Of a DNA stretch of 64,000 bases, positions 1-64,000 are shown in pieces; the first letter of the stretch is position 1; every line of letters begins with the position of its first letter. This stretch comes from Atriophallophorus winterbourni. Lineage: Eukaryota; Platyhelminthes; Trematoda; Plagiorchiida; Microphallidae. The stretch covers positions 1 through 64,000 of the forward strand of contig JACCGJ010001450.1 of the NCBI GenBank assembly GCA_013407085.1, written 5' to 3'. The notes under the pieces were generated by a model that saw only the letters and a list, made by a program, of their open reading frames with translations, was not told the origin of the DNA and did no database searches. Both the position numbers and the translations under genes were made by a program.

Positions 1-373
1 GACTGGCGCCTGAAAACCAGTTTGCTTCGGCAGATGTAGCTCGTTAGCCTGGGAGGGCATTTCATCTAAGGGAAGGAAAATCCTGATTTTAAACCTCTGC
101 TGCCTTGTTGGATACCCGATCGCGGGAAAGGCTTCAGGAAAAAACCCTGAGGAAAAACCTTGAACAGAGTCTGGTAGACCACCTCTTTCTGGCAACTCCC
201 TGCTGCCTTGCAGGTCGCACTTGGTTGTGCAAAGGCTAGAGAAGCTGACTCGAACAAACGCCGAGTGGTGCTGGGGACGCCGCTTTGTACCCAAATTCCC
301 AAGAATCTTCTGTGAAGCCGACTCATCCTCCAGGAGGAGATAGTCGCACAAAGTAAAGTAAGTAAGTAAGCAC
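1..373 (+). repeat. SINE-like repeat with (AAGT)n tail
   Basis: Non-coding stretch of about 350 bp that ends in a short AAGT/TAAG microsatellite at about 353-373. It abuts the broken reverse transcriptase reading frame of the LINE to its right exactly where that protein similarity stops. A simple-sequence 3' tail is typical of SINEs. The left end lies outside the window and no second copy is seen here, so the family is unproven. Confidence 0.4.
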
Positions 374-1060
374 CGTCGCTGCATAATTCCATGATAGCAT
401 CAATTACGAAATTGAACAAAAACGGAGAAATCGGACATCCTTGTCGGACGCCACTTGTAGTGTTGAATTTGGGAGAAAGTTCGTTGTAAACCTTAACGCA
501 TCCGGATGTATGAGCATAAAGTGCGCGTAGTATGTTGACATACTTATGCGGAACGCCTTTGCACAGCAAGGTCTTAAACAGGACATTTCGATCGACTGAA
601 TCAAATGCTCCTTTGAAGTCTAAAAAGATGGCTATTGTCGGCTGTCGATAGGTGTGCCGCAGTTCTAATATCCGTCGAAGAGTAAAAATGTGGTCGACAC
701 AGCCTCTGCCAGGCCGGAAGCCAGCTTGCTGCTCACGGGTCTGTGATTCCCTATGCGATGTTAATCTTCGAAGACATATGGACGCTAATAATCTCGTAAT
801 GATGGGAGTGAGACTTATCCCACGGTGATTAGAGCATGAGCTTCGCACACCTTTTTTAAATATAGGTATGATAACTGATTCGCCCCAACTCGGAGGGACG
901 GATTCTGACATCCACACTTCACGGAGGAGATCTCCTAATGTGCTGATTAGGACTTGGCCACCTTCTTTGAACAAAACAGGCGGTATGTCATCGGGGCCAG
1001 CAGCTTTGAATCGTTTCATGGATTCGATACATGCTTTAATTTCTAAATCATTAGGGGATC
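374..1060 (-). pseudogene. LINE-A reverse transcriptase, N-terminal half
   Basis: Minus-strand reading frame with RT blocks 0 to 4: KAAGPDDIPP, SVIIPIFKKG, the HRGISLTP block, FRPGRG, FLDFKGAFDSVDR (first catalytic Asp) and VRQGCPISPFLFN. The YADD block and everything after it are missing because the sequence changes to an unrelated repeat at about 374. The open frame runs on to 66, but that tail is not RT-like. Confidence 0.8.
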
Positions 1061-2799
1061 TACGCTAACAGGCCAAGGATCACACTGCCTCAAGTGAGGG
1101 AATGATTCTGTTGCAGGCGACCAGCTGAATTGTTCTTCAAAATGTTCGGCCCAGCGTGACAGGCGGCGATTCTTATTAGTGATAAGAGTACCGTCTAATT
1201 CCGCTATAGTCTCACTCACTCCTTGTTTCGTAGGCCCAGTCGATCGAATAAGTTGGAAGAGTTTTCGCACGTTACCCGCATTATTTGCTATTTCCATTTC
1301 TTCTACCTTATTTAGCCACCACCTTTCTCTCTCTAGTCTTAAGCTCCGTTTAAGTTCGTTCCTCACGCGTCTACGCTCTGTATTGTGCCCAGGACCATGA
1401 GGTATTTCGCGTCGCTGGTGAAGAATTTCTATAGAGCGCTGTGAAATCCAGTGGGACTTTTGGGTTGGTTGTGCAGTCTCACAGGCTGTTATTGCGGCGG
1501 CTCGCATAATCCCTGCTATTTTGTTCCACCTTTCATCGGTAGTTGCATACTGGGCAACTGGGAGTGAGTTACTCAAGGTGGTCCTATAAATGTCTTGAAC
1601 TGCAGGCTGAAAGAATTTTTCGACAGCAATGCGTTTCCCATTCGAGGGCTTCGTACCGGAGAACTTTAACGAGAACCTACATCGCACAAGAGCATGATCT
1701 GAATCTACGCAGGTATTCCAAAAAGAGCGGCAGTCCTCAATGCAACCTCTCCAGCGAGCACTTATGGCGATATGGTCGATTTGGGCCGAAGGTTGGCTTC
1801 CATCCGGCGAGCGCCATGTGGCACATTGACATCTTTTATGGCGAAAGGAGGTGCTGCTAATAAATAATCGAGATTGTGCACAGAATTGTATAAACCGTTC
1901 ACCATTATCTGTGCGTTGGCTTTCAAGACCGAACATGCCACCTAATTGTGATTCAGATGTATCTAAGCGACCTAGTCTGGCATTCATATCTCCTGCTAAG
2001 ACAACAATATCGGAGCTTTTTGCACGTCGCAAAAGAGCATAAAGATCGTCGTAGAAGGCGTTCTTCTCGTCGTCGGAATTGGTGTTAGTTGGAGCGTAAG
2101 TTGCTACAATAAACAAGCATCTCTGATTAGAAGATTTCGAGTTTGGTCTAATATTAGTGGCTAGTCTAACTGCGCACATCCTGCTATTACAAGGAATCCA
2201 ATCGATTAGACAGGATTCGGCGCGCGAATTCAGCACTATACCAACACCCGCCTGTCCTGAAAGGCAGCTACAGAATCACCAGAGCAGCGCAAAAAGTAAC
2301 GAGTTGAAAGGTTTGGGGCAGTAAGTTCAGTAATTATAGACGGATCATATAAGCGCGTTTCCGATAAACAGCAAACATCAATAGATAGACTATCTAAGGT
2401 AAGAGCCAGTGCAGCTTGCTGGCCTATTTGTCTCAGAGTCCTGACATTCATGGCTCCGATGTGAGCAGAGGTCCGTGGTTTAAGAAAGTGATCTGTAGAT
2501 TGGCGAACAGAAAATGTTCCAACATGTTCAGCGCGGTCTTTTCTAAAGCTGGGATTGACAGACGGAGAGTTGTTAAGAGTGGATGGGGGAGGGGAAGGGT
2601 CGGAAACAGTTTGAAGAGTAGGGCCAGCAGTAGCTTGTTTTCGCTTACCCGCCCTGCTGTATGCAGCAGGTAAGGCGACCCTGTTTATCGTGCGCGACGG
2701 CCGATGCACTATGGATTGGTTTTCGTAGTAATAGTCATGGTCATGGTTGTATGCGGGCTGGGATACTGCCAGGTCGCCCATGCCTAGACAGGAGAACAA
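1043..2799 (-). pseudogene. LINE-A endonuclease region, frameshifted
   Basis: Two minus-strand frames (2236-2799 and 1043-2236) together cover an N-terminal extension, the endonuclease/exonuclease/phosphatase fold and the linker to the RT. Landmarks are MNVRTL and CLSETRL near the start of the fold, GDMNARLG in the middle, and DHIAISARW followed by DSDHALV at its end. This fold nicks target DNA to prime reverse transcription. A frameshift around 2240-2270 separates the frames. Many such pieces are annotated in databases as craniofacial development protein 2-like, which is a misnomer for LINE endonuclease. Confidence 0.8.
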
Positions 2800-3005
2800 T
2801 TAGGGTTCTCGACCAAAGCCTTTGGCTAAAAAGCCTGACCCACAAGGCAGCGGGTTAGGTTGAGACCGTGTTCGTCTGACCTCTATCCATTGACCTTCCT
2901 GGTCTGAGTGACTCTGAAGGTGCTCGGAGAGCACCACCCAGCATAGCTCAATGGGTCATAGAGGTACACAAACCATCGCACCACGTTAAGGTCCAGTCTC
3001 AGCAT

Positions 3006-3774
3006 ATATTGGTAGACCTTTATATTATCACTCGTGATCTTTAGATTTTCTTTGTAATTTTATTCTCATAGATTAAACTGTACTGCCGTAATTGCTTGCG
3101 ATTTCGATCCCACTCGAGCTTCATCGTCACTGTTGCTGGCTACTATCTCAATTTACTCACGACTTCTCAATTTTGCACTAGTCTACCTATATGAAATCAG
3201 CCACCCCAAAGCCATTCAAAGTGCGGCGCAGTCTGTTAGGGTGCAAATCGGTTGAGAAACAGTCAGGTTACTTCTACTTAGACCAGTGTTTTTGAAGGAG
3301 GTAATGGCAGCGAGACTTCAGCATGTTTTGGCATGCAGCTCATCGATGGCATTCATGGACACGGACTTATCGGTACACTCATTCCTAATTCTACCTACTT
3401 CGTCAGTGTGATTTACGTTGGTAATTTGAAACATCTTTGTTTAAAATTGAAATTTTGATACGATTTTTAGACTATTCGCTCTAGCGACACGAATCCTTTG
3501 TCTGTGAATTTCTTTCTTCGTTAACAACACTACTGTTCCGTTGTCATGGGCAATTTATTTAACTAGCCCTAAAAATATTGGTAGTATTTCAGTTAAGGTG
3601 CTATCCTTAACATCATTCGGGTTCATGAACACAACATTTTTATCAAATTAAACTAAATAGCTCCGTTTAGATGTGGGTAGTGCTATATTCTTGTTCTCTC
3701 CATATTATAATAATTTTTACTTGGCGTTCTAGTTTACTATTAACCTATTCCGTTTCCCCATTTTGCGTCACCAG
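3006..3774. other. no gene recognised upstream of first visible TMEM62 exon
   Basis: About 770 bp between the 5' end of LINE-A and the first visible TMEM62 exon. I looked for exons carrying the GDxxD and GNHD metallophosphatase motifs and found none, so the N-terminal exons are probably left of the window. Confidence 0.4.
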
Positions 3775-3922
3775 CTCGTTAGGAGTTCGTGGGCAGCACT
3801 ATTCGCGTTCTTATTTACACATCGTTAAAAAGCCGTTTGGCAAATACTCGTTTATCAATTTGGATGCATCTCAGGCTTCTGGACTCAAGTTTCCACTCAA
3901 CTTTTTCGGCCAAATAACAAAT
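3775..3922 (+). CDS. TMEM62: TMEM62 exon (metallophosphatase core)
   Basis: Encodes YLHIVKKPFGKYSFINLDA and ends FFGQITN at a GTAAGC donor in phase 0. The family has a matching block of HxTPFGNYSFI-type sequence followed by NFFG. The acceptor is taken at ACCAG (3771-3774 region), but TTAG six bases further on is also possible. Confidence 0.75.
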
Positions 3923-6900
3923 GTAAGCTTGCTATTTTTAAATCTCATACCTTTTGCTCCTGTTGTTGGACCTTGGTGACCTTTGGATAAGAACGCAGCT
4001 AGTTCAGGTTTTGATCAGTTAACAAATTTTATTGAAATTGATACACCAGTTATTAAACTTAAAGCAGAAGGTTAGGTTGAATAACAAAAGATATTTCGAT
4101 GGATTGGAATAATGTGTTTCAGAAATCTGATCTATAGCGAGATGGTGTAAAACTCGGAAATCAATGCACCAATTAGTCGCGAAAGCTATATGGACTGAGA
4201 TGCTACAAGATTACTCTGGGAATCAAAGTAATCACGACTGATAACGCAGCGAGTTCTAGGTCATCACCTCTTGTCGCGACAATTGAAGAGACATTTTATC
4301 CGACCATCGAACTTCATTTCAATAGTCCATCCGCGTTCTACGCATTCTTGCGCTTGTATTATTTCTTACCACCTGGAGTTTATGACTGTGGGGCACTGTC
4401 TTGCGCCAGAATCGTGATTTTATTCACATCCAGTCCACAACGGTATCGGCAAACTTGCTATCGGCTTATAATCTTATCCACGAGTGGGTAAAATGTTATA
4501 TAGCTAAATTTATTTAGAAACTTTTATTTCTCTATACACGATTTGTATGCCCTCGATGTCTTTACTTGTTTTCCATCTAGCACGACTCGGAGAAATTGCA
4601 AGCATTGAGTGCTGAAGCTGCGGGTAGCAATCAGACGTTTTGGTTCGCACACTACCCGACATCCACGATTGTATCCCCCAGTTTAGACTTGAGACACCTT
4701 TTGGGGTGAGTTTCACGTGGTCTTCATGCTTTCTGAATAGGGTTCCTCATATTTTAATCACTTTGTCTATCAAAAGATTTCACTGCTCGGTTGGCGGGTC
4801 GTCTCACTGATCAATAAACCACTCGATCCTATCTAAACGTTCACACGTACACACAGATGTGAAATTGTGCAGTACTTCTGTGTTGTGCAGCTAACACCGT
4901 GCTAAATTTGTTTGCCACTGGTTGTGAGCTGCATAAAACACACTGGAGTCTCACTACCATGTCTATTTTGTTTCTCATATTTGTCTAGGCCTGGGGAACC
5001 TGACAGTATCTTAGCCCATGTGCAGTCTGTGACTATGCGGCACTTTGTCTGGATCAGGCTTGTGATTTCATATATACATAAAAACGTTCACACCAAATGT
5101 GTCAACACCGAAGGAGGCCAATAACAACAATAGGAGAGAGAGATTGTTTCGCATGCTAGCAAAATATATGAATTCCTCATCATTTATTGTACTGCAGCTG
5201 ATAAGGTCCTAGGAATGTGACACTTTTCATTCGGGTGGCACTTTTCATTTTCACGGTGGTGTCTGAGGGTGTGGCGGTGGTGTCTGAGGGTGTGGTTGGT
5301 TTTCTCCTGGCAAGCGTTCTCCCTATAAAAAGCCACAAAAATCCAATGATGACACCACGACGCGGCGGATGTGACTCGCCGCTCCAAAAGTCACTGACCC
5401 TTGTCCTATCCAAGGACATTGTATGGTGCACAGGCAAAAACTGAAGTCACCAACCTATCAACGGGGTTATCGGGCTCCGAACTGGAAATTCCCAGAAAAG
5501 GGCGTATGAACCGCTTCGTCGGTCACCGGCCACCGATAGGTGCGACCCTCTCTCGCTCCACTGCCTTGTGGGTAAAGGCTCGGGGTGGGACCCCCTAAAC
5601 GAAATCTCCCCTACTTCGGTGTAGGCAACCGGGTAGTATCATGCCTACGTTCAACGATGACTATGATGACAACGCTTTGTACCCCCCCTTCTCGCTTTGT
5701 ACATCTCATTGTTTATGTTGAACGGCACCATATCTGTATCAGATTGTGCAAATATAATAATTTCATTTTTAAATGATTGTGTAAATATATAATGTGACAT
5801 GCTTTATCATATCAGCCTTTGCTTAATTGTTTCGTGAGCTTGAGTCATAAACGTTATATAATAATGTCATTTGCCCAATGTGACGAATTCTTAAGAGTTG
5901 CTTGATTTCGCATACAAACGCACCGTCACCTATCCTTAAATAAATTATGTACTATGTATGTATGAAATCACAAGTGTCGAGTCAGCAACGTGCCTTGCAG
6001 ACATGCGTGGACTGATATACTCTTATGTTGCCAGGCCTAAACAGATATATATAGCGTTAACGACAGTGAGACTCTAGCGTGTTTCCGCATGCAGTTCAAT
6101 TTAGCACGGTGTTGCTTGTCACCAGAATAGATCCATGCAAGATAAAATAGGCCATTTAGCTCGTCAATTTTGAATGACGACCCCTGTACCTGTCTGTCCT
6201 GCTTCATACTTAAGCTTTATACGACTGGATTCACTGGTTTCATTGATCTCTCGATTGGAGGTCAGATCGTCGTAGGTTGTTGTCCATTCACATTTGAACC
6301 TATGTACCACTTATGGCGATACACAGTCCCAGGGCATTTACGCCTTCTGTCGAAGTTGACAACCAACCCTTCACTTGACGCCGTGGTCAATTACGGCTTG
6401 GTACATGGTCGAGGATGAGTTTTGTTAGCGGTGAGTTTGTCTTACGGTGCAGTCTGTGACTGTGCGGCACTTTGTCTGAATCAGGCTTGTGCTTTCATAC
6501 CATCATACCTTACGGTGGACGTGACGGCAAATTGTAGAATTCTTTGCCATTGGATGTAAACCTGTAGCGCCTAGCGAAAAACTGATTAAGCCGTAATGTT
6601 GCAAGTAACTTAGAAGCAGTGTCGATTAGGCTTATTCATCGGCAGTTAGAGGGCATATGTTTATCCTCATGTTTATGCAACGACAGAAAAATGAACATAT
6701 TGAAATCTAACGGGAACATTGGTCTCCCAATCAAAATAAATCAGTTAATAGAGTAAAGATGGTAACGCACCTATCGTAATAATTTAAACGGGAATCTCGT
6801 CCTCCCACCCCACCGAAAAGCACTCAAAATTTAGTACCCCGATGTTGTTTTCCAATTGACTGGGTACTATTAGCTGATGGGCTATTCTATCGTTAAGCTC

Positions 6901-9900
6901 GGGGTCAGCTGACTCGACGAGTTTCCGGCTAAAGCTAGTATACCAACAAATGGTATGAATAAGCCGAAACAATCTTCCAATGTCATCTGTACTCGCTGTG
7001 AATTCCGCCTAATATAGCTGGCGATTCTTGCGAGCAGATCCTGTAGCGCCTCTCCTAAGGTATCAATAATCAGTTGTGTCATTCAGTTGAACACCTTTTG
7101 CTTAGACAGAGCCTAATGGTGTTCTAAGAGCTCCAGTTTATTCGGTGACGAGAAACGGTACTCTGAACTTGTACCGCCGTATTGAAACCAACGATCTTCC
7201 ATCCAGACTACTTTTGCTCAGCTTGGTCATCACTCTCATCCAACTGACCAGAAATCGTATCTATGAGCGTCTTTCTTTAGCCACTGTTTCTTAGGCCTCT
7301 CAAGTTCAACGATCTACTAGTTTTTTTCTTTTGCGGTTTATCAGGCGAAGTCGACTTTTTTGTACTAACAAGCAGGTGACTAGTGTTAACTTCATTTTTA
7401 TTTGGACCCTCAAATAAGACATATTAATCACCAATAAAAACATCCGGTGGGCGCGAATTACAATCTAATCAATTTGATTTGCCGTTCTGTGATCATTCAC
7501 GTGTAAAGCAACCGAATGATTTTTAGCCTGCTTAAATTTGATGTTGGTTGCATCAAAGTGGTTGTAGGTCAAAAATGCAATCAGTCGAGCACCGTTTCAC
7601 AACGCACTCCTCATCCAAATCCTCAGTTTCGGTTTGGTGTAGCATCATTTGATTATGTGCGTGCATTCAAATCACTAGGCACAAGGTATCACTTATCGAT
7701 AACCGATTGAAATTGTAATTTGCGTTTTGTTTTATAAACAACAGAAACACTGAATGGGTGCCCTTTAGATGGGCCAATACAATCCTTGGCAAAACCACTG
7801 TCCTTGATAGAAATGCTTGCCTACCGTATTAACAGAATGTTATCACTACGTCGTGCTGACCAAATCCACGTTCGTGCTCACTTTAAAATAGTAGATGTGT
7901 AGATTCGCCTCCAGTGGCCTTAGTCGTTTATGATTCGTGTGTCCTTGCCCTATTTAAATTACCAACGCTAGTGGACGAGCCTTCCCTCACCGAATAAATC
8001 TGGTTTCGAAGCCTCGATCTCCTCTCTTTGCCATTTCTCTTGTCAGCCTGAAGGGATGAAGTAGCAGAAACAGTCGTCGCATTCTATCAATCGATGCGTT
8101 GTCCCTAACCCATCAGTGAGGTAAACAGAACAAAGCCGGAATGGGTCGTTGGAGCAGAAGTCCAATGCCCAATGTGTCGTAGTTGTGGAAATGGTTTGTA
8201 TTCATATTGTGAAGGTGCAAAGTCCATTAGCGATGAGCGCTAATCACGAGCTTCCGAATGATATACAGAACGCCACCTTCTGGCACAACACAAGAATGCA
8301 TGTTCCATTCGAGGTGTAGGCACCTCTTCCCGGTTTTGTTTGTGCTTACTCGTCTATAGAAGCCGTAGCAATTTAAGTCCCACCCTTCTCCATCTTTTAG
8401 GATTTTACTTTTTTATGGTTGTATGGCATTCGGTACGTGCTACCGGTGTAATGCTGTCTTTGATGATGATGATGATGACAACACAAGAAGCGCGGAAAAC
8501 ATCGTCGATGACAATTGCGAATTCGTAATCTTTTGGGTTTCGGGTTGATTGTATTTGAACAGTTCGGAAGTATGAGAAGATGGCTAGGGCTTGAAGTGTA
8601 CCGGTTGGCACGAAATCGATTGACATATCAGATCGAAGTGACAACCGGGACAGACGTGTTGAGGATCACGGTTGTGATTGTTTGTTTGCTTGTGGCTTGT
8701 TATTTGCCTTGTGCTTAATAAGCGCCTTTGACCAATCGGCTTCACTTGTGTTGTGGGATTCGTTGATGAACGCGATTAGCGTTGGACTGGTTGACCTCAG
8801 GGATAAATCGATACATCATCGAGGCGAGGGCGTGCAACAGGGGATTACGTGGTTATTGTTGGACGGAAATGTAACAATTGGTCAGATATGCACCAGCTGC
8901 GACTCGTGACCTGAAATGACCTGATGCAAAGATTCCCGACCTGTCTCTCTGTCCCACCCGCTACACCATGACAACAACGAAATCAACGTATGAAAGTATT
9001 GATCTGTCCAGGAAACAAGCTGTTACTAGGTTAGATAGAGCAAAAGGAAACAAGATGAATATAGATCAGTGCGTATCAAGACATGGGAATTCGTTGTCGT
9101 GATCGAATTTAGGTCATCGTAAATGCGTTGTCATGGCTCAACCAAACGATGGGAATATATGTCACGCAATGTAGTGAGCATACTGTTATTTTTTGTCGCT
9201 CACCCAACAAGTCAAAGCACTAGCTTGTAGAAGTCACTCCTGCAAGCCAGGATCTGGACTTGGTTGTCATAGTGCTGTATGTATGAAATCACAAGCCTGA
9301 TCCAGGCAAAGTGCCGCACAGTCAGAGACTGCACGTGGGCTAAGATACTGTCAGGTTGCCCAGACCTAAACAGATAAGGGGAAGGAAAATAGAAATGGTA
9401 GTGAGACTCCAGTGTGTACTCGCATGCAGCTCACTACCGATGGCAACTCAATTTAGCACGACGTTAGCTGCACAGCACGGAAGGGCTGCATGATTGCACA
9501 TCCGTGCAAGGTTGTCATAGGCCCAATTCTCACTACCACCCTCGGCAACGACAAACTTGCTTCGCTTGATGAGTGTACGCGACACGAAAGCTGCTCTCGG
9601 TGAAATATTTCGCGCGGTGGCAATGAGCGACATAGGAAACTGGACCCATCGTTCAGTTATTTAGCTAATTGGTGTTGGGCGATCACATAAAGAGGTGTCA
9701 AGTATTAAAGTATGTTTTTGAACATGTCGATCCTATTTAGGTCTGATATAATAGCATGAAATGAAAGCTTCTTTTATGTTTCTTTCATGATTCTCTGTCA
9801 AAAAAATTTCAGGGAAACTGCTATTGCCTATTTTTGTGGACATCTGCACACGCTGCTACATATGGCTCCGCGAATGCATACACTTCAACCTCATGGCTAT

Positions 9901-12900
9901 CTGGAGTTGGAGTTAGGGGATTGGAAAAACGATCGATAGTAAGTTTATCTCATTATCTTTTCCACTGTACGTTTTCAACTATCTGGGCTTGATATCGGTA
10001 TTGTGCTCACGAACGTCCCATCCCATTTTACTCGAAGTATCGTTACTTTATTAACGTTTCAAGTATTACACCATCTACCCATGTATTATTGCCACAACTT
10101 TTTTGCCGTAACTGACTTTCCTGGTGTGGTGTGTTCTCAAATCTCAGTCGAACAATACAGTGCATCGGGTTTGAGATCTCGATATGATATTCCTAGTTTA
10201 ATATCTGTAGGATTTTGCTCATATCGGTAATCTTCGTGTCGTCAAATTTTCAGTTTCCGCGTAGTTGCGCTGGATCATGATCTCGTCTCCTTCGTGGACG
10301 TGCAAATGCCTCGTGATAGATCTTCCGTGTGGCCCATAGTCATCGTGACCAACCCGAAACACTCCGGCTACCTTCTCCCACACAAAGAACCCTTTTCTCG
10401 AATCCTACAATCGAAGTTTATACGGTTTGTCTCACGTTGTTTTCTATCTTCGCAGACTTTGCTATAATCCTCTTCGTATCGTTTTGTTGGTTTTCTCTCG
10501 AGCTCCACTATGAATCCGTACACTTGTATGTCCATAATTGTTTTGACTTTGATCCTGTAGCAATCTTTCCAAATATCACTTGGTCTATTAATGATTACAC
10601 ACCGTTTGTTCATTATGACCGCCACCTTTCACTAATATTTTTGCGCATGCGTGAAAATTAAAATAAGCAAAAATACTTTCGAAATCCACTTTGCAATCAC
10701 TTCTCTCTTTGTTAACAGCATTCTCGCTTGGTCAGCGTCACCAATCACACAAGTGGCCGTTTTCATTGACGATTGGTTTCAGGGCAACGCCTCCATGGCT
10801 ACCCCAGCGACTGGGTCCGTTGGAGCCAGCCCCTTGTTCGTTTTACCATGGGACGCCTCCCACTGGGATGATCGGAAGGTTCATAATATCCGAGTCCAAG
10901 TGGCCGTATGTGTTTTCGTTCTTGTTAAACCCTTAACGTTTCATCACCCATGGGTTTCTCAACGTAGCCATGCGACAAGTTGGTTCCTTTTTCATATTAT
11001 AAAATATAGAATACCACACTGCCTCTCTTTTCTTGGTACCGTAGCTGAAGTTCAACGGTAACTGCTCGTATCCTATTGGTACAATTCTAGGACAAATAAA
11101 ACCAGTTGTCAGATCATTTGCCTTTATTGATGCACTTTGTTGCACCGAGCCCTCAAGTGCTGATCAATAAATGCAATGCAAGTACTGGCTGTCCCAGATT
11201 TTTACATTACATTGTCCACTGAATAGGACGGGTGGATGACGGTCCGTGACGGACAGGAAGCATTTAAATCAGCACGTCTTGTTGTGGTGGTGCTTTGAAC
11301 CGAGGCTCGAAGCACCGGGGAGCATAGCGTTTGTTGTACTCTATTGTTATTTCTCAGTACTGTTGCTTGCTTAACATCCCAGTTTCGCTTGTGTTTACGC
11401 GTAACAACCTTGTCGTTCACAATAAGTATAATTGTTCTTAAATGCTACCGATAAGATCGGTCATTTGAAGGTCGATGTACAACGTGAGGCTTAAGCCGTA
11501 CTCTGTTCTGATTCACAAGAAAGAGTTCTGCTCCGTTAAATCCACACACACATACACCACTCGTCTATACATTGATGAGTGTAACATTGTCAACTCAAGC
11601 CGCACGTTTGGTCTGTGATTTTCGCTTGTTCTGTCATCACTATTGTTAGACGCGGGAGTTTTAACCGTATTTTGACCTAACCTGAATACCTGAACTCACA
11701 TGAATTCCTGTTCAACTTGTTCTTAGGATGCCAAAGGCAATCGCCGCGACGTTAGTCAACCGTTCATCGTCACCGGGGATCCGACTTGGAAGTTTGACAA
11801 ATTTTCCTCATTCGTATTACAAACTGATCACACTTTCAACGTGAGTCTCTTTTACGATGTACACTAACTTTCCACCCCCATTCCTGCTCCAAATTGACTC
11901 GAATTCAACATCGGCATGCAAGCATAACTTTTTTAGCGCTTTACCATCGTTTTAAGACTCACTGTCTCCGTCTGATGAAGGCAAACAGTCCGAAACCTGT
12001 TGTGGTGTGTAATTTCTATTTCCATTTTCCCCCTCATATCTGTCTAGGCCTGGGCAACCTGACGGTATCTTAGCCCACGTGCAGCCTCTGTCTGTGCGGC
12101 ACTTTGCCTGGATCAGGCTTGTGCTTTCATACCATACCATACCATGTGGTGTGTAAGTGAAGGGGATGTGAGCACCACACGATATTTCTCTTCTCACACG
12201 AAAGGTAAACCAAATGCACGCCTGTCTGTCTCTCTATATTGTTTCGCAGCGAAATGTCTCTTTTGCGCAGACTGCGTTCATAGCGACACTCCGTCTTCAC
12301 TGGTTGCCAAATCGAGAGCATCATATGCTTTGCTTTTGCATTCATCTTTTTCTGGCTAACGTGGTTTTATTTATCACGAAATTTATACTGATTTGTTGTT
12401 GTTGTTGGCCTCTTTCGGTCGATGTCGACCATGGATGTACATCAAAGTCGCATGAATTTTCATGTTCTACACCTTTTTGAATGACTAATCAGTCCGATTC
12501 GGGAGGAACAATCTCACCCGCAGCGCTTGCAACGATGGTCAGAACTCGGTTGTTGGGCGTCAGTTGCACGCCGGCGGCGTAATCTTCGTTCAGCAGCAAA
12601 GAGCTGTATCTGCTCCTCCCCAGCTTGCAGACGACGCTTTACACAATGCCTCCAATGTGAGCGGTCAAGAGCAAGTTCTTCCCAACTCGCCGGGTCAATG
12701 CAAAGAGCTTTCATATCTCTTTTACAAACGTCTTTGTACCGCAAGTGCGGTCTGCCCAATGGTCGACTTCCTAATTGCAACTCATCATAGAGTAGATCTT
12801 TCGGAATACGACCATTTTCAGTTCTGTAGACCTGACCAAGCCACCGCAGGCGGCGCTGTCGTAATAGGGTGAACATGCTCTGTAGACCAGCTTTTGAAAG

Positions 12901-15900
12901 CACTTCAGCACTAGTCACTTTGTCCATCCACGATACGTTCAAGATACGACTGATTAATACGATTCTTATGTATCGTGTAACCCGTCACCTGGTAATAATC
13001 TCCCTCATCCCGAAATTTCAATTCGTTTACTCCCGTTGGTCTCCGCGCTATTTCTACTATAAATGCTTTCCACGTTAGCACGAACCCCTGAATGACATGG
13101 CGCTCATCCTCGGACTGCGTGGCACTTTGCCTGGATCGAGCATTGTGAATTCATACATACATACACGGATGTGCAATCGTAAAGTACTTCTGTGCTGTGC
13201 GGCTAACACCGTGCTAAATTGATTGGCCACGGGTAGTGAGCTGCATGCTGAAACACTCTGGAGTCACACTACAATCTCTATTTATTTTCTAATATCTATC
13301 TAGGCCTGGGCAACCTGACAGTATCTTCGCCCACGTGCAGTCTCTGACTGTACGGCACTTTGCCTGGATCAGGCTTGTACTTTCATACATACATACATAC
13401 ATTAATTCCTTTCTGTTCTTTTCCATGCTTTATGTTTATCTCGGAAACGATCAGGTACGTTTGTTCTTCTATCTGGTGGACTTTGGCTTCTGCGCGATCT
13501 TGATCCTGTCACGATTTATTCCGTGTAAGTCTCTAATTTTTTCTACCTAGAATTCTGAGCGGTAATCCATCATATTTTACACCGACCAATTCCTTATCAA
13601 CTATTTTTTCCCATTGCATCATTTATGTCGTTTCAGTTTTAGCCCAAATCCTAACCGCGTTGTGGTATGATGGTTCAGACTGTAGCTGATGAATCGTTTT
13701 CGCCTGCTGATTACAGGGAGGATAAACACGGTGCTTGTGATGCAATCAGCACTTGCACCAATGCGATTGCGGCACTTTCGTACCCAAATTAAACACCGCG
13801 GTCTCTTGAATCGCATTGAATGTTATGTTTTCTGAACGGACATTCGTTCGGCATGTTTTGCATGTCACTACCAGATAGTTTGCTACTATTGCACGGATGT
13901 GCAATCATGCAGTACTTCTGTGCTGTGTGGCTAACACCGTGCTAAATTGATTGGCCACCGGTAGTGAGCTGCATGCTGAAACAGGCTGGCGTCTCACTAC
14001 CATTTTTATTTTATTTTTCTTATCTGTCTAGGCCTGGGCAACCTGACAATATCTCAGCCCACGTGCAGTATCTTACTGTACGGCACTTTGCCTGGTTCAG
14101 GCTTGTGCTTTAATACATACATACATACTGAAATCTCGCTACGCTCTCAGTGGAATAGAACACATGTGGCAGTTGACCTGTTTGTTGATGTGTTACTTTT
14201 GTTCGTTTGTTTATTTCCGTGTGCTGTATATATACGAGATGGCTCTTATCTTGGTACGTAGCAATACTGAACATGCAATACTTTCTGACTTGAATACAAA
14301 ATCAATACCTAACCTTCATCGTATCGCCATCTTGAGTCATTTTTTCTGGCAAACTTAGTTCCGAGGTTTTTGTGGTTCGGTTCACATACCGTTGCAAATG
14401 TCCTGTACTGTAACAGTTTCTTTGTATTCTCATCGATTGCACACACTATCTTTGTTATTGTTTCGTTTTTCGTTTTTCTTTTCTGCAGGTGGTACGACGC
14501 GAAAATATCGTTGTTTACGCGGGCTCAATCGATTCAGCCATTGCAATCCATTATATCTCCCGTGGTTGTGCTATTTCTTGTATTTATGCATTGGTAAGTT
14601 GTGGTTGTTTAGTGTCTAGCTTTTAAAGCTTAGCTAAAACTCTTCGTCTGCTCGCACAGTATTGATCGATGCTCACGAACAAATGGTTCTTTGTACTTTG
14701 TATTATTGTAAGAGGTGGGCGATGGATTACGTCACGTCAATCAAGGCCAAGCAACATATATTGTTTACATTCTTTTACGCTATTTGAGGGCATTCGACTT
14801 AGCATTTACCGTGTCACTCTCGCGTTTAGCACACACGCTTGTGGATCAGATCAACCTTTCTAACGTTAATACGTTCACCCACGAATCGCAGATCACATGG
14901 AACAAAGCACGCCTATCTTTCGTTACCACAGCTCCGTTCTCAAGATGTGTCTGTACCGGTTGTCAGTTTGATCTCATTTGTCAATCAATTTCGTGCCAAT
15001 CGGTCTAATTCAACCCTTATCACGTTGGACTTCTTTGACCGCCTTGGATAACGGCTAACGTTGTCCATCTCATCATGTTTACAAAGATGGTGTCGCTCGA
15101 ACCGATCTCATGAACTCCTTACGAAACCCGAAATATTGCGACGGTCGTCGTCGCTCATTTCGGAGCTTTATGCTCTTGATGTGCCAGAGGGAAGCGATTA
15201 CTACTTTCACCTATAATGTGGTCCTGATGAAGCGGTGTTATCACATACGCCTTCCATCCTTTCGGAAAAAATCTATTCTAACACGAAACTAACCTGTTCG
15301 ATTCGCAGATGCTTGTACCGTCATGGACTATGGTGATAGGACAATGGTAGTTTTAAACCTGCTTCTCGTTGATGGTATGGTATGGTATGAAAGCACAAGC
15401 GTGATCCCGGCAAAGTGCCGCACAGTCAGAAACTGTACGTGGGCTAAAATAATGTCAGGTTGCCGGGCCCAAACAGATATGAGTAAGAAAAAAGAACAGA
15501 AAATGGGTGTGAGACTCCAGTCTGTTTCAGCATGCAGCCCACTACCTCTGGTCAATCAATTTAGCACGGTGTTAGCCGCACAGCTCGAAGTACTGCACGA
15601 TTTCACATCCGTGCATTCCCTATTATCGTTAATTCTGAGTAATCCATTCGTTACGCTAATTGTCCGCCGCATGTGTACTCAAAGAAACCACACCACTCGT
15701 GCAATGAATTCTCTACCTACTCATTGTCCGATGCAACTGGTGGCGACGGGGTCAACTATTGATTATTTGGACAGTATTCTCAACAAACCTTAATCTTTTC
15801 TGTCACGTGTTTGCTAATGTTTCCTTGCTTGGGTGTTCTGAAATCGTTTAGAAGCAAGATCTGCGCGCACTCTTCGATGTTGCTCTAAATCAATAATGCA

Positions 15901-18865
15901 TCCCTGTTCCTATGCTGACTAATTTGATTTTTACACGGCCTGTAACTGTTTGTTCTATTCAACTATATCGACACTCGTAAAGCTGCATGAATCCACTTGT
16001 CATGGTACAGTACTGACATTTCCCGTTTCCAGGCCCGATCTTCATGGGATTCCTTGTTGATTTTCATTTCGGTGTGGTATTCAGCTATGGAATTTACATT
16101 GCCGGATCATTTCTGCTCGAATCGCTCACATACTTTTATGAAATTACTCAGGTAAACCATTCTGTTTATCATTCCCGGTAATTGTTCTACTCTTTTTCGC
16201 TCAGTAGCCTAGAGCTTCACATGTATTAGCCCTAATGCTTCGGGGTGCTTGTGGAACGTGATTTTATCAACTCTTCTCAACTCCTCTTGGTTCTTATTTA
16301 TCCGATCACCACTGATCGCGCCAATCAACGGCCAAGCATTCGGGTCTCTGAGTAGCGAGGTTCTCGTTTGCGAACTGACAATCTGAAATAAATCGGCTAC
16401 AGCAGTTTTAGGTAGCGTCTCGCTTTTAACACAGAAGCTTCGTCAGACCAATGGTGTCGGTACGAACAGGGTTTATGCTTAAATGGCATTTGACATTATA
16501 AGTCGGTATGGTATGAAATGCTATGAAAGCACAAGCCTGATCCAGGCAATGTGCCACACAGTCAGAGACTGCAAGTGGGCGAAGATACTGTCAGGTTTCC
16601 CTGGCCTAGACAGATATGAGAAAGGAATTAGAGAGTCGGTAAAGAGTTCACAAGCCACTGTGGGCACGGAGATTGTTATATTGGTGTAACTCGAATTCTA
16701 CGGCTTCGTGAGTATTCAGAACTTGGAAAGCTTTATGGTTAAAAACCAGTAAGCTTAACAATAACCACAGAATGAAGAGGTATATCGAGTAAAAATATAA
16801 AATCTATCAAAAATCAAAAGGGACAGTCACATACTGCATTGTTCGTCATATACTCATCGAGTTTAGAAGCGAAAACCTCAACAGATTGCAAGCGCATGAT
16901 TTCTTCAGGTAAGGTGTTTCAAGTGAAACAAATTCTGACCGAGAAAAAATTACGAAAAAATCCTATCGAGAATGCGGAATGCTTGAAGCTTTTGAATTTT
17001 TTCGTGTTCGAGTAAGGCCATTGGGCTTTAGTAAGTGTTTTAGGGGATGACTTTCAATATGCCAACAAGAGGTCACTCCGTATCCGTCGTTAGGTAAAAT
17101 CATGTAGATTTAGTTTCAACGTTCTCTGTTTGAAAGTCAAATTTGTGTAACGGGAGACCAACTCTGTCACTTTGTATGCTTTATATAAAATTGGTCATAA
17201 CCTGCTTTAAATTGTTTGTAGTTTAATGCTATCTATCTAGGCCTGGACAACCTGACAGTATCTAAGCCCACATGCAGTCTAAGACTGTGCGGCACTTTGC
17301 CTGGATTAGGCTTGTGCTTTGATACATACATACAGTTTAATGCTGATGAATCTATCGGTCGAAGAAACATTTCAAAGTGCAAGTCAAGTATTGCCACAAA
17401 GGCATTCAATTCAACGTTCCCCCCACTTTGCCTAATCAATCGACGTGCCTTGTTTGGCATTATTTCTCATCTTTTGACTTTGACTCTTCACCCGATATAC
17501 TCTTTCTATGCTAATTCAGAAACCTACCATTTTCCTATCGGAGCGGCACTCGTGTAGTGCTCACACACGCGTGTTCTACTCAGCACCGGACTTGTTTACA
17601 CGTGGTTGTTCATAAATTAGTACCACATGTTGCTGGTACCCGCAGATAGCCCCAACGTCTGACTCCGACACGTTTTCAGTTACGTAATCGGATTCCATGT
17701 TTCCACCAAATTGCTTATCCTCTACTACTAAATAACGTCTGTCTGACGGCTTCACGATTTACATCTAATTAAAAATGGTTGTTGAATATTTGAGCATTTT
17801 TGTTCTACCTCTGGGATTTATCGGCGTTGACCTTGGATATAGTAAAAGTGTTGATTCTTTGGGAGTTTTTTTTTCGAACGCCCTAGAGATTGAAATCGTA
17901 GAATACGCCCTAATTAGACGGTTCGCAAGCACGGGCCTGAATGAAGTTGGTGTATAGATTAACGTCTGCATAGACGAGCATTGAAAGCATTCACGAGAGA
18001 AGAGATTAAATTAGAGACAGCGTTTGTACAAATGACCCATACTGTTGTTAAATATGCCTTTCGTATTCAGCAATTGATATCTGCCCTTTTGTTATGATTG
18101 TGCACAGGCATCCACACTTCCGTTCTTGCTATACACCGTAAACATTCTCTGTGTTGTATATTAATATCAATCTCTGGCAACCTGGTACGATGGTATGAAA
18201 GCACAAGCCTGATCCAGGCCAAGTGCTGCACATAGGCTAGCATACTGTCAGGTTGCCCAGACATATTTCTATTTCTGGCAACCGACTCATTCGTTTGACA
18301 TGATTTTCCCAAATTCCAATTCATTTGGTTTTTCACGTACCATTATTGGGTTCAATCATCGTTCATTCCCATACATTAATTCACTGTGGTACTTGAACTG
18401 GATACCACAGACACAACATCAATTTGATATTAATTTTGCATAGGTTGTATCGCTTGGTTAACTCTCATGTGCTTCGTTTCATTCTAGTTGCTGTTGATCG
18501 GCCTCGTATATGCGCCTTATCTTATCTGGTATTGTGGCGGGATGCCAGTGAATGTCAGTAAGCGACACCAAGATGCGGTACAACAACAGAGCAACTGCAA
18601 CAACAACAACGATACGAATTCGGCACCCGCCTCCCCTGTCCGGATACGTCAACCGGGAAAACCTAATTGCGGTCAAATTCCATTCCCCTTATTTTGCCAT
18701 GCCTTCATATTTTCCATTCTCCAATTGCTTTTCATACTGCTGACGGTTGCTATTCCGTATGGCTTTGTCGCTATTCTGCTCTGTCCCGGTCGCTTACTGC
18801 CGATTTATCTTTCATGGTACATTGCGAGGCGATTGCCGTATTATTTAGAAAACACGATTCATTGA
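3775..18865 (+). CDS. TMEM62: TMEM62-like transmembrane metallophosphoesterase (split gene, incomplete)
   Basis: TMEM62 proteins combine a calcineurin-like metallophosphoesterase domain with several C-terminal membrane helices; their substrate is not established. Eight exons are recognised: 3775-3922, 9813-9938, 10254-10424, 10719-10905, 11727-11840, 14489-14593, 16033-16151 and 18488-18865 (stop). Junction phases agree between neighbours in 9813-11840 and 14489-18865. Key signs are PFGKYSFINLDA, the metal-binding GHLH in AYFCGHLH, LELELGDWKNDR, ALDHDLVSFVD, PIVIVTNPK, and helices in the last three exons. The first metallophosphatase motifs, an exon between 3922 and 9813, and one between 11840 and 14489 (expected first C-terminal helix) were not located. 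Introns hold S1, LINE and hammerhead repeats. No exon is visibly broken, so the gene is probably live. Confidence 0.85.
3923..4852. other. TMEM62 intron, no feature recognised
   Basis: A+T-rich non-coding sequence. No exon for the expected WFGH-type block was found here on the plus strand. Confidence 0.4.
4853..5080 (+). repeat. S1 SINE-like repeat
   Basis: Nearly full-length copy of the short repeat seen about 20 times in this window. Consensus order on its plus strand: a GC-rich start near GATGTGCAATCGTGCAG, a hairpin-forming middle, TATCTGTCTAGGCCTGGGCA, the GGCACTTTGCCTGGATCAGG block, and a CATA microsatellite tail. This copy ends in ATATATACATA. Confidence 0.8.
5254..5295. repeat. two tandem 21-bp units
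   Basis: The unit GGTGGTGTCTGAGGGTGTGG plus one base occurs twice in direct succession. Confidence 0.85.
5440..5795 (+). repeat. S2 composite SINE-like repeat
   Basis: Shares AGGGCGTATGAA, CACCGG, CCGATAGGTGCGA, CTGCCTTG and CAACCGGGTAGTATCA with the insertion at 26184-26664 (read on minus), and both copies end in TTTAAATGATTGTGTAAA followed by A/T-rich sequence. The 5' boundary is vague and may lie up to 130 bp further left. Confidence 0.65.
5953..6138 (-). repeat. S1 SINE-like repeat, diverged
   Basis: Minus-strand copy that begins with the ATGTATGTATGAAATCACAAG tail side and ends near ATCCATGC. It has internal deletions. Confidence 0.7.
6447..6509 (+). repeat. S1 fragment (3' end)
   Basis: Only the last 60 bp of S1: the GTGCGGCACTTTGTCTG block and the GGCTTGTGCTTTCATACC tail. 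Confidence 0.75.
6510..9276. other. TMEM62 intron, no recognisable feature
   Basis: Long non-coding stretch. Apart from a short GAT microsatellite at about 8463-8480, I see no exon, RNA gene or known repeat. Confidence 0.4.
9277..9508 (-). repeat. S1 SINE-like repeat, near full length
   Basis: Complete minus-strand copy from the GTATGTATGAAATCACAAG tail to GCACATCCGTGCAAGG. It includes the GGTAGTGAG/CTCACTACC inverted repeat. Confidence 0.85.
9813..9938 (+). CDS. TMEM62: TMEM62 exon with GHLH metal-binding motif
   Basis: Acceptor AAATTTCAG, donor GTAAGT. Encodes ETAIAYFCGHLH and ends LELELGDWKNDR plus two bases. GHLH is the last metal-binding motif of the calcineurin-like fold, and LELEhGDWxxNRRY is a hallmark of this family. 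Confidence 0.9.
10254..10424 (+). CDS. TMEM62: TMEM62 exon (end of enzyme domain)
   Basis: Starts with the single base that completes the Tyr codon of the previous exon (phase agrees) and encodes FRVVALDHDLVSFVDV, then PIVIVTNPKHSGYLLP. Donor is GTTTGT with two bases carried over. Confidence 0.9.
10719..10905 (+). CDS. TMEM62: TMEM62 exon (beta-rich domain)
   Basis: Acceptor GTTAACAG. The first base completes an Arg codon, then ILAWSASPITQVAVFIDD and LFVLPWDASHWDDRKVHNIR. Donor GTATGT in phase 0. Confidence 0.88.
11727..11840 (+). CDS. TMEM62: TMEM62 exon before the membrane segments
   Basis: Exactly 38 codons between a TCTTAG acceptor and a GTGAGT donor, phase 0 on both sides. Encodes DAKGNRRDVSQPFIV and ends FVLQTDHTFN, matching the LRTDH block of the family. 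Confidence 0.85.
11958..12000 (+). ncRNA. hammerhead ribozyme relic, family A
   Basis: Core CTGATGA, a short stem II closed by loop AAACA, and CGAAAC are all present. Stem III and stem I are degenerate (CCTGTT instead of CCGGTA), and the 3' strand of stem I is cut off by the S1 insertion, so it should not cleave. Confidence 0.6.
12013..12144 (+). repeat. S1 repeat, 5'-truncated, with target-site duplication
   Basis: Contains the 3' half of S1 and ends in CATACCATACCATACCA. It is flanked by the 12-bp direct repeat TGTGGTGTGTAA, so this is a retrotransposition event into a hammerhead unit. Confidence 0.88.
12395..12967 (-). mobile_element. LINE-C fragment (RTE-like, C-terminal domain and 3' end)
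   Basis: Minus-strand reading frame with RRLRWLGQVYRTENGRIPKD, GRPHLRYKDVCKRDMKAL and a terminal Cys-rich HRCKRCG segment. The 3' end is an AAC microsatellite at about 12395. These are the C-terminal hallmarks of a LINE family also present at 36505-36797 and 41330-42485. Confidence 0.85.
13113..13164 (+). repeat. S1 3'-end fragment fused head-to-tail to a full S1
   Basis: Holds the GGCACTTTGCCTGGATC block and CATA tail, then runs directly into the start of the next S1 at 13164. This gives a partial head-to-tail dimer. Confidence 0.8.
13164..13402 (+). repeat. S1 SINE-like repeat, full length
   Basis: Good reference copy: starts CACGGATGTGCAATCG and ends CTTTCATACATACATACAT. The GTAGTGAG/CTCAC-type inverted repeat is slightly decayed here. 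Confidence 0.88.
13892..14128 (+). repeat. S1 SINE-like repeat, full length
   Basis: Complete copy from GCACGGATGTGCAATCATG to CTTTAATACATACATACATAC. Confidence 0.88.
14489..14593 (+). CDS. TMEM62: TMEM62 membrane exon
   Basis: Acceptor TTTTCTGCAG, donor GTAAGTT. The frame that agrees with the next exon (one carried base giving a Gly) encodes GLNRFSHCNPLYLPW and YFLYLCIG, a membrane helix. A second open frame is also hydrophobic but does not fit the phase of the next exon. Confidence 0.7.
14600..15372. other. TMEM62 intron, nothing recognised
   Basis: Open frames here are short and lack recognisable motifs or splice context. Confidence 0.4.
15373..15614 (-). repeat. S1 SINE-like repeat, full length
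   Basis: Minus-strand copy with a GGTATGGTATGG tail side, ending near CACATCCGTGC. Confidence 0.85.
16033..16151 (+). CDS. TMEM62: TMEM62 membrane exon
   Basis: Acceptor TTTCCAG, donor GTAAAC, phase 0 at the end. Encodes PIFMGFLVDFHFGVVFSYG and a following hydrophobic helix. It lines up with the GPWFxGExxDGxFGxxFxxG block of animal TMEM62. Confidence 0.88.
16506..16634 (-). repeat. S1 fragment
   Basis: Tail-side half of S1 on the minus strand (TATGAAAGCACAAGCCTGATC to GACAGATATGAG). Confidence 0.8.
16790..17470 (-). mobile_element. LINE reverse transcriptase C-terminal fragment (CR1-like)
   Basis: The minus strand reads FFRNFFSVRICFT, a stop, then NTLPEEIMRLQSVEVFASKL. This is the RVVNxWNxLPxxVhxAxSVxxFKxxLD signature at the C-terminus of CR1/jockey-type LINEs. 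The upstream part extends to about 17470 across an S1 insertion. Stops show it is dead. Confidence 0.7.
17231..17333 (+). repeat. S1 repeat, 5'-truncated, with 11-bp duplication
   Basis: Begins at CTATCTAGGCCTGG and ends in ATACATACATAC. It is flanked by AGTTTAATGCT at 17220-17230 and 17334-17344. It lies within the LINE fragment. Confidence 0.88.
17475..18187. other. TMEM62 intron, nothing recognised
   Basis: No exon or repeat family member was seen. Confidence 0.4.
18188..18264 (-). repeat. S1 fragment
   Basis: Tail-side 75 bp of S1 with an internal deletion. Confidence 0.7.
18488..18865 (+). CDS. TMEM62: TMEM62 last exon
   Basis: Starts after a TTCTAG acceptor and continues in phase 0 from the previous exon. 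It encodes LLLIGLVYAPYLIWYCGG, a polar loop rich in Gln and Asn (including an ACA/CAA-rich run), a helix around FSILQLLFILLTVAIPYGF and a final LSWYIARRLPYYLENTIH before TGA. The position and hydrophobicity match the last two helices of TMEM62. The polar loop is longer than in vertebrates. Confidence 0.85.
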   Translation: MLLIGLVYAPYLIWYCGGMPVNVSKRHQDAVQQQSNCNNNNDTNSAPASPVRIRQPGKPNCGQIPFPLFCHAFIFSILQLLFILLTVAIPYGFVAILLCPGRLLPIYLSWYIARRLPYYLENTIH

Positions 18866-19539
18866 TTCATTTTATTTTTTTGTTTGGGCTTTTATGCGTC
18901 AGCTTGAATATAAGAGAACATTTCTATTCTCTTTCCTCTTGTTACTACATCCGTCGGTTTCGTGCATGCTTCTAAATGCGCTAACGATCGGCACCAGGAA
19001 GGTTTTGTTCGCTACTTACAAGTAGTTCATTTTAATATATGTTTGGGGGACGGTTTGACTACCATGGATTCAAATTACGTTCCATGTGATTTCCTTAAAC
19101 CCTGGACCTTATCATGCCTGATTGGTTGCATTTGATTAGTATTGGTCGTTTATGCGTATCATCAGCCACTTTTAACCGAATATTCTCGCTGAAAAGTTGT
19201 TTTCAGATCCTCGGCGATTACAGAAATACTGATACAAATGCCGCTCACTCTGCATCCACTGCTGTCCGTATTGATGGAGCCCTATCATCTGAACCAAGAA
19301 ATGAATCTTCTGCTGGCACACACAATCAGTAATCAATTGCAAAGCCGCCCCAAATGACTCCTTAGTTTGGAGTGAAACCAGATGGAACAATCAATTCTGA
19401 TAAAAAAAGATTATTCGATTTGCACCTCGTCAAAAAACAGAGAAGTGCCGACTCTTCCGGAGTGGGCACAACAACGACGCTTGTCTCAGATTTAGTCATC
19501 ACGACACCATCCATCTTTGCTTACCAAAACTGTTCTTGG
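18866..19539. other. TMEM62 3' flank, nothing recognised
   Basis: Presumed 3' untranslated and intergenic sequence. No obvious element until the CR1-like LINE. Confidence 0.4.
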
Positions 19540-19913
19540 ACGCCTCTATACGAATGTTTGATTAAAAAATTTGCCGAACTCGTCGCTAGGTGCGAGAAAA
19601 CGACCTCTGTTAATTGTTATTACCGAAACTTGGCTTAACCCGGAAATGCACGATTGTGAGTTAGAGATTGCTGGCATGTCAATGCGCTACCGAGGCCGTG
19701 CATCACATAGAGGTGTTGCACTCTATTATCAGAGACTCAATTGCAGAGAACTCACGGATTCTGGCTTGGTGCTTCAGGATTCGCTATGGTATCTGTTGAC
19801 AACGCTACATGCGAAGATTGCATAATCTGTGTAATTTATATAGATAACAGTTGGCATACAAGTATAATCTTGTTTACCTTTAATCCACTGTTTCAAGGCT
19901 CACTGAACCTGAT

Positions 19914-19969
19914 CTTACTGTCCCCACCTGACGACGGCAAACAGCCAGAAACCGGTAGTGGTGTGTAAG
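19914..19969 (+). ncRNA. hammerhead ribozyme, family A, unit 1
   Basis: Type I hammerhead. Stem I has outer pairs CTTAC/GTAAG and inner CCAC/GTGG with an internal loop between. The core is CTGACGA. Stem II is GGC/GCC with a C-A mismatch at the core end and loop AAACA. GAAA follows, then stem III ACC/GGT without a loop, and the predicted cleavage site after GGTA. All core positions fit CUGANGA...GAAA...UH. As a monomer stem III cannot close, so dimer activity is likely. Confidence 0.8.
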
Positions 19970-20154
19970 GGATGGGGATGTGAGCAACACATTACTTTGG
20001 TCATCCACAAGCGCCTTGAGTGCTTTGACCAAGAATCACTTTGTGATTCTGTGTCTGAACATCGTGGTTCGTTGTACGAACCCTATATAACAGTTGGCTA
20101 CAAGTATAATCTTGTTTACCTTTATCCACTGTTTCAAGGCTCACTGAACCTGAT

Positions 20155-20210
20155 CTTACTGTCTCCACCTGACGACGGCAAACAGCCAGAAACCGGTAGT
20201 GGTGTGTAAG
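20155..20210 (+). ncRNA. hammerhead ribozyme, family A, unit 2
   Basis: Same fold as unit 1, differing at one base in the stem I internal loop (TGTCT versus TGTCC). Stem I, stem II, core and the palindromic ACCGGT are unchanged. Confidence 0.8.
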
Positions 20211-21520
20211 GGATGGGGATGTGAGCAACACATTACTTGGTCATCCACAAGCGCTTGAGTGCTTTGACCAAGGAATCACTTTGTGATTCTGTGTCTGACC
20301 ATCGTGGTCTGTTGTACGCACCCTATTAACAGTGGCATTACAAGTATCATCTTGTGTAATTTATCTTCGATCAGCATCCTCAGAAGTATATAATACGACT
20401 ACTCGACAAGCTACGCTTGATTGCCCAGAATTTTTTGGGGATTTTAATCTGTCTAACATACTGAATATTCACAACATTTATCACACCTCCACTGCTGTCA
20501 TCTTCCAGCAGCTCTATAAAGACATTCCCTTTTGTAATCACGGAAATCAATACAAGATACAGAGGGAGAGATATGCCTTCAATGCTCGATATGCTCTTGA
20601 CAAATTAAGAAGACTCCGTCGAAAACATTACATTCGATTGCCCACTAGGTTCCAGCGACCATTTGGTCTTGAATTTCGTTATTCAAATATATTCAAGCAT
20701 TGTGTACAATTTCTATGCGGACCTGTGACTCAGTTATTCTGCGAGTCCCAAAGTGTTATACCGACGGACTGGAAATCCGGCATAATTTTCCCGATTTTCA
20801 AAGTCGGGTTCAGAGCCCGCAAATTACAGGCCCGTTACACTGTTGTCCGCCGTTTGCAATGTGCTCGTAACGATCGTGGCGAGCAAACTGAGTGAATCCC
20901 TTGAATAAAATAAGCTATTTTCGGGAGCGCAACATGGTTTTAGGAAGGGATACACCTGCTTTACAAACCTTCTTACCCTTGACGATTGTACTCGAGCAGT
21001 AGATGTTGGGATACCATCCATGTATGTTACCTCGATATGTCGAAATCGTTCAACCGCGTAAACCACAGTATTCTCTTGCAGACTATTAGGCTGGTTAGAA
21101 TATTATCTGACTGATCGGCTTGTTCAAATCTCTATAGTCGGTGCTTTGTCGAAATCGGTAGTCTTGACAAGTGGAGTGCGTCAGGGATCCGTCCTCGGAC
21201 CAATCCTCTTCGCACTTTATGCCAATGACATACCGACTCTCATCAACTGTTCCCAGACAATTTAAAAGTGTGGCCGCGGATAAATAAGCCGGAAGACTGC
21301 GAACTGCTCCAGGATTATGAAGATGAAGAAAAATGGCATTATTCGAGTACACGGATTTTCAGCGATACTATTAATTCGACCACACAAAATAAAATGTACA
21401 TTTTTTGCGGAAATTGAAGAACGTGAAGATCGAAGAGGACGAACTAATGGTTTCTTTCGACGTAACGGCACTATGTAATCTTTACTCAAGGAAAAAGGAA
21501 CGGAACATAATGGAAATCAA

Positions 21521-22632
21521 TTGACACACGAAAGTCTAATGGAACTGATCGAGCTGTGTCTTCAAACGCACTTCAAGTTCAATGGAAAGATATATGAACA
21601 AATCCGAGGAACGCCAATGGGATCACCGATTTCCAGCTTAGTTGCTGAGGCAGTTATGCAACGTTTGGAACGAATTACCCTGCCAATAATCCGACCAAAA
21701 TTATGGATCCGCTACGTGGACGACACCTTCGTGATTGTGAAAAGAACAGAACTGGATGAATCACATCGACTGCTCAGTTGTTTATTTACTGGAATCCAAT
21801 TTACAAAGGAAACTGAAGTTGACGGCTGTTTACCATTTATGGATGTTCAAGTGAAGAGGACAAGCGATGGAACGTCAGAGACCTGCGTCTACCGGAAAAC
21901 CACACATGGATCAAATACTGAACTTTCACAGCAAGCACCCAAACACTCGCAAACGCAGTTGCGTCAGAACCCTATTCAAAAGAGCGGCAACCCACTGCAG
22001 TACAGATGAACTGAGAAGAAAAGTAGAAGAATACCTGTTCAATGTGTTCCAGAAAAGTGGATATCCAAAAAGCTTCATACTACGCAACAGGTTCAACCGC
22101 CCACAACAAAGAACCCCAGAAGAAAACAGAAGCAGACGCACTCTGCCCTATATCCAACATATCTCCGAAATCGCAGCTCGGGTACTTCGGCCACTTGGAA
22201 TCGACATCGCGCATAAACCAGTATCAACACTTCGCAACCACTTCAACAACACGAAAGATAGTGGCAAAAGAAGAAGAGTCGAATATCGTCTACAAGATTT
22301 CATGCAGAGACAGCGAAAAGAACTACGTCGGACAAACGGGTAGCAAACTCAGCACAAGACTACATGAACACCAGTTTACCGTACGCAGACATGACCGGAA
22401 TTCACTGATTTCAATACATGTTGATCAATTTGGGCATCAGTTCGACTGGGACCGCACAAGAATATTAGCCAGAGGAAACGACCGACGGGCGCAAGAATTC
22501 CTGGAAGCGTGGCACTCAACAACAAATTCGATTAACCAGCATCTCCATCTGGCTGCAACATATGGACCAATGAGAAACCGCTCACGGAGAAGGCATAACA
22601 TGAGCTCGACCAATCCGCGGGAGTTACCGTGA
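21521..22632 (+). pseudogene. Penelope RT and GIY-YIG reading frames
   Basis: Three overlapping plus frames: 21521-22009 (RT palm with YVDDTF at about residue 68), 21867-22343 (connector) and 22042-22632 (GIY-YIG, with VYKISC and YVGQTG about 15 residues apart). The endonuclease Arg and Glu region follows. Two frameshifts separate the frames. Confidence 0.85.
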
Positions 22633-22687
22633 ACGGACAGACAACCGGTATAATAATCAACTACAAGACGCTTCGAAAGAAATTTTG

Positions 22688-22721
22688 CTGATGATGTCAT
22701 CTAGCCTGATGACGAAACGCC
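22688..22721 (+). ncRNA. Penelope-type minimal hammerhead motif
   Basis: CTGATGA, one extra T, then a perfect 6-bp stem II (GTCATC / GATGAC, loop TAGCCT), GAAA and CGCC. It lies about 55 bp after the GIY-YIG stop, where hammerheads occur in other Penelope-like elements. Stem III and stem I are not obvious, as reported for the minimal dimer-type motifs of animal Penelope elements. Cleavage in this copy is uncertain. Confidence 0.6.
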
Positions 22722-22799
22722 CAAGAACAACTACGCAAGCTCGGCGAACACAAGGTGAACACCATAAAATGTACATTAAAAAAGACATGTAAAATAAGG

Positions 22800-23300
22800 A
22801 TGATCCCACTTCAGTTATTATACTATCAGTTTCTTCCTCAAATCGAGAATAACTTTTGTATGATCAACCAAATATCGAGCCGGGTAAGGAATAAAAGGAT
22901 TTTTGAACTTCTCAGTTCTTGCATACGGGCCGCTATGTTGACTACTCGTAGCTGGGAACGATCTGCAAGCCATAAGGACCTCATGCAGTGGGTGTGCATT
23001 ATCAGACGATATGACTCTGACCAATCTGTCACATTCACGAAAGTGGCGTTTGACGGTCGTATCACGAATTAACTCGGTACAGGAAGAGCTCAATCTTGAA
23101 ATTAATTTGATTTCTCTTCTGATCATCAAAAAATCCTTTTCAAAAAGACCAGGAAAAATTATAGGGGATGCGTAGATTAAAATGGGAACAATGCAGGAAA
23201 AAACAAAACATCTAACTACATCAGGAGGAACAGCTAAGGAACGCAGACAACATCCACTTTTGGTCCCCCAAAAATCGCCTATTTTCAATTTCCAAAACAT
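22800..23300 (-). mobile_element. LINE C-terminal fragment
   Basis: Minus-strand frame (22818-23300) with VPILIYASPIIFPGL, then the segment around CDRLVRVISSDNAHPLH and PYARTEKFKNPFIPYPAR. This is the post-RT tail typical of several LINE families. The clade is not assigned. Confidence 0.65.
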
Positions 23301-23439
23301 GTGCCAACATGTTAAACCTTGGAAAATATGTGGAGGTCCAATATTTTATTGGTGCACAGCCTCTAGTGAACCATGGAACAAAATTAGACGAATTTTTATT
23401 GCATTATTCGTTTCCAGAACACTTATGTACTGTTCAATC

Positions 23440-23540
23440 TATGTTCTTATATTGTTTATACACTTAAATTTCAATTTTTACCATCCTATGGTTGTTGTTA
23501 AGCTTGTTGCTTTTTAGACCATTAAAAACCTTGAATTGAA
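23440..23540 (+). repeat. CR1-like LINE 3' end
   Basis: Ends with GCTTTTTAGACCATTAAAAA and TTGAATTGAATT, the same terminus as at about 24310 and 35878. Confidence 0.65.
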
Positions 23541-24345
23541 TTACCTTGAAAAAAGGACCTAGATGTGTTGTTAAGCAACACCCTAGGGATGTCGAACCAC
23601 AGCAGCTTCGTCTATCGCAAAACGTCGCAGAAATTGTCACTCCTAAAGAGAATTTTCAGTAGGTTCTCAAAACAGACAATTTCCCGCGTTATAAATACGT
23701 ACATCAGACTCATGATGGAATATTTAGTTCAAGCATGGTCGCCATCGCTTAAAAAAGATGTTGCGGCTTTGCAAACATTATACCATCGAAATACTAAACT
23801 AGTCGCTGGACTCAGCCGGAAACCATGCAATGAGTGAATCAAACCCCTGAATTTATTCGTTTATCCACGTCGTCGTCGCTGAGGGGATTTGGTTTGGGTT
23901 TACAATATTTTGAATCCCATAAATCACCTTCTACAATGCTTATTTAATCTTCGGGGCTCGCACAATGAGTCTAACTGTCCCTCATTCGCGACTCAACTGC
24001 CGACGGCATTATTTGCCTTGTAAGTTTGTTTAACCTGGACCAATCTAGCCGATTATGTCGTAAACTCATAAAATCAGCAGATGTTCAAGGGAAGTGTTGA
24101 TGCCATTTTGACCCTTAACCCGTTCATCGAAGAAAACTATACATATTTACCCCATGCATCTACATTTGTCATCCCACCAATCAAAACAATTTCCACCCTT
24201 TGGATTTTTACCTGATTCCTGAACTGCTCAGTAAGCAACCAAATCCCGTTTTTGCTTGTTATATTATTCGTAGTTCCCATATTATTCTGTGGTTTTTTGT
24301 AAAGCTATATGCTTTTTAGACCATTAAAATTGATTTTAATTGAAA

Positions 24346-24829
24346 ATAATCTGTTAAATTTTGTCCTGTAACGTTGTTCATTCTTCGGAATATCAGGGTT
24401 TTTGTCCATCCAAATATTTCGATCCTTATTACTACCTCCGTTTTATAGCAAAAATTTAATCCTACCAATGTAGTCATTGCAATTGAGCTCGCTTGTTTCA
24501 AACGTCCTTACGTGATTTACTGGCCGATGTAAAGAGACTTTCTCTCACTCGCACACACCGCCTGTCCTTGACCTTGATTTTGCTTTAATGTTTTTGCACA
24601 AGACAGATGTATGTAATGATTGTTTTGCTAGAGGCCGCGTCATTTATATTCGAGTTACCATTTTGGGGTATGGGTGATATTCCGCCTCTTTGTTTCAATC
24701 GAAACGTATCAGGTTACTGCTTCCCAACCCTTTATAGCTTGTAAGCTAGAAAGATATGGAAAATCAATCTAATGGTGCTGGTCTGTTTTAACGAGTCTTT
24801 GACTCTACGTCAATTGCACAACATGGTGT
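24346..24829. other. intergenic, nothing recognised
   Basis: A+T-rich sequence between two opposed LINE copies. Confidence 0.4.
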
Positions 24830-27090
24830 GATACTAATTGGGAAGTAAACTTTTAACTTTGGGTGTCGTTGTATACAAGTGTACACTTGCAGTGGTTAGG
24901 TATTGCTGCAGGACGGAACCTTGGGGAACTCCGCTAGTTGCTGCGATTGGTTTGATAATGCACCATCAACACGTACCTGGGTTGTGCAATTTGTTATGTA
25001 TTCATTTAGCCATTCAACAAATTTCCAGTGATTCAAGCCTTTCAAGCTTCTTTAGTATTAGGGTACAGTCAACACGATTAAATGATTTTGAGATATCTTG
25101 GTAGCACGCGTGTATTGCTTGCCCTTTGGGATGTAATTTGCATGTTCTATCAGGCTGAATACCGATGAATAAAATGTGGCTAAAGTTTCAGCAGTTTCAG
25201 ATGCAGTTGTTTTTGGTCCAGCTGATGCGTTCACGGACGCAATTCCAGTTTTCAGCTTAGCTTGACCGTCAACCATACGATAAAGTATTTTGGGGTTAGC
25301 TCCATCATGCGTGATATCACTTCTTGGAAGTACAACTTGTCTTGGATGACAAATTTGTTTTCTTTGTTCCGCAATAAACGGAATGTTTCCCAGGTCTCTG
25401 ATGATGCGTTTTGTCGATGGTGTCGTCAAGCAATGTTTCGCACTTTTAACTATTTACGAGTTCAGCTTCTTAGTTTAAATTCGAGGTCTTTTCTTGAGTT
25501 CCTGAGTACAAATTCGGAGCTCACTTCGATTGAATTCTTGAGATTAGATATTAGCCATATCCAAAACTCTTATACGTTGCAGGTTTCCGGTTGGCAGTCA
25601 ATCGCGTTTATAAGAGCATCAATCAAAGCCATAATGTTTATCCGTCTGATTGTTTTGACGGCATCATTTGTTCTTACAGCTTCAAACAGATCGTCAAAAT
25701 GGATGACGACGTGATCCCTTAGTCCCAGTGGTATTTCGTAAGCAACGTTTCAATGTAGTGTTCATTACTTGTCAGAACGAGATCCAAAAGTGAAGGTGCA
25801 TCGGTTTCGCGGTATCGGGTATTACATACAATGTGGTTATAAAGAGGACTATCGTCCAACAACTCACTGAGTGAATGGTACAGCTCTACAGATTCGGTAA
25901 ACCGAAGTCACCCATAATTAAACATCTACAAGTGAATCTGGATGTTAACATGCGAATTCTGTCGAGTATGGCCAGATTGTAAGTTTCCTATGCATACGGT
26001 GGGCGATATACTACTCCCAAAACACAGTCTTCGTCGTTAGTTAATTGGACTGAGCACCGGGTGTATTCCATAACACGATGTCTGGATCCGTAATCTCACG
26101 GCGCAGAAGGTTTTGGCTATAATACAAATCTACTCCTCCTCCTCTCGTTTCGCGGCCATGGCCAGTTGGTGACATGTCAGGTATATATATATTTTTATAT
26201 TTTTACACAATCATTTAAAAAATGACAAAGTGCCACCCAATCAATTTGGGTGTGGGCGTGATACTACCCGGTTGCCCAGGCCGAAGTAGAGGAGTTGATC
26301 TTGAGGACTCCCACCTCAAGCCTTTGGCCCGAAAGCCTAACCGCAAGGCAGCGGAGCGAGATTAAGGATCGCACCTATCGGGGCCGGATACTGTAGGTAC
26401 GGTTCACAAGCCATTTGCGAGGTAGAGACCAAGCAGGGACTCCCGACATCATCCCAACCAGTCGAGCCGGTGATCCTTGCGGATTCATACGCCCTCTTCT
26501 GGTATACAATCGCGAGGACAGGAGAACTGTGTTTTTCCCTGGCTTCTCACCATTGACCAACCTGGTTGAGTAACTCTGAAGATGCACGAAGACTCACCCA
26601 GTATAGCTCAATGGATCATCGAGGCACGCAAAGCCGCTGCACCCGTCAAGGTCCAGTCTCGGCGCATGTCAGGTAATTCCAGTTCACTATTTGATCGGTG
26701 AGTCTGTAGCCACATTTCCGTTAAGGCGATGATGTCAGGTGAACAGTTCAGAAAAACTTCACGCAGTTTACCGATTTTGTTTCCCAGACATTATGCATTG
26801 ATGTAGAGGCATTTTATTTTATTTTTTCTCAACAAGGATGGGTGTGGGATATGATGCTATTGGATTGCAGAATATCTGTTGGGCCGACTTCTCCAGAACA
26901 GGCATTTGAAGGATTTTTGCTCGCAAGGAAGCCTGATAATTTTGAGTTTGTACTCTTGTAATACAGTTATCTATAGTGACGGCTACATGCTTCTGACACG
27001 TCAACCGATTGACTCGGTGGTGTTTCTATTGGGCTTTGTGTTGCATATATTTGTCCAATATGAAGTTTCAATGCGCTTAATCTAATTTCT
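24830..27090 (-). mobile_element. CR1-like LINE, endonuclease to RT motif B, interrupted by S2
   Basis: Read on minus: KCLYINA (about 26815), SPDIIALTEMWLQTH (about 26740-26700), the insertion 26184-26664, then the rest of the endonuclease (ETDAPSLLDLVLTSNE near 25800), the linker (PKILYRMVDGQAKLKTG, 25262) and RT TSGVPQGSVL near 24930, where the copy ends. It has numerous stops. Confidence 0.75.
26173..26675 (-). mobile_element. S2 composite SINE-like element with 11-bp duplication
   Basis: Insertion 26184-26664 (481 bp) flanked by CATGTCAGGTA at 26173-26183 and 26665-26675, breaking the LINE endonuclease. In its own orientation the first part matches the 5' region of LINE-A (GGACCTTGACG, CCATTGAGCTATACTGGGTG, CTGCCTTGCGGTTAGGCTTT). 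The last part resembles the S1 3' half (CTGGGCAACCGGGTAGTAT, GGCACTTTGTC) and ends in A/T-rich sequence. Confidence 0.85.
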
Positions 27091-27299
27091 CGTGGCATTC
27101 GTCTGTGGCAATTTTCCCTACGAGTTTTGACCGTGTTAAACATATATTTACGCAAGAACGTTATTTTAAGGGTTGTAGATTTAGGGATGCGGAACGTGTC
27201 CATCACAGCTACATCATGCAAGCCAAGTATATCACTGAGGAATCTCTATTGTAGCTGATCGTGTTTGCGCTGCACTGCTTTATCAGTTGCTTCGTCAGA

Positions 27300-27370
27300 T
27301 TCTGGTGAACGGACAGGCAAACGGTATAATAACCAACGAATTCAAACTGCAAGACGCTTCGAAAGGAGTT
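27300..27370 (+). repeat. Penelope element 3' fragment
   Basis: GTGAACGGACAG, GGTATAATAA and CAAGACGCTTCGAAAG match 22632-22680 just upstream of the hammerhead motif. Confidence 0.75.
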
Positions 27371-27372
27371 TG

Positions 27373-27410
27373 GTAAGGGATGGAGATGTGAGCAACACAT
27401 TAATTTGGAG
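27373..27410 (+). repeat. hammerhead family A fragment
   Basis: GTAAGGGATGGAGATGTGAG and CAACACATTA match the sequence that follows stem I in the family A units. It starts exactly at the outer stem I strand. Confidence 0.7.
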
Positions 27411-27429
27411 TTTGGTTTAGTTGTTTAGG

Positions 27430-27750
27430 CATGATTTTATCATTCAGGATCCTGGGTCAGTGATTTGTCACATTTTGCGTGACACGTGCGGGAACAGTTG
27501 CGACACGTGACAGATTTGACCTTACCAGACGACGCATGTTTCGCGAACATCAGATCATGTCGTGTTAATGGGGCCAACCAAAAGTACAAATCAGAGCACG
27601 AAAATCGATACGACTGGGGTTGGTTTGTGTCAAACGTAAATTTTGTGTCTTTATAAGCATGTTTACAATATCCATTGCAAGACCTTATTTGAGTAGACCA
27701 GGAAATCAAATATTCAAAATCTCTCACATAAAATTCAGAATTGTTTGTTT
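27430..27750 (-). pseudogene. LINE ORF1 fragment with PHD-like Cys/His cluster
   Basis: Minus-strand frame containing SVTCRNCSRTCHAKCD and earlier Cys/His residues. PHD-type fingers occur in ORF1 of CR1-like LINEs. It lies just 5' of the CR1-like copy on the same strand and is probably part of it. Confidence 0.45.
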
Positions 27751-28469
27751 GAAGAGCAATTTTTGTGATCTTTAATAAATTCCTAGCTGGTTGAACACCT
27801 CCCGTTCTACATCCAAATTATACGTGCAGATAAAATTCACTAAAGCTTCAAACATTTGTGTGGCATTGGCTCCGAGCTGCTAGAGTTTTCTTCGCTTTAC
27901 CGCTGAAATAAGCCTTTAGGATTGGGACAGCTGTTTACCTGTGTGCACAGTGTGACGACAAGCTTTTGAAACTGAATCAGTCAGAATCTGATCACGGTTC
28001 AAGTTATGGGAAGTGTTGTATTTTAACGATGCATGCATTGCTCAGCCCCATGCTAACACTAGACAGCTGCCATACACCACCATTACACTACTTCACAATG
28101 TATCGGTTTAGACGTGGCCGATGACCAACCGCCAGAAACAGATCATAAAGATGTTTGACAAAGCTCGAGGCTTTAAATCCAGTTTGCACTATCATCTCCG
28201 TCAGCATCAAACTGGCTGAAAGCAAGAAGAATTGATAACGATGCATGCATACTATAATTTTATCAAAGCACGAATAAAAGTTCGATGCTTTTCACGCACA
28301 TAGCATCAGTTGTGCCTTCATTACATGATTAGGTGCGTTAATAAACACAGGAGTGCTCTTTAAGGCATATATACTTTAATTTATCAGATTATTATCCGTT
28401 GCTGAGTCATACGGGAAACATGGAAAGTGGTATCCCGAAAGTTTTATTATACGGAAATCGACCTTTTCC
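27751..28469. other. intergenic, nothing recognised
   Basis: Contains a short duplicated GATGCATGCAT motif (about 28028 and 28239). No genes were seen. Confidence 0.4.
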
Positions 28470-28880
28470 TAGGTCTTACCTGCGACAACAGTTTTTAAAT
28501 AATAGTGAAAGATCTTGGCTTTGACCCAGCTTCATGGCTGTAAATGATACAGAAGTTGTTACTTCTGAATCAGACTGCATAGCCGTGCAAAACCTGGGGT
28601 ACCAAGTCTGCAGGTAGGGAATTCCAAACAAAGCACACACGTACCGAATAAAAATACCTGCGGTAGTTCCGTTTGGAATGTGGCATTTCCAACTTGCAAC
28701 CATGACCACGGCTGTTGCTGGAAGTTCGTAGGTGGAATAATATGTCCAGGGGGTGGGAAACAGTATCCAGTATTTTGTATGCGAGGATGAGATCACCTCG
28801 TATTTTCCTTTGTGCACGTGTCCTCAGCTCCAGTCGTCTGAGTCGCTCGGCGAATGGCGTATTTTTGAGTCCATTAACGC
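28470..28880 (-). mobile_element. CR1-like LINE C-terminal fragment
   Basis: The minus strand reads FAERLRRLELRTRAQRKIRG, then DLILAYKIL and later SVRVCFVWNSLP with a frameshift. This is the conserved end of CR1/jockey-type RT proteins. Confidence 0.7.
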
Positions 28881-30905
28881 TTAGAGGCTATCTGATATAT
28901 GCGATCCAGAAGAAAAATGTTTTTTTAGCTGTGTCCAGGCTTGTGCAGTATAGTCTAAAATCAGGTGTATATGTTTTCATCATGAGAGGAAAACACAACG
29001 GGGAAAACGTTCAAATATCCGCCGTAACATACCTAGCAACCGAGAATCGCTTTTGTAAACGGCTCCGCATTGTAGATCATTTTTCAAACTACCGCAAATC
29101 CAGACGCCCATTTCCTTTGTCTAAACTCACGGTGAGGTCATGTTTCGTATGGTCGCTATTTTTAGTGGAAAATTAATTGCTTTACGCATACATTGTATGA
29201 TATCATTCGTATTGCACACGTTAATGCTGAATGAACCTGGCTCAGTGACTAATACTCACCGTTCGGAAAACAACTACTTTCCTTGATGAAAATGATTCGC
29301 GTAGTAAATATTCCGGCATAAGAGATTATGTGACACAAAAGTAAATCTTTTATCTTCCTGAGCCATATTATTCCGATAAATGAATCTCTGACGCGAAATG
29401 CTTTAGTTCGTCGCTGCTAATTTAGAATACCATAAGAATGGCCAGATTGACTTGGATATAGCAAATAGAGACCTCAACACCAAAACCGGCTGTAGTTGAG
29501 GAGCCCTGTCTTGTTCGGAGTCCGGCGATCTAACTGCATGAACTACTCGCGCTCAGGGATACGACTCTGAACCGTGTTAACTAACGGTCTGGTTGAGGCT
29601 ATCTTTTTGGAATGATTGATCAACCTTGTATGTTGTCAAGCAGATTTGCGAGAACGCTTGTTATACTGTCACAGTGATGCGGTCTTGATGACATCGTTCG
29701 AATCGAATATTGGCTGTGTGATGGAAATGCATGCAAATGTTGAGTTTGTTTCCAGTCCCCCGACCCGCTGTCACAATGTGAAGTTTCAAATACCACATCA
29801 CCGATTAAACTGTCGTCGGCACATTTGCGCAGTCCGTGTATGAATTCTGTGGAACAGTTCACCACTAGAAATGTCCTCACCGAATGAAATGGTTTTCAAA
29901 CAAAAGTGTATTGTCTCCAATTTACTGAAAACCCTTAGTACTTCCCTTTTTCACATTTTAAACACTTGGAAAAACAAATTTCCACAAACATATTTCCAGT
30001 CGTCATTTCCCCAATCCGTCATACCCGGAATTACTTTTACTCCTACTTTGAACCACATGGACGCAAACATAAATGTACGATTTGTTTAACTTTAATACGT
30101 ATATCTTATGGTATTGTACAGATGTTTGCTTTTTTCACCATAAATGTTGAATCTTGAAAAATGCATCCGTTTAATCCGAGGTGTTGTTACCTCATTCCAG
30201 TTTATGGCTTACACTTCTATAAAGCGTAGCTTTATATGTCCCACAATTCTACATTGATTTACGACTTTATTATTCTGGTTGTATTCTGCGAATGCAAAGT
30301 TGTCATCATACATGATTTTAAGATATTATGAAACGTTGACATGAGCATATTCTGGTTAGTCTTATCAAGCTTAGTTTATCGGTTTTAAAGGAGGCCCCAT
30401 ACATCGATTTGCTTGATCATAACCTTTCGAAACTTCGTGCTCATTGCTTATCCATATAAGCATGATGATGTTCGGTTTTATAATATTTCATTTGAAACGG
30501 CTTTCTTACTATACTCAAGTGGGTAACTACTTTACATTTGTAATTTAAGCACTTACTTTATTTCAATATTGCGTATCTGTACTTTCAATCTTGATCTTTT
30601 CATAAAATGACACGAGTTTAGCGAGTTTACATATTAATAACAATGATTAACGTGTCGCGATTGTTTAACAGTTGAACATTAGGTGCTTGCTGCCGATGTA
30701 GAGCTGTTCTTAATGATGATCTGCATTATACAAACCAGTGAAGCCCATTAGAAATGTATGCGCTTATTTTTTACACAATTTTTCTTGCGAAATGAGAGGT
30801 GAACTTTTGTTCCAATTATTGTCAATAAATAAAGTTTAATATAAACTGAATTTACCGAGAGTCGATAATAGAAAAGTATACTTGAAACAAACTTCCACAG
30901 CACGT
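28881..30905. other. intergenic, nothing recognised
   Basis: About 2 kb of A+T-rich sequence downstream of the kinase gene. It has no known repeat or exon that I can support. Confidence 0.4.
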
Positions 30906-31985
30906 TCAAATTTGATCGATCACAGCGACGTCTTTGCTCAGTGTTGCCCGGCTGGTCATAGAAGGACTCGCTAGTGTTAAAAGGTTCACCGCTTCGGCTG
31001 CGAGACCAAGACATCGCCAACGTTGCCGAGCCAAGGTGTCACGCATGCTGGATTCAATCATCGGATATATATCCATCGTGGAACTTGTCTCCAATCGTAT
31101 CCAGGGGTGCTCAAGTGACTGCTCCAACGTAGCTCTTTCCTCAGGGTCGGTTTTCAGCAATGAGGAGATAAAGTTCTTGGCAGATTTGGATATGTGATCC
31201 CAATGCGGGTGATGAAAGTGATATGTACCCGACATTATTTGCTTCTTGATTTCATTATCATCTTGATTGACAGAATAGAACGGGGGATAACCACAAAGGA
31301 GTATGTAAGACACAACACCAATGCTCCAATTATCAACTTCTGGCCCGTAACCTGATTTCGTTAATTTACTCTTTAACAATTCCGGTGCCGAGTAGTCAAC
31401 TGTCCCGCAGTTAGTCATCATTTTCGGTTGGATTTCTCGAGATAATCCAAAATCAGTGATCAGTAATTTAGAATCCTCGGCTTGATGTTCGAACAATATA
31501 TTTTCCGGCTTGATATCGCGATGCACATATCCAGCTGAGTGCATGTAGCGCACTCCCGCGAGCATTTGAGCTATTATGATTGCCGCATCCCGTTCACTGA
31601 ATTTGCCACGTTTTATTATCCTGTCAAATAGTTCACCTCCCTCCGCTAGTTCCATCACCAGATATATCTGATCAGGTTCATCCACCAAGTCATATAATTT
31701 AACCAAATTAGGGTGATCTAGCGCTCGCATAATGGATGCTTCGCGATACATAAGTTTTTTAATCTTCTTCTCCACTTCTTTTGGGGAGTATTTCTGGTAC
31801 GTTGGTTTACTTCTGTCAACTCTTTTAATCGCCACGAATTTACCCGTCTGTAAGTCTTTGGCTTTGAATACTTCACAAAATCCACCATCGCCGAGTCTAT
31901 TGATGATTTTGTATCGATCGCTTTTCAGCGGGTCTATCTTGGCCTTTTTTGACAATTCCCGCTGTTGCGCAGTTTTTCGACTCAT
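30906..31985 (-). CDS. CaMKI-like serine/threonine protein kinase, intronless
   Basis: Single open frame of 359 aa. It phosphorylates Ser/Thr residues, by family a cytosolic or nuclear calcium/calmodulin-linked kinase. Domains: glycine loop GDGGFCEVF (32-40), VAIK with Lys54, alpha-C Glu82, HRDIKPEN (155-162), DFG (178-180), activation loop with a TNCGT segment around Thr191, SAPE (199-202). All catalytic residues are present. The C-terminus (about 305-335) carries [16 protein letters not shown], which resembles the autoinhibitory/calmodulin-binding helix of CaMKI around its conserved Trp, but is diverged. There is no intron, unlike usual CaMKI genes, so a retrogene origin is likely. ATG at 31985 gives a short 24-residue lead before the domain. 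Other CAMK-group kinases are the alternative. Confidence 0.88.
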
Positions 31986-31989
31986 TACA

Positions 31990-33239
31990 AGGTAGGTCTT
32001 TACGAGTTACACATCCATTCCGGTGATCTGAGGCGACCTTGTCATTTCAAATGTGTTGCATTCGTATCGATCAGATCATCGATCCAAATATTACGCGAAT
32101 TATTTAGCCATTTTAATCTTAAAATGGTTTCGGATTGGTGCAGCGGATATGACATTCCACTTTTAATCGCACAGTTCAGATTCACATTTTGCTAAATTTG
32201 TTTGCCCGATTTCTCCACCGTAGCCAGGTGGTGAATGAGCGCAAAACTTAGTTGTAAACATTACTGGAGCAGATTAGCACTCTGTTCTGCAAGTGAGGTC
32301 CTAGCACATTTAATGCTTCGTGCTTAAGAAAACGGAGATATAGACTGGCCTTATAATTCATAAACCTCTCGATGAATAGCAACACTCAATGTAATTTTCC
32401 ATCAGATTGTTGAGAAACAGATTTAGTGCTTTGCAGAATAATGGGATACTACTGATATTCATGCCTCATGGCCCTCACTCGATATCTACCATGGATCTGG
32501 AAGGAAAAAGACCGATGCGGAAGTGATGATCTCGATCTCAGCGTTCACATAGATAAGCAGTACTCTGTTGATCGGCTGTATTTGCACGCTGTCGGTGTGC
32601 TAATTGTTAATAACAGCTGATCTTACACCCGTGATATTTGAGAGGTCATGAAATCCAGGGAGCGTGGACCGGACGTTCCAGGCTCCCAGTTTGCCTGGTG
32701 AGGAAAAATACAGTCTGCTTGTCGGTTGATTTCTAATCCCCATGCACCCAATGAGGATCGCAGACTGTGGCGAGATGGCACCTTATTGACGGAGGCTTCC
32801 CAGCTTGAGGCGGGCGGTAACCATGCAATGAGACCTGAAGATCTCCCACACTGTCTGAAGCAGCTACTGGTGCTTAGCTCTACACCAGTCGAGCCATAGT
32901 TTTTAACCGGTATCTGCTGATTCCCGTGCTACTATCCACAGAAACGGAATGGAGTGTCTTATTCTTTGATGCGCTGACATGTACGCCCACACAGTTGAAT
33001 ATGGACAACTAGCTGTTTCCCATGCAGCAAGTGCTCCCTCTCAACAACACCATTGGAACCAAATAAACAGCTAGACTGATACATTTGTACAACGATGTCG
33101 TCGCAGGAGTTGTCACGACGAAGTGGAATACAACTTCGGACTGCCTAATGGGACTCCGGTTACGGATTTTTTCTTCGAGGTTGACCCCTGAAGCCTTTCC
33201 ATGACTGGAAATAGCCACAGGACAGTTTAGGCATATATG
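31990..33239. other. intergenic, degenerate sequence
   Basis: No confident gene. Parts of 32500-33240 may be heavily decayed LINE, since it leads into an RT fragment on the same strand. Confidence 0.35.
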
Positions 33240-33479
33240 ACCAACCTTCAAGGAATTAGGAGCTCTACTTGCTCGAAACAAACTGGAGTTGAGGCGTCAA
33301 TCAGCCGTTTTCACCCCTTCTGCTGTCAGTAGAAGAAGTTCCGCCTGGTCACACAGGACCACGCAAGTAAGCCAGGAGCTGGACTTGGTTGTTAAAAGAT
33401 ATATAAGACGCGCATTTTGGAGATGGGAGCTTATCCCCCAAACCGCCCCGGAAATGACAATCGTGGAACCATAAATGCA

Positions 33480-33700
33480 TTACAGTAATGTAGCAAGGTT
33501 GCTACTGACTGAAAAAGTGGATTAATCACTCCGATAGAAAAAGGAGAGAACCGATCCGATGTGTAAAACTACAGACCAATCATGTTGTTGCCAGTGGTCT
33601 CTAAAGTTCTCGAACGATTTGTAGCTGACGAACATATCAAACATTTGGGATAAAAAAGCTTCTTTCCATCGCATCATTCTTGAGCCCTATATTTGATATA
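33480..33700 (+). mobile_element. LINE RT fragment
   Basis: The plus strand reads KSGLITPIEKGENRSDV, a stop, then NYRPIMLLPVVSKVLERFV, the first RT blocks of CR1/jockey-type elements. Confidence 0.7.
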
Positions 33701-34138
33701 CTCTACTCGTTATGTACAATTATTTTTAATAATTTCTTTCAGACTATAATCCTGTGGTGTTGTAAGGTGTTCGCTTTTTAACCATAAATACTTTGCAAGA
33801 ACGAGTTATTATCGATCGCTAAAAATAAACGAACCGCGTTTAACAGAAAGCTACATCGGATAGTTGAAACAAACATTAGGGTTTCGGTCGCATTGAAATC
33901 GAAATGCAAGCTGTGTTTAACCATCGCGTAAAATCGGAACAATTTCACTGGTGGAAATATTATTGGTCCACTCCAAAAAGAACTTTTAGGTGAGCTGAAA
34001 ATTGTAGAAAAAATCACATGATTTAGAGCAAACTATGCCGGTCAATAATCCGAGATGGTTTATTTGTAATGCGGATGGACTGATCACGGAAGCGTAAATT
34101 GAGTACATTTGGCTTCAGGTAACCGAAACGAGAGAAAC

Positions 34139-35164
34139 ATGTCGCTCTCTGGAATGCCATTTTCGTTGATGGACAATTTAGACAATCAAAATGATTGCGA
34201 TCACCTGAGTTTGTTCAATCGTCGTCAGATTCATTACACTGGATTCGGTGCAGTCATCAATGCTTTTGATCGAATCCATGGGATGGACGTTGTGGTGAAG
34301 CGAATAGAGCATGCGCTATGGCCTCGTTCATCGAGAATGAAGCAAAAACTACTTCAGCCAATCCGTACCATTTTGCACGAAAGAGCAAATAAACTGAATG
34401 GCATACATCATCCAAATCTTGTGCCTTACCTTGGAGTTAATGAAATTCCAGGTGAACTTCGAATCATTACGCAGAAATGTCAAGGCGGAAATATGTTCAA
34501 CTGGGTTTTCTACAAAAACGTCCTCACATTGAACGAAGCCTACTGTGTGATTCGAAACTTGACTGAAGGGATACTGTATTTACAATCCAAAAATTTATCA
34601 ATCGGGCATTTGTCCCCAGTTCATGTTTTGTTTAAGAACAAAAGCGCAGATTCCGTAAAACTATTACCGGACTGGAGCGTGCAAAATTTCACTCTTGGAC
34701 TGACGAAAAACATATTCCCCGTACAAGATTGTGAATCACCCGAATTCTTAGAAGGATTGATTGAACATCTACGAATGCAACCTGGTGAAATGTACCTATT
34801 CCCGTCAACATCATCTTCCATGCTATGGAACTTTGGTTGTGTTGTCCATACACTCTTGGTCGGTAAACCTCCATACATCGCAGATTCTCCGTATGATTTA
34901 TTGGAACAGATTGCGCAAAAATCCGATAAATTGGAGCACCCGTTTTTCCGACGTACTGATCAAAATATCGTCATCTTCTTGCTAAACTTATTGACTCGTG
35001 AACCGTCCAAACGCAGCCTGGCGAGCGATTTGATCCAGAGTGCAGACACCTACGTAGGTGACATAAATTTGAAGGCCCTGTTTGAATATGACATGTTAAG
35101 TACTTGGATGCGCTATAAAAACAGAGGATGCCAACTTTTTGAATCTATTTTTGGGGACGAATGA
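34139..35164 (+). CDS. pseudokinase 1, intronless, paralogue of 37694-38779
   Basis: Open frame of 341 aa from the first ATG (the frame stays open 30 bases upstream without an ATG). Protein-kinase fold, probably catalytically dead. The glycine loop is degenerate (YTGFGAVINAF), VVVK keeps the beta-3 Lys (Lys54), HRD is replaced by IGH, the catalytic loop reads LSPVHVLF, DFG is replaced by DWS, and APE by SPE. The F-helix region (MLWNFGCVVHTLLVGKPPY) and the C-lobe are well kept. The C-terminus EYDMLSTWMRYKNRGCQLFE (plus SIF) matches the paralogue. With no stops or frameshifts it looks maintained, perhaps as a scaffold or allosteric partner; function unknown. Confidence 0.85.
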   Translation: MSLSGMPFSLMDNLDNQNDCDHLSLFNRRQIHYTGFGAVINAFDRIHGMDVVVKRIEHALWPRSSRMKQKLLQPIRTILHERANKLNGIHHPNLVPYLGVNEIPGELRIITQKCQGGNMFNWVFYKNVLTLNEAYCVIRNLTEGILYLQSKNLSIGHLSPVHVLFKNKSADSVKLLPDWSVQNFTLGLTKNIFPVQDCESPEFLEGLIEHLRMQPGEMYLFPSTSSSMLWNFGCVVHTLLVGKPPYIADSPYDLLEQIAQKSDKLEHPFFRRTDQNIVIFLLNLLTREPSKRSLASDLIQSADTYVGDINLKALFEYDMLSTWMRYKNRGCQLFESIFGDE

Positions 35165-35864
35165 TACATTTTTAAAATCAGCAGCACAATTTTCATGGAA
35201 AGTCGTATTTTGTTAAACTAACATTAATCAAGTTTGAAAATTATTCATTTTGTATACTCTTTTTGATTGCGAGTGATCGTTATGATATTGAGGAATGTAC
35301 CGAAGTCTGTTCTGCCAGGTAAATTATAATGGGCTCGAAGGAAAAGCGGTAGAGAGTCCCGTGATAAATCTTGTCATGTGAAGAATTAACCTCGATTAAT
35401 TATAAACCATCCACTAGGAGACAACATATGCGAACTAAAATAGATATCTCTTGCAGTTAACCTGCGTACTGGTTCTGATAGGTATTTCCCAGCAGCGCTA
35501 TTTAGGAGCAAACAGAAAGGGTGATTCTACAAACGCTTGATGAGCTTATAGTCATCGAAACAGATCGTAGTCCAGAACGATCTCGAACTGCGTTCTCTGC
35601 AGCGTCAGTGGTTGTGATTAGTATGTAAAATCCGCGGCATTTAATACGTGAAAACTAGCGGATGCCGAACAAGTAGGTTTTCGACATCCACCCATGGTTT
35701 CCAGGACAGCGAATATGTGGTTCTAGGTCACGTTGACGTGAATAGTTGTCAAAAAGGAACACTGAATTGAAAAGTATGGAAACTTCAAAATGACGGATAT
35801 AGGAGAAAGTAATGATTTTGTAGCGCATGGTCATGATAATGACTGTCACCCTAGCGTCGATACA
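35165..35864. other. intergenic, nothing recognised
   Basis: 3' flank of pseudokinase 1. No repeat family member was seen. Confidence 0.4.
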
Positions 35865-35908
35865 CTGTAAAGCTATATGCTTTTTAGACCATTGAAATTG
35901 AATTGAAA
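35865..35908 (+). repeat. CR1-like LINE 3' terminus
   Basis: TATATGCTTTTTAGACCATT followed by GAAATTGAATTGAAAC, as at about 24305-24345. Confidence 0.65.
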
Positions 35909-35934
35909 CAGATTACAGGATATTGGCTGAATTA

Positions 35935-36460
35935 GAGCTGTTTCAAGACTAGTTAAATCAACGGCTTTCTTAATGTCATAATACACTCAATGGAAACTCG
36001 AATGTTTAATTCCAGATTCATTTGTCGATTTTCAATCATGAGTGACTTCAATTTAACGAATCTGCAAAGCAGTACCACTCATACAGAACACTTTCTTGTA
36101 CGCATCTTCAATGAGTTACCGAACGATATACCTCTTTATAACCACATTACATGTAGTACACGATAACGCGGAACCGATGTACGTTCAATACTAAATCTGG
36201 AGTTGACGAACGACTAATACGACATTGATAACGTTACCTACGATAGTCCGCTAAGACTAAGTGATCCCGTCGTTGTCCAGTCCGCCTAACTGTTTCAGCA
36301 GAAAATATCAGTGCGATCTGTACCAACACACAGCAATCCAGCGAGACACGGTTTGAGCTAGAGGATACCATGTGGTGTAATTTGCGCCTAGAATTGGGAG
36401 AAAGCTGCATTCTTGGTGTAATTTACCGCTCACCCACCTCATAATTGATACCAAAATATT
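35935..36460 (+). mobile_element. CR1-like endonuclease pieces, order scrambled
   Basis: SDFNLTNLQ, TEHFLVRIFNELPND and PLYNHIT (about 36040-36160) are the second half of the endonuclease. ESCILGVIYRSPTS (about 36400-36440), normally upstream, comes after them. Confidence 0.6.
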
Positions 36461-36504
36461 AACGAAACGTTGCTCAGAAATATGAGCGGATCTACCCAAA
36501 TACT

Positions 36505-36797
36505 CATAAGTATTAAAGCTCTTGGTATTGACCCTACGAGTTGGGAAGAAATTGATCTTGACCGCTCAAATTGGATGCACTATGCAAAACGTCTTCTGAT
36601 AGCTAATAAAAAACAGATACTGCTCTCGGCTGCTAATCGTCGATCACACCGTCACCGTGCAACTGACATCTTTCTTCCAAGTATTGCCTACCGCAGCAAG
36701 CGTTGTGGGAGAGATTGTATCACCCGGATTTTTTAGTGGAGCATGAAAACCTCATGCACCTATTATGTATATCCATGTTCGACATCGGTCGCAGGCC
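36505..36797 (+). mobile_element. LINE-C C-terminal fragment
   Basis: The plus strand reads IKALGIDPTSWEEIDLDRSN and ends SKRCGRDCITRIF, followed by the GACATCGGTCGCAGGCCAA 3' end and AAC-rich sequence. Confidence 0.8.
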
Positions 36798-36819
36798 AAT
36801 AACAAAAACCAAGCCACGT

Positions 36820-37063
36820 GGCCAATGAATGTATGAAAGCACAAGCCTGATCCACGCAAAGTGCCCCACAGACAGAGACTGTGCGAAGATACTGTCAGGT
36901 TGCCCGGGCCTAGACAGATATGAGAAAGGAAACGGAAAATAGAGGTGATAGTGAGACTCCAGCGTGTTTCAGCATGCATCTCACTACCGGTGGCCAATCA
37001 ATTTACAACGGTGTTAGCCGCACAGCACAGAAGTACTGCACGATTTCACATCTGCGGCCAATG
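36820..37063 (-). repeat. S1 repeat with possible 8-bp duplication
   Basis: Nearly full S1 (36830-37055) flanked by GGCCAATG at 36820-36827 and 37056-37063. The duplication is short, so it is less certain than others. Confidence 0.8.
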
Positions 37064-37693
37064 GGGTAGGTGCTTACCTTCAGTCTCTTCAACACGAAAC
37101 GGTATAGGCGACGACTTCACCTCAATGTAGGGTACCCGGCTCTCATAGTTATTTTCCAAACTATTGTTGGGTACCATGGATAAGCTCATTTCTCAAAATG
37201 CTCAGCCCATGTGATTCCAATCTGGGCTGCCAGACTGAACGTTTAACGTCACATCTGCTGTACAAATAAGAAAATATTGTCATGAGCAACGATAACAATC
37301 AGGATTAGCACACAGAGGGAATTAAATCGACCTGGTGACGATTGACCACCACATGATGACAACGATCCTATTCTTGCAAAGGAAGGTGGACTCCAGACTG
37401 TGTTTACCTCTACGAATGAAGCACATCCAGAGTGGAATGAGACGTTTAAAGCTCCGATACATGCAAACTGGAATCGACTGCCAAGAATGAGTAGAGGAGC
37501 ATTATCAGCAAGACAGCTTCCCTATGGCTTCCAACCTCATGCGTCATAGCACTAACGGATCGTTTAAGGGAAATAAAATATATCCCCAGCTGGAACGAAC
37601 ACGAAAAAAGGCAATTTGGTAAAAAACTAAACAAAGTAATATTTACAAAACTAAAGTCACAAAAAATAATAGCTTGGCGTCAAATTAGAAAAA
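37064..37693. other. intergenic, possible decayed copy of repeat D
   Basis: About 37370-37560 has scattered similarity to the duplicated segment at 46.2 and 48.2 kb (GAGTAGAGGAGCATTATCAGCA and following). No gene was seen. Confidence 0.35.
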
Positions 37694-38779
37694 TTAAACG
37701 ACTGAATTGCAAGCAAAAATACTTTCAAACATTTGACGCCCTCTGGACCGATAGCGCTTGCATGTACGCAATAAATCATATTCGATAATAGAAAGCAAAT
37801 TTCGACGATCTGTCCGGACCTGTTCATCGTCGAACCAGTGACCTTCGAAACTTTGTCCAGCGGAAGGCCTGGCTTCGGGATTCAACTCCATCCAACGACA
37901 AAGCTGATTGCACAGATTAAGGCTGAGCGTTTTAAACATTGGATGGCGAAGTTGACCGGCATTCTGGTCCAGCATATTTATCATTTCCTCGAGAGAATCT
38001 GAAGAGAATGGTGGTAGTCCAGTCAGGGCTATATGCATTATACAAGCCACGCTCCACATATCCATCGGCTTGGACAATTCAATTTGACTGGTCTCCTCAA
38101 TACCATCTGCCACTGAGTGTTCGGTGTTTTTAACAGTGAACTGCAACCCTTTGATTTGCTTCAAACACTCTGGAGCCCAGCAATCAACGACCGGTAATGC
38201 CAAGCAAGTGAGATGCAAAAGCTCATTGCGAACGCTCAAATCCGGCATAATTGAGACCGACTGAGGGGACATGGAATGGAACAGGATGTGAGTTGGAGAA
38301 AGAAATCCATGAATGAAATTCTCTGAGTGCAAGTAACGAATCGCCTCCAATAGGTACTGAAATACCAACGATATATCCCGCACACGAAGTTGTGATTGTT
38401 GTAGCATCCAATTGAATAAATCTCCGAACATGCACATCTCTGTTACAATGGTCACTTTGGTCGGTTCCACAACAAAATCGATCAACTTTAGCACGGAAAT
38501 ATGAGACAAGGCACGAATTTTCGCAGATTGAGCACGGAGCTTCCGGTTGAATCTTCTTTGTAATCGGATAATAGGGAAAGGTGAGTTGCGAAAATACTTA
38601 TAATCAATCTTTTTTAACGCTACCGCAGTCCCCGTTGTTAAATCTCGCGCTGCTGTCACGGAACTAAATCCATTGTAGTACAATTCGCGGTAGATCAATA
38701 ACTTATTTTGATCGAACGTCGGAGCGGTTAAGACTAGTGTGGCAGGATTCTCAGCTTGTTCGGTGGTTTCCGCTAGCAT
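37694..38779 (-). CDS. pseudokinase 2, intronless, paralogue of 34139-35164
   Basis: Open frame of 361 aa from ATG at 38779. Kinase fold without key residues: loop YYNGFSSVTAA lacks the glycine pattern, VALK keeps Lys56, the alpha-C Glu appears to be Gln, HRD is HGF (157-159), the catalytic loop is LSPTHILF (160-167), DFG is DLS (180-182), while WAPE (201-204) is kept. C-lobe helices MDMWSVACIMHIALTGLPPF are normal. C-terminus EYDLLRTCKRYRSRGRQMFE (plus SIF) matches pseudokinase 1. The long segment between the Lys and helix C resembles that of the active kinase at 30906-31985, suggesting common ancestry. Function unknown. Confidence 0.85.
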   Translation of the reverse strand: MLAETTEQAENPATLVLTAPTFDQNKLLIYRELYYNGFSSVTAARDLTTGTAVALKKIDYKYFRNSPFPIIRLQRRFNRKLRAQSAKIRALSHISVLKLIDFVVEPTKVTIVTEMCMFGDLFNWMLQQSQLRVRDISLVFQYLLEAIRYLHSENFIHGFLSPTHILFHSMSPQSVSIMPDLSVRNELLHLTCLALPVVDCWAPECLKQIKGLQFTVKNTEHSVADGIEETSQIELSKPMDMWSVACIMHIALTGLPPFSSDSLEEMINMLDQNAGQLRHPMFKTLSLNLCNQLCRWMELNPEARPSAGQSFEGHWFDDEQVRTDRRNLLSIIEYDLLRTCKRYRSRGRQMFESIFACNSVV

Positions 38780-39982
38780 TGATTGAATAGACTTAAGGCG
38801 AAACGCACGTTAAAATTTTGCCTACATACAGCAGTTCAGCGGTGCGAATTTGACCTTGTGACGTGCGATCAATCGATACTAAAGTACAAAACGGAGGTAA
38901 TCGGGTCACGTGACCTTAGCTAACAAATAAGGCGATAAAATCATCCAGGACATCTCGGGACTGAGTATCATGTGGTGAGCGAAACAAAATCAATTATCCT
39001 GATAACTATACAGATGATAAATGAGGGAATACGGCTAGTTTTTTCATGTTGACGTCGTAGCAGGCCAATTTTCACGGAGTGTGCATTTAAAGTGTTCCAC
39101 TTTATTTTCTATCGCTCTCTCTCTCAAGGAACCCAATCGTAATGCCAAGAATCGTGGAAATTAAACATCGAGGAACTGGCTGTGGAGTAATGGTAAGGCG
39201 ATATGCCACTCATCGAACATGCTGCGTGCCGCAGCCTCACCACAACCTGCAGCTTCGTGTTTCACTGTTACCCATAAGACAGAAAAAACGAATCAAAATT
39301 ATCAGCAAAAAGGTTTAAACCGCAGCAATAGAGGAGATGCTCTTTATCACAAGGTTCAATTGAAATACCGTGAAAAGTTGCAACATACACGAAAAAGTGA
39401 AGATTAGAAGAACGATGAAATCGCTGGACAAAAACTGGGTAGTTAAATGGCAATTAGATTCAGTGAAACAATCATACAAGCTTTAATGAAATGCAGATGC
39501 GTACGATGTTTTCATGTGCAGGTAACACTTGGCAATATTGATAACCACGGTGTAATGGGATGCAAACCGGAACATGCTGTGACCTAACTACAACATCCGT
39601 AACTTTCACACTACGTTGGGGGGTACTTTGACATTACAAGTATTTGATTACAATGGGTAGGACCTTGCATTATTCTGGAACTGTGACATCATGTGTAACC
39701 TTTCAAGGGTTCGGCATGGATGATCAGTCTAATGACCCTCAAACCGTAGTCGCCTGTATGTAACACACAACTCGAATAATAGAATACAACCCAGCGAATA
39801 AAAGCCAAAAGACAATCATTCCAGAGATTATATATTTATCTGACATTTGGACGGAGCGAGGATTAATAAAAATTAAGAGGATAAAAAGTCAAATACCTAT
39901 TCCAATATGTGTGCACATAGAATACAGGAAAACAACATGAATTCCAAAAAATGCAGGTGTTTCAGTTCTAAGAGTTTGTCGT
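38780..39982. other. intergenic between pseudokinase 2 and CDC6 3' end
   Basis: A 58-codon frame starts at 39141 (MPRIVEIKHRG) but has no recognisable relative. Otherwise nothing supported. Confidence 0.35.
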
Positions 39983-40393
39983 TCAGTTGGGCACCACCAA
40001 ACGGAGCATCTGTGAGAACATGTCATCTGTGAACAGCTGTTCGACCGATTTGTTATCCAATCTGAGCCGAATCGTTTGGAAACGCGCTGGGGTCCCGAAT
40101 TTATTTGCACCTTTCGGGTTGCCGTACTGCACGTAGCCCCGGGAATCTAGCAGACCGCAAACAGAAATCAACTCCGATTCTTCGAGCGAGATAAGTTGGC
40201 GAACCGAACAGATGAATGAATAAGTCGACGAGAGTTTACTGAAAGGAATTTCGCGTAGTCCGTGTTGTTTTCTTAGATGATATGCGCTGAGGATGACCAA
40301 CTTATGATGGAGAGGTAGGTCGTTGGAGGAACCTAGAGCCGGTTTTTGGGAGTTAGCCGATTGCGACACGGGAGTTGAGGGGATATTTGACGC
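39983..40393 (-). CDS. CDC6: CDC6 exon 4 (winged helix)
   Basis: Acceptor TTATCTCAG, then ASNIPSTPVS and the winged-helix domain LPLHHKLVILSAYHLRKQHG, LISLEESELISVCGLLDSRG, FQTIRLRLDNKSVEQLF, ending VVPN and a stop. The open frame continues 7 codons into the intron from an internal Met, which is not the start. Confidence 0.92.
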   Translation of the reverse strand, partial: ASNIPSTPVSQSANSQKPALGSSNDLPLHHKLVILSAYHLRKQHGLREIPFSKLSSTYSFICSVRQLISLEESELISVCGLLDSRGYVQYGNPKGANKFGTPARFQTIRLRLDNKSVEQLFTDDMFSQMLRLVVPN

Positions 40394-43300
40394 CTGAGAT
40401 AAAAAAAGACGCATAAGTTACTGAAATATGACGAGTAGCAAAAAATAAAATATTTATATGTGTAAGCAGAGAGTCAACGAAGAAGAAGTATTAATTTAAC
40501 CATACACATTTTTAATACGAATAACAACTATGGGAGAAACGTTAAAGTTTAATGGGAAAATTTGAGACTGCCATCCACATTCAAATCCAAAACAGCTTCG
40601 GTTTCATCTACAGCGGAATCAAGCGTTGTGATGTTAGTTGATGAAATACCAGGCTACATGTTTGTTAAAATCCTCGCGTATAAGTTTTCTTTCACATTTT
40701 TCTGACCGGCGCAGCGAATTCCCCATTTTTCAAAATAAAATTATAAAGAAACATGCTAAAAAGTATCAAAAACAAAAGGGTTATAAGCAAAGTTATACTT
40801 GAATGCCACCGTTACAATGAACCACGATGTTCAAACACAGAATCACAAAGTGATTGCACATCCGTGCAAGTACGAGTAAACGGCTTCATATCGATTGCTG
40901 TTAGCACTCACTTCAAACGGAGTAGACAAAAAATGAGCCAGGATGGAAAAGATGATATGTGATCAGGACGCGTCATTACCATATCGCTTTATGGACCCTT
41001 TTGCTTATTTTGACCTTGATTTACTGCGCACAATTTGTCGTAATCTCAATCGCGTGGGACGTTCGGACATTTGAACTTAGCTTTGATTTTGACTCGTGTA
41101 CGTAACTTGGTACGTACTCGATTTTGTTTTGACATTGACCCGGATTTTAACCCGGTTGACCCAAATAATTGAGGTATGTTTTTACTATATTTGATTACCC
41201 GAATACAGTACGGCATTTGTTGACAAATCCTCGTTCGGTTCTGATTTACCTGGGGATTTTGCGCGTCAATCAACTTGGGACGTTTCCTTGATTGTCAATT
41301 ACGATCAAAACATACATACATACATACAATGTTGTTGCTGTTGGCCTACTTCGGTCGATGTCGACCATGGATGTACATCACAATCGCATGTTTTTCACGT
41401 TCCACAGCTTTTAGAATGACTAAGCAGACCGATTCGAGAGGAACAATGTCTACCACAGCGCTCGCAGCGGTAGGCAGTACTCGGTCGATCGGTGTCAGTT
41501 GCACGCCGGCGGCGTGATCTGCGTTCAGCAGCCAAGAGCTGTATCTGCTCCTCCCCAGCTTGCAGACGACGCTGTACACAATGCCTCAAATGTGTGCGGT
41601 CAAGAGCAAATTCTTCTCAACTCATACGATCAATTCCGAAAGCTTTCATATCTATTTTGCAAACGTCATTGTACCAAATGGTCGACTTGCTAATTTCAAC
41701 TCACAATAGAGTTGATCTTTCCGAATACGACCATTTTCCATTCTGTAGACGTGACAAAGCCATCGCAGGTAGCGCTGTCCTAGTAGGGTAAACATGCTCA
41801 GTAGACCAACATTTGAAAGCACTTCGACATTAGTCACTTTGACCATCCACGATATTTTAAAGATAAGACGGATGCTATGTAGCACTCAGCTTCGGTTCGT
41901 GTCTTGTGTGGATGATCCAGGTTTCACCGCCGGAGTATTCTTTATCAGCTAAAACTTGTAGCCGGATCTGTAAGACTTTATCAAACAATTTGTCTACAAC
42001 ATTCAGAAGGGAGATGTCTCTGTAATTGTTGCAATCGCCTCTATCACTCTTATTCTAAAATAGCGTAATGATCTTCGTATCTCGCATCTCTTGTGGCACA
42101 CACTCCTCATGCCAGCACTGAAGAAGCATATGGTGAAGAGGCTGTAATAATGCTGCTCTACAGCATTTGATGAGCTCAGGTGGAATTCCGTCGTCACCAG
42201 GGGCATTCCCATTCGCCAAGCGGTCGATTGCCCTATTGAGCTCATCAAGAGTAAGGGGAGTATCTAGATGTTCAATGGTTGGCAACCGCTCAACATTTTC
42301 AAGTGCATGCGGTAAAACCATACTGTCCCTAGAGTATAGAGAGGAGAAGTGCTCTACCCATCTTTCCATCTGTTGAGTTTTGTCGACAATCGGGTTACCA
42401 GATACAGACTTAATGGGAGCCGTTTTAATTTTGTTTGGACCATACATAAATGTTGCATGAAAACACAGTTTTGATTCAGACAAATTACCACGGTCATAGA
42501 CTGCACGTGGGCTAAGATAATGCCAGGTTGCCCAGGCCTAGATAGATATGAGAAAGGAAAATAGCAATATAAATGGTAGTGAGACTCCAGCGTGTTTCAA
42601 CATGCAGGTCACTACCGGTGGCACATCAATTTATCGTGGTGTTCGGTACACAGCACAGATGCATTACACAATTGCACTCCAAGGCTTTAGTATCAGGAAG
42701 TGAGTGATCACAGACAAATGCGGGGCCTTTAAATCGGCTGTGCATAACATTAATTTCTCAACACATTTTCCCGCTTTTTTCGTTAAATGTTAACGCTATC
42801 TGTGGGCCAAATGCATCATTTTTTCATATCAATTTTGGACGAATTACGAGATGCCGGGAATTGTTGTGAAACTTTAGGTTACGGCATTCGCTGATAATCT
42901 GGATCATATTTAGAAATAATCAATCAAGACGGATAAGAAACATCGTTCAGTCGACAAATTGTAACTCGATGTCGTCTGTTCGTCAATTTTTTTTATATTT
43001 TTTGGTGAAATTATTGTAACTGCTGAAAATTCGTTAATTCGAATAAAACCAATTTCTTCTTCTTCTTCAAACCTAACAAGCGAACGAAATAGAAATCGAA
43101 CACATTTGCGTACAAACTTACTTGAGACTCTTTCAGCGCCATACTAATGTGCCTCAACGACGGTTGCACAAGCGGGCTGGAAGCAGGTTGAGAATTCAGC
43201 GGTGGGGGCTGTGTTTGCGATTCTTTTAATGCGAGATCAATAGCCCTGTGACAAACACCGAGTGCAGTTCTAACATCTCCGGTGGAAGCGGATACCTGAA

Positions 43301-46300
43301 GATAATAAAGATAATTCAGTGAAAATCAACCGAGTGTATATGAGAAAATTTGTGTAATGAAAATTGCCAAGGTCCGGATCACTCTTATCATAACTTTTTT
43401 ACTGTTGTTCAGAAGAAAAATAGAGCGATTGAAAGAAGTGCGAATAGCAATGGCGAGGAATTCAGACGTGAAAATGTTTAGTTGTATAATCAGTTACATG
43501 CCCAAGCGGAAACCACGCTACAACCGTGAGGTGGAATCCCATCTGCGGTTAGAGAATAAAAATGGTAAGAAAAGCTCACAATTGTTAACACTAGCAGACA
43601 GGCCTTAGCAGCACTGAGATTTTTAACCAGGCATGGCGTGGCAAATGAATGTTAGAAACTGCCAACACACGATTACCACAATTGGCTTTTAAAACAATTG
43701 GAATACATTAACTAGTTTCATTACCAGGCAGTTGGTATGGTATGGTATGAAAGCACAAGCCTGATCCAGGCAAAGTGCCGCACAATCAGAGACTGCACGT
43801 GGGCTGAGATATTGTCAGGTTGCCCAGGCCTAGACAGACATGTCAAAAGAAATAGAAATGGAAGTGAGACTCCAGCGTGTTTCGGCATGCAGCTCATTAC
43901 CGGTTGCCAACCAATTTAGCACGATGTTAGCCGCACAGCATAGAAATACTGCACGATTGCACATCCGTGCAAAAATGGTAGTGAGAATCCAGCGTACTTT
44001 CGCATGCAGCTCACTACCAGTGGCAGTTGGACTAGTGGTTAAGTAACACAAAGGGTTCGAGGATCGCAAAGTTGAAATTTTTAATCAAAAGTCGGTGCTC
44101 ATTGTTATACCCGACTGTTGAGAAGGGCAAGGGATAAGCACTCGTTAAGACTGTATCGCGAGGCTTTGGGCCAGCGATTATCATCTCATACGCGTGTACA
44201 GTACCTACAAAACACAATGAACACAGGATCGAGGAAAAAGAGGAGACGAATTCAATTCCGCTTGATGGTCAATGTGAAAGAAACCAAGTTCCCTGCCGTT
44301 TATGCCCGTTCGACACTTTGACGGCTTCTAGACTTGTGACGTCATGCCCCTTTTACGCCTCCCTACCATCTTACTACCACTCGTGGTACATTTCGATCCG
44401 GATATTCGGAAAATATGTCTCAGCGCCGAGTAAGAAGTTGGCTGAGTTGAGCTCGCCTCGGTGGAGATGACAAAATCGATCCCTCAACGTATTAGTGACC
44501 TCGAGTAAACATGGGATTAAGAAGAGTCTTGATTATAGGCAATAATTAGCAGCAGAATAACGACACGTACAACACACTATCAGTTCAAAAATGCATCAGG
44601 TCGAACCATTTTTATGTTTCCGGAGGGTGGTCTGAACGGAAACACGCAATAATGAACACTTAATACCTGAAATGCAAGTACTTTCTTCCATTTTTAGACG
44701 GATCGCTTTCAGTTTCTACAGTCTTCTTCTGGTTATGGCGCAAAAATGAGACGATAGATAAATGTAAAAGTATATCGTGATAACAGAACTCGATTGAGCA
44801 CTCAACCTGATGTAATGAGTTTGTATAGACAGGGAAGGCAGAGAAAACGGCCCCAAACATATGTATTGTGGTGCTCACATCCCCATCCCTTACACACCAC
44901 TACCGGTTTCTGGCTGTTTGCCGTCATCAGGTGGAGACAGTAAGATCAGGTTCAGTGAGCCCAAAACCTAATCCTTTAAGTGTAAAATATTGATATTCGT
45001 GCCTTGAAAAGATTCTACACGACTTTAAATCCATAGTAAAAATGTTTCTGGTAGAAAAAGCATGAGCAAATAATAGTAAGAACCGTCATGATGCCGCATC
45101 ACAGCGGAACCATGGTTGCAAAAGCTAGGGACACAGAGCGGGATAATCGGAAAACAAACACGAACCTTTCGAGCACACAATTGTATCGCGAGCGAATCCA
45201 ACGAAGCCGGAGCGTCACCGGAGCCACCCAACTTTGCGCTGACAATATCACACAATTCAGTGCGACTATACGGACGAAAAATCAAGTGCTTCGGCTTATG
45301 TGATTTGCCAAGAAGTCGGGGAAGGAGACGTTCGGGGAGATCCAGTGCGTTGGCAATCCCGATGATGATAAGATGGCACGACAGCGTGGATGGCCAATCG
45401 AAAATCCTTAGGAAGCAAACCGCATGAATGAAAACAAAAGGATAAACAGACTAGGAAAATTAAACGCGAATAACGCAAATTAGGAATAATAAGCATCGGG
45501 AAATTATACGCGATGAATAAGAATTCGTTTTGCTTTTAGTGGCAATGTGGCTCAATCACGAACTTATTATAGATAATCAGAAAATAAGAACCAGCACCTA
45601 GCTGTCAGAGCCGAAGTCGTGTTGAAATTTGTCAGATATTTGAGGCACGTTATCGAAATCTTAGGCATATTAAACAATAGTAATAATAGTTCATGTCGAA
45701 ACGGTCATGAAATAAACAGTATAAATAAATATGGTAAGAAATGAGGAGCTGAAACCATGCATCAGAATGAAGCTCGAGTCTGGAACCACACAGTGTCGAG
45801 CAACATCAGGCATCAGTACACTTGATTTGTGTGGCTACCTTTCGGTAATTAAGTATTCCGTTTGAAAACACAGGGTGTGATGCCACGATGCCCGAGCCTA
45901 CAAACGAACCTCGAGAATTCATCAGGGAAATGATATTAGATTCTACTCTCGGTCACAGGGCATTGACGGTGGCAGTTAGTGCAGTAAAGTGTTATGAGTA
46001 TGTATGTATGAAATCACAAGTCTGATCCCGGCTAAATTCCAAAGTCAAACAGTGCACATAAGCTAAAATACTGTCAGCTTGCCTCGGCCTACACAGATAT
46101 GAAAAATGAAAATAGAAACGGCAGTGAGACTACAGCGAGTTTCAGCATGCAGCTCACTACCGGTGACAAGTCAATTTAGCATGGTGTTAGCTGCGCAATA
46201 GACAAGTGTTAAACATTCAAGTCCCGAATACTTAGCTGCCATACAACCATGACTAAATAAATCAAAAGATAGGGAAGTGTGGGGACTAAAAAGCTACAGA

Positions 46301-47529
46301 ACCTGTAGAAGATTAGGTATGAATGGTATGAAAGCACAAGCCTGATCCAGGCAAAGTACCGCGAGTCAGAGACTGCACATGGGCTGAGATACTGTCAGGT
46401 TACCCAGGCCTAGACAGATATGACAAAAGCAATAGAAAGGAAAAAAGAAGATTAGGTACAGACACACTAGGATGAGGTGCACACACCACGAATCAAACAC
46501 GCAATCAAATGACGTGAACGAGTAGAACAACATCAGCATGGCAGATTCCTTGCGGCTTTCACTGGGATGCAAGCTTATCTCGCCACCCCGCTTGACAACA
46601 TACAAGATTAATCAAACACTCCAAGATACCTACAACAAGACGCCACTGAACACGATTTGAGTCATACAGAATTACTGCAAAATTTCACATCCATGCACAG
46701 AAAGCTATATACAAATAAAAAAAATAAAAAAAACAGTACCACAAAGATAAGTCGTTTCTAAAAGTAAATGTTACTAGATACTAGATACTTATAAATAAAA
46801 TTTATTTTCCGCAAAAGTGTTTTTCAATACTAAATTAAAATTAAGCATTGAGAGAACTAATCATGATTCTGCAAATGCCTCTCGAAGAAAGCATAATTGA
46901 ACGGAGAATAAATTATAAATCAGAACATACTTGTATAATATATCTTGACTTTTAGAAGAGAGTTGATCGACTTCATCTAGCACTAGCAACATGGTTGCAT
47001 CTCGCATTTTCTTCTCGAATGCGACTTCAACATCATTGCATGTAATTTTTTCTAACTTGTACCGTGAATATCCTTTCCCAACCAACGAATGATACAATCG
47101 ATGAAAAACATCAGACGCAGAAGTCAACTGCATACAGTTAATAAACTCCACGCGACAGCGTTTAGCTTTGGCAAACCATTGCGTTTCATGGGAGACTACA
47201 GCTGTTTTACCGGTACCTGGTGCACCACTGATATACAAACTACCGCTTTGTTTGTTGATCAAACAGCTTTCGATAAATTCACGCACAGAGTTTCGTTCTT
47301 CTTCGCGCCCAATAAGTTCAGTCGTGAATCCATCCTTGACATTTTCTTTGTCTGGCTCGTTTACGACTGGCCTATCGTTAGTCGTAGATGTCAGGCGTGT
47401 GTGACTGGTCGTGTTAGACGATGAAATTGTTGTATTTCTCCGCCGTTTAACTTTGACGGGGTCAAGTGAAATCTGTGGCTCAGAGTTTTTGGCAGCGCTT
47501 CTTAACGTCAGTCTTCTAGTATTCACCAT
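39983..47529 (-). CDS. CDC6: CDC6, DNA replication licensing AAA+ ATPase
   Basis: CDC6 joins ORC at origins and loads the MCM2-7 helicase with Cdt1 in the nucleus. Four exons on minus: 47529-46931, 45406-45166, 43295-43122 and 40393-39983 (stop). All junctions agree in phase and give 474 aa (human about 560). Seen: RRLTL near residues 5-9 (cyclin-docking type), KEN at 61-63 (APC/C degron type), IGREEE (73-78), Walker A GAPGTGKT (102-109), Walker B LLVLDEVDQL (181-190), sensor 1 IIIGIANALD with Asn219, sensor 2 STGDVR with Arg289, and a C-terminal winged helix from about 345 (LPLHHKLVILSAYHLRK). The N-terminal tail has no Ser/Thr-Pro site, unlike most animal CDC6. Introns carry LINE-C, S1, hammerhead A and repeat D. 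An ORC1 identity is unlikely because BAH is absent and the motif spacing fits CDC6. Confidence 0.93.
40410..41329. other. CDC6 intron, no gene recognised
   Basis: Mostly unremarkable. A CACATCCGTGCAAG remnant of the S1 start side is at about 40858. Confidence 0.4.
41330..42485 (-). mobile_element. LINE-C copy, internally deleted
   Basis: Read on minus: RT N-terminal part (42055-42483) with EHFSSLYSRD, LDELNRAIDRLANGNAPGDD and GIPPELIKC. Next comes a gap near 41900-42050, then RRLRWLCHVYRMENGRIRKD-type tail (41652-41885) and RRLQAGEEQIQLLAAERRSR ending in the zinc finger CERCGRHC...HSKSC (about 41400). The 3' end is an AAC-type microsatellite at about 41330. The catalytic RT blocks are missing. 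Confidence 0.85.
42495..42680 (-). repeat. S1 repeat, tail-side truncated
   Basis: Starts inside the AGACTGCACGTGGGCTAAG block and lacks the microsatellite tail. It abuts the LINE-C copy. Confidence 0.75.
42681..43110. other. CDC6 intron, nothing recognised
   Basis: A+T-rich. A TTC microsatellite lies at about 43051-43067. Confidence 0.4.
43122..43295 (-). CDS. CDC6: CDC6 exon 3 (sensor 2)
   Basis: 58 codons between a TTATCTTCAG acceptor and a GTAAGT donor, phase 0. Starts VSASTGDVRTALGVCHRAID, so the joined product reads ARKVSASTGDVR as in other CDC6 proteins. The rest is a Pro/Gln/Ser-rich linker. Confidence 0.93.
43727..44030 (-). repeat. S1 head-to-tail partial dimer with 9-bp duplication
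   Basis: A full S1 (43736-43975) continues directly into a second partial copy (to 44021). The pair is flanked by GGCAGTTGG at 43727-43735 and 44022-44030, so both arrived as one insertion. Confidence 0.8.
44060..44868. other. CDC6 intron, nothing recognised
   Basis: No exon or repeat member supported. Confidence 0.35.
44869..44961 (-). mobile_element. hammerhead family A fragment
   Basis: On minus it covers GGCTCACTGAACCTGATCTT through GATGTGAGCA, about 93 bp of the 241-bp unit with the whole ribozyme. Confidence 0.8.
44889..44944 (-). ncRNA. hammerhead ribozyme, family A, intact-looking
   Basis: Same fold as at 19914 and 20155 but with the canonical core CTGATGA. Stem I CTTAC/GTAAG and CCAC/GTGG, stem II loop AAACA, GAAA, stem III ACCGGT, predicted cleavage after GGTA. 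It is antisense-inserted in no exon; it lies in a CDC6 intron on the same strand as CDC6, so it would be present in the pre-mRNA. Confidence 0.8.
45166..45406 (-). CDS. CDC6: CDC6 exon 2 (sensor 1)
   Basis: Acceptor CTTCCTAAG. One base completes the Lys codon, then IFDWPSTLSCHLIIIGIANA, FRPYSRTELCDIV and IQLCARK before donor GTTCGT, phase 0. IFDWP...IGIAN...LPRL is diagnostic for CDC6. Confidence 0.93.
46000..46200 (-). repeat. S1 repeat, diverged
   Basis: Minus copy from GTATGTATGTATGAAATCACA to TTAGCTGCGCAATAG, with small deletions. Confidence 0.75.
46228..46665 (-). repeat. repeat D copy 1 (contains an S1 insertion)
   Basis: Diverged copy of 48205-48620, with shared stretches such as CTGCCATACAACCATG, ACATCAGCATG and TTGACAACATACA. 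The strand is arbitrary. Its nature is unknown; no coding signal. Confidence 0.7.
46307..46458 (-). repeat. S1 repeat, truncated, with 13-bp duplication
   Basis: Insert 46320-46445 flanked by AGAAGATTAGGTA at 46307-46319 and 46446-46458. The matching site in repeat D copy 2 (TAGAAGAGTAAGCAC, about 48280) has no insertion. Confidence 0.88.
46931..47529 (-). CDS. CDC6: CDC6 exon 1 (Walker A and B)
   Basis: 199 codons plus two bases. ATG at 47529, donor GTATGT directly after the TAC AA of QDILYK. Contains both nucleotide-binding motifs, the KEN and the RRLTL motif. Confidence 0.93.
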
Positions 47530-48204
47530 AGGAATGAACTAAAACTGTGCAACAGAGAGCGGAAAGTATGCAGTAATACAATACGATACAATACGATAAA
47601 CGTTATCCCCACGTTTATCGAAAACTCGGAAACAGAGCGTAAATTATTTTATACATTAAATACCGTGCTCGCTTCGATTGACGATTAAAATGGCAGTGTA
47701 GTGATGAACGAAAGTTGATCCGGTGATGAATAAGTGCAAGCAAAGCCAGGTATCGTTGTCCAGTAATCGACAATAATGAAGATATGACCCGGTTATTTCG
47801 TCCATTTGTAGGAAAAATAATTAAATATTGATAGCAACGAGTTTGCTATACCGACATGGTTGTGGGTGGTTGTGGTTCATGACAAATTAAATGAACGAAT
47901 ATATGTGCAATCAAAAGTGTTACATAAATTGACAATAACCTAGCAGGTAGTCGTGTCGAGGGAGTGTGTCAGATTGCTGCTCATACTGGAGCAGGTGTTT
48001 AAAGTCAGATCACGTGTTAGTCTGTGCTAAGCTCTCGATCCAATGTAGCGGGAAACCTGTAAAGGTCGAAAGCAGCTGAATATAACCAGGCTTAATGACT
48101 CCCCAGTTTTCAGGGAGTTCTAAGCAAACTTGATTTTGTATCTTTCGAAAGTTCCCAAAGTGAAGCAGCAGCAGCAGAAACAGCATTACATCGAAAGCAT
48201 GTAC
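47530..48204. other. CDC6 upstream region
   Basis: Presumed promoter and 5' flank. Two near-identical ACAATACGAT units lie at about 47579-47598. No clear TATA or E2F site is claimed. Confidence 0.35.
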
Positions 48205-48620
48205 CGAATGTTTAACTGCCATACAACCATGGAAATCCTAAAAGATGGAGGCGGGTTAAAATTAAGCTACGGATTCTATAGAAGAGTAAGCACAAGCAAA
48301 CTGGGATGATGTACCTACGCCTTGAATGAAACATGCATTCATTCAAGCTTCGTGAATGAATAGAGCCACATCAGCATGACAACTTCTGTTTGGCTTTCAC
48401 AGCCATGCATCATAACAAGCTTTCCTCGCCACTCCACTTGACAGATATGAGGGGGGAAACAGGCCTGGGCAACCTGACAGTATATTAGCCCACGTGCAGT
48501 CTCTGACTGTGCGGCACTTTGCCTGGATCAGGCTTGTGCTTTAATACCATACTCCACTTGACAACATACAGGATAAGCAAACACTTCAAGATGCCTAGTG
48601 CACGACCGCCACAAAACACG
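48205..48620 (+). repeat. repeat D copy 2 (contains an S1 insertion)
   Basis: Second copy of the segment at 46228-46665. The strand is arbitrary. Their S1 insertions lie at different positions. Confidence 0.7.
48431..48563 (+). repeat. S1 repeat, 5'-truncated, with 13-bp duplication
   Basis: Insert 48444-48550 flanked by ACTCCACTTGACA at 48431-48443 and 48551-48563. The empty site CCCCGCTTGACAACATAC is preserved in repeat D copy 1 at about 46586-46603. Confidence 0.9.
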
Positions 48621-49902
48621 ACATTTCCTTAAACAACTAAATAATGCGATATCTGATCATCGTTCCGTAGGTGACGGTAACAGCTAACTCTCAAAATCCT
48701 GCGGAGTCGTCGGTTGTCAAATATTTGGAAACGCCGAATGTGTTCTTTACGTAAGGCCCAATTTTCACACCCATAAAGTAAAACAACCCGAACTATTGCG
48801 TTGTAAACTCAACCAGAGGTGATCTTGGTTGCGAAATGTTACGGTCGCCTTAGAAATGCGTGATGAGACCTCGTCGTCTAAAGATACAGAATTATTGATA
48901 CATCTACCCAGATAGGTTAAACTATCTACTGTTTCAAGCGCCTGATTGTCCAGTAATAAAGTGCTGTTTGATAAGTCATTGTCATACAGTAGTCCACTGC
49001 AATTTGAAGGTGCTAAACGCATTCCGAATGTGGGCATAATACTAGAACACTTGTTTAGTATAACTCGTGAACCTGTGCACGAGTAGAAGAGCATACTGCA
49101 AATCGAGAAGCATGGCAAGTGGCATCATATGAACAACGAACGCTGGTGTTCCTAGACTGTACAATTCCATAATGGCATCAATTACAAAATTGAAAAGAAA
49201 AGGAGAAATCGGATGTCCTTGTATGACGCCTCTTGTAGTGCGGAATTTGAGCGAAATGTCGTTGTAAATCCTAACGCCTCTAGATGTATGAATGTAAATT
49301 GCACGCAGTGTGTTGACGTACTTTTGCTGAACGCCTTTGCACAGCAAGGTGTTAAACAAGACATTTCGATCGGCTGAATCAAATACCCCTGTTAAGTCTA
49401 AAAATATGGTTAGTGTCGGCTGCCGACAAGTGTACCGCAGTTCTAAGATCTGTCGAACAGTAAAAATGTGGTCGACACAGCCTCTGCCAGGACGGAAGCA
49501 AGCTTGTTGCTCTAAAATCTGTGATTCCCTATACGATGTTAATCTACGAAGGCATATGGACGCGAATGATCTCGTGATGATGGGAGTGAGACTTATCCCG
49601 TGGTAATTATAGCAGGAAGTTCGCACAGCATTTGAATATCGGTATGATAACCGATTTTCCCTATCTCCGTGGGATGGATTCTGACAATCCATACTTCACG
49701 AAAAAGATCGTCTACAGCATTGTTTGGGATTTAGCCACCTTCAAAACAAAACAGGTGCTGTGGCACCGGTGCCAGCAGCCTTGAATCGTTTCGTGGATAG
49801 GATACATGCTTTAATTTCTAAATCACTAGGGGATCTACGCTAACGGTCAAGGATCGTATTGCGTTAGTGGCGGCGATTCTCTTTAGTGATAAGAGTACCA
49901 TC

Positions 49903-50120
49903 TGATGTGCAATCGAGCAGTACTTCTGTGTTGTACAGCTAACACCGTGCTAAATTGATTTGCCACCGGTAGTGAGCTGCATGTGAATACATGCTGGAGT
50001 CTCACTGCCATTGCTATCTTCCTCTCCCATATTTGTCTAGGTCTGGGCAACATGACAGCATGTTACCGCACGCGCAGTCGCTGACATACATACATACATA
50101 TATGCATGCATACATGTATG
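49903..50120 (+). repeat. S1 repeat
   Basis: Full start (GATGTGCAATCGAGCAG) and middle. The 3' block is shortened and runs into the microsatellite. Confidence 0.8.
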
Positions 50121-50134
50121 TATGTATGTATGAC
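50088..50134. repeat. CATA/TATG microsatellite
   Basis: CATA repeats switch to TATG repeats at about 50115, forming an inverted microsatellite between two opposed S1 copies. Confidence 0.85.
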
Positions 50135-50209
50135 AGCACAAGCCTGATCCAGGCAAAGTGCCGCACAGTCAGAGACTGCACGTGGGCGATATTACTGTCA
50201 GGTTGCCCA
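50130..50209 (-). repeat. S1 fragment (tail side)
   Basis: CAGCACAAGCCTGATCCAGG to CAGGTTGCCCATAC, in opposite orientation to its neighbours. Confidence 0.8.
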
Positions 50210-50243
50210 TACATACGTACATACGTACATACATACATACATA

Positions 50244-50513
50244 CACGGATGTGCAATCGTGCAGCATTTCTGTGCTGTACGGCTAACATCGTGCTAAATT
50301 GATTGGCCAACGGTCGTGAGCTGCATGCTGAAATACGCTGTAGTCTCACTACCATTTCTATTTCTATTCCCCCCTCATATCTGTCTAGGTCTGGGCAACC
50401 TGACAGTATCTTAGCCCACGTGCAGTCTCTGACTTTGCGGCACTTTGCCTGGATCAGGCTTGTGCTTTCATACATACATACATACATACATACATACAAA
50501 CATACATACACCG
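50244..50513 (+). repeat. S1 repeat, full length with long CATA tail
   Basis: Preceded by CATA/CGTA repeats and ending in about ten CATA units (50471-50512). One of the best preserved copies. Confidence 0.88.
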
Positions 50514-51111
50514 TCTGAGTAAGCCGTAGTCTCACTCACTCCGTTGTTTTGGAAACCCGTTCACTGTTGGAAGAGTTTGCGCGCATTACCAACATTATTT
50601 GCGATTTTCATTTGTTCCATTTTATTTTGCTAGCACTTTTCTCGGTCTGGTCATAAGACCCGTTTAAGTTCATTCCTTACGAGTCTACATTTTCTATTTT
50701 GTTTAGGACCAGACGCTATTCGGCGCCGCTTGTGAATATTTTCAGTAAAGCGCTGTGAAATCCAGTGGGACTTTGGGGCTGATTATATAGTCCCAGAGGG
50801 TGATATTGCGGCGTACCATATAATACCCGCTATCGTGTTCCATATTTAACCGGCAGTTGCGCACAGAGCAACTGGGAGTGAGTTACTCAAGGTGGTCCTA
50901 TAAATTTCTTCGACTGCAGGTTGAGAGAATGTTTCGACCGCAATGCGTTTCCCATTCAAAGGTTTCGTACCTGAAAACTTTAGGGAGAACCTAGGCCGCA
51001 TAAGAGCATGATCAGAATCTATTCCGGTATTTGAAAACGAACGGCATGCCTCAATGCAATCTCTCCAGCGAGCACCTATGGTAATATCGTCGATTTGAGC
51101 CGAAGGTTGTG

Positions 51112-51645
51112 TTATGATTGCGTTTGGTTCAATAATTATCTCTTAATCCTATACTCTCTTTTGCAGCTATACTACTTCAATTGTGAATTGAAAAAGGTTC
51201 ATTTCCAGACAATCAGTCTCTCCTAACTCGGTGTATGCTTGATTCAAACATAACAATTTATTTAATTCACAAATTTTAAAATGGAACGATTCCTGCGCCC
51301 AGAGAAATTTTACGCGGATGCTGCCAAACGATGGAAACATTGGTTTCATACTTTTTCTTATTTTCTAAACGAATTGTGCGACATACTTTTAGACAACTTG
51401 AAAATCTTACACAATTACATTTCAGCTGATGTATACGACTTATTCTCTGCGTGTTCAACTTCTTCTGACACGATCCGTACACTCGAGGTCTTGTGTGACA
51501 AGCCGAAAAAATGAAGTTTTACACGTCATATTTTGGCAACATGTAAACGAGTGGTCAATCTCTCGACCAGTTTGTTCGTAAATTACGAGATCCCGCCAAA
51601 GATTTTAAATTATAGTCAGTTGTCATAGCCAATGTAATAAAGAAT
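51112..51645 (+). mobile_element. Gypsy-type gag fragment
   Basis: The plus frame 51281-51514 (MERFLRPEKFYADAAKRWKH, HNYISADVYDLFSACSTSSD) and, after a stop, RHILATCKRVVN then DQFVRKLRDPAKDF match the N-terminal half of a Ty3/Gypsy gag. It is inserted in the LINE-A copy. Confidence 0.7.
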
Positions 51646-52022
51646 CACCGGAGCAGTGTAGCTAGATGAAAGGTTTGAAGCACTTAGTTCTGTAATTATA
51701 GAAGGATCATATAAGCGCATTTCTGTTAAACAGCAAACATTAACAGTTATACTATCTAAGTTAAGAGCCAGGCCAATGCAGTAGGTCTCATAGTCTCGAC
51801 CAGTTTGTTCGTAAATTACGAGATCCCGCCAAAGATTTTAAATTATAGTCAGTTGTCATAGCCAATGTAATAAAGAATCACCGGAGCAGTACAAAATGTA
51901 GCTAGATGAAAGGTTTGAAGCACTTAGTTCTGTAATTATAGAAGGATCATATAAGCGCATTTCTGTTAAACAGCAAACATTAACAGTTATACTATCTAAG
52001 TTAAGAGCCAGGCCAATGCAGT
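51561..52022. repeat. tandem duplication across a gag/LINE junction
   Basis: 51561-51782 is repeated at 51794-52022. The copies are nearly identical apart from a 7-base ACAAAAT insertion in the second. Each holds about 80 bp of gag and about 140 bp of LINE-A. Confidence 0.92.
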
Positions 52023-52609
52023 TTTTTTAGACTATCTGTCTCATAGTTCTAACATACTCCAAGTTGAGTAGAAACTCGAGGTTTTAAACTGCGAACTGTA
52101 AATTCGCTAATAGAGGATGTTTCAACATGTTCAACGCGGTCATTTCTAAAGCCGGGATTGAAAGAAAGAGAACTGTTAAGGGTGGAACGGTAAGGGTCAT
52201 AAACAGTTTGAAGAGTAAGGCAGGTGCTTGTTTTCGCTTACCCGCCTTGCTGTGTGCAGCAAGTAAGTTGACCCTGTTTATTGTACTATGGAGTTGGTTA
52301 TCATTGTCATCATCATGAAGCACAAGTCTGGAGCCAGACAAAGTGCCAAGATTGGTTTTTGTAGTCATACACATGGTTTTATGCAGCCTAGGATACTGCC
52401 AGGTCGCTTATGCCTAGATAGGTGAACTAAAATTGCTGACCTAAAGGGCAGCAGGTTGGGATGAGACCATTCTCCTTTGATCTCTATCCATTGACCTGTC
52501 TGGCATGTGTGGCTCTGAATGTTTCCATCATAGCTTAATAAGTGATGGAGGTACACAAACCAGTACACCACGTTAAGGTCCAATCTCAGCTTTTTGCGTA
52601 TTTGCATAT

Positions 52610-53400
52610 TCTGCTTTCTTCTTCTTCTTCTGAATCGAAAGCAGAAGGGATAAAATCCCGTTTGAGCTTCATCACAGTAATGGACATGGGTGACTTCTGC
52701 TGACAAGGCAAACCCTGAGAGTAGAGGAACACCACTATATCACTCCGGGGATCAAGTCCATCCGTCTCAACAAATGCTGATCCAACGCGCTTCTGAATAG
52801 CTGTTCAGATGTTAGAGACAGGAGCTCTTTCGGTGGAGAGTTCCAAGTGTTCACCACCCGCGTGGATAGCGTGCTCGCATTACTCAGCTTCAGCCTTCTA
52901 GGCTTCTGCAACTTAAAGTCGTGTCCACGAGTCCTCGACTCACCTACTAATCGGAAGTACTGGAGGAACTCGTCTCCATATTGACCGAGAAGAATACGGC
53001 GTGTCAGGAGCAGGTCATATCTTTCCCTTCGAAGCTCTAGGGGGTAGAGTTTCAGCAAGCTCCTCCTATCCTCGTACGCCAGTTGGCGCATTCCACAAAC
53101 CATATTAGTGCCCCTCCTTTGTACCCTCTCCAAAGAGTCGCATTCGCCTTTTGACTGAGGAAATGCAACAGGTAGCCCATATTCCAACAGAGGACGAATG
53201 TACACAGAGAAAAGTGTCTGGAACATTTGCGGGGTAATGGACGCAAAGGAACGCCGAATCGCCCAGAGCATCCTGGCAGCGCTGACTATTCTCCGACAAG
53301 TGTCAGCTTTCTTACATTCATTTTTACAAATTCGCTTATACACTTGTAACTTTGGATCCGGACCTGTGCATGATTATGATGATGACTTACGACCTCATTG
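52610..53400 (-). mobile_element. CR1-like LINE C-terminal part and 3' end
   Basis: The minus frame 52735-53343 has PLLEYGLPVAFPQSKGECDS, LERVQRRGT, LELRRERYDLLLTRRILLGQ and STRVVNTWNSPPKELLSL. It closely matches the end of the copy at 55570-59325 and has an open frame of 202 aa. Confidence 0.85.
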
Positions 53401-53639
53401 GCAAATAAGTTTTATTTAGGAGCTGTTATCGCTCAGTTTTCAATCATTAAATTTGAATTAAATTGAATTTCAAGGTCTACGTGGACGTTTGCTTCTTACG
53501 ATATTTTTTCAGTTCAGAAAAAATGTTGTTTAAGTTCAAGTTTCACAGGATTGAAGGTGGCTAAAAGCCAATCACGCGCCCAGATTTCCTTCGACGGTAT
53601 GCGGTTGAGCATCCGACACTTCGATATCGAGTATACAGA

Positions 53640-54626
53640 GTGTTGTATTTCACAGATTTTGCTCGTTTTTCGCATGTTCACCTAGACTTAGTTGGTCCTC
53701 TTCCCTCTTCAAACAACTTCACCTACATTTTGACTGCTGTTGACCAGTATACCCGATGGCCCATCGCCGTTCCTATTTCTGATATTTCTTCAGAGTCTGT
53801 TGCTCGTGCTTTCATTCAGCATTGGGTAGCAAACTTCGGTGCACCTGCTATCGTTACCACTGATCGTGGAACTCAATTTCAATCTTCTCTATTTCGTGAT
53901 CTTTCAGCATTCCTTGTTTGCCAACATATTCGCACTACGGCATATCATCCATCTGCTAACGGTTTAGTTGAACGATTCCATCGACAATTGAAAGCCGCTT
54001 TAGCCTGCCAAGTTGACCCGAGCAAGTGGGCCGAAAACCTTCCACTTATCCTTCTTGGATTACGTACATGCATTGAAGAAGATTTAGAATTTTCTTCCGT
54101 AGAATTGGTCTACGGTTCATCCTTATCAATGCCAGGTGATTTTGTCAGTCCTCTTAAACATTTTCCACCCGTTTCTGACCTCATTTCCCGGTTACGCAAT
54201 TTTGTTTCTCGTTTACGATACCAACCTCCTCGTACTTCCACGCCTTCAATCTATAAACACCCCGACTTAGATACGTGCGACTTCGTCTTTGTGCGTCGTG
54301 ATACCATAGGCAAATCATTGCAACCACGTTATCATGGTCAACATCAAGTCATCTCACGCCAAGACAAACATTTCGTGTTAGACATCAACGGTCGCCGTGA
54401 TACCGTCTCAGTTGATCGATTGAAGCCTTCCTTTGTTGAACAATCTTCCCACGTTTTGCCCCAGCCAACAACCTCCGCATCACACTCCGACAGCTTTCAA
54501 CTGAATTCAAAGCCCGTTCCCACAGACGATGCTACATTACCCGTTGAGCCTGTTCCCACGGTTGCGAGCCGCAGTGGTAGGCACGTCAGGTTCCCACAGC
54601 ATCTGAACGACTATGAGTGTGAGTGA
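53640..54626 (+). CDS. retrotransposon integrase, intact core
   Basis: Open frame of 328 aa. Catalytic D,D,E all present: HLDLVG, TTDRGTQF and NGLVERFHR. The N-terminal zinc-binding region is missing. The C-terminal part has PRYHGQHQVI and VSVDRLKPSF, and a tail SRSGRHVRFP seen in CsRn1-type Gypsy integrases. The integrase inserts retrotransposon DNA into chromosomes. The start at 53640 is not a native start, since upstream protein similarity ends abruptly. Confidence 0.8.
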   Translation: MLYFTDFARFSHVHLDLVGPLPSSNNFTYILTAVDQYTRWPIAVPISDISSESVARAFIQHWVANFGAPAIVTTDRGTQFQSSLFRDLSAFLVCQHIRTTAYHPSANGLVERFHRQLKAALACQVDPSKWAENLPLILLGLRTCIEEDLEFSSVELVYGSSLSMPGDFVSPLKHFPPVSDLISRLRNFVSRLRYQPPRTSTPSIYKHPDLDTCDFVFVRRDTIGKSLQPRYHGQHQVISRQDKHFVLDINGRRDTVSVDRLKPSFVEQSSHVLPQPTTSASHSDSFQLNSKPVPTDDATLPVEPVPTVASRSGRHVRFPQHLNDYECE

Positions 54627-54668
54627 TATTTCGAGCCTATTGTACGCTCTGGGAGGGGAGTATTTTTG
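53640..54668 (+). mobile_element. Gypsy (CsRn1-like) integrase region
   Basis: 3' half of an LTR retrotransposon. The integrase frame is followed by a purine run (GGGAGGGGAG, about 54650) typical of the polypurine tract and then a probable LTR start TGTATTCCACAG at about 54668. gag, protease and RT are absent here. Confidence 0.75.
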
Positions 54669-55030
54669 TATTCCACAGATTTTGCTATTCGCAATTGTTA
54701 ATTATTGTGACCTTGAAAATATATACGTTTTGAATCCAACCGGCGCGGTTCAATCTCCCTCGCTTTGTCTGGGCCAATTGTGTGAGAACTTGTTTGCAAC
54801 TGTCTGGACTGACTGCAGTGAATGTTTGGACTGTGAGAATCATTAACGCTCACGGATATAACTCAATTTTAGCGGGCTTGCTACTTTATTCTTTACCTGA
54901 ACTAAACTTCCATCTTAACGGATTTAATCAAGTCAATTCCTGCATTACTCTTCGTACTCGGAATCTTCGACATCGTGGAGAATCAGTATCATTCACATCA
55001 CAATTTCCTTGCTCAACTCACTTCAGCTTT
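54668..55030 (+). repeat. probable LTR of the Gypsy element
   Basis: Starts TGTATTCCACAG after the purine tract. The end could not be fixed because no second LTR is present. Confidence 0.5.
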
Positions 55031-55039
55031 CGGTGAGTT

Positions 55040-55330
55040 ATTTTGAAGTTTACAATACAATCTGGGAGCTTGTTCCAGAAGTTGACCACACGGTTGCTGA
55101 AAAAGTGCTCACGTGCCAGCTACCTGGGCCTACTCTTAAGAAGTTTCATAGAATTACCCCTTGTAACTTCTTCAGGGGCAAGTTTAAGGATTTCAGTAAT
55201 ATTATCACCCGTAAGAAGCTTTAGAATCTTTAAGGCTTCTATTAGGTCACTTCGCAGTTCCCTCTCTTTAGTGAGAACAAACCGAGGTCCTTGAGTCTTG
55301 CCTCATAGGTTTTACCTGTCTGACCCTCAA
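55040..55330 (-). mobile_element. LINE C-terminal fragment (CR1-like)
   Basis: The minus strand reads HFFSNRVVNFWNKLPD, the conserved end of CR1/jockey-type RT proteins, preceded by a RGDLI-like stretch. Confidence 0.7.
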
Positions 55331-56484
55331 CCATCCTAGTCGCAAGGTGCTGAAACCTTTGGAGACATGCTATATCTTTTTTCAAGTACGGTGCCCAGGA
55401 TTGAATGCAGTATTCCAAGTGAGGATATCCGAACTATTTCAAGATTACCACAAGAACTTTTATTCTATTCTCAACGGATTTGAACATGGTTATGACACGT
55501 AAATCTGCTAAAGGATATCATGCAGCATGACCTGCAAGGAAGCCTCTAGAGAATGGGTGCTCTCCTGCTCACTCTGGGGATTCTTGTCTGGTTTGTTTGA
55601 AACAGGTCGCCAATAAAGATAAAGCTGTTCAAGGTGAAATATTTCCAATGTGGATGCATATTCAACGTGGTGGAATAAAGTCGGAGATGTATCGTTGGCT
55701 TCAGAGAAATTCATGTGACATCATTCGCTTCAAGTTGGCACGGCTTTTGCTAAGACCTCTGAATGTCTTTATGGAGGGAAATAGTGTAAATAGTGGCTCA
55801 CCCTCGAAAGAGGATAGCCAACACAAATCTTGTGTACAGCAATTTTCGGAAATCTGGAGATGTACGCACTTTTGCGGAAGTTGCTGCCTTGTTTGTACTC
55901 AGTTCAAAAGATGCAGTTAGTTTTGCCGGTGCAATGAACGTTCATAAACCGAAAGAGGACCAGGAACTACCAGAGTTGGATAAAGCAATCAAGAACAAAG
56001 ACCAGAGCTTAATCACTGATTAGAGTTTCAAATCCTCCATCATCCTTCACAATGCGCCGGAGCAAACAGGTGCCTTGGCGATAGACAGGGTTAAACAATA
56101 ACGCGATTTCTTAAACTCTGCTCTTGTCCCCCTTTTCGACGAAGAGGAAATGGGTGAAACGATACTCACAGCGTTTCGTCCAGGCCGCAGGCCAGCGCCA
56201 GGTGATCGCCCAGACCATTAAACATTGTTTCGAACTAGTATTTGTGTAGACGGATGGCGCAATGTGAACTGGAGTTCTCGTCTACTCGCTACTTTATAAG
56301 TAGCTGAAGGGACTAAACTAAGCCCCAACTGATCCAACGGCGTATTGCCGCGAGGGTTATTACAACCACTGGATAGTTCAAAGTAGAATACCATTCCGAA
56401 ACGCTAAAATCTTACCGGAAGCACAGGACAGTTCACATTGCGCCATCCTCTACACAAATACTAGTTCGAAACGCGAAGAGTCAG

Positions 56485-56539
56485 CGGATACGCATAGCTG
56501 ATGAGAGGCAAAAACCTCGAAACCGGTCCTGTGCTTCCG
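56485..56539 (+). ncRNA. hammerhead ribozyme, family B, copy 1
   Basis: Type I: stem I GCATAG/CTGTGC (one G-U) with outer CGGA/TCCG, core CTGATGA, stem II GAGG/CCTC with loop CAAAAA, GAAA, stem III ACC/GGT without a loop, cleavage after GGTC (canonical GUC). All conserved core positions are present. Confidence 0.87.
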
Positions 56540-56741
56540 GTGAGATTTTAGCGTTTCGGAATGGTATTCTACTTTGAAGTATCCAGGGGTTGTAATAACC
56601 CTCGCGGCAATACGCCGTTGGATCAGTTGGGGCTTAGTTTAGTCCCTTCAGCTACTTATAAAGTAGCGAGTAGACGAGAACTCCAGTTCACATTGCGCCA
56701 TCTGTTTACACAAATACTAGTTCGAAACGCGAAGAGTCCAG

Positions 56742-56796
56742 CGGATGCGCATAGCTGATGAGAGGCAAAAACCTCGAAACCGGTCCTGTGCTTCCG
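56742..56796 (+). ncRNA. hammerhead ribozyme, family B, copy 2
   Basis: Same fold as copy 1; stem I internal loop TGC instead of TAC, core unchanged. Confidence 0.87.
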
Positions 56797-59330
56797 GTGA
56801 GATTTTAGCGTTTCGGAATGGTATTCTACATTAAACATTGTGTTAGACTCCGCTTAGCAAGATACCTTACTGCTAAAAAGGGGTTACAGGTTGAAGGCTA
56901 GTGAACTTCGACTCCTGCCTGATCTCTCTTCGGAAGATCGTGTGACAATGCGAAAAGCTACTCAGGAAATTATCGAGCTCAGAGCTGCAGGTAAAACTAA
57001 CTTACGCATTGTAGATTTTCGGGTTTTGATGATGATGCCAAAAGTTCGTTGGGAGCCTCTGACGATAGGCATTCGGAAGGATCTGGATCTTCAAAAATGA
57101 TATATTTTAATGCGAGAAGCTTGAGAAACAAACTGAATGAACTCTTTGAGCGGATTAGACAGGACCCTCCAGCGATTGTTGCGGTGACGGAAACCTGGCT
57201 CTCACCTGAACAGGATGATCCCGAGCTGGCCATACCTGGATATAGACTCTTTCGCTCAGATCGAACGGACGCTAGAATCGGTGGTGGGGTTGCTTTATAC
57301 TTCTAACAACATATTTTCGTCACAGTGTTAGCTCGTTTCCAGCAGACTGCCTGTATGGGTAATCGTTTATGGTGCCGTATAAGGACTGCAACTTCATTTG
57401 CCACGATAGGTGTCGTTTATCTTTCTTCCAATATTCAGACAGATACACTGATATCACAGATATGTCAGTATGATAGATCATCAAACTGCTTGATTATTGG
57501 CGTTTTCGATGCAAATAGTATTGACTGGACTTCGCTAGAGGAAATTTCTGGGTTATCTGAGCAGAACTTATTTGACGCTCTGGTTGATGTGTGCAGCATG
57601 TTTCTCTTCCGACCAGAGTAGGCCGAACTGGGCGTGAGTCCATTTTTGACTTGGTATTCACTCTACCGCAGTCCGATATTACTCATCTTTGGACTGAAAC
57701 TCCATTAGGATGTAGTGATCATGCCGTCTTACGTTTTATTTGGAAACCCAACACTGGCTGGGTACCAGATCCTTTTCCCAGAAGGAATTTTTGTAATACA
57801 GACGCGGGTAGGTTACGGGATGTTGCTTCATCTCTCGATTGGTCTTGTGATCAATCAGCTGATGTTGAAGATTGCCGGGTAGTGATCTGGAATAATATCT
57901 GAACAAATATTGAGGTGACTGTTCCGCTTTATACACGTCTTCGTTAGGCGAAAGGTCAAGGACAAGGAGCTCTGAAAACTCTTGCGGCAACGTCAAAAGC
58001 TCTTGTTGATATTCATAAGCCAGCAATACGCCACTGACTATGACAATTATTGGCAAGCTAAAAACCTCTGCTGGGCATTGGAACGCAGAAAACGTATGTT
58101 GTACAAGCAGCGATTGGGTGACGAGTATACTTGTGCACCAAAACGGCTATTCGCATGCATTCTTCGCCGCACTAAGGCATCGCCATATATCCCTAATTTG
58201 ATAGATACTAATGGGGTAGACATTATTGAGAATGGTTTGAAAGCTGAAGCTATGGTTAAGCAATATGACTCCGTGTACTGTCTCGAAGACAGTGATCTCC
58301 CTTCTCTCTCTAAAAACAGTGAGTTCCTGTCTGATCTCGATGTAGATGTCATTTATTCGCGGATGATATGAAACTGTGGGCCTCTGTCAGTTCCTGCGAT
58401 GGCCACAAACAATTTCAACAAGCAGTTGATGACTTAGTCAGTTGGACACATCGCTTGTCACTGCCAATCAATAAGGACAAGACAGTAGTCATGCGCATAA
58501 ACTCCGATGACACTGGTGGTGAATACTTTCTTGGAGGTAAGCATATTAGAGCGGTGACGGTCGAAAGAGTCTTAGGGATTATGGTTACTTATTCCTTAAA
58601 GTCTAAGGCTGACACATTTGTCAGAGAACAGGCAGCGCTACCAGGATGTTCTGGGCGATTCGGCATTCATTTGCGTCCATTACCTCGCAAATGTTCCAGA
58701 CACGTTTCTCTGCGTTTTTTGTCCTCTTTTGGAAGATGAGCTACCTGTTGCATTTCCTCAGTCTAAATGTGAGAGCGACTCCTTGGAGAGGGTACAAAGG
58801 AGGGGCACCAAAGTAGTTAGTAGAATGAGCCAACTCGCGTACGAGGATGATCGAATCTAATTGAAACTCTACTCCCCAGAACTTCGAAGGGAAAGATTTG
58901 ACAGACTCCTGACGAGCCGTATTCTTCTCGGTCAATATGGAGACGAGTTCCTTCAGTACTTCCATTTTCTAGGCGAGTCGGGGACTCAGGGACATGACTT
59001 TAAGTTGCAGAAGCCTAGAAGGATGAAGCTGAGAGATGCGAGCACGCTATTCACGCGGGTGGTGAACACTTGGATCTCTCTACCGAAAGAGCTCCTGTTT
59101 CTACCATCTGAACAACTATTTAAAAGCGCGTTGGATCAGCATTTGTTGAGACAGATGGACTTGATCCCCGGAATGATATAGTGGTATTCCTCTACTCTCA
59201 GGTTTTGCAGAAGTTAGCAAGTGACCAAGTCAGCATAAGTCACCCATGTCTATTACTGTGATGAAGCTTAACGGGATTTTATCCCTTCTGCTCATGATTC
59301 AAAAGAAGACGAAGACTCCTGCTGGAACAG

Positions 59331-59631
59331 TGTTTTATATTACCCGAGTAGAACCCAAGTATTAATTACCCAAAATGTTCAACACTGAAAACCTTTATGC
59401 TATTAGTCACAAGTGACTAAGTAACCCAACACTACGCGTAGCAAGAACAAAGGCAGGCCGTTTAGACAAAGAGCGTTACCGTCTCTGACCATAAAGCCAT
59501 TAGGCTGTCGCTCGTGTGTATTTATACACTGAATCATTATGACCGACAAAATGGACCAATCAGAATCGAGAATCATAATGAGGTATAAGTTATAATGAGT
59601 TTTTGAGGAAGATAATAATAGTTCCTCAACA
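59331..59631 (-). repeat. 3' LTR of Mag-like element
   Basis: About 301 bp bounded by TGTT and AACA, an inverted terminal dinucleotide pattern. The first 192 bp align without gaps to 63809-64000. Confidence 0.88.
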
Positions 59632-59650
59632 CACACCCCTTTTGAGATTC

Positions 59651-61090
59651 TCAATACCGGGACTGGCGTGGATTGACCTGCAACGGTTTCACGGATTTTC
59701 TTTGTCTGGTTGTCGAGCGACGTGGTTGCAGACTCCGGTCAGTCGGTATCTCAGTCGTGATACATTCACTTGGTGTTGGAAGGTTGAATGTTTCATGCAG
59801 TATGTCCTGTGGTATCCGGATCTGGACGAGCGTATCGGAGGCTGCGGATCTCAGGCGTAAGTGATTTCTGTGTCGTGTCACGACACCCTTTCCAACTTTG
59901 ACATCGAACAATACACTGCCTCTGCGACGGATGATGTTACCGTCGATCCACGGTGAACTTGATGTTCTGTAGTCTCGTACGTGGACGGCAATTCCTGGTT
60001 CGAAACACGACTGTTGATTCTGATTGAGCGGCAGTTTGGTTGACTTGGGCAGCATAGCATTGTTCCAAGTGCTTAGCTTCCTGCCCATGAATGGTTCGGC
60101 GGGGATTTTGCGGCGGGGCAACGTATCGTTCGGCGTAGTTCTGTAAACCAGAAGAAAACGTTGAAGACTATCGACGGATGTTCCCTCCCCATGTGATTTC
60201 AGAAGAGCACGTTTGAATGTGTCGACAAAGCGTTCGGCCTAGCCATTTGACTGAGGATGGTAAGGCGGCGACCGTAGATGTGACACATTGTTCTGGCGGC
60301 AAAATTCGGCGAAAACGTCCGAGGTGAATTGCGAGCCATTATCGGACACGAGAGTTTCTGGTAATTCATGCTGACTAAACAAACGACGCATGGCGCTGAT
60401 CGTGTTGCTGGATGTAGCAGATGACATCTCGATGATTTCAGGACATTTCGAGTAAGAACCGACCACGACGAGTTATATGACCCCGTTTATTGGACCAGCA
60501 AAATCGACATGAATTCGTTGCCACGGTTTTTCTGGCGTAGGCCATGGTGCAATTGGTACACGGTTTGGCATCTTAGCTGCTTGCTGACATTGACGGCATG
60601 ACTTGGCGAATAGATCAATATCTGCGTCCATACCAGGCCAATAAGCGAAACTCCGAGCGATCGACTCCATGCGTTGAATGCCAGGGTGTCCATTGTGGAA
60701 TTGTCTAAGGACACGATTGCGTAGATTCTTTGGAACGACAACGCGATCATTGAACATTAGGCACTCGTCAATAATTGAAAGCGACTCACGTCTTTGGTAG
60801 AATTGCGAGAGTTCCCCAGCAGGCGTAGATGTCGGCCAACCACAGTGAGTATAGGTGATTGCTTGCAACAAAGTTTCGTCTGATTGCATACATTGTTTAA
60901 TGTCATCAGCTTTGACAGGTAATCCCCGCACTGCGTCAACGAATTGTCGCTGCATAGCTTGATCGATGGAGACGCATGCAATGACTGTATCCTCGTCTAG
61001 TTGATCTCGAACCGGGATTAGGCGGGACAGTGCGTCCGCTTGACCAAAATCTTCGGAACGTCGATATTGTATATCGAAATCGTATCCCAA
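59651..61090 (-). pseudogene. Mag-like integrase, two in-frame stops
   Basis: Zinc-binding H-H-C-C segment (HNGHPGIQRM ... CRQCQQ, about 60590-60700), then HVDFAGP, LVSDNGSQF and AERF for the catalytic D,D,E. A stop near 60470 and another at NG-stop-AERF (about 60240) interrupt it. The C-terminal region (59651-60121) ends in a basic tail. Confidence 0.85.
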
Positions 61091-61102
61091 AAGTATGAGA
61101 GA

Positions 61103-61735
61103 TCATCGTTGTAACCGGTTTGCAGAATGTGCTGGTATACCTTTTCTCGAGCCGAATATTGAGATCAAAGGCTTGTGGTCGGCTAGCAACGTAAAGTGAC
61201 GACCATAGATCAACTTGTGGAATCGTTTGACCGCGAAGATGAGAGCTAATGCTTCTTTTTCGATTTGACCATAGTTGCGTTCGGCTGAAGTCAATGATCG
61301 TGAAGCATGCATGATCGCCTTCTTGTTTCTATCGGGAAATTTGTGAAGAATTACAGCACCAACACCATATCCAGAAGCATCGGCTGCCACGACGATCGGC
61401 AGCTTGGAATCGTAGTGCGTCAGTAACATGTTAGATGTTAACAGTGATTTTAGCTTCATAAAAGCTGTTTCGCATTCGCGTGACCAATTCCATGGGACAT
61501 CTTTTTGAAGAAGTCGATTGAGTGGTGGACGCACAGTGTGGAGTGATGGCAGGAATGCGCTGCAATAACTTATCAAACCAAGGAATGATCGTAGTGATGC
61601 AACATCTTTCGGGGCCGGCATCTGCTGGATTGATTGTATGTTGCCAGGGTCAGGGTGACGTCCACTCTGATCGAAAATGGAACCGAGGTATTTTATTGAT
61701 TTCATATAGAACTGGCATTTCTCTAGACGAAGGCG
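61103..61735 (-). pseudogene. Mag-like RT thumb and RNase H
   Basis: Frame of 200 aa: KYLGSIFDQSGRHPDPG, LRSFLGLISYCSAFLP, then RNase H with VVAADASGYGVGAVI, EKEALALIFAVKRFH and LLADHKPLISIFG. The catalytic Asp-Glu-Asp set is visible. Confidence 0.85.
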
Positions 61736-62300
61736 TTAAACACTTTCAGCGATCCGTTTCAACGTCTGGTTGATGCGACCATCGAGTTCTTCTTCGGAGG
61801 AACCGACAATTAGTAGATCGTCCAGGTATGCGGCCACACCTGGGATGCCAGACATAATGGTGTCCATCAGTTGTTGGAAAACGGTTGGAGCAGTTTTCAC
61901 ACCAAAAGGAAGACGCTGATACTGGAACAATCATTTGTGGGTATTGATCGTTAGCAGTTCTCGTGAATCAGGTGCAACTTCGAACTGCAGATAGGCGTCA
62001 GCTAGGTCGAGCTTTGCGAAGTATTTACCACCATTGAGCATTGTGAACAAATCATCTGCGACCGGTAATGGATAGTGGTGAATTTCCAAAACGGCATTCA
62101 ATCCAGTTGAAAAATCGGCGCAGATTCGGATGGATCCATCCGGCTTTTTAACGACAGCGATGAGTGCTGCTCAGGCAGAGTAGGTTACTGGAACCAGAAC
62201 ACCTTGATCTTGTAGCCTTTGAAGTTCAGCTCCGACTTGTGGTAGGGATGCGTACGGCACAGGTCGTTTCGGACGGAATACAGGCTTGTCGTCATTTTTG
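61736..62300 (-). pseudogene. Mag-like reverse transcriptase palm, interrupted
   Basis: The minus strand shows [52 protein letters not shown] and the active site AYLDDLLIVG. Stops near 61932 and 62180. Confidence 0.85.
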
Positions 62301-62314
62301 AGATGGAGATTAGC

Positions 62315-62785
62315 TTACTTCATGTTACATATTCCAAGTTCGTTTGTAAACACGGTTGCATGTTCAAGCATTATCGCATCTCGCTTTTTCTGCAGAGTTT
62401 CGGTTGCTTCTACTTGATTGCAGATTGCACTGATCGGAAGGCGAGCCAAATCGAGAAGATCGAACCAATCGAGACCAAACAGGTTGAGTTGAGAATTCGA
62501 CACGTAGCACGTGCCTACGACTGTTGAGCTTCCGAACGAGATGTGGCATTGTAGCTGTCCAGTCAGCTGTACGGAACCTCCACAAGCACTGGTAGCGGTC
62601 TGTGTCGTAGATTTGAGTTCTGGGGAACCAAGTTTCCGCCAGAGTTTTCGGGAAATGATCGTGATTTCCGATGCAGTGTCAAAATGCAATCGAACAGATT
62701 GACCGTTGATCTGGACCATTACGAATTTTCTCCGATCGGCTGTGTTGACCTGGAACGTAGAAAAAAGACTGAGAGACTTTTTCAA
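62315..62785 (-). pseudogene. Mag-like aspartic protease region
   Basis: 156-aa frame with LHFDTASEITIISR, the retropepsin active site in which the usual DTG/DSG is DTA, and downstream GLDWFDLL. Confidence 0.75.
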
Positions 62786-62788
62786 ATG

Positions 62789-63768
62789 CTAATGTGAAGA
62801 ACTCGAGCTACCAATACTCTGTTGACAGAAAGCATCTTTGTGACCAACGATGCTACATCGTTGACATCGGTGTTGCTTGAACGGGCAGAATTTGACGAAA
62901 TGCCATGCGCCGCATAGCCAACACGCAGAAGGAGGCTTCTTTGATCCTGGCGAAGATGGATTTGGTTTCTGGGAACCAGGTTGATTCGGGTCAAGAATAT
63001 GTATCTTCTTATGGATTGAATGTACTGCATGTTTGCCATGATCCCCAAGGTGGACCATAGCCGAATCCCGATGGCGATTGACTGCAGGTTTACCATGGTC
63101 CCCATATTGGACCATAGCCGAATCCCGTTGGATATTTACCAATCGAAGATATTCGTCACCAATGGCTTGTAGTGTGCGTGAGGGGTCCTGTTTCAATCGA
63201 TTAAGAAGCTGGGTCCTGATATCTATGAAACTGGAAGACTGGAGACTGCATATAAATATGAGCGATTGAAATTGATCATCCGTTAGTGAACGAAGTTTAA
63301 ACCGCTTGCACTCTCTGTTAACAATGCCCATGTGTGTTAAGATTCCTGCATAACCAGTTTTAGGCAACGATAACGTGTGTTAAAGAGTGATGATCTGTCT
63401 CCAAATAGTTGTTTCAGTGTTTCGACCGTCTGTATGAATAAACGATCGCGTGGGTTTTGTGGCAAGATAAAGTTATAATATTTATCGAATTCACTGGGGC
63501 CAAGTTTGCGAAGTAGGAGCCTAACTTTCCACGCATCGTCCTGTGCGGCAAAATCTACGCGGAATAAATCTTCATACCTACGGAACCACGTCTCGAACGT
63601 GATATTAGCCTCAGCGTCGAAATTAAATTCATGGATACTATTAGCAATACCATCGACGGATGGTGGAGCACTGCAGCTCGCTAGATTACCTGGAATTTTA
63701 CTTTGAATTAATAATTCCATCAACTTTATTTGCTGTTCGAGCAAAATTTCTAATTTACTCTGATCCAT
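62789..63768 (-). pseudogene. Mag-like gag with CCHC knuckles, one frameshift
   Basis: ATG at 63768 (MDQSKLEILLEQQ), capsid-like ITFETWFRRYEDLF and LPQNPRDRLFIQTVETLKQL, frameshift at about 63340-63365, then CKRFKLRSL and a pair of zinc knuckles CWLCGAWHFVKFCPF / CQRCSIVGHKDAFC. A short internal duplication around NRHRDSAMV/YGDHGK (about 63000-63110) is visible. Confidence 0.85.
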
Positions 63769-64000
63769 TTTTTAATTGAAAAAATTAAAAATCCCCCGTC
63801 GCCAATAATGTTATATATTACCCTAGTAGAACCCAAGTATTAATTACCCAAAATGTTTAACACTGAAAACCTTTATGCTATCAGTCACAAGTGACTAACT
63901 AACCCAACACTACGCGTAGCAAGAACAAAGGCAGGCTGTTTAGACAAAGAGCGTTACCGTCTCTGACCATAAAGCCATTAGGCTGTCACTCGTGTGTATT

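Follow-up and report, generated by a model that had tools for sequence, protein, structure and literature searches.

How a short, non-coding ribozyme repeat came to lie in a genome with its 5' end flipped, and which type of enzyme could have put it there, are the questions raised by a 600-bp insert in the window (i.e. the whole stretch of 64,000 nucleotides that was analysed). The flipped end is suggestive of simultaneous copying of two DNA strands from the repeat RNA, a reading that does not identify the enzyme. The inversion is one structural record, if a useful one, and both its geometry and its surroundings were examined.

Structure of the insert and its hammerhead motifs

The repeat (family B) is enclosed by a target-site duplication (TSD) and occupies positions 56229-56828. 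Phases within its unit were counted from the ribozyme cleavage site, with phase 0 being the last base 5' of this site. The features are as follows:

56216-56228, plus strand: left copy of the TSD, CATTAAACATTGT, an exact repeat
56229-56429, minus strand: inverted arm of about 200 nt, running from phase +198 (outer end) to phase -2 (inner end)
56429-56472, plus strand: overlap stretch of 44 nt, with an inverted counterpart of 45 nt at 56227-56271
56430-56828, plus strand: direct part of about 400 nt, i.e. 1.56 units of 257 bp
56480-56551, plus strand: type I hammerhead motif 1, detected by Rfam RF02275 (HH9; 41.7 bits) and a strict descriptor
56522-56527, plus strand: ACCGGU palindrome, the loopless stem III of motif 1, directly 5' of C56528
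56737-56808, plus strand: type I hammerhead motif 2, detected by Rfam RF02275 (HH9; 39.9 bits) and a strict descriptor
56779-56784, plus strand: ACCGGU palindrome, the loopless stem III of motif 2, seen in the sequence
56829-56841, plus strand: right copy of the TSD, CATTAAACATTGT, an exact repeat

The two TSD copies were identical at all 13 of 13 positions. As a control, 20,000 random pairs of 30-nt pieces were drawn from this window and the 1,232 pairs lying <2 kb apart were skipped; a 13-mer was held in common by 2 of the other 18,768 pairs. The duplication is 13 bp long, with a lower bound of 10 bp if bases at its edges are assigned to the insert: the initial C is also compatible with the 3' end of the repeat and the terminal GT with the inverted arm. 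When the flanks were joined into an empty site, a single open frame of 57 codons spanned the junction, a length insufficient as proof. The outer end of the arm lies at phase +200 if the GT shared with the duplication (56227-56228) is counted. On this basis, 56526-56728 is the reverse complement of 56227-56429, with 198 of 203 positions being identical. The direct part starts at phase +158 or +159, since C56429 fits both arms, and ends at phase +43 two units on. In the stretch covered by both direct copies, three substitutions and two gaps were counted over 145 columns. An earlier note on this DNA had described a 600-bp insert with a 13-bp duplication, an inverted arm and about 1.6 direct units, and both the coordinates and the description held when set against the exact repeat and the alignment of the arm. 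One family B locus is present in the 64-kb window and a second was not found.

The same note had called two hammerheads with perfect cores and GUC cleavage sites, and both were confirmed. All of the positions that we take to be invariant in the hammerhead core (i.e. CUGAUGA, GAA and GUC) are present in each motif. Across the whole window, the RF02275 matches had E-values of 3.2e-7 and 1.2e-6 for motifs 1 and 2, but both scores fell short of the Rfam gathering threshold (52), so that no hammerhead was listed by a default scan of the window. The strict type I descriptor matched exactly these two motifs in 64 kb and gave no match in 20 rounds of mononucleotide shuffling, while looser core patterns produced five and seven matches in the window, both motifs included. 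The cleavage sites are 56528|56529 (GUC^C) and 56785|56786, a spacing of 257. One detail was absent from the earlier account, namely that stem III lacks a loop. A lone motif is therefore unable to close this stem, and the palindromes of two motifs are able to pair, which suggests cleavage as a dimer. Family B probably needs a dimer for cleavage, and dimer hammerheads are reported for amphibian retrozymes with a short helix III (PMC7229834). Folding of a single motif gave a free-energy minimum of -24.4 kcal/mol for a non-hammerhead structure, with the structure containing stems I and II only at -12.4 kcal/mol; a separate folding analysis likewise gave a different fold as the minimum (z -1.43). 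Judged on the sequence, hammerhead cleavage in the worm is plausible.

The family B core was also searched for in IMG/VR, GTDB and plasmid collections, all of which may omit records of the window's own genome. The exact and the degenerate core each had 0 matches in IMG/VR and none were found in the plasmid collection. Two degenerate-core matches in GTDB genome contigs (titled uncultured cyanobacterium and Elusimicrobia bacterium) were set aside by title. A bacterial promoter/terminator scan of the insert, which is ill-suited to fluke DNA, detected nothing.

Geometry of the inversion and the proposed mechanism

Both arms can be placed on a colinear template running from phase -2 to phase +557 (560 nt), on which the phases covered by the two cDNAs, inverted and direct, coincide over 43 nt; as aligned, the overlap is 45 nt in the arm and 44 nt in the direct part. 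Here, two variants set both the arm and the first direct unit apart from unit 2 (56684-56728), and one base of the arm is missing from the first direct unit. The common variants fit double copying of one RNA stretch but could equally be later C-to-T changes in unit 2. Microhomologies of 2 nt (GT), 1 nt (C) and 1 nt (C) were present at the junctions. The inner end of the arm lies 2-3 nt past the cleavage site, and a distance of 3 nt or less has a chance of 7/257 (2.7%). The 43-nt overlap is on the long side because the median overlap in L1 inversions is 12 bp, and it falls outside the range of 20 bp within which both ends lie in 132 of 287 L1 inversions; overlaps were reported for 44 of 106 L1 inversions in the germline and for 28 of 181 somatic ones (PMC12016303).

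It is likely that the insert arose by a single retrotransposition of a retrozyme-kind repeat, with two cDNAs being primed from both sides of the target. One exact duplication surrounds both arms, and this favours a single event. From the arm phases, we infer the use of one RNA and the following order of priming. A multimeric RNA with two sites still uncut, the 5' end of which was probably made by ribozyme cleavage, would be reverse transcribed at a staggered break. The bottom strand would prime at phase +43 and copy about 400 nt, while the top strand would prime internally on the same RNA at about phase +200 and copy back to approximately the cleavage site. Joining of both cDNAs would then leave an inverted 5' arm within one 13-bp duplication. 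Against this reading, only one copy is available, and a spacing of 43 nt or less is expected by chance for 34% of all pairs of ends on a 257-nt repeat. The earlier note had interpreted the inversion as twin priming and as a direct link between the ribozyme repeat and LINE retrotransposition. The arm geometry does fit two cDNAs on one RNA; the direct LINE link was unsupported, given that inverted arms are common in Penelope-like inserts and that inversion of Alu is very rare (see below).

A more specific proposal is that reverse transcription used as its template a linear multimer, self-cleaved at its 5' end and with two internal sites left uncut, and not the closed circle of the retrozyme model. 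This we consider unlikely. The argument for a linear cleaved RNA is that synthesis of the top-strand cDNA stopped at the cleavage site, provided that this nearness is real. In that case, the top-strand cDNA would have run off the 5' end of the self-cleaved RNA and two bases would have been added; otherwise, the RNA would have been uncut and the closeness to the cleavage site would be due to chance. The overshoot of 2-3 nt requires either untemplated bases or an uncut template. Also counting against the single-event reading are the lone hammerhead not being the free-energy minimum and the Rfam scores below the curated cut-off. Ribozyme mutants of the Anolis Penelope-like element PAc are reported to insert in vitro as well as the wild type, with unprocessed RNA as the dominant template and with no RNA-seq reads described as starting or ending at the cleavage site (PMC11167929); the ribozyme-mutant data therefore count against a cleaved template. 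Both the enzyme that moves animal retrozymes and the RNA form that it uses are presented as hypothesis only in PMC7229834. If the proposal were true, inverted retrozyme arms would reveal the 5' termini of the RNAs actually used as templates for reverse transcription, and the insertion would be a snapshot of a replication intermediate. Counts of such arms across the genome could discriminate Penelope-like from LINE machinery and a circle from a cleaved line.

Candidate enzymes, neighbouring elements and other origins

For a single retrotransposition event, we lean slightly towards Penelope-like over LINE machinery. It is quite possible that a GIY-YIG element cut the target and primed on both strands, a process in which inverted 5' arms are common. 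In Adineta, inverted arms of Penelope-like terminal repeats (pLTRs) lie within one TSD of 8-10 bp, also around a captured host gene (PMC3846280), and a curation guide places inverted pLTRs among the single-copy peculiarities (PMC8969392). The purified PAc protein of Anolis cuts and extends both strands in vitro (PMC11167929). Penelope-like elements co-occur with retrozymes and are called a strong candidate to mobilise them (PMC7229834), and the loopless stem III of family B resembles their minimal hammerheads, which are described as usually being without helix III (PMC7761336).

Decayed RT and GIY-YIG ORFs are also present in the window at 21.5-22.6 kb. This Penelope-like element (21521-22632) has its RT and GIY-YIG pieces in different frames, and both Pfam scores were just below their cut-offs (RT, 28.1 versus 29.6 bits; GIY-YIG, 21.5 versus 22.6). 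The RT ORF had 39 matches, including flatworm proteins and one named telomerase-like. A hammerhead-like CTGATGA...CGAAA core at 22688, 55 nt after the last Penelope-like ORF, was rejected as it had no Rfam hammerhead match.

An inverted 5' arm within one duplication, as expected of the products of Penelope-like machinery, was found. Other observations argue against this machinery. In such a product, both strands should start at the same two adjacent sites, whereas the outer ends of family B lie at phases +200 and +43. The inverted pLTRs described in PMC3846280 are head-to-head with overlapping 5' ends and often carry palindromes; the inner ends in family B are 97 nt apart in phase. In the same account, direct pLTRs alone are the rule in Adineta Pen1 copies, and a TSD is missing from some Pen2 inserts. 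No sequence common to the insert and the window's Penelope-like element was detected at the sensitivity used. The insert itself was rejected as a Penelope-like element, having no telomerase-like RT or GIY-YIG ORF and ATG ORFs of no more than 65 aa.

Mobilisation in trans by a LINE, whose endonuclease and RT would act by L1-style twin priming, is a somewhat less probable route. At 13 bp, the duplication has the median length of L1 duplications (PMC12016303), the 15-bp duplications of ribozyme repeats in Nematostella have been called LINE-like (PMC4918200), and the closeness of the end points and the microhomology are similar to those of L1 twin priming. At 66-2236, the window contains a LINE-type RT (Pfam RVT_1, 86.9 bits) together with a weaker endonuclease match (24.3 bits versus a cut-off of 27.4). 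On the other side, the last 60 nt of the insert contain neither poly(A) nor a microsatellite, i.e. no LINE-type 3' tail, and had no match elsewhere in the window better than expected by chance (best E 0.61). By comparison, same-strand copies of a SINE-like repeat in the window (D1) have clear CATA/CATAC tails in five of seven cases and short imperfect ones in the other two. The labels LINE and SINE-like are drawn from translations and repeats, with Pfam support only where given. Inversion by L1 also depends on what is moved, as 639 of 2068 L1 copies were inverted in cis but only 4 of 477 SVA and 1 of 5554 Alu copies in trans (PMC2912911); processed pseudogenes, which are moved in trans and were inverted in 3 of 23 cases, are the exception (PMC12016303).

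A second tandem repeat in the window (family A, 19828-20364) contains a 241-bp unit in 2.1 direct copies, flanked by duplications of 12 bp:

19828-19839 and 20353-20364: family A duplications, TGTGTAATTTAT

This repeat is inserted within an apparent LINE endonuclease domain, the frame of which is open across the joined flanks (...CIICVIY / LRSASS...FFGDFNLSN). Family A (19840-20352) was rejected as a hammerhead because of the absence of an Rfam match and a stem II that, by eye, closes on a C-A mismatch; on sequence, a family A ribozyme is doubtful. Another family A fragment at 11958-12179 is split by the D1 repeat, which has an 11-bp duplication (GTGGTGTGTAA) and a CATAC tail. A solo 99-nt fragment of family A at 44863-44961 (minus strand) has GCTCAC/GTGAGC near its ends and includes the hammerhead-like part. 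At 51561-52022, a near-identical tandem duplication of 240 bp has parts that are 77-81% similar to 2269-2583; this duplication was rejected as a ribozyme repeat, having no hammerhead-descriptor match and not being family A.

The remaining features of the window are kinase-like ORFs at 30906-31985 (minus strand), 34109-35164 (plus strand) and 37694-38779 (minus strand), the first two with Pfam Pkinase matches and the last two appearing by eye to be diverged relatives of each other. The protein of 30906-31985 was 91% identical to one of Calicophoron daubneyi and 85% identical to one of Heterobilharzia. From its sequence, the source organism looks like a trematode.

Two further origins were weighed against a single retrotransposition with two cDNAs. 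It is improbable that every family B copy has the inverted arm, which would make the family a fold-back element. Such an element would be compatible with a family known from a single locus in the 64-kb window, but the outer end of the arm and the 43-nt overlap look like chance breakpoints within the unit and family A, though another family, has its direct units and TSD without an arm. Head-to-head fold-backs are an artefact class in assemblies, but an assembly fold-back error, a later rearrangement or two nested insertions are highly improbable explanations, as one exact duplication encloses everything, an artefact is not expected to stop there and 5 of 203 positions are mismatched between the arm and the direct copy.

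Comparison with known systems

A single event with two cDNAs places the insert close to L1 5' inversions (PMC2912911, PMC12016303), with which it has in common an inverted 5' cDNA, a cDNA overlap, microhomology and a 13-bp duplication. The insert differs from these in deriving from a short non-coding tandem RNA, in its lack of poly(A) and in an overlap of 43 nt versus a median of 12. The pLTR arrays of Penelope-like elements in Adineta (PMC3846280) and Anolis (PMC11167929) are similar in combining an inverted 5' arm and partial tandem copies within one duplication and in having minimal hammerheads. Unlike these arrays, the insert is without RT or GIY-YIG, and neither the inner nor the outer ends of its two arms coincide in phase.

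No report of an inverted retrozyme arm was found among open full-text papers, most of which were judged by title, and 'twin priming' and 'hammerhead' occurred together in no paper found in this literature. In schistosomes, hammerhead repeats carry the name Sm-alpha; these and the schistosome W-elements are likened to family B by description. W-elements are trematode repeats with hammerheads and one has a possible duplication (PMC8490949).

The family B insert matches the description of metazoan retrozymes, i.e. non-autonomous hammerhead retroelements of a known kind, because a non-coding, strongly self-paired unit and a duplication are both parts of the published description. As in metazoan non-LTR retrozymes (PMC7229834), there is one type I hammerhead per tandem unit of 150-450 bp (motifs 257 bp apart), no coding capacity (stop-free maximum of 68 codons; longest ATG ORF of 65 aa), a GC content of <50% (0.467) and a duplication of >4 bp (13 bp, at least 10). 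Retrozyme RNAs are described as highly self-paired (PMC7229834), and the 257-nt unit folded as a circle reached -91.4 kcal/mol as compared to -64.5 ± 5.1 in 100 shuffles. Family B departs from the usual invertebrate retrozymes in its loopless stem III, which is of the dimer type as in amphibians (PMC7229834), and from described metazoan retrozymes in carrying an inverted arm at its 5' end.
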